From: Bacteroidales bacterium
GTDB lineage: Bacteria > Bacteroidota > Bacteroidia > Bacteroidales > UBA932
Direction: 5' to 3'
NCBI GenBank assembly: GCA_017454335.1
Contig: JAFTDE010000026.1
Span: forward strand, 1-62,297
Length of the DNA stretch: 62,297 nucleotides
Part shown: piece after piece, positions 1 to 62,297 of the stretch
Numbering within the stretch: the stretch's first letter is position 1
Layout of the letters: each line of letters begins with the position of its first letter
Position numbers and translations under genes: made by a program
The notes under the pieces: generated by a model
The model's database searches: none
What the model saw: the letters and a program-made list of their open reading frames with translations, nothing else
What the model was told of the DNA's origin: nothing

Positions 1-1
1 G

Positions 2-94
2 ACCGATAAAACGCCACTCTACGACCTTCTATGCAACTCTAACAACAATATTGACAATGAACTTGATGAGTCGAGTGGACCGACTTTGTTTTAA
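2..94 (+). CDS. C-terminal end of a protein truncated by the window edge (possible RHS toxin tip)
   Basis: Open frame entering from the left edge and ending at TAA 92-94, giving about 30 residues that are Asn/Asp-rich (LLCNSNNNIDNELDESSG). Nothing in it is diagnostic. Base composition is AT-rich like the next gene and unlike the high-GC backbone. Because the following gene encodes a small membrane protein and a second RHS fragment lies beyond it, I infer that this could be the variable toxin tip of an RHS-family protein with its immunity gene at 166-624. It could equally be an unrelated gene. Confidence 0.4.
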   Translation, partial: TDKTPLYDLLCNSNNNIDNELDESSGPTLF

Positions 95-165
95 TTGTTA
101 AACTTTATATAACCGTCCAAATTTTTAGTGGACACTAATGAGGAAGACCATTAAAAAACCACACT

Positions 166-624
166 ATGAGACTTGAAATCCCAATAGTTTTTTCATCAAG
201 CAAGCATAGTTTCTTACAAATGCTTGTTGTTGGGGGCATTTACTTTATTTGTGGCTGTGTTCTCATCTTTGTGATGATTCACGGGAACAACGTCTTAAGC
301 ATCATACGCGTTTTTTGCTTGGTCATCTCATTATTATGTGCTTATGGTGCGCTTTTAGCTTTTACAATGCTCTACAAAGTTTCTTTTTTTGAAGAGTATG
401 TTCAATTGGATTACTACTTTTTATTCTTCAAGCAGAAAGCAATAATACGTTATAATGACTTAAAAATCGTTTGTAGGCCAAGGTTTAATTATCTTTCTTT
501 TTATAAGAAAAGATTAATCAGGTTTGGCATTAGTACCTCTTTAAACAAGTATTGGAAAAAAGAACAAATCCTACAGATGGTAGCAATCCTAACTGAGCAT
601 AAGGTGACGGTAAGATTCATTTAA
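166..624 (+). CDS. Small two-helix membrane protein, candidate immunity protein of an RHS toxin
   Basis: 152 residues. Two hydrophobic helices lie at about residues 19-41 and 45-72, followed by a soluble C-terminal half rich in Lys, Tyr and Phe. I do not recognise a named family. The helical pair followed by a short basic cytoplasmic tail is common among membrane-bound immunity proteins, and the position between an AT-rich C-terminal fragment and an RHS core fragment fits a toxin/immunity array. ATG 166 is 71 bases after the preceding stop. A strong stem-loop with a T-run follows at 629-671, so this gene ends a transcript. The gene is clearly AT-richer than the backbone, a sign of transfer. 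Immunity function is inference from context. Confidence 0.6.
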   Translation: MRLEIPIVFSSSKHSFLQMLVVGGIYFICGCVLIFVMIHGNNVLSIIRVFCLVISLLCAYGALLAFTMLYKVSFFEEYVQLDYYFLFFKQKAIIRYNDLKIVCRPRFNYLSFYKKRLIRFGISTSLNKYWKKEQILQMVAILTEHKVTVRFI

Positions 625-628
625 TCGA

Positions 629-671
629 GTAGGAGGAGGACATAACAAATATGTTCCCCTCCTACTTTTTT
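629..671 (+). terminator. Rho-independent terminator after the small membrane protein
   Basis: Inverted repeat GTAGGAGG (629-636) with CCTCCTAC (658-665). The stem continues inward past one mismatch and a G-T pair to ACAT/ATGT, and a run of six T residues follows at 666-671. It sits 5 bases after the stop codon at 624. Confidence 0.75.
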
Positions 672-768
672 CCGAATGCATGACCCAAAAGAAGATTTGG
701 CTCATGATTAAAATGGTTTCTTTGCAAGCTTCATTTTTGCGATACCAGCGATTGTTGTCCGTACGGGG

Positions 769-1929
769 GTGCGGAAAACTTGTCGTTGCACTGCCATTGT
801 CGGAGTTGTTCTCGTTGCCCTAAAAGGAGCAAAGGGTAAAACCTCAGACGGAACCAATTCCTTGCAAATGGCGTACAATTTGATTAACTTGCCCTCACAG
901 ATCGATTCGGGAACCATCGTGAAGGCGAACTACACATATCTTTCCGACGGGACGAAAGCCAGGGCGCTGGGCGCCTCCGGGGCCGGATATGACTATGCCG
1001 GATCGTTCACCTTCACGCATGATGCAAACAACAACATCTCTCTCGAGAGCGTGGCCTTCGGCACGCGTCATGCAAACGGCCTGACTTCTTTGTCCGCCAA
1101 CCGCTGGCGTTTCTCCGGCAAGGAGGAACAGGACGCTGCCTTCGGAGTGCCCTACAGCGACTTCGGCGCGCGCCTCTATGACCGCACCGCCTGGACCGCC
1201 ATCGATCCCCTCGCGGAGAAGTACTATGCAGTGAGTCCGTATGCGTATTGCAATAACAATCCGGTCAAGATCATAGATCCTTATGGCTTGGATATATATC
1301 ATTTTGATTCATCGGGCAACTATATTGGGAAAACCGTGCAGAAGGGGATACATTCGATTGCTTTTAACACATATGATGAAAATGGTGACCCTTCTGTCAT
1401 TCGGTATTTTTTCGTCGATCCAGTTAATGATCCGAGCGCAATAGACATAGGCGAGATTAATAACCTGATCTTTGTTAGTGAAAATGAAATTCTAGGTTTT
1501 TTTAATTCCCAGGGTGCTTTTGATTCCGATTTAACAATCTGGGATCTTGCAGGAAGTAGTGTTAATGCTTCTGCCGGGCCGAAACATAATTTTGATTACT
1601 CCTATTCAGAATTAGAGGATTATTATAACGGCTATCGTGAGGATAAAAATGTACGATCAAGCCATTTGTTTATTGTCGAAGGAGAAAAGATTGCACAAAA
1701 TTTGATGAATCTCGGGAATTACCTTTGGTCAGCAACCGGATATTCGATAGGTGTCCCCACGCCTATTCTGCTACTGGGAGCCCAAGCGAACAACCTTCAT
1801 CTAATCCCCCCCAAAAAAAGTGCAGCTTATGCTATTCCTCGCCAATTTGATAGTTTGGATGACCAATTGTCAATTATTGCCGGCGCCAGACACGCGAAGA
1901 TGAACGACTATAGAGGTAAAAGAAAATGA
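769..1929 (+). CDS. RHS repeat-associated core fragment with a C-terminal toxin-like tip (truncated, orphan cassette)
   Basis: The frame is open from 712 and the first usable start is GTG 769. There is no signal peptide and no long run of YD repeats, so this is only the 3' end of an RHS protein that normally exceeds 1000 residues. Residues about 40-175 carry Bacteroidetes RHS core features (YTYLSDGTKARAL, FSGKEEQ, DFGARLYDR, IDPLAEKYYAVSPYAYC, NNPVKIIDPYGLD). After the conserved DPYG boundary, composition changes from GC-rich to AT-rich and a unique tip of about 210 residues begins, ending in FDSLDDQLSIIAGARHA; similar DDQ-type endings are known from other Bacteroidetes RHS tips. The DHLGS-type segment expected between LESVAFG and TRHANGL is missing, which suggests an internal deletion. 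The stop overlaps the ATG of the next gene. It is probably expressed only after recombination with a full-length RHS gene, or is a relic. Confidence 0.75.
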   Translation: MRKTCRCTAIVGVVLVALKGAKGKTSDGTNSLQMAYNLINLPSQIDSGTIVKANYTYLSDGTKARALGASGAGYDYAGSFTFTHDANNNISLESVAFGTRHANGLTSLSANRWRFSGKEEQDAAFGVPYSDFGARLYDRTAWTAIDPLAEKYYAVSPYAYCNNNPVKIIDPYGLDIYHFDSSGNYIGKTVQKGIHSIAFNTYDENGDPSVIRYFFVDPVNDPSAIDIGEINNLIFVSENEILGFFNSQGAFDSDLTIWDLAGSSVNASAGPKHNFDYSYSELEDYYNGYREDKNVRSSHLFIVEGEKIAQNLMNLGNYLWSATGYSIGVPTPILLLGAQANNLHLIPPKKSAAYAIPRQFDSLDDQLSIIAGARHAKMNDYRGKRK

Positions 1930-2498
1930 GAAAGTTGTTCCTGTTTATTCTTCCCTTTGTCGTGAACGCTTGTTTGCGAAACCCGGAGACATTTATCGCT
2001 GAGATCCCAAAGTTTGATTTCTCACAATATGCATCATATTCTTTGGGAGTATATCGGACTTATGGATATTTTGTCGAATATAATGGTTATTTGTATGTCG
2101 CAACGATGCCTCTGGATACGAATGCGATCATTGATCTTCGTCGACATTACACTGAAGAAGAGTCAAGGAATCTCGGTTTGGTGCTGGGCAAGGATCGGTT
2201 TGTAGAAGATATTCCTTTAGACACAGATATTGCAAAAGAATTAACGGCTATATGCCTATTGTTCCGAGAAATCTGGTTACTTGATCCTAAACACTTTCGA
2301 CTTAATGACTTAATAGTTGACAAAGATCATAATGTTGAGATAATTATTGAGAGAAATCAAGACGGAGCCTACTTTAGAGTATTATATTCAAACGACATTG
2401 GTAGAATGCTTACAAAGGTAGAGGATGAGGAGCAGATGGATGAATATCATTTCCTTCAAACCAATTTATGTTATAGGGAACTTCTTCGCGATGATTAA
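1926..2498 (+). CDS. Small lipoprotein, probable cognate immunity protein of the RHS tip
   Basis: 190 residues. The N-terminus is a lipoprotein signal (basic MRK, hydrophobic core, lipobox-like VNAC with Cys at 16). The rest is soluble and acidic with no family I recognise. Its ATG overlaps the stop of the RHS fragment (ATGA at 1926-1929), so the two are translationally coupled, as is usual for a toxin and its immunity gene. Composition is AT-rich, matching the toxin tip rather than the RHS core, so tip and lipoprotein appear to travel together. A GC-rich stem-loop terminator follows at 2518. Periplasm-facing attachment would suit protection against a delivered toxin; this role is inferred from position only. 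Confidence 0.65.
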   Translation: MRKLFLFILPFVVNACLRNPETFIAEIPKFDFSQYASYSLGVYRTYGYFVEYNGYLYVATMPLDTNAIIDLRRHYTEEESRNLGLVLGKDRFVEDIPLDTDIAKELTAICLLFREIWLLDPKHFRLNDLIVDKDHNVEIIIERNQDGAYFRVLYSNDIGRMLTKVEDEEQMDEYHFLQTNLCYRELLRDD

Positions 2499-2517
2499 TA
2501 AGGGTGTATTTTCAGTT

Positions 2518-2556
2518 GGAGACCGGCCCAGAAGAGCCGGTCTCCTTCCTTTTTCC
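2518..2556 (+). terminator. Terminator after the RHS cassette
   Basis: Perfect 10-bp inverted repeat GGAGACCGGC (2518-2527) and GCCGGTCTCC (2536-2545) with an 8-base loop, followed by TTCCTTTTTCC. It lies 20 bases after the lipoprotein stop. Confidence 0.75.
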
Positions 2557-2716
2557 TTTGCGACCTTGGATTTCGATTCCCACGGCGCCCCTGGCGCGGC
2601 AAAGGGTCTGGCGGGCTCTCCCCGAATCCTTTTCCCGTCCAGACCCTTGCCGGGCCAGGGCGAAAACGAGTGCTGTTACTCCCCCCTTGGAGGACCGGGA
2701 CTAACAGTACCAGGGA

Positions 2717-2782
2717 TGCCCGATCAGGTCGGGCATGACGATTCCATATCGGGCATGACGATCTCCGGTCGAGGATGACGGT
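2717..2782. repeat. Short palindromic/tandem repeat element in the 2499-2897 gene-free stretch
   Basis: The 399 bases without a gene (2499-2897) hold two terminators and this element. It starts with a perfect 7-bp stem TGCCCGA/TCGGGCA (2717-2723 and 2729-2735) around TCAGG. It continues as three imperfect copies of a TCGGGCATGACGAT-like unit of about 20 bp (from about 2729, 2749 and 2768). A related stem-loop lies inside the AlkD-like gene at 19521-19541 with compensatory base changes. I saw no other convincing element in 2557-2716. Confidence 0.5.
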
Positions 2783-2836
2783 ATAACGGAAGGGATTGCC
2801 GGTCGGCGCCGGCCCTGATCGATAATCCCCGTCGTG

Positions 2837-2884
2837 AAAACCCCCGTTACTCGTGGCCATTTGTACACGAGTAGTAAGGGTTTT
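2837..2884 (-). terminator. Stem-loop terminator downstream of the Fic gene
   Basis: On the minus strand AAAACCC, a 5-base internal loop, then ACTCGTG pair with their complements across a 10-base loop (arms 2837-2855 and 2866-2884). On the minus strand the distal arm ends in GGGGTTTT. It begins 14 bases beyond the Fic stop codon. Confidence 0.5.
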
Positions 2885-2897
2885 AATACTTGCCTTG

Positions 2898-4010
2898 TCA
2901 ATCCGAGAGGATACTCATCAGTTCGATGTTCAACCAGATGAATTCCTTGCCAATTTTTACTTTGCTGAGCATTCCCAGAGATTCGAGTTCCGTCAAATAT
3001 TTTTTGGCCGTGTTAATACTCTTAATCTTGTCAGAAAGGAGATTCTTTGGTCGAATATAAGGCTGTTCAAAGAGTTTTGGAACGTCCATCCTGGCGACGG
3101 GCAACTTGTTCTCCTGCATAAGGGTTCCCGTCTTTTCCATAAGTGCTTTGATTCGCAAAATCTTGTCCGTGGTGTATTCTGCCGTCTGGGAAACGGCTTC
3201 CAGCATGTACAGAATCCAAGGCTTCCAAAACATAGTTCCCGTTATGCTATTGAGCTTGTAATAATACTCATCCTTATTCTGAAGGATGTAAGCACTCAAA
3301 TACAGGATAGGCAAATCCAGCAATTTCTTTTGTATCAGGTACAGGATGCAGAGGATTCTGCCCGTGCGGCCGTTTCCGTCACGGAAAGGATGGATGGCCT
3401 CGAACTGATAGTGGGCCATGGCCATTTTCAGCAGGGCATCAATGGGAAACTTGACATCATCATTTAGGAATTCCATTAGGTCGGCCATCTTCTTTTCCAC
3501 TACACCTTTCCCTCTGGGGGGAGTATAAACGGTTTCTGCCACCAGGGAACCCCAGCCCCTTTTCTTGATAACAACTTCGGCCTGATAAGGGCGGATTCCG
3601 TCATGTGTGCGTTTAACCTCACGGTAAACATCTATTACGGTTTCCATCGTCATGGAATTATCGGCCACGATGTCCTGATATCCTTTCCAAAGAGCTTCCC
3701 TATAGTGAAGGATCTCTTTGGCGGGACTTTCTATATAATCCTCTTCCTGATAGGACAAGGAGCGGTAAAGCTCGTCATCCGTTGTGAAAATGTTCTCGAT
3801 TTCACTACTGGCCTTGGCCTCACGCAGCGCGATGGTATTCACAAAGATGGACTGGTTAGGAAGCGTGGACGCAAGCCCCTTTAACTCTGCCAGTCGGCGG
3901 CTTGCCTGCGTGAGCTTATTCACAACCTCTTCATCCTGATACAGAACGGTAGCAGGGGGTAGGGGCGGCAGTTGATTGTAGGGTATGTTGCGGTCGTAGG
4001 CTTCCATCAT
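2898..4010 (-). CDS. Fic-domain protein adenylyltransferase with C-terminal winged helix
   Basis: 370 residues. Fic proteins transfer AMP (or a related group) from a nucleotide to target hydroxyl side chains. The complete active-site loop HPFRDGNGRTGR is at 207-218, with the catalytic His and the anion-binding GNGR. An N-terminal SSEIEN (68-73) fits the class II inhibitory helix motif [S/T]xxxE[G/N], so auto-inhibition is expected. The last 50 residues look like a winged helix (LLSDKIKSINTAKKYLTELE). ATG 4010 follows a TAATTTTG -7 element and lies in a cluster of TTTTGACA half-sites, suggesting regulation of its own promoter. The gene is monocistronic and AT-richer than the flanking core genes, consistent with acquisition. 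Target unknown. Confidence 0.92.
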   Translation of the reverse strand: MMEAYDRNIPYNQLPPLPPATVLYQDEEVVNKLTQASRRLAELKGLASTLPNQSIFVNTIALREAKASSEIENIFTTDDELYRSLSYQEEDYIESPAKEILHYREALWKGYQDIVADNSMTMETVIDVYREVKRTHDGIRPYQAEVVIKKRGWGSLVAETVYTPPRGKGVVEKKMADLMEFLNDDVKFPIDALLKMAMAHYQFEAIHPFRDGNGRTGRILCILYLIQKKLLDLPILYLSAYILQNKDEYYYKLNSITGTMFWKPWILYMLEAVSQTAEYTTDKILRIKALMEKTGTLMQENKLPVARMDVPKLFEQPYIRPKNLLSDKIKSINTAKKYLTELESLGMLSKVKIGKEFIWLNIELMSILSD

Positions 4011-4079
4011 TTTGACAGTTTTTTTGTTTAAGTGTCAAAATTAGAAAAAAATTGACAGAAACAAAAGAATCTGTCAAAA
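4010..4079. promoter_or_regulatory. Paired inverted repeats around the Fic promoter (candidate operator)
   Basis: Four half-sites of the form TTTTGACAG occur in alternating orientation: 4010-4018 (forward), 4032-4040 (reverse, GTGTCAAAA), 4050-4058 (forward, AATTGACAG) and 4071-4079 (reverse, CTGTCAAAA). They form two inverted repeats about 21-22 bp from half-site to half-site. The first pair overlaps the start codon and -7 element, the second the upstream region. A dimeric repressor, perhaps Fic itself through its winged helix, could bind here. Confidence 0.5.
4036..4064 (-). promoter_or_regulatory. Bacteroidetes-type promoter of the Fic gene
   Basis: Minus-strand TTG (4062-4064), 18-base spacer, TAATTTTG (4036-4043), matching the TTG / TAnnTTTG pattern. 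The -7 element is 25 bases upstream of ATG 4010. Confidence 0.6.
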
Positions 4080-4115
4080 ATAAAATGCACTTACCCTCCT
4101 GCCAGGGGGACCAGA

Positions 4116-5483
4116 CTATTTAAACAGGGATTTTACGAGGGCGGGGACGTCGGGGACTTTGACGACGCGGATCGCTTTGGGTTTGGTGTCGACAGCGGTG
4201 AAGGACGAAACGTAGATCTGCTTGAACCCCAGGCGTTCGGCCTCCAGGATGCGCCGGTCCGTCTGCCCGACCGGACGGATCTCGCCGCTCAGCCCCACCT
4301 CGCCCGCGAAACACACATCCGACGGAATGGCGAAATCGAAATTCGACGACAGGACCGCCACGATGACCGCCAGGTCGCAGGCCGGATCGCTGACCCGCAG
4401 GCCGCCGGCCATGTTCAGGAAGACGTCCTTCGCGCTCAGGTGGAAGCCCGCACGCTTCTCCAGCACCGCCAGCAGCATGTTCAGCCGCCGCGTATCGAAA
4501 CCGGTCGCCGAACGCTGGGCCGTACCGTACACCGCGGAACTGACCAGGGCCTGGACCTCGAAGAGATAGGGCCGGGTGCCGTCCAGCATGGCGCAGATCG
4601 CCGTCCCGCTGAGCCCCTGCTCGTGCATCGGAATCAGCAGCTCCGACGGATTGCTGACCTCGCGCAGCCCCTTGCCGGTCATCTCGAAGACGGCCAGCTC
4701 GGCCGTGGACCCGAAGCGGTTCTTGATGCTGCGCAGGATCCGGTACGCCCCCCGGTTCTCGCCCTCGAACTGCAGGACGACGTCCACGATGTGCTCGAGG
4801 ATCTTGGGACCGGCGATGTACCCGTCCTTGGTGATGTGTCCGATCAGCAGGACCGGGATGCCGCTCTGCTTGGCGAAACGCAGCAGCATCGCCGCCACTT
4901 CCTTGATCTGCGACACCGACCCCGGGGTGGAGTCCAGCTGTTCGGTGAACATGGTCTGGACCGAATCCACGATCATCAGGTCCGGCTGCAGGGCGCCCGC
5001 CTCGGCGAGGATGGCGTCCACGGAGGTCTCGCTGTAGATGAAGCAGTTGGCGTCGTCGCCGCCCAGGCGCGTAGCGCGCATCTTGACCTGCTTGACGCTC
5101 TCTTCCCCCGTCACGTACAGGGTCTTGAGGCCCGGACAGGCCAGGGGGATCTGCAGGGACAGGGTGGACTTGCCGATGCCGGGTTCACCGGCCACCAGGA
5201 CCAGCGATCCGGGGACGATGCCCCCGCCCAGCAGGCGGTCCACGTCGGCGAAGCCGAGCGAGACACGCGCCTCCGCGGAAGTGTCCAGTTCCCGCAGCTG
5301 CACCGGCCGGGTCGCGGAACCCTCGCGCGAAAAAGCCCCGCCGGGGGCTTTCCGGACCGTCTGCTCGACCGGCGCCTCGACCATCGTGTTCCACTCGCCG
5401 CACGCCGGGCAGCGTCCCATCCACTTGGGGCTCTCATTCCCGCACGAAGTGCAGTACCAACGGGTTTTCGCCTTCGTCGCCAT
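4116..5483 (-). CDS. radA: DNA repair protein RadA
   Basis: 455 residues, normal family length. RadA is a RecA-like, hexameric ATPase that drives branch migration of recombination intermediates. The N-terminal C4 zinc finger has Cys 11, 14, 25 and 28. The Walker A motif GEPGIGKST is at 99-107, the Walker B-like LMIVDS is near 169-174, and the RadA-specific KNRFG motif is at 254-258. The last 170 residues form the Lon-protease-like domain. ATG 5483 lies 2 bases after the galE stop, so it is the last gene of the mutL-to-radA transcript. No irregular features. Confidence 0.97.
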   Translation of the reverse strand: MATKAKTRWYCTSCGNESPKWMGRCPACGEWNTMVEAPVEQTVRKAPGGAFSREGSATRPVQLRELDTSAEARVSLGFADVDRLLGGGIVPGSLVLVAGEPGIGKSTLSLQIPLACPGLKTLYVTGEESVKQVKMRATRLGGDDANCFIYSETSVDAILAEAGALQPDLMIVDSVQTMFTEQLDSTPGSVSQIKEVAAMLLRFAKQSGIPVLLIGHITKDGYIAGPKILEHIVDVVLQFEGENRGAYRILRSIKNRFGSTAELAVFEMTGKGLREVSNPSELLIPMHEQGLSGTAICAMLDGTRPYLFEVQALVSSAVYGTAQRSATGFDTRRLNMLLAVLEKRAGFHLSAKDVFLNMAGGLRVSDPACDLAVIVAVLSSNFDFAIPSDVCFAGEVGLSGEIRPVGQTDRRILEAERLGFKQIYVSSFTAVDTKPKAIRVVKVPDVPALVKSLFK

Positions 5484-5485
5484 GC

Positions 5486-6511
5486 TTATTCCTTTTCAGC
5501 CAGGTGTTTCTCCCATGCCCAGGCGGACGCCAGGGTATCGTCCAGCTTGCGCTCCGCCTTCCAGCCCAGTTCGCGCCAGGCCAGGGACGGATCGGCCCAG
5601 ATGGCCGTGACGTCGCCCTCGCGCCGGGGCGCATAGACCCAGTTCAGCTTGACCCCGTTGACCCGCTCGAAGGTGTCGACCAGTTCGCGCACCGACACCG
5701 GCGTGCCGGTACCGATGTTGAAGATCTCGTAGGGGGCCTTCATCTGGTCGTCCAGCATGCGCCGGACCGCGCAGACGTGCGCCTTGGCCAGATCGACGAT
5801 GTCGATGAAGTCACGCAGGCACGTGCCGTCCGGGGTGGGATAGTCGTTGCCGAAGATGCGCAGGACCTCCCGCTTGCCGATGGCGGTCTGGGTGATGAAG
5901 GGGACGAGGTTGTTCGGGACGCCGCGCGGCAGTTCGCCGATCAGGGCCGAGGGATGCGCCCCGACGGGATTGAAATAGCGCAGGGCGATGCCGCGGATGC
6001 CCGGATAGGCGCGGACGCAGTCCGAGAGGATGTCCTCGCAGATCTGCTTGGTGTTGCCGTAGGGCGAGGTGGCCACCTGGCGGGGGGACTGCTCGGTCAC
6101 CGGCATGGATTCGGGCTCGCCGTACACGGTCGCGGACGACGAGAACAGGACGTTGCATCCGCCCTGGGCCCGGGCCGCCTCCAGCAGGTTGACGAACGAC
6201 TGCAGGTTGTTGCCGTAGTATTTCAGCGGATCCTCGACGGACTCGCCGACCGCCTTGAAGGCCGCGAAGTGGATGACCGCGTCGATGCGGTTCTCCGCGA
6301 AGACCTTGCGGACGGCCTCCGGGTCGCAGAAGTCCGCCTTGTACAGGGGCAGCTCCCGCCCGACGATGGCGCAGACGCCGCGGTAGTTGGTCTCGTCGCA
6401 GTTGGACATGTTGTCCGCGATCACGACGTCGTAACCCGCCTGGATAAGTTCTACTGTCACGTGGCTGCCGATGTATCCGGCGCCGCCGGGAACCAATACT
6501 GTCTTGCTCAT
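5486..6511 (-). CDS. galE: UDP-glucose 4-epimerase GalE
   Basis: 341 residues. It interconverts UDP-glucose and UDP-galactose in the cytoplasm for galactose use and surface glycan precursors. The Rossmann NAD-binding loop GGAGYIGS is at 9-16, catalytic Ser/Thr lie in SSSATVY near 124-130, and the YGNTK catalytic Tyr and Lys are at 151 and 155. I place the start at ATG 6511. A TTG two codons upstream (6517) is in frame but less likely, and would overlap the preceding stop. It starts 2 bases after the phosphoesterase stop and belongs to the mutL-radA operon. Confidence 0.95.
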   Translation of the reverse strand: MSKTVLVPGGAGYIGSHVTVELIQAGYDVVIADNMSNCDETNYRGVCAIVGRELPLYKADFCDPEAVRKVFAENRIDAVIHFAAFKAVGESVEDPLKYYGNNLQSFVNLLEAARAQGGCNVLFSSSATVYGEPESMPVTEQSPRQVATSPYGNTKQICEDILSDCVRAYPGIRGIALRYFNPVGAHPSALIGELPRGVPNNLVPFITQTAIGKREVLRIFGNDYPTPDGTCLRDFIDIVDLAKAHVCAVRRMLDDQMKAPYEIFNIGTGTPVSVRELVDTFERVNGVKLNWVYAPRREGDVTAIWADPSLAWRELGWKAERKLDDTLASAWAWEKHLAEKE

Positions 6512-6513
6512 AC

Positions 6514-7023
6514 TCAATAATATTTCGGGGTGCTGCGCTGGAGTTCGAAGACCTCCATGTCCCGCAGCGTTCCATTCTCAATCTTGAACCGCAGGGCGGT
6601 CCGGACGATGTGCCAGCCCTGGATGCCGCAGGCTCCGGGGTTGACGGTCAGCATGTCGTAGTGATCGTCGCGGGCCACCTTCAGGATGTGCGAGTGGCCG
6701 CAGACGAAGATCTCCGGCCGGTACCGCTCGATCAGGGCCCGGGCGCGGGGATCGTAGTGCCCCGGCGACCCGCCGATGTGGGTCATCAGCACGCCCTTCC
6801 CCTCGCAGTCGAAGAACTGCCAGGCCGGGTAGATCTCCCGGATGTCCATCCCGTCGCAGTTGCCGTGCACCCCGACCACGGGCTTGAAGTCCGAGATCTC
6901 GCGGGTGAAGGCGGCGTCGCGGCCCCAGTCGCCTGCATGCCAGATGCAGTCCACCGGTTCCAGGAATTCCCGGAACTGCGGGTCGAAGACCCCGTGCGAA
7001 TCCGATATGACGCCTATATACAT
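6514..7023 (-). CDS. YfcE/MJ0936-type metallophosphoesterase
   Basis: 169 residues, the usual length for this compact calcineurin-like phosphodiesterase family. Metal-ligand motifs are in order: DSHG near 8-11, GDWG near 32, GNCD near 55, THIG near 78 and GHSH near 112-115. The family hydrolyses phosphodiesters such as cyclic nucleotides or artificial substrates; the physiological substrate is not evident. Its first 10 bases overlap the end of rsmE and galE follows 2 bases after its stop, so it is co-transcribed with them. Confidence 0.9.
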   Translation of the reverse strand: MYIGVISDSHGVFDPQFREFLEPVDCIWHAGDWGRDAAFTREISDFKPVVGVHGNCDGMDIREIYPAWQFFDCEGKGVLMTHIGGSPGHYDPRARALIERYRPEIFVCGHSHILKVARDDHYDMLTVNPGACGIQGWHIVRTALRFKIENGTLRDMEVFELQRSTPKYY

Positions 7024-7730
7024 GACAGATACACGGCTTGGACGGCCGTCAGGGCCGCGGTTTCAGTGCGCAGGCGGCTGGGTCCCAGGTGCACCGGAAC
7101 GAATCCGGCCTCCAGGGCGGCGGCCACCTCCGCGGGGGAAAAATCGCCTTCCGGACCGATCAGGACGGTGATGTCCCGTTCCCGGCAATCCGCCAGCGCT
7201 TCGACGATGCCGGTCCGCTGCGGCAGCGACTCGTCGCAGTAGGCGATCAGCCGGAGGGTCTCCGGGCCGGACCCGGCGATGAGTTCCCGCACGGACTGCG
7301 GGGGCAGGATGCGGGGGATGCTCCCCTTCAGGGACTGCTTCGCGGCGCTGAGGACCAGGCGCTCCAAACGGTCGGTCCGCAGGACCTTGCGTTCGGAATG
7401 GTCCCCGATGACGGGCGCAATGGCATCGACGCCGATCTCCGTGGCCTTTTCCACGAACCACTCGTAGCGGTCGATGTTCTTGGTCGGGCAGACGGCCAGG
7501 GTCAGCCGGTAGGGATGCGCCCCGAAGGCGGGCAGCGTCTCCACGATCTCGGCGACGGCGCCCCGGGGGTTGTCCCCCGTCAGGCGGCAGCGGTACAGCG
7601 GTCCCGTCCCGTCGATGACGCTGATCTCGTCCCCCGCGCGGTGGCGCAGGACACGGACGCAGTGGCCGGACTCCTCGGGGTCCAGCCGGACGATGCCGTC
7701 ATGGATATCGCTGCTGTAGAAGAGTTCCAT
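7014..7730 (-). CDS. rsmE: 16S rRNA (uracil-1498-N3)-methyltransferase RsmE
   Basis: 238 residues, typical for RsmE, which methylates U1498 of 16S rRNA on the assembled 30S subunit using S-adenosylmethionine. It has an N-terminal PUA-like part (HDGIVRLDPEESGHCVRVL) and a C-terminal SPOUT knot with the motifs LIGPEGDFSPAE and the LGPSRLRTETA end. The start ATG overlaps the stop of tsaC by one base (7730), and its own end overlaps the phosphoesterase start by 10 bases, indicating translational coupling. Confidence 0.95.
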   Translation of the reverse strand: MELFYSSDIHDGIVRLDPEESGHCVRVLRHRAGDEISVIDGTGPLYRCRLTGDNPRGAVAEIVETLPAFGAHPYRLTLAVCPTKNIDRYEWFVEKATEIGVDAIAPVIGDHSERKVLRTDRLERLVLSAAKQSLKGSIPRILPPQSVRELIAGSGPETLRLIAYCDESLPQRTGIVEALADCRERDITVLIGPEGDFSPAEVAAALEAGFVPVHLGPSRLRTETAALTAVQAVYLSCI

Positions 7731-8296
7731 CAGGGCCGGATGATTTCGACGGTGCCGTCCACCGCCAGTTTGATGATCTGCGAAGCCCGGCCGGTCGATT
7801 CCGCTTCCAGCTTGGGGCTGACGATGTAGTCCACCGCGTCGCGGATGGACTGCGGAATGTCCTTGAAGCGTTTCGGCGTGGGCTCGCCGGAAATGTTCGC
7901 CGAGGTGGAGACGATGGGGCGGCGCAGCCGGAAGGCCAGCTGGCGGCAGTGCTCGCTCAGCGGGATGCGGATGCCGACCGATCCGTCTTCGGCCACCACG
8001 TTCGGGGCCAGGTGCTCGGCGCCCGGGTAGATGATGGTCATCGGAGCGTCGTTGACCTCGACCAGGTCGATGGCCATCGGCGGGATCTCCCGGATGTAGC
8101 GGGCCACCATGTCCAGGTCGCAGGCCAGCAGGACCAGGGCCTTGGACTCGGCGCGCTGCTTGATTTCATAGACGCGTGCGACCGCCTTCTCGTTCGTGGC
8201 GTCGCAGCCGATCCCCCAGACCGTATCGGTGGGGTAGAGGATCACGCCGCCGTCCTTGAGCACCCGGACGGCCTCTGCAAGTACCTGGGCATCCAT
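7730..8296 (-). CDS. tsaC: L-threonylcarbamoyladenylate synthase (TsaC/YrdC-Sua5 family)
   Basis: 188 residues. It makes threonylcarbamoyl-AMP from threonine, bicarbonate and ATP, the first step of t6A37 tRNA modification. Typical motifs are GGVILYPTDTVWGIGCDA near the N-terminus and PIVSTSANISGEPTP near 130-145. The frame stays open far upstream, but the upstream part is only antisense to the rhomboid gene. I start at ATG 8296, where TGATG couples it to the rhomboid stop. This is a single-domain YrdC-type protein without the Sua5 C-terminal domain. Confidence 0.93.
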   Translation of the reverse strand: MDAQVLAEAVRVLKDGGVILYPTDTVWGIGCDATNEKAVARVYEIKQRAESKALVLLACDLDMVARYIREIPPMAIDLVEVNDAPMTIIYPGAEHLAPNVVAEDGSVGIRIPLSEHCRQLAFRLRRPIVSTSANISGEPTPKRFKDIPQSIRDAVDYIVSPKLEAESTGRASQIIKLAVDGTVEIIRP

Positions 8297-8970
8297 CAGT
8301 ATCTGTCGAATAAGGTTCCTCTCTTGCGCCACCACAGGATCAGGATCCAGCCGACCAGCATGCCGCCCAGGTGGGCGAAATGGGCCACGCCGTCCGCCGT
8401 TCCGGTGATGCCGGTCAGCAGTTCGATGCCCACGAAGATCAGCACCCAGGCCTTGGCGGACAGGGTGATGGGCGGGAAGATCAGGGTCAGGCGGGCCGTC
8501 GGGAACAGCATCGCGTAGCCGATCAGTACGCCGTAGATCGCGCCGGACGCCCCGACCGTCGGGGTCATTTTCAGCTGCATGTAGCTCTGGGCCGCGGCCT
8601 GGGACCCGTCCGCGATCTTGTCCATCAGCGAGGCGGCCTGGATGGCCTCGACGCCGAGGTGCAGGGCCGCGGCGCCCAGTCCGCACAGGAAATAGAAGAT
8701 CAGGAACTTGCGGGTTCCGATCATCCGCTCCACCACGCAGCCGAAGATGTACAGGGCGTACATGTTGAAGAAGATGTGCCAGATGCTGCCGTGCATGAAC
8801 ATGTGGGTGAGGATCTGCCACCAGTGGAAATACTGCGAAGTCGGGTAGAACAGCGCGAAGGTGGAGATCATGAAGTTTTCGTTGATCAGCGTCGCCACGT
8901 ACAGGATCACGTTGATCACGAGCAGGTTCCTGGTGACGGTGGGGATATTGCTGAAGTTTTGTCCAAACAT
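8296..8970 (-). CDS. Rhomboid family intramembrane serine protease
   Basis: 224 residues with about six hydrophobic segments. The catalytic dyad is visible as Ser142 in GASGAIYG and His200 in AHLGGM; the L1-loop region and the HxxxN-type motif (HIFFN, near 65-69) are also present. It cleaves transmembrane substrates within the inner membrane; the substrate is unknown. Residues 110-132 form an alanine-rich insertion between helices. It begins 7 bases after the mutL stop and its stop overlaps the tsaC start. Confidence 0.93.
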   Translation of the reverse strand: MFGQNFSNIPTVTRNLLVINVILYVATLINENFMISTFALFYPTSQYFHWWQILTHMFMHGSIWHIFFNMYALYIFGCVVERMIGTRKFLIFYFLCGLGAAALHLGVEAIQAASLMDKIADGSQAAAQSYMQLKMTPTVGASGAIYGVLIGYAMLFPTARLTLIFPPITLSAKAWVLIFVGIELLTGITGTADGVAHFAHLGGMLVGWILILWWRKRGTLFDRY

Positions 8971-8977
8971 AGGCTTG

Positions 8978-10780
8978 TCAGAATTTTTTGTCCATTTCGT
9001 CCATCCCGATGATGGAAACGATGCGTTTGCCGCTGTAGGTCATCTCGGCGTTGTCGCAGGCGAACAGGGCGTCGGTCAGCTGCTGGGCCTCGACGGGGGA
9101 GGTCAGGGGATCGGCGCTCATCGAACCCAGCGTGGCGAATTTCTGCGCCATCGAAGACCGCATCACCTCCGGCAGGGAGCTGCCGCTGTCCGACAGCACC
9201 AGCACCAGGTCGGAGATCATCTGCTCGACCTTGCCGGCCTCGCAGCTGAATCCTTCCGGCACGCCGTTCACGATGACGGTATCCGTCCCGAAGGGAGCGA
9301 TGTCGAATCCCAGCGAGGCGAGCAGTTCCGCCTTGTCTTCGAACAGCAGGCGCTGGGCGGCGCCCACCTGGACATGGACCGGGAACATGGCGGTCTGGGT
9401 GATGTGGATATCGCTCTGCAGCGCGCGGAGGGCCCGTTCATACAGCACCCGTTCCCGGGCCCGGCGCACATGGATGGCCATCACGCCCGAAACGACGGGG
9501 GTCAGGATGTATTTCCCCTGCAGGATCAGGCAGCGGGAGGCCGGGAGGGTCCGCTGCTCGAACAGCACGCCGTAGTCCTCGTGCTTGCGGTCCGGGGTGA
9601 AGGCCGGCGCGGAAGCCTGCTGCGGGAACTGCGGGGCGTCGAATCCTTCCAGGGCCGACTCGAAGGGGTTGTAGTTCGGGTCGAAGTCGACCCGGGGCGC
9701 GCTCACGCCGCCGCGGTATTCCTCGAAGCTGGGTCCCAGCTGGGGCAGTTCCACGGCGCCCTCGCGGTCGAAGTCGATGCTGGCGTTGAAGGCGTTGCGA
9801 CCCAGCGTCTCCTTGACGCAGGCGTACAGGATCTGGAACAGGACGGTGTCGTCCTCGAATTTGATTTCCGTCTTGGTCGGGTGGATGTTCACGTCGATCG
9901 CACCCGGGTCGATGTCCAGGAAGATGAAGTACGAGGGGGTCAGCCCCTCGGGCATCAGCTCTTCGTAGGCCTTCATCACGGCCTTGTGCAGGTAGGGGCT
10001 GCGGAAATAGCGTCCGTTCACGAAGAGGAACTGGTTCCCCAGGGTCTTGCGGGCGCTCTCGGGGCGGCCGACGAAACCGTGGATGTGCGCGACGGAGGTC
10101 TGCGCATCCAGGTCCACGATGTCTCCCACGACGCCGGCACCCAGCAGGTCCTGGATGCGGAACTTGAGGGACTTGGCGGGTTTCAGCACGAACATCTCGC
10201 GCCCGTTGTGGGTCAGGCTGAACCCGATCTCGGGCCGGGTCAGCGCGACGCGCGTGAACTCCTCGACGATGTGCCGCAGCTCGACGTTGTCGGTCTTGAG
10301 GAACTTGCGGCGGGCGGGGGTGTTGTAGAAGAGGTTGCGGACGGCGAAGTTGCTGCCGACGGGGGCGCTGACGGTGGAGGTCTTGACCTCGTTGAACCCG
10401 CCCGTGACCACCTGGGTGGCGGTTTCGTCCTGGGCGCGGCGGGTGCGCAGCGTCACTTCGGCGACGGCGGCGATCGAGGCCAGCGCCTCGCCGCGGAATC
10501 CGTAGCTGGCGATGCGGTCCAGGTCTTCGGCGGTCTCGATCTTGGAGGTCGCGTGCCGCTCGAAGCACAGCACGGCGTCCGCGGGGCTCATCCCGCATCC
10601 GTTGTCGATGACCTGGATCAGGGTGCGCCCGGCATCCGTCACCACGACGGAAATCTGCGTTGCGCCGGCGTCCACGGCGTTCTCCACCAGCTCCTTGACC
10701 ACCGAGGCGGGCCGCTGGACGACTTCGCCCGCGGCGATCATGTTGGCGATCTGCGCCGGGAGGATCTTCAGTTTGCCCAT
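8978..10780 (-). CDS. mutL: DNA mismatch repair protein MutL
   Basis: 600 residues. MutL links MutS mismatch recognition to strand incision. The N-terminal GHKL ATPase is intact: IAAGEVV and VKELVENAVDAG near 16-38, DNGCGM near 60, SYGFRGEAL near 92-100. The C-terminal dimerisation domain ends in DEMDKKF. The metal-binding endonuclease motif DQHAxxE(x4)E reads HVRRARERVLYE here, keeping the two Glu but not the Asp and His, and no CPxGRP-like motif is seen, so nuclease activity is doubtful. It lies 4 bases downstream of a small membrane-protein gene and leads the chain of overlapping genes down to radA. Confidence 0.96.
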   Translation of the reverse strand: MGKLKILPAQIANMIAAGEVVQRPASVVKELVENAVDAGATQISVVVTDAGRTLIQVIDNGCGMSPADAVLCFERHATSKIETAEDLDRIASYGFRGEALASIAAVAEVTLRTRRAQDETATQVVTGGFNEVKTSTVSAPVGSNFAVRNLFYNTPARRKFLKTDNVELRHIVEEFTRVALTRPEIGFSLTHNGREMFVLKPAKSLKFRIQDLLGAGVVGDIVDLDAQTSVAHIHGFVGRPESARKTLGNQFLFVNGRYFRSPYLHKAVMKAYEELMPEGLTPSYFIFLDIDPGAIDVNIHPTKTEIKFEDDTVLFQILYACVKETLGRNAFNASIDFDREGAVELPQLGPSFEEYRGGVSAPRVDFDPNYNPFESALEGFDAPQFPQQASAPAFTPDRKHEDYGVLFEQRTLPASRCLILQGKYILTPVVSGVMAIHVRRARERVLYERALRALQSDIHITQTAMFPVHVQVGAAQRLLFEDKAELLASLGFDIAPFGTDTVIVNGVPEGFSCEAGKVEQMISDLVLVLSDSGSSLPEVMRSSMAQKFATLGSMSADPLTSPVEAQQLTDALFACDNAEMTYSGKRIVSIIGMDEMDKKF

Positions 10781-10784
10781 ACCG

Positions 10785-11087
10785 CTACAGCAGGGAATAG
10801 AATTTCGCGATGAAGTACAGCACGGCGAAGATCAGGATCAGCGATACGATGCCGATGATGGTCTGGACCTTGCTGTTGCTGGAGGCGGTGCGGCGGTAGT
10901 TGCCGTCCCGCCAGGCTCCCTTGATGTAGGATCCCGGGGCGTAGCCCTTCTCCCGGACGGCCTTGTCCTTGCTCCCGTCCACGGCGCCGAACATCTCCTT
11001 GCGCGCTTCTTCTTCCTTGTCGTAGTAGATCGGTTTGTAGTTGAACACACGGTGTTCGCTCTCACCGAAAAAATTGAACAGTCCCAT
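10785..11087 (-). CDS. Conserved small protein with one C-terminal membrane helix
   Basis: 100 residues from ATG 11087. The frame extends further upstream but runs into the promoter region, so I choose MGLFNFFG as start. The N-terminal 70 residues are soluble and charged (RVFNYKPIYYDKEEEARKE), followed by a single hydrophobic helix at about 78-97. From memory, similar proteins occur beside mutL in other Bacteroidetes, but no function is known to me. A TATCTTTG -7 element (11094-11101, minus) ends 6 bases before the ATG, giving a near-leaderless mRNA. It heads the operon that runs to radA. Confidence 0.8.
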   Translation of the reverse strand: MGLFNFFGESEHRVFNYKPIYYDKEEEARKEMFGAVDGSKDKAVREKGYAPGSYIKGAWRDGNYRRTASSNSKVQTIIGIVSLILIFAVLYFIAKFYSLL

Positions 11088-11093
11088 AATATG

Positions 11094-11127
11094 CAAAGAT
11101 AAGTAATTTCTTTTTTGCCTATATTTG
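11094..11127. promoter_or_regulatory. Divergent -7 elements between the mutL operon and the pectinesterase gene
   Basis: The minus-strand TATCTTTG (11094-11101) serves the small protein/mutL operon, and the plus-strand TATATTTG (11120-11127) serves the pectinesterase gene, whose ATG is 24 bases downstream. Neither has a clear TTG at -33. Confidence 0.6.
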
Positions 11128-11151
11128 TATTTGTTAGACAATAACCAAATC

Positions 11152-14519
<3,368 letters not shown>

Positions 14520-14522
14520 GAG

Positions 14523-14999
14523 ATGGAATACAGAACAGGTCTGGGATACGACGTGCACGCGCTGCGCCCCGCCCTGCCGATGTGGCTGTGCGGGGTGCGG
14601 GTGCCGTCGGAAGTCGGTTTCGTCGCCCATTCGGACGGGGACGTGGCCATCCATGCGCTGTGCGACGCCCTGCTGGGCGCAGCGGCGCTGGGGGATATCG
14701 GGCACCATTTCCCGGATACGGATCCGGCCTGGAAGGGCGTGGACAGCAAACTGCTGCTGCGGCGTGTCGTGGAGATGGTCCGGGCGGCGGGGTATGCCGT
14801 GGGGAATGTCGATGTGACCATCGCCCTGCAGGCGCCGAAGATCGGAGCGCTGGTCCCTGAGATGCGCGCCTGCCTCGCCGGCGTGATGGGCGTTCCGGAG
14901 GACCGGGTCAGCGTCAAGGCCACTACGACCGAGCGCCTGGGCTTTGTCGGGCGGGGCGAAGGATGCGAAGTCTGGGCGATTGCAACGATTTGTAAATAA
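14523..14999 (+). CDS. ispF: 2-C-methyl-D-erythritol 2,4-cyclodiphosphate synthase IspF
   Basis: 158 residues, full length. It catalyses cyclisation in the non-mevalonate isoprenoid pathway as a trimer with a zinc site. The zinc ligands are visible as Asp10 and His12 (GYDVHAL) and His44; the loop DIGHHFPDTDP and the C-terminal TTTERLGFVGRGEG motif are intact. It starts 3 bases after the esterase stop, so it rides on the esterase transcript, an odd pairing of core metabolism with secreted enzymes. Confidence 0.97.
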   Translation: MEYRTGLGYDVHALRPALPMWLCGVRVPSEVGFVAHSDGDVAIHALCDALLGAAALGDIGHHFPDTDPAWKGVDSKLLLRRVVEMVRAAGYAVGNVDVTIALQAPKIGALVPEMRACLAGVMGVPEDRVSVKATTTERLGFVGRGEGCEVWAIATICK

Positions 15000-15004
15000 T
15001 TTTT

Positions 15005-15034
15005 TTGCAAATTCGAGAAAGAATCGTACATTTG
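15005..15034 (+). promoter_or_regulatory. Promoter of the tRNA-Gln gene
   Basis: TTG (15005-15007), 19-base spacer, TACATTTG (15027-15034): a complete match to the TTG-N19-TAnnTTTG arrangement, 19 bases before the tRNA. Confidence 0.8.
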
Positions 15035-15053
15035 CAGTCCCTTTGCGGGATAT

Positions 15054-15124
15054 TGAGATATGGTGTAATGGTAGCACTACAGATTCTGGCTCTGTCAGTG
15101 AGGGTTCGAGTCCTTCTATCTCAA
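15054..15124 (+). tRNA. tRNA-Gln(CTG)
   Basis: Cloverleaf by hand: acceptor TGAGATA/TATCTCA (15054-15060 with 15117-15123), discriminator A15124; anticodon stem ACAGA/TCTGT with loop TTCTGGC, anticodon CTG; T stem GAGGG/CCTTC with loop TTCGAGT. No encoded CCA. The U1-A72 acceptor pair is usual for glutamine tRNA. Confidence 0.93.
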
Positions 15125-15126
15125 CT

Positions 15127-15156
15127 AAAATCAGCCTTTTAAGCTGATTTTTATTT
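15127..15156 (+). terminator. Terminator between the two tRNAs
   Basis: AAAATCAGC (15127-15135) pairs with GCTGATTTT (15143-15151), followed by an A/T-rich TATTTT tract. Confidence 0.65.
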
Positions 15157-15169
15157 TGACAACAATGAT

Positions 15170-15243
15170 GGCGGGGTAGCTCAGCTGGTTAGAGCGTCGG
15201 ATTCATAATCCGGAGGTCGTGGGATCGTGACCCACTCCCGCTA
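15170..15243 (+). tRNA. tRNA-Met(CAT)
   Basis: Acceptor GGCGGGG (15170-15176) with TCCCGCT (15236-15242), including two G-T pairs; discriminator A. D-arm with GCTCAG; anticodon stem with loop TTCATAA, anticodon CAT 15204-15206; T stem GTGGG/CCCAC. The elongator type is more likely than initiator or lysidine Ile, but these cannot be separated with certainty by eye. The T loop reads ATCGTGA instead of the usual TTCGAAT type: positions 54 and 58 are swapped from T/A to A/T. Confidence 0.88.
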
Positions 15244-15244
15244 C

Positions 15245-15270
15245 GAAAACTCCCCGTGGGAGTTTTCTTC
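15245..15270 (+). terminator. Terminator after tRNA-Met
   Basis: Perfect 10-bp inverted repeat GAAAACTCCC/GGGAGTTTTC (15245-15254 and 15258-15267) around CGT, starting 2 bases after the tRNA. Confidence 0.65.
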
Positions 15271-15289
15271 GCGGGAGTCCTTTGACTCA

Positions 15290-15309
15290 TTGGGGGGCGT
15301 ACCCCCCAA
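15290..15309. repeat. GC-rich perfect inverted repeat
   Basis: TTGGGGGG (15290-15297) and CCCCCCAA (15302-15309) around CGTA, in the 286-base gap between tRNA-Met and the sigma-factor gene. The rest of that gap holds a promoter at 15410 and nothing else I can recognise. Confidence 0.6.
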
Positions 15310-15409
15310 ACCCCCTGGGTCGCGAAGCTCCGAGAATACATACCATAGCAAGCGGGCGAGTACGAAGTCCCTTGCACCCGACAAAATACACCATATATCG
15401 TCCGGCGCT

Positions 15410-15439
15410 TTGCACAGCGGCGGTTTTTTTTTACTTTTG
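15410..15439 (+). promoter_or_regulatory. Promoter of the sigma-factor operon
   Basis: TTG (15410-15412, within TTTG), 19-base spacer, TACTTTTG (15432-15439). The leader to ATG 15530 is about 90 bases. Confidence 0.75.
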
Positions 15440-15529
15440 TCTTTTGTGTCAAGATGTTTTCTTCAAACTGAACGGTCGGTTCTGATTCCGGTTTTTTCGG
15501 AGACGTATTCCGCGGTACTGTGTGTTTAT

Positions 15530-16114
15530 ATGGAAGAAACAAGGAAATCGCAAGTGCACCTGGAATGGGATGAGCAGGATCTGGCCGGATTCTGCTCGGA
15601 GGGAAACAAGTCGGCGGCGGAAGAGCTGTATAGGAGATATGCAGCCAGGTTGTATACACTTTGCCGCCGCTATATGGGGGAGGATGAAGAGGCGAAGGAC
15701 CTGATGCAGGAAACGCTCCTGCGGGCTCTGGACAAGATTTCGACCTACCGGTACACCGGGCGCGGATCCCTGTACGGATGGATCAGCCGGATTGCCGTCA
15801 ACAAGGCGGTCAACCAGATAAAGAGACGGCGGTGGCGATATGTCCCGCTGGATGTCCGGTTCCGGGACAGCATTCCGGATCCGTCGGAAGAGGAGATGGC
15901 CGCGCTGCCGCAGGAAAAACTGCTGTCGTGGATTTCCGCCTTGCCCGATATGCGAAGGGCCGTCTTCAACCTGTACTGCCTGGACGGGTACTCGCACCGG
16001 GACATCGGTGAAATGCTGGGAATCAGCGAGAAGGCTTCGGCCAGCACCCTGGCCAAGGCCAGGAAGCAACTGAAAGAAGAAATCAGAAAATATCAGAAAG
16101 GACAGGACAAATGA
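15530..16114 (+). CDS. ECF-type RNA polymerase sigma factor
   Basis: 194 residues from ATG 15530; the frame is open further upstream but crosses the promoter. Sigma region 2 is seen at about 30-100 (LYRRYAARLYTLCRRYMG, DLMQETLLRAL, GRGSLYGWISRIAVNKAVNQ) and region 4 at about 130-185 (LPDMRRAVFNLYCLDGYSHRDIGEMLGISEKAS). It directs transcription of an unknown regulon, probably including its own operon. Its stop overlaps the ATG of the anti-sigma-like gene (ATGA, 16111-16114), the normal arrangement for a sigma/anti-sigma pair. Confidence 0.93.
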   Translation: MEETRKSQVHLEWDEQDLAGFCSEGNKSAAEELYRRYAARLYTLCRRYMGEDEEAKDLMQETLLRALDKISTYRYTGRGSLYGWISRIAVNKAVNQIKRRRWRYVPLDVRFRDSIPDPSEEEMAALPQEKLLSWISALPDMRRAVFNLYCLDGYSHRDIGEMLGISEKASASTLAKARKQLKEEIRKYQKGQDK

Positions 16115-17322
16115 GAAAGTGGGAAGACATGGTGAAAGACAAGCTGGAAGGGTACGAAAGTGCCCTGCCGGAGGGGGGGCTGGCCGCATTCCTTGCCGGC
16201 GGGGAAAAGGTGACCGCTTCTCCGGCCCGGCGGGCTGCGCCGTGGATCTGGGGATTGGGCGCCGTCGCCGCTGCCGGCCTGGCTGCCGTCCTGTTCCTGC
16301 GCCAGCCGGCCGTTCCCGTTGAAAGCGTCCCGGCCGCCTCCCGGCAGGAGGTGGCGGTGACCCGGACAATGCCGTCAGGGGAGCAGGATCCGATGCCGGA
16401 CACACGGGTGGCGTCCGTGCTGGTCCCGTCCGCTCCGAAGACCGTTCAGGGTCCTGAGCCTGGGGAGCAGCGACAGTCCGGAGACGGCCTCCGCTGGACG
16501 GAAAACACCGTCGAAACGACCGGGGAGAGCGATTCTTCTGAGCCGGCGCCCGAAACGGATCCGGGCGATCCGGCGGACGGGCCCGTGACGCCCGGGGCAA
16601 AGGATGAAGCTCCGGTATCCACGGCTTCTCCTTTTCTCCCGGATCGGGCTGTGGACAGAAGCGTGCATCTCACGGTCGCCCCTGCGGCCGGTTTGATTAC
16701 CGGCGGCAGTTTGCTGGCGGCCATGGCTACGTCTTTTTTCCGCGTGGGTGATGTCATGCAAACCAGCCGGACGCAGGGGACTTTTAGAGAAGCCAGCGCA
16801 CACTCTTTTAACCAGGATGAAACGGATGTCCGTCAGTATCCGCTGTCCGGATCTCCGGTGCATGGCTATCCGCTTAAACTGGGTGTGTCGGTACGGGTAC
16901 CTGTCGCGGACAGGCTGTTTGTTTCGACTGGGCTTTCATACGCGCGGTACCAATCGTCATTGACCTTTTCGGGGATGGGGGGAAAGAAGCAGCTGGCGCA
17001 TTACCTGGGCATTCCACTGCGTCTGGATCGAATCATTGCCTCCAACGGACGCTGGGACGCCTATATCGGAGCGGGTATCGAGGGGGATTACTGCGTGGGA
17101 GCCACGCTGGGGGGCGCTCCGGTCGGAAAGGACGGCTTTGGCCTTTCCCTGATGGGCGCAGGCGGCGTTCAGTGGAATTTTACGGACGCCCTGGGCCTGT
17201 ATGTGGAACCGGAGATAATCTGGGCCGTGCCTTCGGAGCGTCGCGTCCTGATGACCTACCGGACGGAACACCCTTTCATGCTTTCCGTGACAGGCGGTAT
17301 AAGAGTGAACATCGGCAAATAA
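16111..17322 (+). CDS. Membrane-anchored anti-sigma-like protein with C-terminal beta-barrel domain
   Basis: 403 residues. Residues 1-40 are a short cytoplasmic segment (WEDMVKDKLEGYESALPEGG), 43-63 a single membrane helix, about 65-180 a Pro/Glu/Ser/Thr-rich linker, and about 185-403 alternating beta strands with aromatic girdles (LFVSTGLSYARYQSSLTF, LGLYVEPEIIW, FMLSVTGGIRVNIG) like OmpA/PorT-type barrels. Overlap with the sigma gene argues for anti-sigma function of the N-terminal segment. How a helix in the inner membrane coexists with a barrel in the outer membrane is unclear; the linker may span the periplasm or the protein may be processed. From memory, this architecture occurs behind sigma genes in other Bacteroidetes. 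Confidence 0.75.
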   Translation: MRKWEDMVKDKLEGYESALPEGGLAAFLAGGEKVTASPARRAAPWIWGLGAVAAAGLAAVLFLRQPAVPVESVPAASRQEVAVTRTMPSGEQDPMPDTRVASVLVPSAPKTVQGPEPGEQRQSGDGLRWTENTVETTGESDSSEPAPETDPGDPADGPVTPGAKDEAPVSTASPFLPDRAVDRSVHLTVAPAAGLITGGSLLAAMATSFFRVGDVMQTSRTQGTFREASAHSFNQDETDVRQYPLSGSPVHGYPLKLGVSVRVPVADRLFVSTGLSYARYQSSLTFSGMGGKKQLAHYLGIPLRLDRIIASNGRWDAYIGAGIEGDYCVGATLGGAPVGKDGFGLSLMGAGGVQWNFTDALGLYVEPEIIWAVPSERRVLMTYRTEHPFMLSVTGGIRVNIGK

Positions 17323-17334
17323 TACGAATACCTT

Positions 17335-18426
17335 ATGAACTATTTGACAATCTTCCTGGCCGTGCTGCTGGGTTCGTTCAATCCCCAGTTGGACGGCGAT
17401 TATGTCTTCCGGCCGCATACGGGCTTTGGAATATCTGCCGGGTATACGCTGACCGTGGATGACATCCGCCTGAACCCCGGTGTGGAGTACACCGGCGCAT
17501 TCAAACCGTCGACGTGGTCCTCGGACCTTCTGACAGGTCCCCGGCAGGCTCACCGGGCGGCGCTCGGAGTGTCCTATGGCCCCTTTGCCCTGAACCTGTC
17601 GCAGGAGTTCGGATCGTCGCTGAAGGAGAGCCTGTCCGGATCGTTGGGCTTCCATGCGGATTCCTATACACTGGACGTGCAGTATACGGGTTTTGCTGCC
17701 ATGCCCCGGGCGGACAGCCCGATCATGCTTTCGGGTACGTTCGGCGGCGGGTCTCAAGGCGCCCCGGCCTCTTCCTCCGCCCGGATCCGGTCTCTGGCGG
17801 TGAACGGGGAATATGCTTTCAGCCGGCAGTTTACGCTTCTTTCCGTTTACGACGGCCGGTCGGTCCAGCGCCGCTCGCACGGGTCCTGGCTGGTAGCCGC
17901 CGGATACCGGCGCGGATGGGAGGTGCTGGATGCGGAGGATACGCAGTTGATCTCCCTCATGAGGCGTTTTGGACGTTTCGCGACGGACCAGGTGTCGCTG
18001 GGCGGCGGTTATGCTTTCAACTGGGTGCTTTTCCACCGCGATGCCGAAAGTCCCGCGGACCTGCAGGGCCTCCGGAACCTGACATTCAACATCACCGCCA
18101 TACCCTTGCTGACATGCTATAACGGGGCCCTCTCCCAGCAGTACAAGGAGAGGTATGATTGGGGTTTTGTGCCCGGTCCGTACACGGAGGAAATCGCAAA
18201 AAGCTATCGTTCCTGCGGACGCATCCAGCCCAATTTCACGGTCCGCACCGGACTTGTGTACCACGTCGGCCGTTTCTTCGTCAATGCCTGTGCCTCCTAC
18301 AGCCGTTTCGCCCTCTCCGGCAAACAGGTGCGGATAGAATCCTCCTTCCAGGACGCCGCTTTCTTCTCCCTGAACAAGACGGCCGCCGACTGGACGGTTT
18401 CCCTTCGGCTGAACTATCTTTTCTGA
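17335..18426 (+). CDS. Secreted outer-membrane beta-barrel-like protein (possibly DUF4421 type)
   Basis: 363 residues starting at ATG 17335, 12 bases after the anti-sigma-like gene. A short hydrophobic N-terminus (MNYLTIFLAVLLGSF) is likely a signal peptide. The remainder is a run of amphipathic beta strands (ISAGYTLTVDDIRLNPGVEY, SLGGGYAFNWVLFH) ending in SLRLNYLF, with a terminal Phe as expected for outer-membrane barrels. The fit to the DUF4421 family is from pattern memory, not a search. It is probably a target or partner of the sigma/anti-sigma pair because it shares the transcript. Confidence 0.65.
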   Translation: MNYLTIFLAVLLGSFNPQLDGDYVFRPHTGFGISAGYTLTVDDIRLNPGVEYTGAFKPSTWSSDLLTGPRQAHRAALGVSYGPFALNLSQEFGSSLKESLSGSLGFHADSYTLDVQYTGFAAMPRADSPIMLSGTFGGGSQGAPASSSARIRSLAVNGEYAFSRQFTLLSVYDGRSVQRRSHGSWLVAAGYRRGWEVLDAEDTQLISLMRRFGRFATDQVSLGGGYAFNWVLFHRDAESPADLQGLRNLTFNITAIPLLTCYNGALSQQYKERYDWGFVPGPYTEEIAKSYRSCGRIQPNFTVRTGLVYHVGRFFVNACASYSRFALSGKQVRIESSFQDAAFFSLNKTAADWTVSLRLNYLF

Positions 18427-18463
18427 TCACTGCGGGAACAGTCGCCTGTGCGGTTTCTGCGGA

Positions 18464-19072
18464 TCAACGATCGCCGGGGGAAAGGCTGGTCTCGAACAGC
18501 CGGCGGTAGACCTCGGCCTTTTTCTCCAGGGGCAGCGGATAGGCCCGGGACGTGGAGGGCATGCGCCAGAAGCGGATGGAGCGGGCTGCCAGGGTCCCTG
18601 GCCCAGGCAGCACCAGGCTCCCGCCGACAGGCGGAACCAGGCATCCGAACTCCGCCGCGACGACTTCCGTGGCTTTTTGGCCGGTGGTAACCAGTGTATC
18701 GCACAGGGGAATCTGCCGCAACAGCGCCGGGATATCTGTGGGCGTGACCACTTCCAGGAAGGCGTCTGAGGCGTTGTCCCGCAGGCGCCGCACTTCGCAG
18801 GCGGTGTCGTAGAAGGCCAGCCCTTCCTGTTCGCAGAAGGCGCGGATGGCAGTTTCGTCGAAGCGCTTCTCCCCGGGGATGCAGAAACGGTTCTTGTCCC
18901 CGAAATGGATGAGACCCAGGATACGCCAGAAGTCGTTGATCCAGTTGGGGTAGTAGAAAGGCATGCTCCAGCGGTGGGGCTGCGGCGGGAAGCTCCCCAG
19001 GAAAAGGATGCGCGCGTGGGGCGGCAGGAAGGGCTCGAAGGGATGCTTCTCGGTGGGAATGTCAGCGTGCAT
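18464..19072 (-). CDS. Uracil/hypoxanthine-DNA glycosylase superfamily protein
   Basis: 202 residues. Family 6 uracil-DNA-glycosylase-like signature: LFLGSFPP near 28-35, FYYPNWINDFW near 44-54 and the C-terminal MPSTSRAYP motif. Such enzymes remove deaminated bases, often hypoxanthine, and leave an abasic site. Its start overlaps the end of the AlkD-like gene by 11 bases, making a two-gene base-excision repair unit. It converges on the outer-membrane gene with 37 bases between stops. Confidence 0.85.
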   Translation of the reverse strand: MHADIPTEKHPFEPFLPPHARILFLGSFPPQPHRWSMPFYYPNWINDFWRILGLIHFGDKNRFCIPGEKRFDETAIRAFCEQEGLAFYDTACEVRRLRDNASDAFLEVVTPTDIPALLRQIPLCDTLVTTGQKATEVVAAEFGCLVPPVGGSLVLPGPGTLAARSIRFWRMPSTSRAYPLPLEKKAEVYRRLFETSLSPGDR

Positions 19073-19886
19073 GGCCTTTCAGATAGCTTTGCCGCTCCGC
19101 CTCCGGGAACCTCTCGATGGCGTAGCGCAGCATGGTGCGGGGCATGGTCCGGCAGCGAATGCCGCCCGCAGGATCCGGTCCCAGCAGATAGGTCTCCAGT
19201 GAGTTTTTGTCCCGTTTCCCCGCTTCGCGGAGCAGCCAGCCGACGGCTTTGTGGATGAGGTCGTGGGGATGGTGCAGGAGGATGTCCGCGATGGCGAAAG
19301 TGTCCTCCATCTGGCCGTGGCGGATGAAGGTCATGGTGCTGACGATGCCGATGCGCTGCTCCCAGAGGGTCCGGCCGTCGCGGGCCAAGTCGTACAGCAG
19401 GCTGCGGTCCTTGTCCAGCAGCCATTCCCCCAGCAGCGGATAGCAGCTCAGGTCCACCAGGTCCCAGTTGTTGATGGCGGCGGTATGGGCCAGGTAGAAG
19501 TCGATGCACTGTTGCCGGGGACCCCCGATCAGGCCGGGGGTGACGCTCCCCTCATGCCCGTCGGAACCGTCCTGCCCGGCAGGGACCGGGCATCCCTTCG
19601 CATGCCGGAAAATCTCCACCAGGGCCAGCAGCGCTGCCAGCCGGAGCTCGTGGTACGGGCTGGCCAGGCACTCCTCCAACTCGGGGAAAGCACCGGAATG
19701 GCCGTCCCAGGGCGTTCCCAGCCGGCGCCAGGTGGCTTTCACCACGGCTCGCGTCACGGGCACCTTGATCCCCAGGAAGCAGTCGCCCTCGCCATACTGT
19801 CCCGGCCCGGTCTTGAAAAATCGGGCCAGCCCCGCCACCTGGGACGGGTCCGCATGGGAGAGCATTTCAGTCAGGAGCAGATTCAT
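19062..19886 (-). CDS. AlkD-like DNA alkylation repair protein carrying an in-frame repeat insertion
   Basis: 274 residues against about 220-240 for the family. AlkD-type HEAT-repeat glycosylases excise alkylated purines. Family landmarks are present: LGIKVPVTRAVVK near 40, INNWDLVDLS near 142-151, FIRHGQMEDTF, HDLIHKAVGWLLREAGKRD and the terminal MLRYAIERFP. Between FRHA (about 97) and CIDFYL (about 127) lies a Gly/Pro/Asp-rich block of about 28 residues, where the family normally has a few. Its DNA holds two stem-loops related to an intergenic repeat near 2717. The gene follows the TSCPD-YbaK gene by 13 bases and overlaps the UDG-like gene. Confidence 0.88.
   Translation of the reverse strand: MNLLLTEMLSHADPSQVAGLARFFKTGPGQYGEGDCFLGIKVPVTRAVVKATWRRLGTPWDGHSGAFPELEECLASPYHELRLAALLALVEIFRHAKGCPVPAGQDGSDGHEGSVTPGLIGGPRQQCIDFYLAHTAAINNWDLVDLSCYPLLGEWLLDKDRSLLYDLARDGRTLWEQRIGIVSTMTFIRHGQMEDTFAIADILLHHPHDLIHKAVGWLLREAGKRDKNSLETYLLGPDPAGGIRCRTMPRTMLRYAIERFPEAERQSYLKGHAR
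19519..19592 (-). repeat. Palindromic repeat element inserted in the AlkD-like coding sequence
   Basis: Two perfect stems occur: ACCCCCG/CGGGGGT (19521-19527, 19535-19541) and TGCCCGG/CCGGGCA (19573-19579, 19586-19592). The first stem, its loop and the following TGACG align with the intergenic element at 2711-2745 over about 35 bp (about 26 identical). The differences in the stem are compensatory. The frame is kept through the element, encoding residues of about 98-124. Confidence 0.65.
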
Positions 19887-19899
19887 TCCGGAAGGAGCG

Positions 19900-20721
19900 C
19901 TAGTCCGCTATCAGTTTGACCTCCCGCCCTTTCAGATATTGATCCAGCAGGTCGCTGGTCCGGATCTTGACGAAGCAGGTGGGCGTCCCGTCGGTGCAGG
20001 CGAACCACTCGGCGCGGGCGATGGAAGCGTCCATCACCAGGTGTACGCCGGCTGCGGCGGGCAGGACCCCGCTCAGGATGGTCGCGGCCCCGGCATGGGC
20101 GCCGGTCAGGTCCCAGAGCTGCTCCGCCGATGCGAAGGAAACGCGGGAGATGCCCAGCGCGCTGCAGAAGTCGCGGGTGACGAAGGGCCGGGAATCGGAG
20201 CTGACGTAGAGGTAGAACTCCGTCTGCTGGCGGTTGCACAGGAAGATGGTCTTGACGATGGGCACGCCGATGCGCGCGCTGATGTGCCGGCAGTCTTCCA
20301 TGGTGATGCCGGGATCAGTATCCACGCGGGAAAACGGAATCCCCTTCGCCGCAAAAGTCTCATAGACCAGCCGCTGCAGGGGCGTCTCGAAATGCTCCGG
20401 CGCCGTGTCGAGGGGGTCGCTGACATAGAATTCCAGCTTCTCCAGGGCCCGGGCCAGCTGGTCGGGGCAGCTGGTTCCGCGCGCCTTGCAGTCGATGCCG
20501 CGCAGGCGGGCGATCAGATCGGCCTTCTTCATGCCGACGCAGAGGGCGGAAAGCCCCTGGGTGTTGCCGTGGCAGCCGCCGGTGTACTGGACGCGGCGGA
20601 CGGTGTCGCCTTCCAGTTCGATATCGATCTGGCGGGAGCACACGGTCCCGCAGGTGAGGAAAGAGGCGCGGCGCAGGCTGCCTTCCTGCGAATAGGAAAT
20701 GGGAGTTACGTCATACATCAT
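19900..20721 (-). CDS. TSCPD domain - YbaK/prolyl-tRNA-editing-like domain fusion
   Basis: 273 residues from ATG 20721. Residues 1-80 form a TSCPD domain (TCGTVCSRQIDIELEGD, GGCHGNTQGLSALCVGM, and the CKARGTSCPDQLARAL end). Residues about 110-273 resemble the PrdX/YbaK aminoacyl-tRNA deacylase fold (HISARIGVPIVKTIFL, LGISRVSFASAEQLWDLTG, GVHLVMDASIARAEWFAC). The TSCPD part has no settled function; the second part suggests trans-editing of mischarged tRNA. I do not recall this fusion as standard. TATCTTTG at 20727-20734 (minus) ends 5 bases before the ATG, so the mRNA is nearly leaderless. It heads the transcript containing the two repair genes. Confidence 0.8.
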   Translation of the reverse strand: MMYDVTPISYSQEGSLRRASFLTCGTVCSRQIDIELEGDTVRRVQYTGGCHGNTQGLSALCVGMKKADLIARLRGIDCKARGTSCPDQLARALEKLEFYVSDPLDTAPEHFETPLQRLVYETFAAKGIPFSRVDTDPGITMEDCRHISARIGVPIVKTIFLCNRQQTEFYLYVSSDSRPFVTRDFCSALGISRVSFASAEQLWDLTGAHAGAATILSGVLPAAAGVHLVMDASIARAEWFACTDGTPTCFVKIRTSDLLDQYLKGREVKLIAD

Positions 20722-20726
20722 GGGAA

Positions 20727-20786
20727 CAAAGATAGGAACAATCCGCCAAAAACTGTTGTCAGGAAGACAGCCGCTTATTATATTTG
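20727..20786. promoter_or_regulatory. Divergent promoters between the TSCPD gene and the RAYT gene
   Basis: Minus strand: TATCTTTG at 20727-20734. Plus strand: TTG 20756-20758, 20-base spacer, TATATTTG 20779-20786, 34 bases before the transposase ATG. Confidence 0.65.
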
Positions 20787-20820
20787 CAGGAGCCGGAGCA
20801 AATGTGCCGGGGGATTTGTT

Positions 20821-21684
20821 ATGAGAAAGATTTATTTGCTTACGACGGAGCATCTTGAATGTGGCCTGTGGTTCCGGGACGAAGAAGATTTCATTGTGGC
20901 CATGAACTATATCGCCATCCAGGCGGCATGCAGCCCGGAGGCCGTCATCCTGGCCTTCATCCTGATGTCCAATCACATCCACATTGTCCTGCGGGGCAGC
21001 CGTGAGGAAGTCATCGACTTCGTCAACCAGTTCAAGCGGCGCTATTCCCAGTATTACCGCCAGAAATACGGGACCCGGGAGTTCCTACGGGGAAACGGGC
21101 TGGATGTCCAGGCAGTTCCCCTGGAGGACGAAGCCCCGGAACGCGTCATCGCATATGTGCAGATGAACTGCGTGTCCGCCAACATCTGCGCGCATCCCAG
21201 CCAGTATCCGTGGGGCAGCGGAAACTGTTTCTTCAACCCGGACAGACCCGCCGGAAAGCGGATGGGAGACTTGTCCGTCCGGGCGCGGCGGCAACTGCTG
21301 CGCAGCGCCAACCCCCGGGTGCCGGAGGACTGGCTGGTCAGCGAAAAAGGATATATCTTGCCGTCATCCTATGTGGATGTCCCGGCGGTCGAATCCTGTT
21401 TCCGGACCCCCAAACGGATGAATTTCTTCCTGAACAATTCCTCCAAGGCCAGGAAGCGGATTGAAAAAGCCGAGGCGGCTTTCCGGGACCAGAGCATTCT
21501 GGTCTGTGTTCCGGACCTGTGCCGCAGCCTCTTCCAGAAAGGGTCTTTCCGGGAGCTGCAGGGCGACGAGAAAGTGGAGTTCGCCAGACAGATCCGCTTC
21601 CGTTTCAGCGCCGACGCCACCCAGATCGCCCGCGTGTGCGGAATCACCTACGCCGAGGCGGCGGCGCTGTTGGACCGGGTCTGA
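20821..21684 (+). CDS. RAYT-type (REP-associated tyrosine) transposase, IS200-like Y1 family
   Basis: 287 residues from ATG 20821. The HUH motif is NHIHIVL (His52, His54), and the likely catalytic Tyr112 lies in VIAYVQMNCV, at the place of the YIHxNPV motif. LMSNHIHIVLRG and FKRRYSQYYRQKYG are typical of Y1/RAYT proteins. The C-terminal 150 residues are an extension ending in a helix-turn-helix-like segment (DATQIARVCGITYAEAAALL). No partner accessory transposase and no IS ends are visible, but two REP-like palindromes lie 65 and 116 bases after the stop. Function: single-strand cleavage and dispersal of REP sequences; in most genomes RAYTs are domesticated single-copy genes. It has its own promoter (20756-20786). 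Confidence 0.85.
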   Translation: MRKIYLLTTEHLECGLWFRDEEDFIVAMNYIAIQAACSPEAVILAFILMSNHIHIVLRGSREEVIDFVNQFKRRYSQYYRQKYGTREFLRGNGLDVQAVPLEDEAPERVIAYVQMNCVSANICAHPSQYPWGSGNCFFNPDRPAGKRMGDLSVRARRQLLRSANPRVPEDWLVSEKGYILPSSYVDVPAVESCFRTPKRMNFFLNNSSKARKRIEKAEAAFRDQSILVCVPDLCRSLFQKGSFRELQGDEKVEFARQIRFRFSADATQIARVCGITYAEAAALLDRV

Positions 21685-21749
21685 CCCGGGGGTGTTTTCC
21701 GGTCCAGTGGGTCTGGGGGGCGTGTTTCTCCGGCAGAAGTCAAGCGGGG

Positions 21750-21786
21750 CGTGCAAGGTGTCCCGAAAACCGGGACACCTTGCACG
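21750..21786 (+). repeat. REP-like palindrome 1 downstream of the RAYT gene
   Basis: Perfect 16-bp stem (21750-21765 with 21771-21786; inner half GGTGTCCCG/CGGGACACC) with 5-base loop AAAAC. It shares 32 consecutive bases with the second copy 51 bp downstream. Confidence 0.85.
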
Positions 21787-21800
21787 AAATCGGCCCAAAA

Positions 21801-21837
21801 CGTAGAAGGTGTCCCGAAAACCGGGACACCTTGCACG
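21801..21837 (+). repeat. REP-like palindrome 2 with a GTAG foot
   Basis: Same core palindrome as copy 1. The 5' foot reads CGTAG instead of CGTGC, so a GTAG tetranucleotide (21802-21805) precedes an 11-bp hairpin (AAGGTGTCCCG/CGGGACACCTT). A GTAG-type foot is the landmark that RAYTs recognise in characterised REP systems. The spacer from copy 1 is 14 bases. Confidence 0.8.
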
Positions 21838-21869
21838 TTTGGCCCGACCCACGCCCTGCGCCCCGGCCG

Positions 21870-22886
21870 TCAGTCGTTGAAGGCCCGGGCCCGGGCTTCG
21901 GCTTCGGCCGCGCTCAGGTGGCCGCCGTTCTTGATGATAATCTTGTAGGTGAAGGTCTTGCCCTCTCCGGGGGCCAGCGTGAATCCCACATCCCCGGTGA
22001 CGCTCTTGTCCATGTCCCGTCCGCCCAGGTTGTTCACGGCGAACAGGCCGTATCCGCGGGCGTGCGACCACGCCGGGAAATTATAATTGTCCTTGGAATC
22101 GATGATCAGGATCGTGATGTCGTCCCCGTCCTTGGTCCCGTCCAGCTTGGTCCATTCGGCGCGCTTGGACCAGGCCTCGTCGCCCGTGAATCCCAGGCTG
22201 TTCGTGTACAGCCCGGTAACACCCTCCTTGTTGACCGTAGGACCGTCGCTGGGCTGGCCCTGGGCATCCAGATACCGCACGGGCGAGTCCGACGGCTGCT
22301 GGAAGGCGCGGTCCACGCGCAGTCCCAGCATCCCTTCCTTGTCCGCATCAAAACGGACCGTATCCACGGCGGTCAACACGGCGGAGCGGACGATGGAACG
22401 CTCGTCCCGGCTGCCGCCGAAGGTGTAGGTCGTCCGCTCCGTCAGCAGCACCTTCCCGTCATTGTCCACCCAGTCCGACAGCGTGACCAGTTGGTCCCCC
22501 TCAGTGGACTCGATGCTCCGCAGCAGCACGGATCCGTACATGGGTTTGCGCTCCGGCGGGAACCCGGAATAATTGTTCCAGAAGTCCAGCCCGTTCACGT
22601 TCCCGTGGTTGAACCACAGCCCGGAATGGTGGACGTGGTCCACGCTCTCGAAGGGCCGCGGCGCCCGGGGGTATCCCCGTGTAATATCAATCCCCGAGGC
22701 CGTCAGGATGGGCCAGAGGATGGGTTTGCATTCGTCTTCGGGATAGAAAAAGGTCGTGAAATAACGGCCGTCCACGCGGATGTCCACCTTCCGGGCGGCA
22801 TCGTCACGGTCGAACGTCACAGCCGGCGAACCCTGGCAGGCACACAGCAGCGTCAGGACCGGCAAGAGGATCAGTACACGTCTCAT
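21870..22886 (-). CDS. PmoA-family (DUF6807-like) secreted lipoprotein
   Basis: 338 residues. Lipoprotein signal with lipobox LCAC (Cys 17). Conserved motifs near the N-terminus are [34 protein letters not shown] and RTTYTFGG, matching the Bacteroidetes family labelled PmoA/DUF6807, whose role is unknown despite the misleading methane-oxygenase name. The paired His in HVHHSGLW suggests a metal or sugar site. It is often near polysaccharide genes. Transcribed divergently from the propeller lipoprotein at 22945, with its 3' end 33 bases from the second REP palindrome. Confidence 0.8.
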
Positions 22887-22944
22887 AACGGGTCAAATAT
22901 ACGGAAATAATCCTATCTTTGTGACGCACCAATTATTGAGAATC

Positions 22945-24036
22945 ATGAAAATCGCCTTTCCTATCCTGGCCGGAATGACCCTGCTGCTGGCCGCCTGCGC
23001 GCGTCCCGCGACAGAATGCCTGGTTATCAAACCCCTGGACCTTTCCCGCGCTGACGCGGTGGAAGACTGGACCTTTGACAACATCGCCCGCGTCCGGAGC
23101 GTCTTCGAAGTGGATCCCGATCACGAGCGGACCCTGGGGTCGTATACCCGCCTGGAGGATTACGACGGGGAGACGCTGCTGGCCCAGGACGGCCCGACCG
23201 GGACGGTGATGCGCCTGGACGAAGGCGGCCGGATCCTTTCGTCCTTCTCCCGCCGGGGCCGCGGACCGCAAGAATACCTGGCCGCGTTCGGGCGGTATAA
23301 CGACCAGGGGCAGATCGTCATGCGCGATTTCCAGTCGGCCAAAGAGCTGACCTTCCTGCCGGACGGCACTTTCGTTTCGCGCCGGGACAGCTGTGCCCTG
23401 CTCGATATCCATTGCTTCCCTGATGGCAGTTACGCCGCCTTGGTCTATCCCCAGCATGCTCGCAGGGGGAGCTCGATGTTTGCTCTCTACACGCCGGAAG
23501 GCGAGCTGGTCAAAGAGGGCCCGGAAGGGGAGGTTTCCCTTGGTATGATACTGCTGAACTCCGACGCTTTCTTTCCTTCACCGGACGGGACCTGCTACTT
23601 CAAGCGCGACATCACCGATACGGTGTTCCATCTCTTCCCGACGCGCTACGAAGCGGTGGCCTATATTGACAAGCCCAAGGAAGACCTGAAGATCGAAGAG
23701 CCCCAATCCGACGGCTCGACCCTGATCGGCAACCGCGCAGGACGCGTCTCGGAACGGTCCCTGCTGGTCCTCGGGGACAAGCTCTTCTACAATTTCCGCG
23801 ACACTGATCGCGGCGAGACCTTCTATACTGTCTGGGACCTGCGCAAGGGAACGATGCTGTACCTGTCCCAGGACAAGCCAACCGTGCAGATCGGTGAAGT
23901 TCGGCACGGAATCTGGCCGGACTTTGTCCGGGGCAAGGACTTCTGGGTGAGAATGAGCGTCAAGACGGACGCCGACATCCTGCCCGGATATGACCTTGAG
24001 AGCAACTCCGCATTCATTCACCTGACATTGAAATGA
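22945..24036 (+). CDS. 6-bladed beta-propeller lipoprotein
   Basis: 363 residues from ATG 22945, 23 bases after a TATCTTTG element (22914-22921). Lipobox LAAC (Cys 17). The blade motif FSRRGRGPQEYLAA near 100, with G-R-G-P-x-E-Y, is the signature of Bacteroidetes 6-bladed propeller lipoproteins; others follow (LPDGTFVSRRDS, SPDGTCYFKRDITDTVFHL). The role is unknown, probably binding or sensing outside the cell. It converges on a second member of the same family (24113-25189). Confidence 0.82.
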   Translation: MKIAFPILAGMTLLLAACARPATECLVIKPLDLSRADAVEDWTFDNIARVRSVFEVDPDHERTLGSYTRLEDYDGETLLAQDGPTGTVMRLDEGGRILSSFSRRGRGPQEYLAAFGRYNDQGQIVMRDFQSAKELTFLPDGTFVSRRDSCALLDIHCFPDGSYAALVYPQHARRGSSMFALYTPEGELVKEGPEGEVSLGMILLNSDAFFPSPDGTCYFKRDITDTVFHLFPTRYEAVAYIDKPKEDLKIEEPQSDGSTLIGNRAGRVSERSLLVLGDKLFYNFRDTDRGETFYTVWDLRKGTMLYLSQDKPTVQIGEVRHGIWPDFVRGKDFWVRMSVKTDADILPGYDLESNSAFIHLTLK

Positions 24037-24076
24037 TGCTCCAGCTAATGTAAACAATTATATAAATTTGACTTTT

Positions 24077-24093
24077 GAAGTGTGTTGCACTTC
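24077..24093. terminator. Small hairpin between convergent propeller genes
   Basis: GAAGTG (24077-24082) and CACTTC (24088-24093) around TGTTG, in the 76-base gap between two convergent stops; flanked by T/A-rich sequence on both sides. Possible weak bidirectional terminator. Confidence 0.35.
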
Positions 24094-24112
24094 TAAATGG
24101 AATTCAACAGGG

Positions 24113-25189
24113 CTACCGCAAGCGGAAGCAGTAGTATTCCTGCATGTTGCGGAATTCGCTGCAGATCAGCAGGTCCCCGGAGATGCTTGACGGAAAGAGG
24201 TAGCGGGTTGTGCCGTTGTCATCGAAAGCGAATCCGCCGGTCAGTGCGGTCTCGATATCCCGGAGGATGGAATGGAGGACCGGCTTTCCGCTGCGCAAGT
24301 CGATGAGGGAGTGGAACTCGGCCCCGTTTCGCATACACCGGACATATGCAAATGTGCCCTGGACGGAGCACTGCCCGCCCGTGATGTCATTCGGCGAGAC
24401 GGCCTCGCCGGGTTCGGGCCTGTGCGATCCTTTTTCGAAGAGGATCCACGGCGTGTCTCCTTCCGGGGAGATGCGGCGGATGGTGTCTTCCGCAAAGAGG
24501 ACCGGCTGGCCGTCTTTCTGGGTGATGGAACTGATCCGGATCGCCCCGCGCGCTGCCAAGGCTTCGTCATCTTCCTCCAGGGGCGAGCTGCGCACTGTCT
24601 TGAAGTCGTCGTCCACGATCTCATACAACACCTCTTTCCCCGCCAGGGAGGAGTATCCGATCACCCCGTACCGGTCGTCCAGCGGCAGGTATGTGCAGAA
24701 TTGAGGGCTGCCGGGCACGAACGGGATCTTTTGGACGTAAGACCCGTCCGGTTCAAAAATCAGCAGGTTGCTCATGGTGTCTTCGAGGTAAACCCGGCCC
24801 TTGTGGGGGAAGACGAACAGGATTTGCATGTACTCCCCGGGGCCGCGTCCTTCGCGTCCGTATTCCGCGATGAAGGCTCCGTCGGCCATCCGGACCCGGA
24901 TCGCCCGTTCTGTGGAATACACCAAAACGGATTCATCATCAAACGGGAGAAAATCGGGACCCCTCCTCAGAAATGTCCGCGGATCTTCGTCCAGGTCGAT
25001 TTTTCCGATAAAGTCGTAATAATCCGTCAGATTGAATTCCCGGATGGGTTCGGCAAGCTCCGTGATGCCGACCAAGTTGACATGAATTACTCCGTCGTGA
25101 TCTTGTCGGACCAGATAGTCAGACGTCCCAGAATGGCAGGAAACGAGAAATAGTGCGGCAAGGAGGCCGAGGCAGTTGAGGTATTTCAT
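24113..25189 (-). CDS. 6-bladed beta-propeller lipoprotein
   Basis: 358 residues from ATG 25189. Lipobox VSC (Cys 18, LFLVSCHSG). It carries the same family signature as its convergent neighbour (YGREGRGPGEYMQI near 115), plus IDLDEDPRTFLRRG and blade-like repeats to the end. The two proteins are clearly different in sequence, so they are not a recent duplication. The next gene upstream on this strand ends 10 bases before this start, suggesting co-transcription with the small secreted protein. Confidence 0.8.
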   Translation of the reverse strand: MKYLNCLGLLAALFLVSCHSGTSDYLVRQDHDGVIHVNLVGITELAEPIREFNLTDYYDFIGKIDLDEDPRTFLRRGPDFLPFDDESVLVYSTERAIRVRMADGAFIAEYGREGRGPGEYMQILFVFPHKGRVYLEDTMSNLLIFEPDGSYVQKIPFVPGSPQFCTYLPLDDRYGVIGYSSLAGKEVLYEIVDDDFKTVRSSPLEEDDEALAARGAIRISSITQKDGQPVLFAEDTIRRISPEGDTPWILFEKGSHRPEPGEAVSPNDITGGQCSVQGTFAYVRCMRNGAEFHSLIDLRSGKPVLHSILRDIETALTGGFAFDDNGTTRYLFPSSISGDLLICSEFRNMQEYYCFRLR

Positions 25190-25199
25190 GGTATCAGGA

Positions 25200-25655
25200 T
25201 TATCCAAACACGAACAGGCGGATCCGGGACAGGTCGTATTCGACATAGATGTACCCGTTTTCGATATAGCGGTAGGTGATGACCAGGTCGCAGGCGGCTC
25301 CGAAGGGGCGGGTCCAGCCGCGCAGGCGGCGGATCCGCTTCTCCAGGCCCGGATCGGCCTTGACGATGTCCGTCTCCAGCGCCCGGTCGATGGTCCGGTT
25401 CAGCCGCAGTTTCTTGAAGGCCGCGACGCCGGGTTCGAAGTGGCTGGAATCGGCCGCAAAGGTGGTCGGAGCGATCTTGACGGCCTGCTCGAACTCGTGG
25501 ATCTCCAGGGCGATGTCCAGGGTATCCGTAAAGTGCATGGTCTTCTGCCGGCTGTAGTAGGCGATGTCATCCTTCTCGTCGGGGCTCACCGCGAGTGCGC
25601 GCACCGGCAGAACAGCCAGCAGTGCGACCAGTAAGTATGTCATTTTCCGGGTCAT
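25200..25655 (-). CDS. Small secreted protein of unknown function
   Basis: 151 residues if started at ATG 25655 (MTRKMTYLLVALLAV, giving positive charge to the signal peptide); an ATG at 25643 is also possible. After the signal (cleavage near ALA-VSP) the protein has a charged helical middle and a C-terminal YIENGYIYVEYDLSRIRL beta segment. I do not recognise the family. A full promoter (25662-25691) ends 6 bases before ATG 25655, so the mRNA would start within a few bases of the codon. Co-transcription with the downstream propeller gene is likely (10-base gap). Confidence 0.65.
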   Translation of the reverse strand: MTRKMTYLLVALLAVLPVRALAVSPDEKDDIAYYSRQKTMHFTDTLDIALEIHEFEQAVKIAPTTFAADSSHFEPGVAAFKKLRLNRTIDRALETDIVKADPGLEKRIRRLRGWTRPFGAACDLVITYRYIENGYIYVEYDLSRIRLFVFG

Positions 25656-25661
25656 ACCCGA

Positions 25662-25691
25662 CAAAAGTACAAAAATGGTTCCAAAGAACAA
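25662..25691 (-). promoter_or_regulatory. Promoter of the small secreted protein gene
   Basis: Minus strand TTG (25689-25691), 19-base spacer, TACTTTTG (25662-25669). The TTG abuts the stop codon of the preceding gene at 25692. Confidence 0.75.
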
Positions 25692-28454
25692 CTACCTTTC
25701 CGCGGCCTCGGCCGAGACGTGGTGCAGCATCACGCAGTTGTTGGACAGGGCGTTGTAGGCGTACGAAGGCGTGCCGCTGTTGTTCATGCGGATGCCGAAG
25801 CCGCCGTGGTTGTCCGCGGCCAGCCTGCCGCTGGGATCCGTCCAGTTCATGGACACCACCTCCGGCAGCTGTTCCTTGATCTGGAGCGGGGTCTTGTCGG
25901 AACGGGTGGAAGCCGAAACCGAGAGGGTGTTGCCCTTGACGGATACGGTCAGGGTGCTCTGCGGCATGAAGGCAGCGGTGAGGATGCTCTGGCTGAGCGG
26001 CGTGAGTTCCTCGCCTTCATAACGGTACAGGGTCCACTGGGTGCCGTTCGTGGTGGCGGGCACGCGCTCGATGCGCAGGCCGTAGCCGCTGCGGGTCACG
26101 GGGTCGTACTTGACATAGACGTCCATGTAGCAGCCACTGCCGCCGAAGCCCTGTCCCTCGACCTTGCCGGGCGAGTAGTCCACGGTGAAGGACATGTCGC
26201 CGTAGCTGCCGGTCTGGCCGAAGACCAGGCGCGGGTACTTCCGCTCGCGGTCGCGGTAGGCGTTCATCAGGCCCCACATGCCTTCCGATCCGTTGGACCC
26301 GGTGCCCCAGGTCCAGGGCTCGGGCACGGAACCGTCGTTGTCGTAGAACCAGCGGCCGACCGTTTCGGGCGCCGCGTTCCCGATGAAGAGGTTCTTGAAG
26401 TCGGTCTGCAGGGTGGTCGCGGTGACGTCTTTCGCGGTGATGGCGCGCTTGGTGGTCAGGGTGACGGTGCCGTCGGCGTAGGGGCTGAACTCGTACTTGG
26501 GGGTGATCACGGCCCGCAGGTAGCAGCCCACGTCGTATTTCGAGAGGGGATAGTCCTTGAAGGGATCATCCATGTACAGCCCGGCGTCGTCGTTCATCAT
26601 GGTGCCGATGTGGATGCCGTCGGTGGTGTTGGGACCCTTCTCGCGGTACCAGTCGATCTTGGAGACGTCGCGGTAGGCGGGTTTGTCGGTCTTGTAGCTG
26701 ACGGAAACCGTGCCCTTGCCGATCTTGATGGCGGGGGACTTCAGCACCGGGGCCTCCACGGGAACCGGACGCACGTGCAGCGTGACACCCGCGGCGATGC
26801 CGTTGGGCAGCAAGCAGTCCACTTCGGCGTCGGCGATCGCGCCGCTCGTGTTGGGCTTGGCACTGAGGGTCAGCACGCCGGTGCGGGGATCCACGCGGCC
26901 TTCGAAGAGGTTCTTGTCATAGTTCCAGCTGACCTTCGTATAGTCCACGGAGTTGGCGGGAATGGGCATGGGCGTGAGGGTCACGAGGTTCGTGTCGTCC
27001 TTGCGGTCCGAGTAGAGGACGGTGCCGGTGGCGCTGACGAGGAAACGGTAGGGGAGGTTGGCATAGGGAGCCCAGGCCGCGGAATTCTGGCCCCGGGGAT
27101 CCCATCCGTCGTCTCCCTTGAGGAGGTTGAAGACATTGTATTCGTCGCCCACCTTGAAGGCCTTGAGGGCCTCTCCGTCGTATTCCACGGACAGCCGGGG
27201 CATCGATTCGCTGATCGTCAGGGGCTGTTTGTCCTCGCCGATCACGTTGTTGTGCACGGCGTAGCGGGCGTAGTCGCGGAGCTTGTTCTCCCACTCCACC
27301 GAAGCGATGCGGCCGGAGAATTCGCAGTCGATCACGGCGTAGATGCCGGAGGCGGTGGCGCCGTTGGTGCCCGAAGCGCCCTTGGCGAAAGAGAGCATGG
27401 GGTGTGTCATCTGGGGCATGCCGACGAGTTTGCAGCCGAGCACCGCCATGATGCCGCCGGCGTTGCCGCCGCCCCAGGTCGGATGGTTGTCGAAGAGGTG
27501 GAAGGTGCAGTTCTCATACACTACCATGCCGCCGCCGAAGATGGAGTCGTCGGTGCACTGGATGAAGCAGTTGCGGAAGTATCCGCGGGCGGGGGCGAAG
27601 CCGGCCATCATGTTGAGGTAGCCCACGAAGCGGCAGTTGTCGAAGTACATCTTGTCCACCCCGCGGCCGGCGGCGCGCAGCACCTCCGCGTGGTTCTTGG
27701 AATCGATGCGCTTGGAGATGTTCTGCGACGGGTCCCGGGGATAGACCAGGTCCTCCTGGGCATAGTTGGCGACGGTGATGTTCTTGCCGGTGAATCCGGT
27801 GGGCAGGGCCAGGGTGTACCAGCTGCCCGGCGCGCCGAGTCCCCGGGCTCCGCCTTCTCCGCGGTTGCCGGCGATGCGCACGTCCCCGGCGTCGCCGGTG
27901 AGGCCGATGAAGGAGAGGTTGTCGCCCAGGATGGTCAGGCCGACGGATCCGGTGCAGACATAGCCGCTGTCGTCAAAGGGGAAGCCCAGGCGGTAGTCCT
28001 GGTTGGTCCAGTACACGCCGGGTGCGACATAGACGGTCGTGCCTTCGGGCAGGGTCAGGGTGGCCTGCGCCTCGTCGTACGCCCCGAGGGTCTGCAGGCT
28101 GGACGCGATGTAGGGGCAGGCGAGTTCTTCGGGGGTGGCGTAGGCGTTCAGCAGCAGGTGTCTGGAGTCCAGCTGCACCCATTTTGCGTGGAGGGTCATG
28201 TTGCCGATGGCCTTGTCGTGGGCGAAATCCCACATGCGGATTTCCGCACCGGGATCCGTGTACCAGCCCACGAAGGTCCAGCCTTCGCGGACGGGCGCGG
28301 CGGGCGCCTTGACGAGGGATCCGGGGCTGACCGCCTGGGAACTCACGGGAGATCCCTCTCCCGGATCGAAACTGACGGTAAACCCGTTCTGGGCATAACT
28401 GCCGAGGGCGAGTAACATCGCTCCCAGGGCAAACAGGATGGTTCTGGCTTTCAT
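25692..28454 (-). CDS. Large secreted beta-helix (pectinesterase-like) protein with InlB-type repeat, paralogue A
   Basis: 920 residues. Signal peptide 1-21 (LALGSYA-QNG). One Listeria-Bacteroides (InlB B-type) repeat lies at about 23-92 (VREGWTFVGWYTDP, MTLHAKW). A right-handed beta-helix of the pectin lyase/pectinesterase class covers about 115-400 (GTTVYVAPGVYW, LVYPRDPSQNISKRID, QCTDDSIFGGGMVVYENCTF). Two Ig-like segments follow (about 480-690), with a C-terminal concanavalin/LamG-like sandwich of about 220 residues. A pectic substrate is likely from fold and neighbourhood, but I cannot say whether it is a lyase, esterase or binder. It follows paralogue B by one base and shares most motifs with it. 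Confidence 0.75.
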   Translation of the reverse strand: MKARTILFALGAMLLALGSYAQNGFTVSFDPGEGSPVSSQAVSPGSLVKAPAAPVREGWTFVGWYTDPGAEIRMWDFAHDKAIGNMTLHAKWVQLDSRHLLLNAYATPEELACPYIASSLQTLGAYDEAQATLTLPEGTTVYVAPGVYWTNQDYRLGFPFDDSGYVCTGSVGLTILGDNLSFIGLTGDAGDVRIAGNRGEGGARGLGAPGSWYTLALPTGFTGKNITVANYAQEDLVYPRDPSQNISKRIDSKNHAEVLRAAGRGVDKMYFDNCRFVGYLNMMAGFAPARGYFRNCFIQCTDDSIFGGGMVVYENCTFHLFDNHPTWGGGNAGGIMAVLGCKLVGMPQMTHPMLSFAKGASGTNGATASGIYAVIDCEFSGRIASVEWENKLRDYARYAVHNNVIGEDKQPLTISESMPRLSVEYDGEALKAFKVGDEYNVFNLLKGDDGWDPRGQNSAAWAPYANLPYRFLVSATGTVLYSDRKDDTNLVTLTPMPIPANSVDYTKVSWNYDKNLFEGRVDPRTGVLTLSAKPNTSGAIADAEVDCLLPNGIAAGVTLHVRPVPVEAPVLKSPAIKIGKGTVSVSYKTDKPAYRDVSKIDWYREKGPNTTDGIHIGTMMNDDAGLYMDDPFKDYPLSKYDVGCYLRAVITPKYEFSPYADGTVTLTTKRAITAKDVTATTLQTDFKNLFIGNAAPETVGRWFYDNDGSVPEPWTWGTGSNGSEGMWGLMNAYRDRERKYPRLVFGQTGSYGDMSFTVDYSPGKVEGQGFGGSGCYMDVYVKYDPVTRSGYGLRIERVPATTNGTQWTLYRYEGEELTPLSQSILTAAFMPQSTLTVSVKGNTLSVSASTRSDKTPLQIKEQLPEVVSMNWTDPSGRLAADNHGGFGIRMNNSGTPSYAYNALSNNCVMLHHVSAEAAER

Positions 28455-28455
28455 A

Positions 28456-31215
28456 TTATCTTGATTTGGTTTCGATGGATACTTTGTGCAGCATGATGCA
28501 GTTGTTGGTGCCGGCGGTGTAGCGGTAGGAGGCGGTGCCGGAGTTGTTGATGCGGATGGCGCAGCTGCCGTGGGTGTCGGCCCCGAGGGCCCCGGAAGGA
28601 TCCGTCCAGGAGATGTCCATCTTCTCGGGCAGGTTCTCCTTGATCTGCAGCGGCGTCTTCTGCGAAGTCGTGGAGGCGGTCACCCGGAGGGTGTTGCCCG
28701 CGACGGACACGGACAGGGTGCTGCCCGGCATGAAGGCGCAGCTCAGCTGGCCCTCGGTGAGGTCGGTGCGCTCGTTGCCATCGTAGCGGCAGAGTGTCCA
28801 GAGGTTGCCGTTGGTGGTGGCGGGGACGCGCTGGACGTGCAGGCCGTAGCCCTGGCGGGTGACGGGGTCGTATTTGACCAGGATGTCGATGTAGTTGCCG
28901 TTGCCGCCGAAGCCCATGCCCTCGACCTTGCCGGTGGAGTAGTCCAGGGTCAGGGTCATGTCACTGTAGGAACCGCTCTGGGCGAATACCATCGGATCCG
29001 GTACGGGCGTACGCTCCTTGTTCTGGAGGCCCCACTTGCCGTCGGCGCCGTTGGTGCCGAAGCCCCAGGCCCAGGGCGTGCTGGTCCCGTCGAAGTACCA
29101 GCGGCCGACCGCCTCGGCCGGATCGGCCTGCGCGAGGACCACATGGCTGAAATCGGTGCTGATGACTGAGGCCGTGACGTCGGAGGCCTTGACGGCCCGG
29201 GCGGAGCGGACGGTCACGGGCGCGGCGCCGTAGGGGCTGAATTCGTATTTGGGCGTGATCACGGCCCGCAGGTAGCAGCCCACGTCATATTTGGTGAGGG
29301 GATAGTTCTTGAACGGATCGTCCATGAACAGCCCCTCGTCATCGTTCATCATGGTGCCGATGTGGATGCCGTCGCTGGTGTCCGGACCCTTCTCGCGGTA
29401 CCAGTCGATCTTGGAAACGTCGCGGTAGGCGGGCTTGTCGGTCTTGTAGGAGACCGTGGCCGCGCCCTTGCCGATCTTGAGGGCTGCGCCCTTCAGCACG
29501 GGTGCTTCGACCGGGACGGGATAGATCTCCACGTCCGCTCCGGCGCTGACCCCGGTGGGCAGGGTGCAGCTGACATGGGTCTTGATGATGCGGGCGTTCC
29601 GGTTGGGCAGGGCCGTGAGCGTGAGTTGGCCCGTCGCGGGATCCACCCGGCCGCTCAGCAGGGCGTTGTCATAGTCCCAGACGATCCGGGCGTAGTCCAC
29701 GGACGTGGCGGGAAGGACGGCCGGCGTCATCACCACGCTGTTCCGCTCGCCGGTCTCGCCGGAATAGAGCGTGGTTCCGCTGAAGCCCAGCAGGAAGCGG
29801 TAGGGGAGGTTGGCGTAGGGCTCCCAGGCGGCGCTGTACTGTCCCCGGGGGTCCCAGCCGTCGTCTCCCTTGAGGAGGTTGTAGATGTTGTATTCGCCGT
29901 TCACCTTGAAGGCCTCCAGGGCCTTGCCGTCGTAGTCCACGGACAGCTCGGGGGAGGCGGCGCTGATGGTCAGCGGCCGCTTGTCCGCCCCGATCACGTT
30001 GTTGTGCACGGCATAGCGGGCATAGGGACGGGTCTTGTTCTCCCACTCCACGGTCTCGATGCGGCCGGAGAACTCGCAGTCGATCACGGCGTAGATGGCC
30101 GAAGCGCTGCGTCCGTCGTTGCCGGAGCCCATCTTGGAGAAGGACAGGAAGGGATGGGTCATCTGGGGCATGCCGACCAGGCGGCAGCCCAGCAGGGCGT
30201 TGATGCCTCCGGGGCCGCCGGCCGCCCAGGCCGGGTGGTTGTCGAAGAGGTGGAAGGTGCAGTTCTCGTATACCACCATCTCGCCGGAGAAGATGGAATC
30301 GTCCGTGCACTGCAGGAAGCAGTCCTTGAAGTAGGCGCGGCGGGGCGAGAAGGTGTACATCATGTTGAGGTATCCGGTCAGCCGGACGTTGTCGAAGGAG
30401 ATGCGGTCGGCGCCGCGTTCGGCCGTGCGCATCACCTCCGCGTGGTTCTTGGAATCGATGCGCTTGGAAATGTTCTGCGACGGGTCGCGGGGATAGACCA
30501 GGTCTTCCTGCGCATAGTTGGCGAAGCTGACGTTCTCGGCGTGGAAGCCGGTGCCCACGGCGATGGTGTACCAGCTGCCGCTGGCGCCCAGGCCCCTCGC
30601 ACCGCCCTCGCCGCGGTTTCCGCAGATGCGCACGTCCCCGGCGTCCCGGGTCAGGCCGATGAAGGAAATGTCCCGGCCCTGGATGGTCAGGCCCGTGTTG
30701 GGCCCGGCGATCACGAATCCGCTGTCATCGAAGGGGAAGCCCTGGCGGTAAGTCAGGTCCGTCCAGTACACGCCCGGGGCGATGTACACCGTGGTTCCGT
30801 CGGGCAGGCTGAGGTTCCGCTGGTTTTCGGACAGGTCGCCCAGGGTCTGCAGCGTGGCGGCGACGTAGGGATTCTCCAGTTCTTCGGGGGTCGCGTAGGC
30901 GTTCAGCAGGCGGTGTTTTTCGTCCACCCGGACCCACTTGGCGTACAGGGTCAGGTTGTTGCTCACGCGGTCGCCGCGGAAGTTCCACATGCGGAGGCTG
31001 GCGGTCGGATCGGTGTACCAGCCAACGAACACCCATCCTTCGCGGGTCGGGTGTGCCGGTTCGGGGATGATGCTGCCGTCCGGCAGGGACAGCGCGGCTA
31101 CTTCGCTGCCGCCATCCGTCTCGAAGCGGACGGTCCGGGCAGTTCCCGGCTGGGCAAAACAATACACGGTGACAAGCAGGGCGCTGATCACGGAAACGAG
31201 GGTCTTGGTTTTCAT
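28456..31215 (-). CDS. Large secreted beta-helix (pectinesterase-like) protein with InlB-type repeat, paralogue B
   Basis: 919 residues, same domain order as the next gene: signal peptide (LLVTVYCFA-QPG), InlB-type repeat (TREGWVFVGWYTDP), beta-helix (GTTVYIAPGVYW, LVYPRDPSQNISKRID, QCTDDSIFSGEMVVYENCTF), Ig-like segments (DVSKIDWYREKGP) and C-terminal sandwich (YDPVTRQGYGLHVQRVPATT). Long identical stretches shared with paralogue A show a tandem duplication, with the beta-helix the most conserved part. It is first in the pair; an upstream TAACTTTC with a TTG 20 bases further may be the promoter. Catalytic residues are not assigned. Confidence 0.75.
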   Translation of the reverse strand: MKTKTLVSVISALLVTVYCFAQPGTARTVRFETDGGSEVAALSLPDGSIIPEPAHPTREGWVFVGWYTDPTASLRMWNFRGDRVSNNLTLYAKWVRVDEKHRLLNAYATPEELENPYVAATLQTLGDLSENQRNLSLPDGTTVYIAPGVYWTDLTYRQGFPFDDSGFVIAGPNTGLTIQGRDISFIGLTRDAGDVRICGNRGEGGARGLGASGSWYTIAVGTGFHAENVSFANYAQEDLVYPRDPSQNISKRIDSKNHAEVMRTAERGADRISFDNVRLTGYLNMMYTFSPRRAYFKDCFLQCTDDSIFSGEMVVYENCTFHLFDNHPAWAAGGPGGINALLGCRLVGMPQMTHPFLSFSKMGSGNDGRSASAIYAVIDCEFSGRIETVEWENKTRPYARYAVHNNVIGADKRPLTISAASPELSVDYDGKALEAFKVNGEYNIYNLLKGDDGWDPRGQYSAAWEPYANLPYRFLLGFSGTTLYSGETGERNSVVMTPAVLPATSVDYARIVWDYDNALLSGRVDPATGQLTLTALPNRNARIIKTHVSCTLPTGVSAGADVEIYPVPVEAPVLKGAALKIGKGAATVSYKTDKPAYRDVSKIDWYREKGPDTSDGIHIGTMMNDDEGLFMDDPFKNYPLTKYDVGCYLRAVITPKYEFSPYGAAPVTVRSARAVKASDVTASVISTDFSHVVLAQADPAEAVGRWYFDGTSTPWAWGFGTNGADGKWGLQNKERTPVPDPMVFAQSGSYSDMTLTLDYSTGKVEGMGFGGNGNYIDILVKYDPVTRQGYGLHVQRVPATTNGNLWTLCRYDGNERTDLTEGQLSCAFMPGSTLSVSVAGNTLRVTASTTSQKTPLQIKENLPEKMDISWTDPSGALGADTHGSCAIRINNSGTASYRYTAGTNNCIMLHKVSIETKSR

Positions 31216-31240
31216 CGGGTCAGGTTGTTCAAATTTCCTT

Positions 31241-31271
31241 GAAAGTTAGCCACTCTTTCGAAGAAAACCAA
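31241..31271 (-). promoter_or_regulatory. Possible promoter of the beta-helix pair
   Basis: Minus strand TTG (31269-31271), 20-base spacer, TAACTTTC (31241-31248), one mismatch from TAnnTTTG, 25 bases before ATG 31215. Confidence 0.4.
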
Positions 31272-31284
31272 AACAATCTGCGCG

Positions 31285-31524
31285 CTATTGCCGGATGTCC
31301 CTCAAACGGTCGGCGATGGCGACGAGTTCCAGGATCAGGGCCCAGCAGGCGATGGAGACGGAGTAGGATCCGGCGAAGTACAGGAAGGCGCGCGGGACGC
31401 ACATTTCCGTTTGGTGGACCAGTTCCATGACACCGGCCCAGGTCCCGACGAGCAGGCCGCAGACCAGACCGGCCCAGGCGATGAAGACCAGCAGCTTTTC
31501 AATCTTGGTTCGTTGACTTTTCAT
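31285..31524 (-). CDS. Small two-helix membrane protein, unknown function
   Basis: 79 residues with hydrophobic helices at about 12-33 and 46-68 and charged ends (MKSQRTKIEK, IADRLRDIRQ). No family recognised. ATG 31524 is 23 bases downstream of a TATCTTTG element (31548-31555, minus). It is divergent from the PspC-PadR-PspC genes; a regulatory tie is possible but unproven. Confidence 0.65.
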   Translation of the reverse strand: MKSQRTKIEKLLVFIAWAGLVCGLLVGTWAGVMELVHQTEMCVPRAFLYFAGSYSVSIACWALILELVAIADRLRDIRQ

Positions 31525-31547
31525 GATGCGTATGATTAAATCCGCAA

Positions 31548-31608
31548 CAAAGATAAGAATTTTTTAGTACCTTGTTGTGCAAAGTATAAAAAAATTGTTA
31601 TATCTTTG
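31548..31608. promoter_or_regulatory. Divergent -7 elements upstream of the PspC module
   Basis: TATCTTTG on the minus strand (31548-31555) and TATCTTTG on the plus strand (31601-31608). A TTG lies 23 bases upstream of the plus-strand element. Confidence 0.6.
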
Positions 31609-31630
31609 CGGAAGAAAATATTTTAGAAAT

Positions 31631-32191
31631 ATGAAAAAGGTACTCAACATCGGCCTCGGCGGCCGCAGTTTCATTATCGATGAGGATGCATACAACCGTC
31701 TGCAGGCCTATCTGGAGCATTTCCGCTCGAAACTGGCGGGGGATCCTTCGCAGGAAATCATGGAAGACCTGGAGTCCCGGATCGCCGAATTGTTCCTGAA
31801 AGAAATCGCCAACCCGTCCCAGCAGACCGTCGGCCTTGCGCTGGTGGAACGCGTCACGAGCCAGCTGGGCATGCCCGACGGCGCGGACGAGCCCGGTGCG
31901 GACACGCCGCCTTACGAGCGAGCCGTCCCCAAACTGCCCAAAAAGCTGTACCGCAACCCGGACGAGCGGGTCATCGGCGGCGTGTGCAGCGGCCTGTCCT
32001 CCTTCATCGGATTGGATCTCACTGTCGTGCGCGTCCTGATGGTCGTGCTGTTCTTCTCCGCCACGGCCGGATTCTGGCTGTACCTGATCCTGTGGATCGT
32101 GACCCCCAAGGCCGTGACCCCCGCCCAGAAATGTGAAATGTTCGGCCTGCCGGTCACCGCCGGGAACATGGCCCGATTCAGCCGGAAGTGA
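31631..32191 (+). CDS. PspC-domain membrane protein (short)
   Basis: 186 residues from ATG 31631, 22 bases after a TATCTTTG element. Residues 1-85 are the Bacteroidetes N-terminal region (LNIGLGGRSFIIDEDAYNRLQAYL, IMEDLESRIAELFLKE), and about 105-165 the PspC domain (LYRNPDERVIGGVCSGLSSFIGLDLTVVR followed by a hydrophobic helix). PspC proteins sense envelope stress at the inner membrane; here the partner is likely the adjacent PadR regulator, whose ATG is 1 base beyond the stop. Confidence 0.85.
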   Translation: MKKVLNIGLGGRSFIIDEDAYNRLQAYLEHFRSKLAGDPSQEIMEDLESRIAELFLKEIANPSQQTVGLALVERVTSQLGMPDGADEPGADTPPYERAVPKLPKKLYRNPDERVIGGVCSGLSSFIGLDLTVVRVLMVVLFFSATAGFWLYLILWIVTPKAVTPAQKCEMFGLPVTAGNMARFSRK

Positions 32192-32192
32192 T

Positions 32193-32525
32193 ATGGACAG
32201 CACGGGAGAAAACGTACGCACACAGATGCGCAAGGGCGTGCTCGAATACTGCATCCTCAGCATTCTGAGCCGCCGCGAGGCCTATCCCTCGTCCATCATC
32301 GACATGCTCAAGCAGGCGAACATGCTGGTCGTCGAAGGCACGGTGTATCCGCTGCTGATCCGCCAGAAGAACCAGGGCCTGCTGACCTACCGCTGGGAGG
32401 AATCCCCGCAGGGCCCGCCCCGGAAGTATTACATGCTGACGGACAAGGGCCGCGCGCAGCTGGCGGAAATGGACGTCGCCTGGAAGGAAATCATAGAAAC
32501 CATCAATATGCTGAAAAATGGATAA
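32193..32525 (+). CDS. PadR family transcriptional regulator
   Basis: 110 residues from ATG 32193; the frame is open further upstream but only inside the previous gene. The winged-helix signature is clear: QMRKGVLEYCILSILSRREAYPSSIIDML, then EGTVYPLLIRQKNQGLLTYRWEESPQGPPRKYYMLTDKG. PadR proteins repress transcription and release DNA on stress or ligand binding. It sits between two PspC genes and overlaps the second by 8 bases, so it likely controls this module. Confidence 0.92.
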   Translation: MDSTGENVRTQMRKGVLEYCILSILSRREAYPSSIIDMLKQANMLVVEGTVYPLLIRQKNQGLLTYRWEESPQGPPRKYYMLTDKGRAQLAEMDVAWKEIIETINMLKNG

Positions 32526-33543
32526 AGTCGAGAAAGTCAGCATCGGAGGATATGCATTTACCCTGGAAACCGCGGCCTGTGCCGCCGCGCAGGCTTATCT
32601 GGATGAATTGACGCGCTATTACAAGGACCGTGACGGCGGTGCGGAAGTCATGGAGGGCATCGAAGACCGCTTTGCCGAACTCCTGCTGGAGCGGACCGGC
32701 ACGGCCGGCGTCGCGACCCTTGCGGACATCCAGGCCGTGGAGGACATCCTCGGCCATCCGGACCAGCTGGAGGACGAACCCGAGGCCCCGTCCCCTGCCG
32801 GGGAGAAGCCCCGGCGCCGCCTGTTCCGGGACCTGGAGAACAAGGTGCTCGGCGGCGTGTGCAGCGGCCTGGCCGCCTATTTCAACATCGATGTCGCACC
32901 GATCCGCATCATCTGGACGGTGCTGGCCCTGGTGTCCGTGCTGGGCCTCCTGAACTGGGCCTGGGTGCCTTCGTCCCTGGTGTTCGTCGTCGCCTATGTG
33001 ATCATGTGGATCTGCATTCCCGCCGCCAAAACGGTGCAGCAGCGCTGGCAGATGCGTGGGGAGAGCGGCACGGTCGATGAAATCAGCCGGACCGTCTCGG
33101 GCGGCCTGCGCGAAGTCGGCGAAGCCGCCGGCCGCCTCGGCAACTCCCAGGCAGCCCACCGCCTGGCGCGGGCCTTCCTGGTCTGTATCGGCATCATCCT
33201 GCTGCTGGGGGGAACAGCCCTGCTGACCGTGACAGGCCTGTCCCTGTTTACGGACAATGTCTTCGGGCTGCGGGACGTGGTGACGGACTCCATCCTGGAC
33301 GGCTACGCCCCGCAGGCGGTCTCGTCCCTGCTCTCGACCCGCTGGATCTGGTGGCTGGGTCTGCTGGCCGTCGCCCTGCCCGGCATCGGCCTGCTGTACG
33401 GAGGCCTGCAGATGATCTTCGGCTTCCGTTCGCCGAAATGGCGCCCGGGCCTGGTCATCTTCATCCTCTGGCTGGTGACGCTGGTGGTGCTGGCCGTAGC
33501 GGCCTGCAGCCTCGTCTTCTCCGCCGGCTATTCGTGGGTGTAG
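32518..33543 (+). CDS. PspC-domain membrane protein (long)
   Basis: 341 residues. N-terminal region as in the short paralogue (VSIGGYAFTLETAACAAAQAYL, VMEGIEDRFAELLLE), then PspC at about 100-165 (LFRDLENKVLGGVCSGLAAYFNIDVAPIRIIW). Further hydrophobic helices lie near 215-240, 275-297 and 305-328. The start overlaps PadR by 8 bases. The end overlaps the convergent CofE-like gene by 16 bases, so the two stops lie inside each other's coding sequence. Probably an envelope-stress module with PadR. Confidence 0.87.
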   Translation: MDKVEKVSIGGYAFTLETAACAAAQAYLDELTRYYKDRDGGAEVMEGIEDRFAELLLERTGTAGVATLADIQAVEDILGHPDQLEDEPEAPSPAGEKPRRRLFRDLENKVLGGVCSGLAAYFNIDVAPIRIIWTVLALVSVLGLLNWAWVPSSLVFVVAYVIMWICIPAAKTVQQRWQMRGESGTVDEISRTVSGGLREVGEAAGRLGNSQAAHRLARAFLVCIGIILLLGGTALLTVTGLSLFTDNVFGLRDVVTDSILDGYAPQAVSSLLSTRWIWWLGLLAVALPGIGLLYGGLQMIFGFRSPKWRPGLVIFILWLVTLVVLAVAACSLVFSAGYSWV

Positions 33544-34727
33544 TTGTCGAAATAACCCTGGATCAGCACGACCGGGGTGCCCTTGTCGCCTGAACCGCTG
33601 GTCAGGTCGCACAGGGACCCGATCAGGTCCGTCAGCTGGCGCGGGGTCGTCCCTTCCGAGGCCATCTTCCCCTTGAGGTCCGCCTGTTTGGCGCGGATGC
33701 TCGCGGAGATGGCCTCGCGGAGCGCTTCTCCGGACAGGTCCTTGAAGTCGTTGTCCGCCAGGTATTTCAGCTTGAGTTCATTGGGTACGCCGATCAGGCC
33801 GTCGGTGAAGGCCGGCGAGACCACCGGGTCGGCGAGTTCCCAGATCTTGCCCTGCGGGTCCTTGAAGGCGCCGTCGCCGTAGACCATCACCTCGACATGC
33901 TTGCCGGTGGCCTCCAGGATGCGGCGCTGGATGTCCAGGACCAGGGGCTGGCAGGCCCGCGGGAACAGCTTGACCGAGTCTTCCGTGGCCTTGTTCGAAC
34001 CCAGCAGGCCGTATTTCTCGTTGAACCCGCTGCCGTCCACGGAGGCGGACAGGATGTCGTCCAGCCCGCAGACGACCTTGGCGCCGGCTTCGCGCAGGAT
34101 GCGCTTGGTGCGCGCGCGTGTGTGGATGTCGCAGGTCAGCACGCAGTCCGTGTACTGCAGGATGGTGCGGGGCTGGTTGGCGAAGACGATCTGGGCCTCT
34201 GCCCCGTTCTCCCGGATCAGGGACATATAGTAGTCGACGTAGTCCACGCCGGTGAAGGGGTGCGGATTGACGCCGAAGAGTTCGCGGTAGCGCTCCAGGG
34301 ACAGCACGTCCGAGTAGGGATTGACCCCGGCGCGGTCCAGCTGGTCGATGCTGACCAGTTCGTTGCCGACCTCGTCGGAAGGATAGCTGAGCATCAGCAC
34401 GACCTTGGAAGCGCCGCGGGCGATGCCCCGCAGGCAGATGGCGAAGCGGTTGCGGGACAGGATCGGGAAGATGACGCCGATGGTGCCGCCGCCCAGCCGG
34501 GTGCGGACATCCTTGGCGATGGCGTCGATGGAGGCGTAGTTGCCCTGGGAACGGGCTACGACGGATTCCGTGACGGAAATGACATCCCTGTCACGCAGGG
34601 AAAAACCTTCTTCGCGGGCGGCGGCCAACACGCTGTCGGCCACGATGGCGGCGAGATCATCGCCTTGCCGGATGATTGGGCAGCGGATTCCGCGGGATAC
34701 CGTGCCGACTCTTCTCTGGTTGCTCAT
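33528..34727 (-). CDS. Coenzyme F420-0:L-glutamate ligase-like protein (CofE family)
   Basis: 399 residues from ATG 34727; the frame stays open for thousands of bases upstream, but that part is antisense to real genes. CofE-like features: DLAAIVADSVLAAA, VISVTESVVARSQGN near 65, RLGGGTIGVIFPILSRNRFA, CDIHTRARTKRILREAGAKVVCGLDD. In F420 organisms CofE adds glutamate to F420-0; Bacteroidetes are not known to make F420, so the real substrate is unknown. It is longer than archaeal CofE (about 250 residues) by a C-terminal extension. The 3' end overlaps the PspC gene by 16 bases. Confidence 0.78.
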   Translation of the reverse strand: MSNQRRVGTVSRGIRCPIIRQGDDLAAIVADSVLAAAREEGFSLRDRDVISVTESVVARSQGNYASIDAIAKDVRTRLGGGTIGVIFPILSRNRFAICLRGIARGASKVVLMLSYPSDEVGNELVSIDQLDRAGVNPYSDVLSLERYRELFGVNPHPFTGVDYVDYYMSLIRENGAEAQIVFANQPRTILQYTDCVLTCDIHTRARTKRILREAGAKVVCGLDDILSASVDGSGFNEKYGLLGSNKATEDSVKLFPRACQPLVLDIQRRILEATGKHVEVMVYGDGAFKDPQGKIWELADPVVSPAFTDGLIGVPNELKLKYLADNDFKDLSGEALREAISASIRAKQADLKGKMASEGTTPRQLTDLIGSLCDLTSGSGDKGTPVVLIQGYFDNYTHE

Positions 34728-34757
34728 ACGGATAACAAAATTAACAATTGTTTTTGG

Positions 34758-34765
34758 TATATTTG
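34758..34765 (+). promoter_or_regulatory. -7 element of the NlpC/P60 gene
   Basis: TATATTTG ends only 4 bases before ATG 34770, implying an mRNA with almost no leader. No TTG at the expected distance. Confidence 0.6.
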
Positions 34766-34769
34766 TGCT

Positions 34770-35783
34770 ATGAAAGCCAAATTTTTCCTCGGTGTCAGCC
34801 TCCTCTTCCTGGGGGCGACCCTGCTGGGGGCCCAGCCCAACCGGCCGCCGCTGAAAGCGGAACAGTACCAACCCGATGCACGGGCCCAGTGGGCCGTCGT
34901 CGCCTTGTCCAGCGGCAACCTGCGTGTCGCGCCCGACTACGAATCCGGACTGGATACGCAGCTGCTGCGGGGCGCCCTGGTCCAGATCGACAGCGCTGAC
35001 CGCTACTGGGACCACATCAAGGCTTTCGAGCCGGCCTACGCCGGATGGATCAACCACCTGGCCCTGGCCCCGCTGGCCGCGGAGGAAGTGGACGCCTACA
35101 TCGCCGCCCCGAAATACATCTGCACCGTTCCGCTCACCTATGTCCGCGCCCTGCCGTCCGCCGGCAGCCCCACGCTCTGCGACATGGTGCTGGGCGACCT
35201 GGTCCGCCAGGTGCCTTCGACCCCGGCTTCGGCCCATTCCGGCTGGACCCAGATCCTGCTGCCTGCGGGTGAGTGCGGCTGGGTGCCTTCCGCCGACGTG
35301 GCGGATTTCGCCGCCTGGGCGGACAGCCGCCGGCCCACGGCGGAGAGCGTGATCGCCGTGGCGCGAGGCCTGCTGGGCATTCCGTACGTCTGGGGCGGCA
35401 CGACAGCCAAGGGGCTGGACTGCAGCGGCCTGACGCGCACCTCCTTCCTGATGAACGGGGTCCTGCTGCCGCGGGACGCCCGCGAACAGGCCCTGGTCGG
35501 GGTGCCGGTCGGTCTGGACGAGGAGTGGCTGCCCGGGGACCTGCTGTTCTTCGGCACCCCGGCGACTGCGACCACGCCGATGAAGATCGGCCACGTGGCG
35601 CTGTGCCTGGGCGGGAAGCGCATCATCCATTCGTCCCAGCTGGTGCGCATCAACTCGCTGGACCCCGCCGCGCCCGATTTCTATGACCGCGAAGTGCTGT
35701 GCGTACGCCGGATCCTGGGTCACGTCGATACCGGCGAAGGGGTCGTGTCGATCCGGAAAAGTCCCTGGTATTTCAAACAATAA
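34770..35783 (+). CDS. Secreted SH3-NlpC/P60 cell-wall endopeptidase
   Basis: 337 residues from ATG 34770. Signal peptide 1-21. Two SH3b-like segments lie at about 40-105 and 115-180 (LRVAPDYESGLDTQLLRGALV; TYVRALPSAGSPTLCDMV). The NlpC/P60 domain is at about 190-330 with catalytic Cys218 (GLDCSGLTRTSF), His275 (IGHVALCLG) and His287. It cleaves gamma-D-Glu-diamino acid bonds in peptidoglycan stem peptides, for recycling or wall turnover. Followed 12 bases later by the CE15-like gene. Confidence 0.92.
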   Translation: MKAKFFLGVSLLFLGATLLGAQPNRPPLKAEQYQPDARAQWAVVALSSGNLRVAPDYESGLDTQLLRGALVQIDSADRYWDHIKAFEPAYAGWINHLALAPLAAEEVDAYIAAPKYICTVPLTYVRALPSAGSPTLCDMVLGDLVRQVPSTPASAHSGWTQILLPAGECGWVPSADVADFAAWADSRRPTAESVIAVARGLLGIPYVWGGTTAKGLDCSGLTRTSFLMNGVLLPRDAREQALVGVPVGLDEEWLPGDLLFFGTPATATTPMKIGHVALCLGGKRIIHSSQLVRINSLDPAAPDFYDREVLCVRRILGHVDTGEGVVSIRKSPWYFKQ

Positions 35784-35795
35784 AACGAAAAGATC

Positions 35796-38141
35796 ATGCT
35801 GAAGAAACTGCTCGTAAGCGCCCTGTGCCTCTGTGCCTGCGCCACCGTGATGCAGGCCTTGTCCGAAAAGGACCGCAAAGATTATCTGGACTGGATGCTG
35901 CGTTCCCTGCCCGAGTCCGCGGAATTCACGCAGTGGCAGGCCCGGACCGGCGAACTGCCGCCCGATTTCGACGCCCTGCCTTCCTGCAACGCCCTGCCCG
36001 ACCCGCTGCGTTTCTTCGACGGGACGCCGGTGGGACCCGCTGCCGCGGACTGGGAGCGGCGCCGCGCCGAGATCAAGGAACTGTTCCAGCAGTACGTGCT
36101 GGGGACTTTCCCGCCGAAACCGGTCATCGGCAAGGTGGAGGTGACGGAAGAGACCCGTGGCGAAGGCTATTTCAGCCGGAGCGTCACGCTCTTTTTCGGC
36201 CCGGGCAACCAGGCGAGCGTCCGCGTCAGCCTGACCGTGCCGACCGGCATGCCGGGGGACAAGTATCCGGTGCTGCTGTCGCCTTCGCTCGGCGGATGGG
36301 GGAACCAGCTGCTGCGACGTGGATATATTTCTGCCGGATATGCCGGCAGCGATTTCATGGACGATTCCGCCTCGCTGGAAGCACTCTACCCGGACTATGA
36401 CTTCGCGAAACTGCCCCGGCGGGCCTGGACCGCGAGCATCGTGCTGGACTACCTGGCGACGCTTCCCGAGGTGGACATGGACCGGGTGGCGATCTTCGGA
36501 TACTCGCGTGACGGCAAGATGGCCCTGATTGCGGGGGCCTTTGACGAGCGCTTCAAAGCCGTCCTGGCCGGCAGCACCGGCGTGGGCGGTGTCGTGCCCT
36601 GGCGCTATTCCGGCGAACGCGGAGGCGGCGAGGGCATCGAGTCCACGACGCGGATGTTCCCGGACTGGTTCGTGCCCCGGCTGCGCTTCTTCTCCGGCCG
36701 GGAGGACCGCCTGCCCGTGGACGCCAACCTCTTCCTGGCGCTGGTGGCGCCGCGCGCCATCCTGATGGAGTGGGGCCTGAATGACGAAGTGGCCAACGGA
36801 TGGGCCATGGAGCAGGCCTACGCCTCGGCCCTGCCGGTCTATCAGCGCCTGGGCGCCCCGGACCGCATGGCCCTGATGCATGTGCCCGGATTCCACGGCA
36901 GCAACGACCAGGAGGCGATGATCGATTTCCTCGATATCCAGTTCGGCCGCAGCGCACGGAAATGGCATTATGACTTCCTGTATACCTGGGACCAGGCGTC
37001 CTGGAAGAAGCATGAAGGCGCCGCGGTGGACCCGCGCAGCTTCCCGGTCCGCAACGCCAAGGCCCCGCTGGCCCGGAACCTGAAAGACTGGGAAGGCAAG
37101 GTCGGGACGATCCGCCAGGCCATCGCCGCCCTGCTGGGTGAAACGCCCGTCGAGATGCCGTCCACCGGACGCGGCGGTTTCGGTTTCTTCGGCTTCGGCC
37201 GGGGAGGCCAGCGTTCCGGCCCCGTGGAACTGGCCAAGGGCGGCGCGCCCAATCCGGGCCAGCTCGCACCTGACGTGCCGACCTGGGTCGTGGCCCGCAA
37301 CAGTGTGGAATTCGGCTGGGTCGCCCCGGGCAAGGATGAGATGGCCTCCAAGCGCATCTCTTTCGGCGACGGCCTGACCGGCGACCTGTACTATCCGGCC
37401 GTCGCGCCCGCGGAGAAGAAACTCCCGGTCGTGATCTGGCTGCACGGATTCAATTACCCGCTGGGATATATGTGGGTCTATCGCCGGGATCCCCATCCCA
37501 TCATCGCCCTCACCCAGGCCGGTTACGCCGTGCTCTGCTTCGACCAGAGCGGTTTCGGTACGCGCTACGGCGAGTATGCCGGGTTCTACGACCGCTACCC
37601 GCAGTGGTCCCGGCTGGGCCGGATGGTGAAAGACCTGCGCGGCGCCGTGGATGCGCTGCAGACGGAAGAGCGCGTCGATCCGGCGAACATCACCGTGCTG
37701 GGATACACCCTGGGCGGCATGGTGGGCCTGTACGGCGCCGCGGCGGATGAGCGCATCCGCAATGTCGTCTCCGTCTGCGGGTTCACGCCCATGCGCACGG
37801 ACAAGGCGTCCAACCACACCACGGGCCTCTCCCGCTACGGATCCGTCGCCGCGATCGCCCCGCGCATCGAATGCTTCGCCGGGCAGGAAGAGCGCCTGCC
37901 GTATGACTTCGACGAACTGATCGCGCTGATCGCGCCGCGCGGCGTGCTGGTCGTCCAGAACACAATGGACCGCGACGCCGATACGGAAGCGGTCCGCGCC
38001 GCGGTGGAGCGGGCACGGACCGTCTATCAGTGGAAGGGCGCCGGCGCGCAGCTGACGCTGCAGTCTCCCGAGGATTACGCCCGCTTCAACGCGGCGGAGC
38101 AGGAAGCGGTCGTCGCGTGGATCCAGGCGCACACGGAATAG
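35796..38141 (+). CDS. Secreted double alpha/beta-hydrolase: CE15-like glucuronoyl esterase domain plus degenerate second domain
   Basis: 781 residues, signal peptide 1-21. The first hydrolase (about 60-410) has the CE15-type nucleophile motif GYSRDGKMAL (Ser237) followed by GAFDERFKAVLAGSTGVGG, and a later GFHGSND with a candidate catalytic His. A Gly/Phe-rich linker (about 450-475) leads to a second hydrolase fold (about 510-781) with WLHGFNYP and the elbow GYTLGG, where Thr638 stands at the nucleophile position; the usual C-terminal His is also absent (SPEDYARFN). CE15 enzymes cleave glucuronoyl esters between plant glucuronoxylan and lignin. The second domain may be non-catalytic. The stop abuts that of the convergent PL4 gene within a 16-bp palindrome. 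Confidence 0.78.
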   Translation: MLKKLLVSALCLCACATVMQALSEKDRKDYLDWMLRSLPESAEFTQWQARTGELPPDFDALPSCNALPDPLRFFDGTPVGPAAADWERRRAEIKELFQQYVLGTFPPKPVIGKVEVTEETRGEGYFSRSVTLFFGPGNQASVRVSLTVPTGMPGDKYPVLLSPSLGGWGNQLLRRGYISAGYAGSDFMDDSASLEALYPDYDFAKLPRRAWTASIVLDYLATLPEVDMDRVAIFGYSRDGKMALIAGAFDERFKAVLAGSTGVGGVVPWRYSGERGGGEGIESTTRMFPDWFVPRLRFFSGREDRLPVDANLFLALVAPRAILMEWGLNDEVANGWAMEQAYASALPVYQRLGAPDRMALMHVPGFHGSNDQEAMIDFLDIQFGRSARKWHYDFLYTWDQASWKKHEGAAVDPRSFPVRNAKAPLARNLKDWEGKVGTIRQAIAALLGETPVEMPSTGRGGFGFFGFGRGGQRSGPVELAKGGAPNPGQLAPDVPTWVVARNSVEFGWVAPGKDEMASKRISFGDGLTGDLYYPAVAPAEKKLPVVIWLHGFNYPLGYMWVYRRDPHPIIALTQAGYAVLCFDQSGFGTRYGEYAGFYDRYPQWSRLGRMVKDLRGAVDALQTEERVDPANITVLGYTLGGMVGLYGAAADERIRNVVSVCGFTPMRTDKASNHTTGLSRYGSVAAIAPRIECFAGQEERLPYDFDELIALIAPRGVLVVQNTMDRDADTEAVRAAVERARTVYQWKGAGAQLTLQSPEDYARFNAAEQEAVVAWIQAHTE

Positions 38142-40061
38142 CTATTCCGCGAGTTCCAGCCTCAGGTAATCGTACAGGATCCCGTTGTTGAGCGAACCGG
38201 CGGGGATGGTGAGCGTGAGCTCGTTCCAGCCCTTGCGGAGTTTGCGGGCGTCGAAACGGAAATCCGTCTCGTACCAGATGCCGTGCGATCCGTGGCGGGT
38301 AATGACCCCGTCGCGGGTCTGCTGCAGGGGTACCGATCCGGCCTTGGCGCCATTGACCGAAACATCCAGCGCAGGAGCCGCCGTGCCGCAGATGGCCAGG
38401 CGCAGGACGCCTTCGGCGGCCGCGGGAGCCTGGTCCAGGCGGAAGCGGATGCGGTAGGGCGTGGCGCGCCCGTCACCCCGGATGCCGAAGAAGGGCAGGA
38501 CCTGGACATCGGGAGCGGTGTTGTGGGGCACGTGCAGGTAGGGCCAGTCGCTGTGGAAATCGCTTTCGCCGACGGTGTAAGTGACGTCCTTCGGGAATTC
38601 CTTCGCATATTTCAGCACGACCTCCGGGTCGCGGAAGTCGCCGCCCATGGCGAATTCCGACCCGTTGCGGTTCGGGATGCCGATCTCGAAGACGGGACGG
38701 CCTTCGCGCCGGGGCTTCCAGCTGATCCGGTCCAGATCCAGCCCGCCGCCGGCAGGCACCTCGATGTCCTTCCGGACGAATTCGCCCAGCACACCGTCCG
38801 CGAACGCCACCAGCGTGTATTTGCCGGGCCGCACGTTCTTCAGCGAGAAGCTTCCGTCCGCCTGTGCGAGGCCCCAGAACTGGTAGTGCTTGGCGTCGCG
38901 CTGCCAGAAGGCGTCCGGCGCGGTGAGTCCGACCTGCAGACGGCTGAATTCCTTCGGACCCAGCGGGTCGTCCAGCACGATGCGGCCGCTGACGGTCGTG
39001 CGTTCGGCCGGTTTGGCATAGGCGGGGGCGTCCACCCAGGCGTAAGGCCAGGCGGCTGCCTCCCGGGCGGCTTCCGCACGCGCGTCGGCATAGATGGCAT
39101 CGTGGTCGGCGCCTTCGTTCAGGTAGATCACGAACGGTCCGATGACCTTCTCCCAGGCTTCGCCTTCCGCCACGACGACCTCAGCGCCGCCGTAGTGGCT
39201 GCTGCGCCAGTAGTTGAGGATGCAGGGCGCGGCGGCCTGGTTGGTGTCGCGGTGACCCATGAACTCGACCTTGGTGGGGCCGCCGCTCATGTATTCCATC
39301 GAGGGGTTGATGATGAAGCAGCCGATGCCCTGCGTGGTGCTGGACCATCCGAAGGCGGGGTTCTCGGACTGTACGGCGGTGTAGACGTATTTGTCACCCG
39401 CGAAGTGGTCGGCGGGGTAGTGGAAGTCCACGCTGCGGTCCACGCTCATCCAGTCGAAGATCGGGGCGAGCTTGGCGCAGAAGCGGGCTTCACCGATGGC
39501 GGAGGCAGGATAGGTATCGGGGTGCGTGAAGATGCAGTAGGTATAGACCTTGGCCGATCCTTCCTCGACGGCATAGCGGATTTCGATGTCGGCGCAGAAC
39601 TGGCCGGTCTGCGGAGCGCCCGGGCCCGTGCCCATCAGGCGGCCTTCGGAAATGCCCTTGACGGACACCTCGGCGCGCATGCGGCCGTTGCGCCTGGGGT
39701 TGATGGTCACGCTGGCGACAGCGTCGCGCGTGTCGCGCGGGCCCATCGCGTCATGCGACCAGAATCCGTACTGGTGGTCGGTCATCCCGGGGTTGAGGCC
39801 GTGCGGGTTGGCTCCCGGCGGATCCAGCTCGAGGTCGGGACGACCCTGTTCGTCCATGCGGGTGGCCAGCATTTCCTGCCCCTTGAACTGCAGGGAGACC
39901 AGGTCGCCGGAGGCCTTGGCGACGACGGCGGTGACGACCCCGTTGTCCAGGGTATAGGTCTGTTCGTCTTCGGCCAGGGTGACATGACCCCGTTGGCAGG
40001 AATGGAAAAGGAAGGCGGCGCCCAGCAGGGCGGCGACGAAAAGAAGCAGTGAGTTTTTCAT
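38142..40061 (-). CDS. PL4-type rhamnogalacturonan lyase, lipoprotein
   Basis: 639 residues from ATG 40061. Lipoprotein-like signal ending FHSC (Cys 20). Catalytic beta-sandwich domain about 30-310; FnIII/carboxypeptidase-like domain about 325-405 (TVSGRIVLDDPLG, VRPGKYTLVAFADGVLGEF); C-terminal CBM-like domain about 415-639 with the strongly diagnostic FEIGIPNRNGSEF and DFHSDWPYLHVP. PL4 enzymes cleave the rhamnosyl-galacturonic bond of rhamnogalacturonan I by beta-elimination. The -7 element TATCTTTG is at 40079-40086. The first codons of this gene are repeated exactly 1077 bp away, inside the end of rhuM. Confidence 0.88.
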   Translation of the reverse strand: MKNSLLLFVAALLGAAFLFHSCQRGHVTLAEDEQTYTLDNGVVTAVVAKASGDLVSLQFKGQEMLATRMDEQGRPDLELDPPGANPHGLNPGMTDHQYGFWSHDAMGPRDTRDAVASVTINPRRNGRMRAEVSVKGISEGRLMGTGPGAPQTGQFCADIEIRYAVEEGSAKVYTYCIFTHPDTYPASAIGEARFCAKLAPIFDWMSVDRSVDFHYPADHFAGDKYVYTAVQSENPAFGWSSTTQGIGCFIINPSMEYMSGGPTKVEFMGHRDTNQAAAPCILNYWRSSHYGGAEVVVAEGEAWEKVIGPFVIYLNEGADHDAIYADARAEAAREAAAWPYAWVDAPAYAKPAERTTVSGRIVLDDPLGPKEFSRLQVGLTAPDAFWQRDAKHYQFWGLAQADGSFSLKNVRPGKYTLVAFADGVLGEFVRKDIEVPAGGGLDLDRISWKPRREGRPVFEIGIPNRNGSEFAMGGDFRDPEVVLKYAKEFPKDVTYTVGESDFHSDWPYLHVPHNTAPDVQVLPFFGIRGDGRATPYRIRFRLDQAPAAAEGVLRLAICGTAAPALDVSVNGAKAGSVPLQQTRDGVITRHGSHGIWYETDFRFDARKLRKGWNELTLTIPAGSLNNGILYDYLRLELAE

Positions 40062-40065
40062 CGGA
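40040..40065 (+). repeat. 26-bp direct repeat, left copy (at the PL4 start codon)
   Basis: A 26-base stretch beginning AAAGAAGCAGTGAG and ending CATCGGA. Read on the minus strand it holds the PL4 start codon and the next six codons plus four upstream bases. An identical copy occurs at 41117-41142 in the same orientation; the two bracket rhuM. Confidence 0.9.
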
Positions 40066-40078
40066 TCGTAATTTTTTT

Positions 40079-40135
40079 CAAAGATAATAAAACTCTTGCT
40101 GTTCTTGTATTCCAACGGAATAAACACTACTTTTG
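40079..40135. promoter_or_regulatory. Divergent promoters of the PL4 and rhuM genes
   Basis: Minus strand TATCTTTG at 40079-40086 for PL4. Plus strand TTG 40105-40107, 20-base spacer, TACTTTTG 40128-40135 for rhuM, 15 bases before its ATG. Confidence 0.65.
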
Positions 40136-40150
40136 AGAAAATGATTTGAC

Positions 40151-41167
40151 ATGGATAACGGGAATAATGGAGAGATTATCATTTACCAGTCAGAGGACGG
40201 AAATGTGCAGTTGGACGTTAGACTGGAAAACGAGACTGTCTGGTTGACAATTGACCAGATGGCCTTGCTATTCGGAAAGGCGAGATCAACGATTAATGAG
40301 CACATCTTAAATGTGTTTCAAGATGGGGAATTAAATGAAAATGTTGCTGTGAGAAAAATCGGAATTTCCGATTATTCCACAAAACCGACAAATTATTACA
40401 ACCTTGACGTCATTATCTCGGTTGGTTATCGAGTCCATTCCATTATCGGTACCCGTTTCCGTCAATGGGCGACCGGCCGCCTGCGCGAGTATATCGTCAA
40501 GGGTTTCACCATGGACGACAAACGGCTCAAGGGAAATGGAGGCGGAATGTACTGGAAAGAACTCTTGGACAGGATCCGGGATATCCGTTCATCAGAGAAA
40601 GTTCTTTATCGTCAGGTGTTGGACCTTTATGCAACCAGTGTGGACTATAACCCGAATGCGGAAGAGTCTATCCGCTTTTTCAAGATTGTCCAGAACAAAC
40701 TGCATTATGCCGCACATGGTCATACTGCTGCGGAGGTAATCTATGAACGGGCTGACGCGGATAAGCCGTTTATGGGATTGACCTCTTTTGACGGGGACTT
40801 ACCCACACTGAAAGATACCAAGATAGCGAAGAACTATCTGACTGCGGATGAATTGAAAGTGCTCAACAATATCGTTTCCGGTTATTTTGACTTTGCCGAA
40901 ATACAGGCTATCAGGCATAGGCCAATGTATATGGAAGACTATATCAAACAATTGGACGGCATTTTGGCGGGAACGGGAGAGAAACTGCTTCCGGATGCTG
41001 GTTCCATTAGCCATCAGCAGGCCATTGATAAGGCGGAAAAGGAGTATCGTAAATACCAGATTAAAACCCTGTCTCCAGTTGAGGAGGCTTATTTGAAAAC
41101 CTTGAAACAATTGGAGAAAGAAGCAGTGAGTTTTTCATCGGAGCACATGGCTCCTCAAAATAAATAA
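40151..41167 (+). CDS. rhuM: RhuM family protein
   Basis: 338 residues. The RhuM family signature is complete at the N-terminus: QLDVRLENETVWLTIDQMALLFG, STINEHILNVFQDGEL, YYNLDVIISVGYRVHSIIGTRFRQWA, and later NKLHYAAHGHTAAEVIYERAD. RhuM proteins occur on genomic islands and in some phase-variation or defence-type loci; the Salmonella founder was linked to virulence, and the biochemical function is unknown. Composition is AT-rich against GC-rich neighbours. The last 16 codons include a 26-bp exact copy of the PL4 5' end (residues KEAVSFSS), so the native C-terminus was probably replaced on insertion. It has its own promoter at 40105-40135. Confidence 0.9.
   Translation: MDNGNNGEIIIYQSEDGNVQLDVRLENETVWLTIDQMALLFGKARSTINEHILNVFQDGELNENVAVRKIGISDYSTKPTNYYNLDVIISVGYRVHSIIGTRFRQWATGRLREYIVKGFTMDDKRLKGNGGGMYWKELLDRIRDIRSSEKVLYRQVLDLYATSVDYNPNAEESIRFFKIVQNKLHYAAHGHTAAEVIYERADADKPFMGLTSFDGDLPTLKDTKIAKNYLTADELKVLNNIVSGYFDFAEIQAIRHRPMYMEDYIKQLDGILAGTGEKLLPDAGSISHQQAIDKAEKEYRKYQIKTLSPVEEAYLKTLKQLEKEAVSFSSEHMAPQNK
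41117..41142 (+). repeat. 26-bp direct repeat, right copy (inside the 3' end of rhuM)
   Basis: Exact copy of 40040-40065. Here it is read in the rhuM frame as Lys-Glu-Ala-Val-Ser-Phe-Ser-Ser. Sequence beyond both ends differs from the left copy. Confidence 0.9.
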
Positions 41168-41185
41168 ACTTGCCCGGAACCTCGA

Positions 41186-42814
41186 TTATTTCTGGTTTTG
41201 CTCTTGCCACTGTTTGGGCGTCATGCCGATTAGGGCCTTGAAGTTACGGAAGAATGCGGTGCGGGAAGAAAAGCCGGATTCTTCTGCAACTACATCCATA
41301 AGGATATCGGGGTTCTCCAGCAGCATCTTCTGGGCGTGAGCTACCCGGTATCCGTTGATTAGAGTGGAGAATTTTACGCCCGAAACACTGTTGAGGAGGG
41401 TAGAAACATATGTCCTGTTGGATGCCAGTTCCTGAACCAGGTCGTCCAAGCGCAAGTCTTCCTTTTTCCACAGTTCTTTTTCTTCGATGAGACGGATCAT
41501 CTGGTCAACCAGGTTCGCACGGATGGCTTTCTCCGACTCCTGATTGGACTGGTCGGGAGCGGTAGAATCTTTCTTCTTCCTGGCGAAGAAGACCGACACG
41601 CTCACGCCGGCTGCGATCAGACCGGCGATCAGAATCCACCACCACGGGAAACCAGCAGCCGCCTTGGGCGCTTCCAGAGATAGTTTCCAGACAGACGCAT
41701 CCGTTAGGAAATTGGTTTCCTTGAACTCGCCGGCTTCTCCCAAATTCCTGCAGCCGCCGATGATGATAAAACTGTCATCCCACCGGAGGAAGGAGCTCTC
41801 CATGGAAAAACCTCCTTCGTCTGGACACTCGGAATAATACATTTGGACGGCGGCTTTCCCACCATCCAAAGTGGCGTCGTAGTTGACCTTGGCCAGATAG
41901 ATGCGTCCCTTGTTTCCTGTGCCGAGTAGCCAGATAAGGCGGTTGGGGCGGTCCGCCAGGATGGGCGGGCTGTATAAAATCTCCTCTGCGTCGATACCTT
42001 CCGAGGGAAGGGGTGTCTCCATTTCCAACAGGGAAAATACGCCGTCATTCACCATGACAATTCCCCACTGGCCACTATCCGCCTTCCTGGCGAGGCACAG
42101 GAAGGAATTCCGTCCGATGGCACCCGCATCGGCCAGCGTGTTCAAAGCCGCTGGCATCCAGGTTTCCAGCAGGGGTTCCTGGCGAGAGTCCCCCAAAAAG
42201 CGGTCCACCCGGGCTTCTGCCTTGTCTCCATACTGGTCGATGCCGCCGAAGATGAGATAATCGTCTCCGGCGGGCAGGATCAGGGGCCTGCTCCGCCCAG
42301 AAGGCAGGTCCTTTACCAGAGAAAAGCCCTCTCCGGGGGTATACAACTCAATCCCGTCCTCCGCATACCAATTGCCGGAGATCAGGACCCGCCCGTCGGA
42401 GAGAGGGAAAGCGGATGCATACGCCCGTTTGCGGTCCATGATTCCGATGGGCAGGCAACTGTGGCTGCGTGGATCGTACACTTCTACGCCCCAGCTTTGT
42501 CCGATGCCGAAATCCTCCCCGCTGCCACCGCCCAGCATCACCGTGCCGTCTGGAAGAGGAACGGCAAAGCCTCCGTCATGGGGGTAGGTCATCGGGACCT
42601 CATGCCAGACACCGTCTCGGAAGTATTCCGCCGTCTGGGTCCGCAAGAATCCGTCCGTATGCCCACCGAACACGGTGGGTTCCCCGCCGACGACCATGCT
42701 GATCTGCGCGCCGCGGGGCGTGTTCAGGGACGGCATGCGTTCGGCTGTCAATTGGATGAACGGCCCTGAAAGAGGGGTCATCATGACAAGGCATATGAGC
42801 ATCAGGTGCCGCAT
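41186..42814 (-). CDS. Transmembrane one-component regulator: periplasmic kelch-type propeller, membrane helix, AraC HTH
   Basis: 542 residues. Signal/anchor at the N-terminus, then kelch-like blades to about residue 385 (GGHTDGF, VPLPDGTVMLGGGSGED, AYASAFPLSDGRVLISG, YLIFGGIDQYGD). A membrane helix lies at about 390-412 (WWWILIAGLIAAGVSVSVFF), then a cytoplasmic AraC domain at about 435-542 (LDDLVQELASNRTYVSTLLNSV and AEESGFSSRTAFFRNFKALIGMTPKQW). It would sense a ligand outside and bind DNA inside, without a kinase. Likely targets are nearby surface or pectin genes. The start is ATG 42814, or the in-frame ATG at 42802. A TAAATTTG element ends 4 bases before ATG 42814. The rhuM stop is 18 bases away, convergent. 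Confidence 0.87.
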   Translation of the reverse strand: MRHLMLICLVMMTPLSGPFIQLTAERMPSLNTPRGAQISMVVGGEPTVFGGHTDGFLRTQTAEYFRDGVWHEVPMTYPHDGGFAVPLPDGTVMLGGGSGEDFGIGQSWGVEVYDPRSHSCLPIGIMDRKRAYASAFPLSDGRVLISGNWYAEDGIELYTPGEGFSLVKDLPSGRSRPLILPAGDDYLIFGGIDQYGDKAEARVDRFLGDSRQEPLLETWMPAALNTLADAGAIGRNSFLCLARKADSGQWGIVMVNDGVFSLLEMETPLPSEGIDAEEILYSPPILADRPNRLIWLLGTGNKGRIYLAKVNYDATLDGGKAAVQMYYSECPDEGGFSMESSFLRWDDSFIIIGGCRNLGEAGEFKETNFLTDASVWKLSLEAPKAAAGFPWWWILIAGLIAAGVSVSVFFARKKKDSTAPDQSNQESEKAIRANLVDQMIRLIEEKELWKKEDLRLDDLVQELASNRTYVSTLLNSVSGVKFSTLINGYRVAHAQKMLLENPDILMDVVAEESGFSSRTAFFRNFKALIGMTPKQWQEQNQK

Positions 42815-42818
42815 ATGT

Positions 42819-42849
42819 CAAATTTAGTGTTTTTTATACTACTTTGCAA
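42819..42849 (-). promoter_or_regulatory. Promoter of the kelch-AraC gene
   Basis: Minus strand TTG (42847-42849), 20-base spacer, TAAATTTG (42819-42826). The -7 element ends 4 bases before ATG 42814. The TTG lies inside the last codons of the upstream gene. Confidence 0.65.
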
Positions 42850-45800
42850 CCGGTCGTATTGTTGTACAATAATTGGATTGAACTGTATAGTACGAAACCG
42901 ATAAAACCCCGCTGTACATGCTTGCCACCAGATAGTAAGGTTTGTACGACGATTGATCATAGTCGCTGGACCAGAAATACCCGTTGGTAGGTTGCTCATA
43001 TTTGACGCCGCTGTACTCGGACTCTTTGTAACCTGATGCCGGCAGGAAAATACAGTTGCCGTTGATGCTGCTGGTGATCAAGAGGCCATTTACGCCACCG
43101 GCATTGAACATGGATGCTACGCTGTTGTTTGCCAGCTCCTCACATTCCGCTTTGGTCGGCAACCGCCAGGAATCCGACGAACTGAGATTGCTTTTCGCAT
43201 TATTCCAGGAGAGATAGGATCCTGCGGCGGACGGCGAGTTCGCTCCCCAGTTCATACTTGCCCACCGGGTCCCGGAGGGAAGGCCCATATCGACAGCAGT
43301 CATTGTGGAAGAAGGCTCGGTTACCGTGATCGTGCAACTGCTTGAACCGGCAGCGGTTGACAGCGTAATATGGCAGGTACCGGGTGTCATGCCCAGCACC
43401 AAGCCATGTGCATCGACTTTGGCTACGGATTCGTTGTCGCTGGTCCAGGTCTGTTCATAATAACTGCTGTTAGCGGGGACAGTGGTGACAGCAAGCTGAG
43501 TGGTGGAGAACTGTACGACGGAGGCCACGGACGGGATGGAAATGCTGGTAGGCTGGACAGCATGGCTGCTCTCGCGTACGCAGCGGACACTCAAGCCTGA
43601 AGCCGGAACGGCTTTCTGATAGGTGCGGCCTTCGTAATGGCCGATTTGGTAGGCATAGTTGTCCCAATACATGTCTCGGAGGTCTATCATGAGGTCCGTA
43701 CTGTAGCTTGTTATCTGCCCGAAACTGAAGACGCCTGCCGTAGGATCCTGGCTTGAAGAGAAACTGTCGCTGAGCAGCGCGCCGTCACTTGCCCACAGAC
43801 GGAAATGGTATCCGGAAGGAACAGCAATTTCTCCGGCATTCCTGACATAGTAGGAAGTCAAGGGGTTGTTGCTGTTGTAATGGTATTGATAGACGCTGGC
43901 TGTTGTCTTGACTCCGACCGAAGGGAAGCTTGCCGTAGCCGTAGGCATGGTCACGGTCATGGGATTGGAATATTTCGTGGAGAAGAATTTCTCTCTGAAT
44001 GTATTATCCCATAAAGCGGTTTCCGGGACCTTCCATCCGGGAGGGCAGGGGTCGAAAATGGTTTTGTCGGAGCCCCAAAGTGCAGATGTCTGGTCGCTGG
44101 CCCACAGACCGCCGCCCGTTCCGTAGCCGCCGGAAATATTGCAGGTTTGCGGGGTAAATATAAACTTGTTGGGCCATTGCACTGTCTGGGCTACGGTATA
44201 GCTGGGATTCTCTCCGGTGTTTTCAATGGCCTGCTGGGTCCCGAGGACAGCCGGCTGCCAGACACTTGTGGGCGAAATGTCGCCGCCGTTGGCATATTTG
44301 GTGTTCAGGAACGGATCCTTTCGACCCCACTGATACAGAAGACCATAACTCTCAGTCCCCGATTGCGCATCCAGGGCGCCAAGGTTGCGGTCCATGAAGA
44401 CGGCTCCGCCCGGGTAAGTCTGCTCGCTGATTTCATTGTCGGTCAGCCACAGGTGCCAACTCCAGAGGATGTTGCCGACGTTATCCTTGATGGCGACCAC
44501 CGCATTACCTTCCCTGTATTCCGCTCCCGTGGAGAAATAGACGTAACCGTCCTGGTATCCGATCTTGCGGATAAGCTGTCCGGCAGAAGGTGCTGTTCCT
44601 GTGCCGAAGGAAGCCCATACCAGCGTAGCTTCCGCGATGGAGCTTGAACTGGTCGTAGCACTTACTCCCGCGAGGGATGCCGCACCGTTACCCTTGACCG
44701 TCGCCAGGAACTTGTAGTCTCCCAGCGCCGGGACTATGTAACTGTTGGCTGTAGCGCTGGCGCTGAGGTCGGTGTAGGCGGACAGGTCCTTGGACACCGT
44801 CTGGTCCTCGACCGGGCGGATGGCCATTGCCGGATTGGTTCCCCAGCTGTTTTGCTCACCATTTTGCCGATAGGCATACGCTTTCGGATAGCCCGTACTG
44901 GTGGAAGAACGGTAATAACCGGAACCCGGATTGCCATACTGGCCGGCAGCGTTGCTGAAGCCGGTTCCGGGCAGACCGGAATAGCCGTTCTGCTGGGCGC
45001 CCGTAGGGACCCTCCAACCCAGCGGGCAAGGGTCGTAGATGGTTTTTACGTCATCCCGCCAGGGCAGAAGCTCATACTCTGCCTGAGACATCCAGGAATT
45101 CGCATCACCATTGTCTACATGGACGGTAGGATGCTTGATGCAGTAATCGATGCTTTGGATACCGTTTACTGTGCTGAACGCCGCGGCCGGGAAGAAAGTA
45201 AAGCTCGCGTAGTCTCCTGTGGCTGCGGAGAAAGGATCCTTGCGGCCCCACTGATAAAGGAATCCACGGTTGTTATTCAGCGTAGTGGCGCCCAGATTGC
45301 AGTCCATGAACACGCTGCCGTTGTACTCGACTTCGCCGGGTTTGGGCGTGGCCCAGATATGCCAACTCCAGAGGATCTCGTCCACGTCATTGTCATACAC
45401 ACCGGCGTTGCCGCCCGCAAGGTCTTTGAAGATGGCTATGTAGGCATTGCCCGGGACGAAAGATTCCGGGGTGTTGAAATAGATGTATCCATCATAGTAA
45501 CCGATGTCATAAGTTCCATTGGCATAAGCAATGGCTTTGCCATGATCGATGATCTCCCAGAGGACGGTCACGCCGCTGATGTCGCTCTTTTGGATGGCGG
45601 TAGCCTGTGCGCCCGTAGTGGGGTCCAGTCCGCCGTTGCCTTTGACAGTGGCCTTGAACTTATAGGCTCCCGCAGCGCTGACGATATAGGTGTTGGCCGT
45701 ACCCCTGGCGCTGAGGTCTGTGAATGTCACGGACTTGGTGAATTCCAGGGAGATATCCGTGATGCGGCTCCGGCTCACTCTGACGGTCCTGCCGTCCTTG

Positions 45801-46549
45801 AGCGACCAGGTCTGCCTGATGCCAGTGGCGGTGATGGCGGTGATGGTGAGGCCTTCGTATGAATTGGCAGGGACGAACATATAGAAAGGAGTAGGCTCGG
45901 CTCCGATTTCCACACCTTCGCCGCATTCCAAGGTCAGGGATCCTCCTGCCGCTACAGTGGCGACGTAAGCGTTGTCAGCCAGGGTGGCGACGTTGGTGAT
46001 GGCACCGCTGAGGCCCTGGTCAGCCTGCAGGATGATCTTCATGATCTTTTGATTCTCAAGCGCTGTAGTGAGATTGAGACGGAGAATGCCGCCGATGTTC
46101 TTGAACGCCAGATTGTCGTTATTACTTTCGGCATACATGGGGGCTCCGGTCAGGTTGCCGGCTGTATAGGTCTGGGTGGAAGAGAGTGCGGGCGATCCGC
46201 CATTGTATAATCCGCTAGGATACCAGGCTTTGTACGGAGCTGCACCTTCGTATCCGCTGGTGCGGACAAAGTCGGTGTGTGTGTCTCCGCCGGAGGTGGC
46301 GGTAAAAATGCCGGTAGTTCCGCCGCCGTTGAGGATGGTGATGGTGTCACCATTTTGCCAGAGGACTTCGTATCCGATGGCATCGTTGCCGGAAAGCGTG
46401 GTTTTGGTGAGGGGCGCTTCCGCTTCGGCGTGGAAAACCATGCCGGGAGCGATTTCCAGCTGCTGTTCTTCCAGCAGATCCAACTTGCAGGAATGGAAGA
46501 GAAGGGCCGATAGGGCTACTGCAGATGCTATGATAATGAATCTTTTCAT
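42839..46549 (-). CDS. Very large surface lipoprotein: fimbrillin-like head, duplicated FISUMP-type modules, Big2 domain, terminal FISUMP
   Basis: 1236 residues. Lipobox-like FHSC (Cys 20). Fimbrillin-like N-terminal region about 30-270 (GMVFHAEAE, VLWQNGDTITIL, KNIGGILRLNL, PFYMFVPANSYEGLTI). Two related modules follow (about 275-600 and 610-1000), each with TANxYIV, YKFxATVKGNG, ILWSWHxW, VFMDxNLGA and LLYQWGRKDPF-type motifs. Then a Big2-type Ig domain (about 1015-1095) and a last FISUMP-like unit (MGLPSGTRWASMNWGA, SWRLPTKAECEELANN). Presumably displayed on the cell surface as adhesin or glycan-binding protein. It follows the 485-residue relative by 15 bases in one operon; both are less GC-rich than the core. 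Confidence 0.8.
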   Translation of the reverse strand: MKRFIIIASAVALSALLFHSCKLDLLEEQQLEIAPGMVFHAEAEAPLTKTTLSGNDAIGYEVLWQNGDTITILNGGGTTGIFTATSGGDTHTDFVRTSGYEGAAPYKAWYPSGLYNGGSPALSSTQTYTAGNLTGAPMYAESNNDNLAFKNIGGILRLNLTTALENQKIMKIILQADQGLSGAITNVATLADNAYVATVAAGGSLTLECGEGVEIGAEPTPFYMFVPANSYEGLTITAITATGIRQTWSLKDGRTVRVSRSRITDISLEFTKSVTFTDLSARGTANTYIVSAAGAYKFKATVKGNGGLDPTTGAQATAIQKSDISGVTVLWEIIDHGKAIAYANGTYDIGYYDGYIYFNTPESFVPGNAYIAIFKDLAGGNAGVYDNDVDEILWSWHIWATPKPGEVEYNGSVFMDCNLGATTLNNNRGFLYQWGRKDPFSAATGDYASFTFFPAAAFSTVNGIQSIDYCIKHPTVHVDNGDANSWMSQAEYELLPWRDDVKTIYDPCPLGWRVPTGAQQNGYSGLPGTGFSNAAGQYGNPGSGYYRSSTSTGYPKAYAYRQNGEQNSWGTNPAMAIRPVEDQTVSKDLSAYTDLSASATANSYIVPALGDYKFLATVKGNGAASLAGVSATTSSSSIAEATLVWASFGTGTAPSAGQLIRKIGYQDGYVYFSTGAEYREGNAVVAIKDNVGNILWSWHLWLTDNEISEQTYPGGAVFMDRNLGALDAQSGTESYGLLYQWGRKDPFLNTKYANGGDISPTSVWQPAVLGTQQAIENTGENPSYTVAQTVQWPNKFIFTPQTCNISGGYGTGGGLWASDQTSALWGSDKTIFDPCPPGWKVPETALWDNTFREKFFSTKYSNPMTVTMPTATASFPSVGVKTTASVYQYHYNSNNPLTSYYVRNAGEIAVPSGYHFRLWASDGALLSDSFSSSQDPTAGVFSFGQITSYSTDLMIDLRDMYWDNYAYQIGHYEGRTYQKAVPASGLSVRCVRESSHAVQPTSISIPSVASVVQFSTTQLAVTTVPANSSYYEQTWTSDNESVAKVDAHGLVLGMTPGTCHITLSTAAGSSSCTITVTEPSSTMTAVDMGLPSGTRWASMNWGANSPSAAGSYLSWNNAKSNLSSSDSWRLPTKAECEELANNSVASMFNAGGVNGLLITSSINGNCIFLPASGYKESEYSGVKYEQPTNGYFWSSDYDQSSYKPYYLVASMYSGVLSVSYYTVQSNYCTTIRPVAK

Positions 46550-46564
46550 GGTTGATCCTCCTCT

Positions 46565-48022
46565 TTATTCCGTTTCAAAATCGTTAATGTCGTAAATGTC
46601 GCTTCCGACAAGGAAAGCATCGGATTCGGCCTCGCTCTGCTGAACGACATAATCGCAAACAAGGCGTTGGGCCGAGTAGTTATAGGCGCCGAACATGTTA
46701 CTTCCTAAATTGGCATAGCCAAAATCAAGTGACGTCCCTTCGCTTCCGACAGAGGCCCATAACTGGGCCGTACCGTTTGTAATCGATGTCTTCTCATTGA
46801 TATAAAAATGAACGACGGTACCTTGCCCCGGTGTAGTTTCAGAACCATTGTCTGTGTATCTGTAATACCCGCCGGCACCCATATAAAGGGTGCTACCGTT
46901 GCATGAGAATCCGACACCGTTCTTCTCTCCCGTTATCCAGGAGCGCCCACTCGCATAGAAGAGTTCCTGTGATTCGGCCCGGGTGGGCAAACGCCAGCCA
47001 TTCCAATCGAGGGGAACGGAAACACTTTCATTCATGATGTTCTGGTTGTAATCAATCTCGGCAGACGAACCGACATTGAATTTGGCCCAGCGGACGCTCA
47101 GCCCCAGATCCTTCCAATTCTGGCCGCCATACTCTCCCGTAGCGGAGGAGGTCACCATGTCTTCGCTCAGCGTGATCGACTTTCCATAGACCTGGCCGGG
47201 CGTGTAATTCACATCCTTGGTCGTGACCAGGCGGGAGTAAGATTTCCCACTCGCGTCTACGGCATGTGCCACCAGGCTGGACGAGGTGCTCTTGTAGATG
47301 GCGAAATAGCCCGCATAGACACCCGCTCCGTCGTTGGAGGCAGTGGCCTGGAACACCCCAGTGGAAGAATCGTCCCCGGAAACGGTTCCGTCAGCAGCGA
47401 TGGTCACGCTTCTGTACAGACCGCCGGCGGAATCCATCCCGATGCTCGAAATCGCTTTGGTTGACGAAGCGAAGCGGAACCGGAAATAGCTCAGGATATG
47501 GGTGGTAAGGCCGGTGATGGTTGCTGTGGTCTGGTTTTCTTCAAGGACAACTGTGTCACCTTTCAGGATATCGTGCTCCAGGACGTCGGCAAGCGTAGAG
47601 CCGCCCGGCGAAGCCAGGTTCAGCGTAATGACGCCTTCCGACAGGCTGACAAAGCCTTTGGACAGGGATGTGGCGCTCACGGCATAAGGGATATACGTTC
47701 CCGCCACTACCGGATCGGTGGAGGTGAAGGTTCCGCTGACTTCTCCCGCTCCGTCTGCGAGGGTCAGGGCAATGGTGGTTCCATCACTCTTGATAAGGAA
47801 GATCTTGTCACCAACTTCCCAGGTGGCATTAGTAGTGCCATAGGCGATTCGGGTTGCACTGTCGGTCCCTTTTGTTGCGGCGGACACGGTGAGTGTGACG
47901 GCCGGCCCCGAGGGCTTTTCCTCTTCCGTGAGGCCGGAAACATCTTCGGATGATAATTTGCTGCACCCTGTGGCTAAGATCGCCATTGCCAACAGGGCTG
48001 TCGGTATCCAGTTGTTCTTCAT
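46565..48022 (-). CDS. Fimbrillin-like/FISUMP surface lipoprotein
   Basis: 485 residues from ATG 48022 (MKNNWIPTALLAMAILATGC; lipobox ATGC). I prefer this ATG over 48034 because the latter lies inside the preceding small gene. Fimbrillin-like part about 25-290 (TRIAYGTTNATWEVGDKIFL, GTYIPYAV, FRFRFASSTKAISSIGM, YTPGQVYGKSITL), then a FISUMP domain (WKDLGLSVRWAKFNVGSSAE, WNGWRLPTRAESQELF). Predicted cell-surface structural or adhesive protein. It starts 5 bases after the stop of the 56-residue gene and is followed by the giant relative. Confidence 0.82.
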   Translation of the reverse strand: MKNNWIPTALLAMAILATGCSKLSSEDVSGLTEEEKPSGPAVTLTVSAATKGTDSATRIAYGTTNATWEVGDKIFLIKSDGTTIALTLADGAGEVSGTFTSTDPVVAGTYIPYAVSATSLSKGFVSLSEGVITLNLASPGGSTLADVLEHDILKGDTVVLEENQTTATITGLTTHILSYFRFRFASSTKAISSIGMDSAGGLYRSVTIAADGTVSGDDSSTGVFQATASNDGAGVYAGYFAIYKSTSSSLVAHAVDASGKSYSRLVTTKDVNYTPGQVYGKSITLSEDMVTSSATGEYGGQNWKDLGLSVRWAKFNVGSSAEIDYNQNIMNESVSVPLDWNGWRLPTRAESQELFYASGRSWITGEKNGVGFSCNGSTLYMGAGGYYRYTDNGSETTPGQGTVVHFYINEKTSITNGTAQLWASVGSEGTSLDFGYANLGSNMFGAYNYSAQRLVCDYVVQQSEAESDAFLVGSDIYDINDFETE

Positions 48023-48027
48023 AAAGC

Positions 48028-48198
48028 CTACCATACGTTTTCTCCGTTATTGTCTGCATTGGTTTCATCGACGCCACTGCCGTTCAGGTCGGCGCCGGTT
48101 TCGCTGATGATCAGTATGCTTTGTTCGGCATGCAAGCTAATCAGCTGAATTTCAGGAGGGGAATACGGGGCTTCTCCAAGATTCTTTTTCCGGTTCAT
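48028..48198 (-). CDS. 56-residue peptide heading the surface-lipoprotein operon
   Basis: Short frame from ATG 48198 to TAG 48028: begins MNRKKNLGEAPYSPPEIQL, middle LHAEQSILIISETG, and ends in an Asn/Asp/Glu-rich NADNNGENVW. From memory, similar short proteins (basic start, PEI-L/V-x-L, Glu-Gln-Ser-hydrophobic-Leu, acidic tail ending in Trp) occur ahead of fimbrillin/FISUMP genes in other Bacteroidetes. The next gene starts 5 bases after its stop. No signal peptide; function unknown, perhaps regulatory or a leader-type peptide. A degenerate TATCTTTA element lies at about 48233-48240. Confidence 0.65.
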   Translation of the reverse strand: MNRKKNLGEAPYSPPEIQLISLHAEQSILIISETGADLNGSGVDETNADNNGENVW

Positions 48199-48332
48199 AG
48201 ACTTTGTTATTAGGTGTGTCAGATTTTTTTGTTAAAGATAGGTCCGCGAGAAAAGGCGGTCGGTAACATCCCGAATAAAGGAAGTGCCAAAAAGTACGAA
48301 AAAATCGCACGGCAAAACAATCTCATGAATAA

Positions 48333-48466
48333 AACATAGATTTACACGACGAAGTTGCCGAACTGTTCGTCGATAAAAAAAGTGATATGATGATCAGATT
48401 GATGATGGCGCTGGCCTGTCCGCGGCGATCGCCGAAGTCCTGAAGGAACTGGCGGCCGGGAGGTAG
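48333..48466 (+). pseudogene. Possible remnant of a coding sequence in two frames
   Basis: Within the 272-base gap 48199-48470 the plus strand reads coding-like but broken text: DLHDEVAELFVDKKSD in one frame (from 48339), then DDGAGLSAAIAEVLKELAAG in another frame up to TAG at 48464-48466, with an A-run (gataaaaaaag) and a repeated GATGAT region between. No start codon opens either frame. It may be the tail of a frameshifted gene; no family is recognised. It may equally be chance. Confidence 0.3.
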
Positions 48467-48470
48467 GCGG

Positions 48471-51341
48471 CTACATCCCGCCCGTCCTGGCGGGATTCTT
48501 CAGTTCGTCCGGAGCGTCTTTCGTTCCCATGTCCACGGCGCCCGCGACCTTGGTGTAGAGGTCGCGGATCGTCCCGACTTCCAGGCGGCTCTCCGGCCGG
48601 AATGCGTCGCTGTTCATGTAGTCGAGGACGGAGGCGTACAGCTGCCTCGCTACGATGCGCTCGTCAGGATCGCTGGTGAGGTCCATCGACGTCACAATGA
48701 TCTTTCCGTTCAGCACGTTGGCCTCGAACATCATCCCGCACTTGCGGCTGAGGAACCAGGTGTCGATCGTATAGACCAGCGGGACGAAGCCCTTGGGGAA
48801 ATCGGACATCAGCATGGGCTGGGCGTTGTTGATCAGCTCCCACCACTGGATGTCGGAGTGATAGTCCGTGGGGAAGGAGTTGAAGACGGGGTGACGGTCG
48901 TTCAGCCAGATACCGGTGGTGTGCGGCGCCTTCATCTTGAACCAGGACGTGTTCCAGAACACCGGGGTGAAACTCTGTTTGATCTCGTCGCCGTAGCTGA
49001 TCTTGCCGGCGGCAAGGAGCAGCACCTTCCCGCCCTTGCGCAGCACCTCCTCCGCCTCTTCGTCCAGGGTTTCCTTCACCACGACATTCTTCACCTGCGG
49101 CTCGACTTTCTCGGGATAGACCCAGAAGTCCCAGTCGTTGACGAATTCCGTCCCGGCGAGCGCCACCTCCAGGTTGTACTTGCCCGCCTTGGTGATGCCC
49201 TTGAGCGGCCAGGTGATGAGGCCCAGCGGCTGGCAGTTGCCGATTTCGATGTCCTTCCTGCCGAGGGATCCCGAAGCGAGCACCTTCCGGTACTGGTTGG
49301 TGATCTTGTAGGTGACTTCCACGCCCTTGAGCGGCGTGGCGCCGAAGTGGGCGGCCTGCATCTCGGCCCGGAGGGTGTCGGCGTTGGTGAAGACGAACTT
49401 CTCCATGCGGGCCAGCGGCACGGTCGTGTTGCAGAAACGCCTCCACTCGTCCACCGAGAGGTACTCCTTGGCATCGAAGAACACGTCGGTCACGCCGACC
49501 AGCGCGGAACCCTGCCCGGAGTAGTCGTTGAGGCTGAGCAGCTGGAATCCGGCATAGCCGTCGGTGCGCAGGTGCTTTTCCAGCTCGTGCTTGTACATGA
49601 GGGCCTGGAGCTTGCCGGACGCCATGTAGAAATCGTGGCTCCGCTCGCCCAGGTCGTTCTCCTCCAGGATTTCCCGGAAGATTTCAAAGTTGAGGGCCTT
49701 GTTCACGCCGGTGTACTTGCGGATTTCGTTGAAATCGGGAAATACGCACCATTGGCCGGTCTCGTGCGAGAGGAAGGGCCCCCGGCTGAACACGATGTTG
49801 CGGGCATAGTCGGTCATGGATTCCGGGCGCTGGGTCTTCCAGGTCAGGCCGCGGGCGAAGCTGATGGTGTACTGTCCGCCGGCACCCCAGCCGGTCGATC
49901 CGGTGTACACGCGGCGGGGATCCCGCGCGATCCAGTGCGCGACGAAATTGTTCTCCCAGGCCATGTAGTTGCCGGCCGGTTCGTTTCCGCTGGACAGGAG
50001 GCAATAGGAAGGGGAGTTGCCGTAGTAGTGCTCCATCCGGGAAGTTTCGCGCATGAGGTAGTCATCGACCGGCTCGCCCTCGCCGAGTTTCACCCCGTGG
50101 TTCGCCCATGCGGGTCCTTCGGGCTGGAGGTAGAATCCGACCATGTCGGCCGCTTCGAAGGCGGCTTCCGGCGGGCAGTAGGAATGGAAGCGCATGTGGT
50201 TCAGCCCGTACGCGCGGCAGATTTCGAATACGCGGAGCCAGGAATCCAGGTCCATGGGTGCATAGCCGGTGTTCGGGAAGCAGCAGTTCTCCACGGTGCC
50301 CCGGAGCAGGGTCTTGCGGCCGTTGATGTAGAAGTATTTGCCTTCGATGCTGAATTCCCGCATGCCGAAACGGACCTGCCGGTCGTCCTGGCCCGCGCTG
50401 GTGGCGAGTTGGGCGGACAGCCGGTACAGGTTGGGGGTGAATTCATCCCAGAGCAGCACGCCCTCGCCCATCGGAAGGGTCATGGAGATTTCGTTCTCGC
50501 CCACCTTCAACGCCACGGAAGACGTCACGGGGCTGACGCTGTGCGTGCTTTCGCCGTTGTATGCCTCGGCGGACAGCGTCACCTTGCCGGAGAGCGCCTT
50601 CGCAGAGCGGATCTTCATCTTGACCGCGGCGGTTCCGGCGTGGATGTCCGGATAGACCTGGATGTCGGAGAAATAGGCCTTCGGGGTGGACCGCAGTTCG
50701 ATTTTGCCGACGATGCCGTTCCAGTTGCCCTGGGTCTGGTCGGTCACGCTGTGCGAGTCCTTCCCGGGGTTGTACTCCGGACGGAGGGTGTTGTCGATGG
50801 CCAGGGCGAGGTGGTGGGTGGAACCGGGCTTGACAAACGCCGTGATGTCGTACTCGTGCGGCGTATTCAGCGACGCTTCGCTCCCGACCCGCTTGCCGTC
50901 AACCCACAGCGTGGTCTGGATGTGTGCCCTTTCCAGGAACAGCACGACCCGCCGGCCCTTCCACTCAGCGGGTACCGCCACGTCCTTGCTGTACCAGGCG
51001 ATGCCCTTGTAATAGCGGACCGGCGTGAGGAAGAAGGGGAACTTGACATTCCCTTCCTTGCGGTATTTCTCCATGGAGGGGCTCTGGTAATAGGTGCTGT
51101 CGTAGATGCTGCAGGTCCATTCGGTCTCGGCGGTCACGATGTCGCCCTTGAGGCGCTCGGGCATGGAGGCGGGGAGCAGGATCTTGTCTGCGAGCGGTTT
51201 CAGGTAAGCCTTGGCGGCAACGCCTGTTTCCTGCGGATCGGTCTGGAAGGCCCATTCGCCCGACAGGTCGATGGACTGCTGGGCCGAAAGGAACGGCGAC
51301 ACCAGCACCAGGGAAACGATGGTCAAAAGAAAATTTTTCAT
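48471..51341 (-). CDS. Secreted glycoside hydrolase family 2-type enzyme
   Basis: 956 residues. Signal peptide 1-20. GH2 layout: jelly-roll sugar-binding domain about 25-220 (WYSKDVAVPAEWKGRRVVLFLERA, TLWVDGKRVG), Ig-like domain to about 340, TIM-barrel about 345-660 (KYFYINGRKTLLRGT, NHMRFHSYCPPEAAFEAAD), then accessory domains. The acid/base Glu454 is in SSGNEPAG and the probable nucleophile Glu527 in SHETGQW. The long insert in the first domain and the C-terminal extension differ from classic beta-galactosidases and resemble GH2 members of pectin (rhamnogalacturonan) loci, but the sugar specificity cannot be read. TATTTTTG at 51384-51391 is the likely -7 element. Confidence 0.87.
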   Translation of the reverse strand: MKNFLLTIVSLVLVSPFLSAQQSIDLSGEWAFQTDPQETGVAAKAYLKPLADKILLPASMPERLKGDIVTAETEWTCSIYDSTYYQSPSMEKYRKEGNVKFPFFLTPVRYYKGIAWYSKDVAVPAEWKGRRVVLFLERAHIQTTLWVDGKRVGSEASLNTPHEYDITAFVKPGSTHHLALAIDNTLRPEYNPGKDSHSVTDQTQGNWNGIVGKIELRSTPKAYFSDIQVYPDIHAGTAAVKMKIRSAKALSGKVTLSAEAYNGESTHSVSPVTSSVALKVGENEISMTLPMGEGVLLWDEFTPNLYRLSAQLATSAGQDDRQVRFGMREFSIEGKYFYINGRKTLLRGTVENCCFPNTGYAPMDLDSWLRVFEICRAYGLNHMRFHSYCPPEAAFEAADMVGFYLQPEGPAWANHGVKLGEGEPVDDYLMRETSRMEHYYGNSPSYCLLSSGNEPAGNYMAWENNFVAHWIARDPRRVYTGSTGWGAGGQYTISFARGLTWKTQRPESMTDYARNIVFSRGPFLSHETGQWCVFPDFNEIRKYTGVNKALNFEIFREILEENDLGERSHDFYMASGKLQALMYKHELEKHLRTDGYAGFQLLSLNDYSGQGSALVGVTDVFFDAKEYLSVDEWRRFCNTTVPLARMEKFVFTNADTLRAEMQAAHFGATPLKGVEVTYKITNQYRKVLASGSLGRKDIEIGNCQPLGLITWPLKGITKAGKYNLEVALAGTEFVNDWDFWVYPEKVEPQVKNVVVKETLDEEAEEVLRKGGKVLLLAAGKISYGDEIKQSFTPVFWNTSWFKMKAPHTTGIWLNDRHPVFNSFPTDYHSDIQWWELINNAQPMLMSDFPKGFVPLVYTIDTWFLSRKCGMMFEANVLNGKIIVTSMDLTSDPDERIVARQLYASVLDYMNSDAFRPESRLEVGTIRDLYTKVAGAVDMGTKDAPDELKNPARTGGM

Positions 51342-51466
51342 GGATATGGATGCGATTTTTAACTTTTTAAATCATTGACAAGTCAAAAATACAAATAATA
51401 GAGATATTCCGACTTCGCGCGGAATGATATTTTTTGTATCTTTGTTCCGATTTAATTCAGAACAAT

Positions 51467-51847
51467 ATGAATCTCAGAGGTATCAAGAAAGACATCGAGT
51501 ATGTGCTGGGCGCCTTTATCGAGGACTGCTCCATCTTCGCCGCCATCAACCCCAAGGCTTCGCACGACCAGATTTCCGACCTGGTGGACGAAGGCGTCGA
51601 CCTGTACAACGAACTCAAGGACCGCGTGAACGCCAAGCCCGAGGCTGACGCCAAGGAGCACTACCTGCAGATCCGCAAGGACTTGCTGGAGAAGACGGAC
51701 GCGTTGTACACCAAGCTCAGCGACATCGTGAAGGCCGCCAACGACGCCCCGGCGGAGAAGCCCGCCAAGAAGGCTCCGGCCAAGAAGAAAGCGCCCGCCA
51801 AGAAGGAGGAAGCCGCTCCTGCCGAAGAGGCTCCCGCCGCCGAGTAA
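51467..51847 (+). CDS. Histone H1/Hc1-like protein with Ala-Lys-Pro tail
   Basis: 126 residues from ATG 51467, 22 bases after TATCTTTG (51437-51444). Residues 1-88 form a helical acidic/basic domain (IKKDIEYVLGAFIEDCSIF, DQISDLVDEGVDLYNELKDRV). Residues 89-115 are a low-complexity tail of AKKAPAKK-type repeats, and the last 15 residues are acidic (EEAAPAEEAPAAE). Lys/Ala/Pro tails suggest DNA binding and nucleoid organisation, as in bacterial H1-like proteins; the acidic end is less usual. A good terminator follows at 51878, so it is a single-gene unit. Confidence 0.75.
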   Translation: MNLRGIKKDIEYVLGAFIEDCSIFAAINPKASHDQISDLVDEGVDLYNELKDRVNAKPEADAKEHYLQIRKDLLEKTDALYTKLSDIVKAANDAPAEKPAKKAPAKKKAPAKKEEAAPAEEAPAAE

Positions 51848-51877
51848 GAAGCACAATCGCTCCGCAAGATAATCCGG

Positions 51878-51907
51878 GGACCGGCCGACACGGACCGGTC
51901 CTTTTTT
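51878..51907 (+). terminator. Terminator after the H1-like gene
   Basis: GGACCGG (51878-51884) with CCGGTCC (51895-51901), 10-base loop, followed by TTTTTT (51902-51907). Confidence 0.8.
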
Positions 51908-51928
51908 GTAACGCAGAACCGTAACCCT

Positions 51929-53431
51929 ATGCGCAAGCTGATCCTCCTCCTTGCCCTGCTGCTGTCGCTGGCCGCAAGCGCCCAGCCCCGTTCCGCCGTC
52001 CGGACCCGTCTGGACTCGATTGCCGCCCTGGAGCCGCTCCGCTCGTCCGTGCTGGGCGTGCTGGCCGTCCGGATGAACGGCGACACGCTGGCGGATTTGG
52101 CCAGCACGACCCGGCTGGTCCCGGCGTCGAACGTCAAGCTGCTGACGACGGGCCTGGCCCTGCATGTCTTGGGGCCTGATTTCCGCTACGAGACCCGGCT
52201 GTGCAGCCGCGGAGACATGCTGGACGGCGTCCTGCACGGCGACCTGTACATCGTCGGGACGGGGGATCCGACCCTGGCGGCGGGCTATGCCGAGAACATC
52301 CCGGCGGATTCGCTGTTCGCCGACTGGAAGCGCATCCTCGAACGCGCCGGCGTCCGCGAGATCACGGGCCGCATCATCGGGGACGACCGCTGGTTCGACG
52401 GCGAGGCGATGAACGGGGACTGGTCCCTGGAGGACCTGGGAGCCTATTACGGATCCAGTCCGACCGGGCTGAACTTCTTCGAGAACATCCAGACCGTCTC
52501 GGTCGCCCCGGCGGATACGCTGGGCCTGCCCGTGCTGGCCGAAGCCGTCTATCCGCCCGCGCCATGGCTGAACCTGCAGGTCCGCGCGAAGACCTGGCGC
52601 AAGGGGACCGGCGACGGGCTCAGCTATTTCAACACGCCCCTGTCGCCCTACGCCGAACTGCGGGGCACCTACGCCATCGACAACCGCCCCAAGACCCTCG
52701 AGTGCAGCAACCGCTTCGCCGCCTATTCCTGCGCCCAGCTGTTCCATGACTTCCTGAACGAGAACGGACTGGCCGTGCGCGGGGGATATGCCGACCTGGA
52801 TGCGGCGGAGATGATCCGGACGGATCTGGAGTTCACGGAACGCCTGGAAGCCGCCGCGCCGGTCTCGTCGCTGACCATCCTGGGCAGCACCTGGTCCGAC
52901 CGGCTGTCCCGGATCGTGACGCGCGCCAACCACGACAGCGACAATTTTTATGCGGAGACGCTGTTGCGGACCCTGGGCAAGCAGATCCGCGGATCGGCCA
53001 GTTTCGACAGCTGCTACGTGGCGCTGGACGACGCCTTCGCCACGCTGGGGATCCGCAGCGCCGGCCAGGTCCAGCTGCGTGACGGCAGCGGGCTGTCCCG
53101 CAAGGACTTCGTTTCCCCGGCCTTCTTCGTCGAGTTCCTGCGCCGGATGATGGCCGCGCCCGAGGGGGACCTGTTCCTGCATTCCCTGCCCCAGCCGGGC
53201 AAGGGAACGCTCCAGCTCCGCATGCAGAAGGCGCCGCGCAGCACCAAGGACCGCATCTACATGAAGAGCGGGTCGATGAACGGCGTACGCTGCTTCAGCG
53301 GATACATCCTGTCACCGTCGGGCCGGCCGGAAGAGACGGTCGTCTTCTCGATCCTGGTGAACAACATCTCGCGCGGGGCATCGACCGCGCTGTCGCTGAT
53401 AGACAGCATGATCCTCACGCTCGCGGAGTAG
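51929..53431 (+). CDS. dacB: D-alanyl-D-alanine carboxypeptidase/endopeptidase (PBP4/DacB, peptidase S13)
   Basis: 500 residues. Signal peptide 1-18. Penicillin-binding motifs: SxxK as Ser67-Asn-Val-Lys70 (PASNVKLLTTG), SxN as SDN in NHDSDNFYAE near 335, and KSG in MKSGSMNGVRCFSGY near 445. The large insertion between SxxK and SxN is normal for class C PBPs. It trims or cleaves peptidoglycan cross-links in the periplasm. It lies directly upstream of the SurA-like genes, 33 bases before the first of them. Confidence 0.93.
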   Translation: MRKLILLLALLLSLAASAQPRSAVRTRLDSIAALEPLRSSVLGVLAVRMNGDTLADLASTTRLVPASNVKLLTTGLALHVLGPDFRYETRLCSRGDMLDGVLHGDLYIVGTGDPTLAAGYAENIPADSLFADWKRILERAGVREITGRIIGDDRWFDGEAMNGDWSLEDLGAYYGSSPTGLNFFENIQTVSVAPADTLGLPVLAEAVYPPAPWLNLQVRAKTWRKGTGDGLSYFNTPLSPYAELRGTYAIDNRPKTLECSNRFAAYSCAQLFHDFLNENGLAVRGGYADLDAAEMIRTDLEFTERLEAAAPVSSLTILGSTWSDRLSRIVTRANHDSDNFYAETLLRTLGKQIRGSASFDSCYVALDDAFATLGIRSAGQVQLRDGSGLSRKDFVSPAFFVEFLRRMMAAPEGDLFLHSLPQPGKGTLQLRMQKAPRSTKDRIYMKSGSMNGVRCFSGYILSPSGRPEETVVFSILVNNISRGASTALSLIDSMILTLAE

Positions 53432-53464
53432 GATGAATCGGGATTATTGTTAAATTTGCAGGTT

Positions 53465-54310
53465 ATGCGTAAGATTGCCATACTCCTGATGCTGATGGCC
53501 AGCCTGGTTTCCTGCCGGCGGGTCAGCCAGTGGCTGCACGAGGACGAGGTCGTCGCCCAGGTGGGCAAGACCAAGCTGTACCTCTCGCAGGTCCGGGAGT
53601 ACATTCCCGATTACGTCTCGCCCGAGGACAGCGTCAACCTGGCGATGCAGTACATCAACAGCTGGGCGACGGACCTGCTGTACCTGGAAGTGGCCTCGGC
53701 CCAGCTGTCCAAGCAGGACCAGGACGTCTCCCGGGAACTCGAGGACTACCGCCATTCGCTGCTGCGCTACCGCTACGAACAGCAGTACATCAACGACCGG
53801 CTGGATACGACCATCACCGACGACCAGATCCGCGCGTATTACGAGAGCAACCAGGAAAAATTCACCCTCGAGCGGCCGATCCTCAAGGTGCGTTTCCTGC
53901 ACATCCTCCAGTCTTCGCTGAACCGGGCCCGGATCCAGACCCTGATGCGATCTTCCCGCCCGGACGACCTGGCTGCGGCGGATTCGCTGGCGGCCGCCTC
54001 CGCAATCCGCTACTACGACAATTCGGACGTCTGGATGGATGCGGCGGTGCTGGCCAAGGACTTCGGCGTGGATTACAACACCATGCTCGCCGCCCTCAAG
54101 GACAAGACGATCACCATCGAACGGGAGAACGGGGAACTGCTGTACGCCTACGTGTACGACATCATGCGCAGCGGCACGGCGCCCGTCGATTTCTGCTCGG
54201 CCCAGGTCCGCGCGCTGATCCTCAGCAACCGGAAACACCGGCTGGTGGAGACTTTGGAACAAGACTTGCTGCAGGATGCCCTCGGCAAAAAGAAATTTGT
54301 GATTTATTGA
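53465..54310 (+). CDS. SurA-like peptidyl-prolyl isomerase family lipoprotein (no parvulin domain evident)
   Basis: 281 residues from ATG 53465. Lipobox VSC (Cys 17, MASLVSCRR). The SurA-N-like opening (DEVVAQVGKTKLYLSQVREYIP) is followed by helical repeats (YRHSLLRYRYEQQYINDRLDTTITDDQIRAYYESNQEKF). The isomerase core motifs seen in the next gene are not recognisable, so it may act as a chaperone. A TAAATTTG element (53451-53458) ends 6 bases before the ATG. From memory, two adjacent PPIase-type genes followed by an OstA-like gene form a conserved Bacteroidetes block for outer-membrane biogenesis. Confidence 0.8.
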   Translation: MRKIAILLMLMASLVSCRRVSQWLHEDEVVAQVGKTKLYLSQVREYIPDYVSPEDSVNLAMQYINSWATDLLYLEVASAQLSKQDQDVSRELEDYRHSLLRYRYEQQYINDRLDTTITDDQIRAYYESNQEKFTLERPILKVRFLHILQSSLNRARIQTLMRSSRPDDLAAADSLAAASAIRYYDNSDVWMDAAVLAKDFGVDYNTMLAALKDKTITIERENGELLYAYVYDIMRSGTAPVDFCSAQVRALILSNRKHRLVETLEQDLLQDALGKKKFVIY

Positions 54311-54312
54311 GT

Positions 54313-55704
54313 ATGCGATATTCTATCAAGACTGCCGCCGTGCTGGCGGGACTGCTTTTCTGCCTGGCGAGCCCGGCGCAGGTTTACCCCGGCGGCCTGA
54401 TCGACAAGGTGGCCGCCACGGTCGGCAACGAGTTCATCACCATTTCCGATATCGAGTCGGAAGTGCAGTCGCTGCGGATGCAGGGACTGTCCTCGGACCG
54501 GACCAACCGCTGCGAGATCCTCGAGTCGATGATGCAGAACAAGATCTTCCTGATGCAGGCCCGCGTGGACTCGCTCAAGTTCAACGCGGCCCAGGTGGAG
54601 GCCGAGCTGTCCAACCGCATCGACAATGCGGCGACCTCGCTGGGCGGTGAAGAGGAACTCGAGAAATACTTCAACATGTCCCTGTACCGGCTGCGCCAGA
54701 CCTGGCGCGCGCAGTTGGAGGAATTGATGCTGACCCAGGAGGAGCAGCGCGAGATCGCCTCCTCCATTCCCGAGGTGACTCCCTACGATGTCAAGAACTA
54801 CATGGATACGGTGGACAAGGAAGACCTGCCGATCATCCCGATCAAGTACCGGATGAGCCAGATCTGCGTGTACCCCGACCGGGAGGCCGCGAAACTGGCC
54901 GTCAAGGAGCGTCTGCTGGAGATCCGCGAGCGCATCATGAACGGCGAGCGTTTTTCCACCCTGGCCCGCCTGTACTCCGAGGATCCGGGCAGCACCTCCC
55001 GCGGCGGTGAACTGGGCATGGCGTCCAAGAACATCTTCTGGCCCGCCTTCTCCGATGCGGCCATGTCCCTCAAGCCCGGCGTCGTCTCCCAGATCGTCGA
55101 GACCCCGGACGGATTCCACATCATCGAAGTGCTGGAAAAGAAGGGCGACATGTTCAATGCCCGCCACATCCTGCTGAAACCCAAATACACCGACGAGGAC
55201 CGCGAGCGGGCTTTCGCCCGGCTGGACAGCCTCAAGCAGGCCATCGACACCAATGCGATTTCCTTCGAACTGGCGGCCCAGTTCTACTCCGAAGATCCGG
55301 CCACCCGCACCAACGGCGGCCAGATGTCCGATCCCCAGACGGGTTCCGCCTCGTTCGAAATCGACCAGCTGAAACCCCAGGACTACGCCGCCGTGCGCAA
55401 CCTGGAGGTCGGCCAGGTGTCCGATCCCGTGGAATCCACCGACAACGAAGGATACGAGGCGGGCCGCGCCGGCAACACGGTGTACAAGATCATCCGGCTG
55501 GACAAGATCATTCCGGCCCACCCCGCCACGTTTGAAAATGACTATACGGACCTGCTGAACCAGGTCACCTCGGCGGCGCGCATGCGTGCCATCGACGAGT
55601 TCCTCGACAAGAAGATCAAGGAAACCAAGATCGTCATCGATCCGCTGTTCAAGGACTGCAATTTCGCCCGGGAGGGATGGTACGAAAAGTTCAGAGAAGA
55701 CTGA
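54313..55704 (+). CDS. SurA-like periplasmic peptidyl-prolyl isomerase
   Basis: 463 residues from ATG 54313, 2 bases after the previous stop. Signal peptide 1-23. SurA N-terminal domain (IDKVAATVGNEFITISDIESEVQSLR). Two parvulin domains: the first with LYSEDPGSTSRGGELGMAS and VVETPDGFHIIEVLEK-type text near 215-275, the second with ARHILLKPKYTDED and FYSEDPATRTNGGQMS near 285-340. It helps fold outer-membrane beta-barrels in the periplasm. Its last 28 bases overlap the OstA-like gene, so the genes are coupled. Confidence 0.9.
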   Translation: MRYSIKTAAVLAGLLFCLASPAQVYPGGLIDKVAATVGNEFITISDIESEVQSLRMQGLSSDRTNRCEILESMMQNKIFLMQARVDSLKFNAAQVEAELSNRIDNAATSLGGEEELEKYFNMSLYRLRQTWRAQLEELMLTQEEQREIASSIPEVTPYDVKNYMDTVDKEDLPIIPIKYRMSQICVYPDREAAKLAVKERLLEIRERIMNGERFSTLARLYSEDPGSTSRGGELGMASKNIFWPAFSDAAMSLKPGVVSQIVETPDGFHIIEVLEKKGDMFNARHILLKPKYTDEDRERAFARLDSLKQAIDTNAISFELAAQFYSEDPATRTNGGQMSDPQTGSASFEIDQLKPQDYAAVRNLEVGQVSDPVESTDNEGYEAGRAGNTVYKIIRLDKIIPAHPATFENDYTDLLNQVTSAARMRAIDEFLDKKIKETKIVIDPLFKDCNFAREGWYEKFRED

Positions 55705-58268
55705 TTCCGGCCCTCCTGCTGCTGGCGGGTGTGCTGAACGCGTATGCTCAGAACGATTCTGAGCAGAAGGACAGCCTTGTCCGCCTGATGAAGGCTTCGT
55801 CCCTGCAGCTCACCGAAGAGATGGGACGCAACTACCGCAAGAGCGTCGACGCCACCTTCCTGCACAACAACACCTACCTGATCTGCGACACGGCCATCTG
55901 GGACGTCGACGCCGAGATCATCAACGCCTACGGGCACGTCCAGGTCATCCAGGACGAGACCATCCTGACCAGCGACAAGATGGATTATTACATCAACGAG
56001 AATCTGGTCAAGTTCCACGGACCGATTGTCCAGCTCCAGAACAAGAAGGAGAATACCCTGCGTACGCGCCACCTGGACTACAACACCCGGGACAGCATCG
56101 CCATCTTCTCGCAGGGCGCCGCGATGCAGGACAAGGACGGCCAGATCATCGAGAGCCGCAACGGCACCTATGACAGCCGCACGAAGTATTTCACCTTCCT
56201 GGACGACGTCAACATGTTCTCCGATTCGGTGTTCATCAAGACGGAGCGCCTGGACTTCGATTCCGAGACGAACAAGGCCATCTTCCCCGTCGACATCGAC
56301 TTCTGGAAGGACGACAACATGCTGTCCGCCCGCAGGGGCTGGTACGACCGCGAATCCGAGACATTCTTCTTCACGGACTCGGTGCACGGCCTGTCCCGGG
56401 ACCAGGAAATCTGGAGCGATTCTCTGTACTTCTACCGCACGGTCAACGAGGTGCTGATGCTCAGCAACGCCCAGGTCCAGGACACCTCCCGCAAGGTCAT
56501 GGGCTTTGCCGACTACATCCTGTACCAGGACTCGCTCGCGCGCATCACGATGCGCCATCGGGCGGCCGTGGCGATGCAGACGGAGCAGGAAAACCGGCTG
56601 GACACGCTGTACATAGGCGCCGACACCCTGGTGTACGAGACGATACGCCGCTGCGACATTCCGGAGGCGATCGTCACCGAGGCGCAGTCCCGGCTGGACG
56701 GGTTCAGCTCGGACGCCATCGAGAGCTACCGCATCCAGGCGGAGGAAGCTGCGCGCGAGGAGGCCCGCCAGCGCGCGATCGAGCTGGGCCTGATCGATGA
56801 GGACGAGGAGGAGAGCGGCGGAACCCCGGATTCCGGGCCGCCGGACCTGTCGTTGGACCGGGGCGGCATCTCGCAGCAGCTGGGAGACCTGTCCTCCGAA
56901 AAGGAAGTCCCCGCCGATGAACCGGAGGAAGGGGATCCCGAAGCCGGGGAGGAAGGGGAGACGGAAGAACCGGAAGCCGAGCCCGCGCCGCCGGATTCCA
57001 CCAAGGTCGGGTTCATCGACGCCATCGGTACGGTCAAGGTGTACCGCCAGGACATCCAGGCCCTCAGCGGCCGCATGCAATACTGTGATCTGGACTCCAT
57101 CGCCCGTTTCACCGTCGATCCGGTCATCTGGAACGACGGCAACCGGCAGTACACGGCCCAGACCATCCTGGTGCTGGTCCACAACGGCGGGCTGGAGAAG
57201 GCGAACCTGGTCACCGACGCCTTCATCACCGTGCAGGAAGACGCGAACTGCTTCGACCAGATCAAGAGCCCCGAGATCATGGCGTACTTCGACACGACCT
57301 CGGCCCTGCGGCGTTTCGACGCCCTGGGCGGCGCGCAGGCGCTCTTCTTCCTCGAAGAGAACGAGCAGCTGTCCACGGTCAACCAGGTCAAGTGCAAGAT
57401 GTTCACGGCGCTGCTGGAGGACGGCGAACTGCGGCAGGTCATTTATTTCGACCAGCCCAACAACGACGCCTATCCGCTGGCGCAGATGATGGATGCGGAC
57501 CGGCGCATGGCCGGATTTAACTGGATGGGCGAGAAGAAGCCCGCCAGCCGCTATGACGTCAGCGATATCGCAACCCGCGAAACCGAACGGGATGCGTACC
57601 TGGCCCATCCGCAGGCCACTTTCGTCGAGACGGAAATCTATTTCCCGGGCTACATGGGCAAGATCTACCGCGAGATCGAGCGGCGGGATTCCCTGGCGAA
57701 GCTCGCGCCCCGGGGTGACGCCGCGGCCGGGGGTGGTGCCGCCGGGGGTGGTGCCCCTGCCGACTCCCTGTCCGTGATGGCCGACTCGCTCGGCCATCCC
57801 GTGCCGCCGGATTCCCTTGCCGTCGCGGCCGATTCCCTTGGCGTCATGACCGACTCGCTGTCCGTCGCGGTTGACTCCCTTGCCGTTGCGGCCGACTCGC
57901 TCGGCCATCCCGTGCCGTCGGATTCCCTTGCCGTCGCGGCCGACTCGATCGCCCAGCCCGTCCTCTCGGAGCGCGAACGCAAGCGCCAGGAGGCCGAGGC
58001 GCGCCAGGCCCAGCGCATCGCCGAGCGCGATACCAGGTGGGCGCGGCTGGACTCGCTGGACGCCCTCAAAGCCGCCGCCAAAGAGCAGAAGAAACTGGAA
58101 CTGCAGCGCAAGAAGACCCAGCGCAAACTCCTGCTGAAACAGAAGCAGGACGAAAAGGACCGCAAGCGCCTGGAGCGCTACATCCGCTACTACGAGCGCC
58201 AGAAGGCCCGGAAAGAGGAACGTGAGCGGGCCAAAGCCCAGAAGGAAATGCAAAAACTCAAGGAATAA
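55677..58268 (+). CDS. OstA-like/LptA-type outer-membrane biogenesis protein with repetitive C-terminus
   Basis: 863 residues. Signal peptide (RRLIPALLLLAGVLNAYA). OstA-like beta repeats run to about residue 290 and again about 440-640 (YLICDTAIWDVDAEIINAYGHVQVI, LTSDKMDYYINENLVKFHG, GTVKVYRQDIQALSGRMQYC). An acidic spacer of about 60 residues (EEESGG, EPEEGDPEAGEEGE) splits the two parts. Residues about 690-765 are degenerate ADSLAVAADSLG repeats, and the last 100 residues are a highly charged coiled coil (LELQRKKTQRKLLLKQKQ). Probable role: lipopolysaccharide transport/assembly. It overlaps the SurA-like gene by 28 bases and pepT by one base. Confidence 0.85.
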   Translation: MVRKVQRRLIPALLLLAGVLNAYAQNDSEQKDSLVRLMKASSLQLTEEMGRNYRKSVDATFLHNNTYLICDTAIWDVDAEIINAYGHVQVIQDETILTSDKMDYYINENLVKFHGPIVQLQNKKENTLRTRHLDYNTRDSIAIFSQGAAMQDKDGQIIESRNGTYDSRTKYFTFLDDVNMFSDSVFIKTERLDFDSETNKAIFPVDIDFWKDDNMLSARRGWYDRESETFFFTDSVHGLSRDQEIWSDSLYFYRTVNEVLMLSNAQVQDTSRKVMGFADYILYQDSLARITMRHRAAVAMQTEQENRLDTLYIGADTLVYETIRRCDIPEAIVTEAQSRLDGFSSDAIESYRIQAEEAAREEARQRAIELGLIDEDEEESGGTPDSGPPDLSLDRGGISQQLGDLSSEKEVPADEPEEGDPEAGEEGETEEPEAEPAPPDSTKVGFIDAIGTVKVYRQDIQALSGRMQYCDLDSIARFTVDPVIWNDGNRQYTAQTILVLVHNGGLEKANLVTDAFITVQEDANCFDQIKSPEIMAYFDTTSALRRFDALGGAQALFFLEENEQLSTVNQVKCKMFTALLEDGELRQVIYFDQPNNDAYPLAQMMDADRRMAGFNWMGEKKPASRYDVSDIATRETERDAYLAHPQATFVETEIYFPGYMGKIYREIERRDSLAKLAPRGDAAAGGGAAGGGAPADSLSVMADSLGHPVPPDSLAVAADSLGVMTDSLSVAVDSLAVAADSLGHPVPSDSLAVAADSIAQPVLSERERKRQEAEARQAQRIAERDTRWARLDSLDALKAAAKEQKKLELQRKKTQRKLLLKQKQDEKDRKRLERYIRYYERQKARKEERERAKAQKEMQKLKE
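57779..57943 (+). repeat. In-gene tandem repeats in the OstA-like gene
   Basis: Two 54-bp copies (57779-57832 and 57890-57943), identical except for one base at the CCGCCGG/CCGTCGG position, are offset by 111 bp (37 codons) and encode ADSLGHPVP-type text. Between them are shorter degenerate GACTCGCTGTCC-like units. A 15-bp direct repeat (GCCGGGGGTGGTGCC) precedes them at about 57726-57755. Confidence 0.85.
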
Positions 58269-59488
58269 TGGAAAAGATTCTCGACCGCTTCCTGCGCTAT
58301 GTCTCCATTGACACGCAGTCCGATGAAAACTCCGAATCGCAACCCTCGACCGCACGGCAGCTGGACCTGCTGCGATTGCTGCGCGACGAACTCGCCGCGA
58401 TGGGCATCAACGCCACGCTGGACGAATACGGATACGTGATGGCGACGATTCCCGCCAACTGCGACAAGGTTGTTCCGCGCATCGGATTCATCGCCCATGT
58501 GGACACCTCGCCCGACGCCAGCGGCGCCAACGTCCGTCCCCAGATCATTCCGGATTATGACGGGGGGGACATCGCGCTGAAGGGCGCTCCCGGGCTGGAG
58601 CTTTCTCCCGCCGACTTCCCCGAGCTGCTCGCGCACAAGGGAGAGACGCTGATCACCACCGACGGCACCACCCTGCTGGGCGCGGATGACAAGGCCGGCG
58701 TGGCGGAGATCATGGACGCGGTCCAGTATATCGTGGCCCATCCCGAATTCAAGCACGGCCCCGTGCAGATCGGCTTCACGCCCGACGAGGAGATCGGCCG
58801 CGGCGTGGTGAAATTCGATGTCGAGCGCTTCGGTGCCGATTACGCCTACACGATGGACGGCGGTGAGGTCGGCGAACTGGAATTCGAGAACTTCAACGCC
58901 GCTTCGGCGACGGTGCACATCCAGGGCCGCAACGTGCACCCCGGATACGCCAAGGGCAAGATGCGCAACGCCATCCGCATCGGTATGGAGCTGAACGCGA
59001 TGCTGCCGGAGGACCAGAAGCCCGAGAACACCGAAGGCTACGAAGGTTTCTTCCACATCATCTCCTTCAGCGGAACCGTCGAGGAGGCGGACTTCTCCTA
59101 TATCCTGCGCGAGCACGACCTGGGCAAGCACGAGGCGCAGAAGGCCCTGATGCAGCAGTGCGTCGATGCGATCAACGCCAAGTACGGCGCCGGGACCGCT
59201 ACGGTCCAGATCAAGCACCAGTACTACAACATGCGCAAGATGGTCGAACCGCACTACCACGTGGTCGAGAAAGCGGTCCGGGCGATGGAGATGGCGGGCA
59301 TCAAGCCCCACATCCAGCCCATCCGCGGCGGCACCGACGGGGCGAACCTGTCCTACATGGGCCTGCCCTGCCCGAACATCTTCGCCGGCGGCCTGAATTT
59401 CCACGGCCGCATGGAGTGGATTCCCCTCGAGAGCCTCGAAAAGGCCTCCCAGGTCATCCTGAACATCATCAGCCTGTACGCGGAGTAA
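58268..59488 (+). CDS. pepT: Peptidase T (tripeptide aminopeptidase)
   Basis: 406 residues, full length. M20 metallopeptidase that removes the N-terminal residue of tripeptides in the cytoplasm. Metal-site motifs: FIAHVDTSPD near 78-87, LLGADDKAGVAEI near 138-150 and FTPDEEIGRG near 173; the dimerisation lid lies between; and GGTDGANLSYMGLPCPNIFAGGLNFHG near the end. Its ATG overlaps the OstA-like stop (TAATG), so it is co-expressed with that block although functionally unrelated. Confidence 0.96.
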   Translation: MEKILDRFLRYVSIDTQSDENSESQPSTARQLDLLRLLRDELAAMGINATLDEYGYVMATIPANCDKVVPRIGFIAHVDTSPDASGANVRPQIIPDYDGGDIALKGAPGLELSPADFPELLAHKGETLITTDGTTLLGADDKAGVAEIMDAVQYIVAHPEFKHGPVQIGFTPDEEIGRGVVKFDVERFGADYAYTMDGGEVGELEFENFNAASATVHIQGRNVHPGYAKGKMRNAIRIGMELNAMLPEDQKPENTEGYEGFFHIISFSGTVEEADFSYILREHDLGKHEAQKALMQQCVDAINAKYGAGTATVQIKHQYYNMRKMVEPHYHVVEKAVRAMEMAGIKPHIQPIRGGTDGANLSYMGLPCPNIFAGGLNFHGRMEWIPLESLEKASQVILNIISLYAE

Positions 59489-59518
59489 TTTCCGCCCTTT
59501 CCAAATATACTGACCGGT

Positions 59519-61897
59519 ATGAAAAAGATCCTCCGTCCCGGCCTTGCGCTGGCCGTGTGTCTGCTGGCTGTGGGAGCAGCCGCGCAGACGAAATACGAGG
59601 TCGAGGGCATCGACCTCACGCGCGTCGAGTATGAACAGTTCCGCGAGCCCGACCGTACCTTCCGGGGCGTGCGCTTCATCTCCCTGCCCCTGGACCGGGC
59701 CACCGAAGAGTCCATGCGCGCAGCGGTCGAGCGGGATTTCAAGACGGACAAATGGGGCACGTTCGTGCTGATCGCCGGCGGCGGAAATACCGCCGGCCTG
59801 TCCGACGACTACCTCAAGTTCTCCGGCCGCAAGCGCAACGACCAGGGTACGGCCTACCTGAGCGAGGAGTACTTCAAGCTGTACCGGGCCGCCATCGAGA
59901 AGGGGCTGGAGCTGGGTTTCAAGTGCTCGACCCTCTATGACGAATGGGAATACCCCAGCGGCATGGTGGAAGGGCTCTTCTACAGCAAGTATCCGCAGGA
60001 CTGCGCCAAGAGCCTGGAGATGGAAGAGGCGGATGTGCACGGAAAGGCGCAGAAAGTCGTCCTGGAGATGCCCGAAGCGGGGATTTACGTCGGGGCTGTG
60101 ACGATGAACCTGGATACCTGGGAGCGGCGCGACGTCAGCGGGGATTTCCGCGACGGCAAGCTGGTCTGCCGCGTCCCTGCAGGCAACTGGAAGGTGATGC
60201 TGTTCTGGCTGGATCCGGCCTTCGCGCCGCGCTCCAACAAGGGCGGTTTCGTGGATTACCTGGACCGCGCGGCGGTCGCCAAATACATCGACATGAGTTT
60301 CGGCGCCTACTACGCGCACCTGTCCGAATTCTTCGGGACGGTGATCCAGCGGACCTTCTACGACGAACCCACCATGATGCTGAACAACGGCCGCATGTGG
60401 ACGCCGGGATTCAACCGCGGATTCAAGGAGCGCTACGGATATGATCCGATGACCCTCTACCCGGCCCTGTGGTACGATATCGGTCCGGAGACGGCGGCCG
60501 CGCGCAACGCCCTGTTCGGATACCGTGCGGACCTCTTCGCGGAGAACTACATCGGCCAGGTGAGCGAATGGTGCCATGCGCACGGGATCAAGAGCGGCGG
60601 CCACCTGGATCAGGAGGAGACGCGCAACCCGGTCGGGCCCAACGGCGACCTGATGAAGGCTTTCAAATACCAGGACATTCCGGCCACGGACGACATCTAT
60701 TATCCGGGCCGCTCGAACGTCGGGTACAAGATCGTCTCCTCGTCCGCCTGGAACTGGGACAAGCCCGAAATGTTCACGGAGACCTTCGCCGCCTACAGCC
60801 GGCCGCAGTACGCCGCGCTGACCCCGGAGAACTACATGCGCGTGTCGCTGGACCAGCTGACGATGGGAACCAACATCCAGATCGAGTTCGAACAGAAATT
60901 CGACGGCGTGGACCGTTTCCTGGGCCGTGGCGGATACATGCTGCGCGGCGGCCGCCACGTGGCGGATGTCGCCGTCCTGTACCCGATCGCTTCGCTCCAG
61001 GCCGCTTTCCGCTTCCCTTCCAAGGCGCAGAACGGACACTATTACGCCTACATGGGCGGCATCGTTCCGCCGGAGACGGACTACATGGACGTCGGGGAGA
61101 GCCTGTTCCGCGGGCTGCGGGTGGATTATACCTATCTCCATCCGGAGGTGCTGGTCGGGAAGTGCTCGGTCGAAGGAAAGGAGCTCCGGATGGACAATGT
61201 CAACAACTGGGAGCGTTTCAAGGTGCTGGTCCTGCCGGGCGGCGAGGTGCTGTCCGCCGACGTGGCGGCGCGGGTGCTGGAATTCTACCGGGCCGGCGGC
61301 ACGGTGATCGCGACCAGCCGGCTGCCCCGCTATGCGGCCGAGGCCGGCCGGGACCAGGAAGTGCTGGACATGGTGTACGAGGTCTTCGGCATGTCCGACA
61401 TCCGTCCGATGACCTGCAGCGTCCGCCATGCTTCGTACCGTTTCCTGAATATCTTCAGCCAGCGGAACGAGGCGGGCGGCTGCGGCTATTTCATCGCCAA
61501 GCCCTACACGTCCGTGCTGGAGGAGATCCTTGCGGAGGTGCTGCCGCAGCGGGACGTCGATCTGGGCCTTGCGCCGGATTACTATGTCCGGACGGACCAT
61601 GACTACGCCGGGGCCGTGACCTACATCCACAAGGTCCGCGGGGGCAAGGACATCTACTTCATCGCCAATTCGACGGACGGGGCGGTCACCCTGCAGGTCG
61701 GTCTGCGCGGCGAAAAGAAGCAGGTGGAACTCTGGGATCCGCACACCGGAGAACGGAGCGTACCGCAGGATCTGAAAGTCGAGGAGAGCTTCGCCCGGCG
61801 CGGCCGGGGTGACCAGGCTCCCGTCTCCCTGGGGAAGGTGACCGGATTCCCCCTGGAACTTCCCGCCCGTACCGGCATGTTCGTCGTCGCTGAATAA
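59519..61897 (+). CDS. GH106-type alpha-L-rhamnosidase
   Basis: 792 residues, signal peptide 1-22. Features resembling GH106: LYDEWEYPSGMVEG near 139-152, FYDEPTMMLNNGRMWTPGFN near 280, GYDPMTLYPALWYDIG, the AHGIKSGGHLDQEE segment near 360, and IANSTDGAVTLQVGLRG in the C-terminal sandwich. GH106 enzymes release L-rhamnose from rhamnogalacturonan or flavonoid glycosides with metal assistance, which complements the PL4 lyase of this window. It is shorter than many GH106 proteins (about 1000 residues). It starts 30 bases after pepT and is followed by an esterase gene. Confidence 0.82.
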   Translation: MKKILRPGLALAVCLLAVGAAAQTKYEVEGIDLTRVEYEQFREPDRTFRGVRFISLPLDRATEESMRAAVERDFKTDKWGTFVLIAGGGNTAGLSDDYLKFSGRKRNDQGTAYLSEEYFKLYRAAIEKGLELGFKCSTLYDEWEYPSGMVEGLFYSKYPQDCAKSLEMEEADVHGKAQKVVLEMPEAGIYVGAVTMNLDTWERRDVSGDFRDGKLVCRVPAGNWKVMLFWLDPAFAPRSNKGGFVDYLDRAAVAKYIDMSFGAYYAHLSEFFGTVIQRTFYDEPTMMLNNGRMWTPGFNRGFKERYGYDPMTLYPALWYDIGPETAAARNALFGYRADLFAENYIGQVSEWCHAHGIKSGGHLDQEETRNPVGPNGDLMKAFKYQDIPATDDIYYPGRSNVGYKIVSSSAWNWDKPEMFTETFAAYSRPQYAALTPENYMRVSLDQLTMGTNIQIEFEQKFDGVDRFLGRGGYMLRGGRHVADVAVLYPIASLQAAFRFPSKAQNGHYYAYMGGIVPPETDYMDVGESLFRGLRVDYTYLHPEVLVGKCSVEGKELRMDNVNNWERFKVLVLPGGEVLSADVAARVLEFYRAGGTVIATSRLPRYAAEAGRDQEVLDMVYEVFGMSDIRPMTCSVRHASYRFLNIFSQRNEAGGCGYFIAKPYTSVLEEILAEVLPQRDVDLGLAPDYYVRTDHDYAGAVTYIHKVRGGKDIYFIANSTDGAVTLQVGLRGEKKQVELWDPHTGERSVPQDLKVEESFARRGRGDQAPVSLGKVTGFPLELPARTGMFVVAE

Positions 61898-61914
61898 CAA
61901 CCCATATGACAGTC

Positions 61915-62297
61915 ATGAAAAGAATCCTCACCACAGCATTCGTCCTGATCCTGGCCGCGTCGGCCGTTTCCGGACAGGAACTGGCCAATTTCAGCCGCCA
62001 GTCCACCACCTCGCCTGAGATCGCGAACGACAGCGTGACGTTCCGCCTCAGCGCCGATTACGCCACCGTCGTCACCCTCCAGACCAACTGGCTGTCCGGG
62101 CGCACGCCCATGCAGAAGAAAGGCGGCGTCTGGTCCGTCACCCTCCCGCTCCCCGAGCCGGAGATCTACACCTACAACTTCGTCGTGGACGGGGTGGCGG
62201 TGAACGATGCGGCCAATTTCATGGTCCAGCGCGACGGCACCCGCTACCTGAACATGCTCTTCGTCCCCGGCGAGCGCTCCGCCAATTACTACGAAGC
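61915..62297 (+). CDS. N-terminal part of a secreted CE1-like esterase, cut by the window end
   Basis: At least 127 residues. Start at ATG 61915 (MKRILTTAFVLILAASAVSG); an in-frame ATG at 61906 is also possible. After the signal peptide comes the E-set/CBM48-like domain (DSVTFRLSADYATVVTLQTN, IYTYNFVVDGVAVNDAANF), the same N-terminal module as in the esterase at 13383. The hydrolase domain lies beyond the edge. It is 17 bases after the GH106 gene, so an operon for stripping rhamnose and ester groups from pectin is likely. Confidence 0.78.
   Translation, partial: MKRILTTAFVLILAASAVSGQELANFSRQSTTSPEIANDSVTFRLSADYATVVTLQTNWLSGRTPMQKKGGVWSVTLPLPEPEIYTYNFVVDGVAVNDAANFMVQRDGTRYLNMLFVPGERSANYYE

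Follow-up and report, generated by a model that had tools for sequence, protein, structure and literature searches.

REP-like palindromes carried in frame at recurrent loop sites of an AlkD-like repair protein in Bacteroidales

Introduction

The closest described relatives of the element reported here are the palindromes of the CGTC-tagged REP superfamily, defined by Di Nocera et al. (2013; PMC3733652) with Bacteroidetes among the hosts. According to the parts of that article used here, CGTC REPs lie partly inside genes, DNA-repair genes included, they have no dedicated transposase, and RPE-4 and RPE-6 of Rickettsia are assigned to them; orthologues with REPs at about the same site appear in those parts only for recB, in two Xanthomonas species. 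Units of the superfamily have a stem of 8-9 bp with AT in the first two pairs, a loop of 4-5 nt and a 3-nt tail close to CCA, and head-to-head dimers are the prevailing arrangement. The report on the R. japonica genome (PMC3767692, likewise used in part) finds RPE-4, RPE-6 and RPE-7 at a shared site in orthologous genes, the family differing from one orthologue to the next. It leans to a common origin of the three and does not exclude hotspots, the choice between hotspots and a single origin being left open there because all aligned orthologues carried the insert. Inserts of this kind are not described in the portions of PMC5771137 and PMC6006769 that were available, and in the open-licence literature searched we recognised no earlier report of them in Bacteroidales or in AlkD.

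Here we analyse contig JAFTDE010000026.1 (62,297 nucleotides, hereafter the window) of a Bacteroidales bacterium whose assembly is incomplete (78.8%). A first-pass annotation made from the letters had proposed that an AlkD-like gene in the window carries a mobile palindromic repeat in frame.

Results

A palindromic insert in an AlkD-like gene

The gene is assigned to the AlkD family by its DNA_alkylation domain (Table 1) and by positions that agree with the WDxVD and Arg residues of solved AlkD. W141, D145 and R178, which we take to be the catalytic residues, are invariant across the 74 aligned rows and match the WDxVD and WxQR stretches of the solved AlkD chains (presumably those from B. cereus), so that the enzyme looks functional, judged by its sequence, with the insert in place. 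Translation of the insert itself is predicted from the open frame.

About 28 residues, missing from most relatives, separate two conserved segments, HELRLAALLALVEIFRHA and RQQCIDFYLAHT; the segment bearing the conserved WDLVD follows soon after. In an alignment of 105 rows (the window and 104 others; L032-L036 were omitted for low score and L030 is a fragment without this region) the window's loop segment counts 38 residues; 63 rows have exactly 17, and 17 rows have at least 22. The roughly 28 extra residues first claimed are confirmed. At the DNA level the insert holds two units that face each other. The two stem-loops had been described as perfect: both stems exist, but one ends in a G-T wobble and the outermost pair of the other is mismatched. 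The proposed alignment with an intergenic copy at 2711-2745 (about 26 of 35 positions identical) also held, at 27/35 against 19516-19550, compared with a maximum of 25/35 for the same post hoc query in 60 first-order simulated windows, and reading of the letters confirmed that the stem differences between these copies are compensatory. The gene next to AlkD (18464-19072, minus strand) gave no Pfam match at 1e-5; by eye, we take its product to resemble a uracil-DNA-glycosylase-like protein.

Table 1. Features of the window. R1 is a covariance model built from seven copies; the three scored REP units are themselves among its rows.
Feature	Position	Strand	Details
REP unit outside AlkD, partner copy of the first-pass annotation	2713..2740	-	R1 47.4 bits; exact pattern match
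AlkD-like DNA alkylation repair gene	19062..19886	-	274 aa, open frame; PF08713 E=1e-49
Loop 1 insert of AlkD, head-to-head pair of CGTC-type REP units in frame	19516..19597	-	GCPVPAGQDGSDGHEGSVTPGLIGGP
REP unit 1 in AlkD, CGTC head towards centre	19518..19545	-	28 nt; R1 45.5 bits
Spacer between the heads of the two units	19546..19567		22 nt
REP unit 2 in AlkD, facing unit 1	19568..19596	+	29 nt; R1 39.6 bits
Y1 (IS200-like, RAYT-like) transposase frame beside AlkD gene, candidate mobiliser	20821..21681	+	PF01797 7.2e-6

Copies and anatomy of the palindrome

A mobile repeat with further genomic copies had been postulated, and the covariance model found them: on the whole 2.16-Mb genome R1 placed at least 50 matches at E<=1, of which at least 44 have E<0.01. 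These are lower bounds, as scoring covered 150 of the 2177 candidates from the first look, and the E-values are rough (one further unit surfaced separately). An exact pattern, written after the copies had been seen, matched 14 times in this genome against none in the reversed control. A looser pattern occurred in 22/37 genomes of the genus against 0/24 from other families of the order (control 0/61), and this restriction, together with the short loop of most AlkD orthologues, agrees with the prediction that the insert is lineage-specific.

A second repeat family, TCATTCTGAGCGAAGCGAAGAATCT, has the same GTCAT head and an ATC tail; its exact pattern was present in 14/61 genomes, all within the genus, and searching for that exact pattern gave no match in the window's own genome. 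This family was modelled twice, as R2, whose rows were partly composed, and as R3, built from 12 genome copies chosen regardless of genes. Replacing R2 by R3 upheld the in-gene cases, added a match outside AlkD (L053) and moved a weak NtrC match (L206, 2034) to E 0.024.

The anatomy of the AlkD palindrome fits the CGTC-tagged superfamily, as far as sequence and the parts of PMC3733652 used here allow the comparison. Both AlkD units have the unpaired CGTC (TGTC) head, the modelled stem is 8 bp, the loop is 5 nt (6 in the 29-mers) and a short unpaired tail follows. Head-to-head (HH) dimers, as in the AlkD insert, also occur among the eight close pairs formed by the 44 units of the genome (4 HH, 2 TT, 2 HT), some units lie in genes, and the copies are dispersed in the tens expected of such a family. 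Unlike CGTC REPs, the tail reads CCC or CTC and not CCA, and some units have the 6-nt loop; AT first pairs are seen, by eye, in most higher-scoring units, from which the AlkD units depart with AC/GT and a mismatched outer pair. Because the palindrome fits a superfamily that holds RPE-4 and RPE-6, its in-frame insertion is of a known kind, and the comparison with Rickettsia palindromic elements first drawn for this locus was apt on the same partial source. The same annotation had called an in-frame repeat unfamiliar in this group; the insert itself stands, but its kind has already been described in several phyla.

Several observations accompany the repeat. Tandem truncated half-units adjoin full units at 2741-2785 of the window, at about 1733-1785 of L039 and in the inserts of L046 and L232; they show repeated TGACG heads, translated as HSEQ/HPEQ, and resemble the ATGAC-rich extensions of extended RPE-4. 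A second hairpin, TTACTCGTGGCCATTTGTACACGAGTAGT, which may be a separate element or a terminator, lies near a REP unit at about 2840-2880 of the window and near 1545-1585 in L004. The idea that REPs are pre-adapted to read-through was rejected: 4.42 of six frames are open, against 5.03 in single-base shuffles (31/44 units).

Two loops of AlkD orthologues hold two REP families

AlkD loci were located by peptide patterns outside the insert, the best 80 loci of the contig scan being kept, and thus the sample, the window excepted, was not selected for the insert; its 106 rows comprise 101 different proteins, some contigs occurring twice (e.g. L172 and L082). In 99 of the 107 loci (545,147 bases) R1 gave 21 matches at E<0.01, 18 of them within AlkD frames, and R3 gave 11, of which six lay within AlkD frames. 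Together, 24 of the 32 matches fall in frames that account for 12.9% of the DNA. When matches were merged by hand into lineages the count became 16/22, or 15/21 without the window (p about 1e-9), an enrichment that sets AlkD against its own flanks only; with R2 instead of R3 it is 24/31, or 16/21 by lineage. In the remaining eight loci R1 had no match at E<0.01, and R3 recovered only the L013 unit again in L173, where the DNA is identical.

The matches in AlkD frames lie at two places. Loop 1, the site of the window's insert, is filled in the window, L008/L042, L039, L045, L064, L046, L065, L075 and L089; loop 2, near the AlkD C-terminus, is filled in L013, L015, L018, L038, L046, L060 and L064. 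Both loops are occupied in L046, by the second family, and in L064, by the first. In other lineages, too, these loops are therefore recurrent slots for REPs of two families. AlkD had been singled out as host of an in-frame repeat; it is one, but not the sole oddity, as both its loops and the linkers of other proteins (below) are affected recurrently.

In empty orthologues, as in other genera, a short KKDPAL-like segment remains. Among the residues examined for REP-end-like DNA at the empty slots, the highest-placed rank 19 and 11 of 241 for loop 1, and 6 and 9 for loop 2, which is suggestive, although neither slot comes first. The expanded loops of L009, L067, L051, L055, L047, L061 and L023 gave no REP match at E<0.01 in the loop concerned, so the AlkD loop is variable anyway; its length differs among many aligned orthologues.

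In-frame units in other genes

The proposal that other genes might carry in-frame copies proved right. In the window's genome nine of the 44 REP units are in frame, in six genes including AlkD. Five of these lie inside or between domain matches, namely the two AlkD units, one where the AAA+ lid of an NtrC-type regulator meets HTH_8, and two between the two OEP stretches of an OEP efflux protein; the other four flank the domains on one side, two of them in the N-terminal linker of an outer-membrane barrel protein, one in an HU-CCDC81 protein and one in the C-terminal tail of a GH2 enzyme. A further unit, at the beginning of a 3-keto-disaccharide hydrolase, was left out of the count, as it may be upstream of the true start. 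Six proteins besides AlkD were put through Pfam, so further cases may be missed.

Orthologues of NtrC and OEP were chosen because the window's genome carries REPs in them, and their counts are therefore uninformative on frequency. The first family occupies NtrC linker 1 in 6/30 rows and the second in 5/30, linker 2 holds the first family in three rows and the second in two, and the OEP linker holds them in 4/23 and 2/23 rows, respectively, with two further first-family matches near the OEP N-terminus; the seven second-family cases in NtrC linker 1 and the OEP linker were recovered again with R3. In L212, a conserved NtrC stretch at 1679-1708, EKAVILSEAKNLSAKD, matches the second-family models R2 (29.4 bits) and R3 (24.9 bits), which is either a chance resemblance or a replacement of native codons by the repeat.

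The relative G019 contains at least 110 REP units at E<=0.001 (150/954 candidates scored). Among its 30 best units, 12 lie inside or between domain matches, six on one side, and 12 are intergenic or undecided, with 19 of 42 candidate frames put through Pfam and the NtrC and AlkD cases assigned by homology. The 12 strict cases are in a TMEM260-like protein, DsbD, RsmA, UvrD/PcrA, NtrC (two), TraG (two), GH3, AlkD, an AroD-AroA fusion and TatD. A preference for DNA-repair genes was considered and, on a plain count, set aside: UvrD, TatD and AlkD are among the 12, and the others are unrelated.

A neighbouring Y1 transposase

Like GTAG REPs with RAYT, the palindromes are short hairpins, often dimeric, and Y1 transposase relatives are present in 52/61 genomes of the genus; the Y1 frame beside AlkD is a candidate mobiliser. 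Unlike GTAG REPs, the head is CGTC, and neither repeat clustered clearly around the 30 Y1 loci tested, whose flanks held R1 matches in 4/30 and R2 matches in 2/30. In the window's genome R1 matches lie beside two of four Y1 loci, one of them by virtue of the AlkD units. R1 density at Y1 loci is 1 per 18 kb, or 1 per 27 kb when the two AlkD units are set aside; this is near the value of at least 1 per 20 kb in G019 and above that of at least 1 per 49 kb in the window's genome. Regular flanking of a transposase gene by the repeats, the hallmark of RAYT-mobilised REPs, was not seen at the loci tested, and a role of Y1/RAYT as dedicated mobiliser is not supported. Just downstream of the Y1 frame lie two copies of a different hairpin with core GGTGTCCCGAAAACCGGGACACC (21750-21786 and 21806-21837).

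Repeated insertion or a single origin

A repeated, structured element is thus carried in frame by the AlkD-like gene, whose conserved residues are intact, and is missing from most orthologues. Very probably it is a head-to-head dimer of a CGTC-type REP that inserted in frame into an AlkD loop, and such slots are re-used as mobile hairpins land repeatedly. The palindromes would move as small non-autonomous elements, landing widely, in genes and between them, and would survive inside a gene only if they preserve its frame and sit in a permissive, probably exposed loop. Re-use of slots would follow from the small number of positions that tolerate REPs, perhaps helped by some target preference. 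The peptide encoded by the AlkD insert probably does nothing useful. One family stands in place of the other at the same orthologue position in the two AlkD loops, the two NtrC linkers and the OEP linker; that such loops are docking slots exchanging REP cassettes, through machinery able to recognise the slot or the REP already in it and not by random insertion and filtering, seems to us rather improbable.

We also consider it unlikely that each slot goes back to one ancient insertion followed by divergence, conversion to other REP families or many losses. The loop 1 inserts do start at about the same codon across lineages, and the REP matches in NtrC linker 1 (11/30 rows) are clustered in one part of the tree, which makes one early event, followed by a change of family, quite possible for this linker. 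For AlkD, a quick tree of 106 rows required at least nine changes for loop 1 and seven for loop 2, and a careful tree of 62 rows, in which 22 of 59 inner branches are open and the bootstrap had not settled, required seven for each (L173, which has the same DNA as L013, was excluded from both trees, and L075 and L089 are outside the smaller one). Constraining the filled rows to one clade was rejected both for loop 1 (8/62 rows filled, p_AU 0.00645) and for loop 2 (7/62, p_AU 0.000157), which disfavours a single ancestral insertion in AlkD. Filled L046 is sister to empty L041 (support 100/95), and filled L013 to empty L172 (100/98). These trees count changes and treat gain and loss alike; gains are favoured because the short segment of other genera is still present in empty rows, and repeated loss would have needed to restore it. 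The AlkD row nearest to the window is 80% identical, so no close strain shows the window's site without the insert. On these alignments and trees, the AlkD data favour repeated REP insertion.

Discussion

Could the insert have been domesticated, altering the regulation or binding of AlkD, for instance through an mRNA hairpin or an affinity of the HEAT repeats for hairpin DNA? The insert RNA can form one long hairpin (-50.4 kcal/mol, z -2.05), REPs are enriched in AlkD over its flanks, and the AlkD relatives AlkF and AlkG bind branched DNA, according to the part of PMC4433238 used here. The folding score is modest, however, with 6/200 shuffles equally stable; unrelated proteins (TatD, RsmA, GH3, AroDA, TraG) have such inserts too, and most AlkD orthologues dispense with theirs. 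We therefore regard domestication as very unlikely. Chance growth of a Gly/Pro-rich loop, or an assembly artefact, is scarcely conceivable: loop length does vary in many AlkD orthologues, but the genome-wide copies (14 exact-pattern matches against none in the control) refute both, and inserts of the same kind occur in AlkD of other assemblies.

The locus stands close to the Rickettsia elements, as far as the sources used in part describe them. Like RPE-4/6/7 and extended RPE-4, the elements are palindromes with ATGAC (the reverse of GTCAT), in frame in many genes, with different families at the same site of orthologues and extra head motifs in the inserts; the solvent-exposed sites of RPE-4/6/7 have a counterpart in AlkD that is only presumed. 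In contrast to Rickettsia, repeated insertion is favoured here by the tree and by sisters that lack the insert, in another phylum and, with AlkD, another gene. The AlkD relatives come from Bacteroidales or related assemblies, and because these hosts are neither Rickettsia nor Wolbachia we do not file the element as an RPE.

Compared with the literature examined, some of it in part, the additions are the two REP families at two fixed AlkD loops, with one clade per loop rejected and two well-supported sisters empty, the recurrence of such slots in NtrC and OEP linkers, and the 12 of 30 examined G019 units that sit inside or between protein domains. For Rickettsia, going by the part of that report used here, the choice between insertion hotspots and remnants of a single event was not settled for same-site in-frame palindromes; the question is testable in this genus because it has orthologues with an insert and others that lack it, a pair of REP families and several affected genes. 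In some bacteria, repeats named 'extragenic' can frequently encode protein, which matters for gene annotation, and our results suggest that REPs found at the same spot across related species reflect repeated landing in tolerant protein loops.
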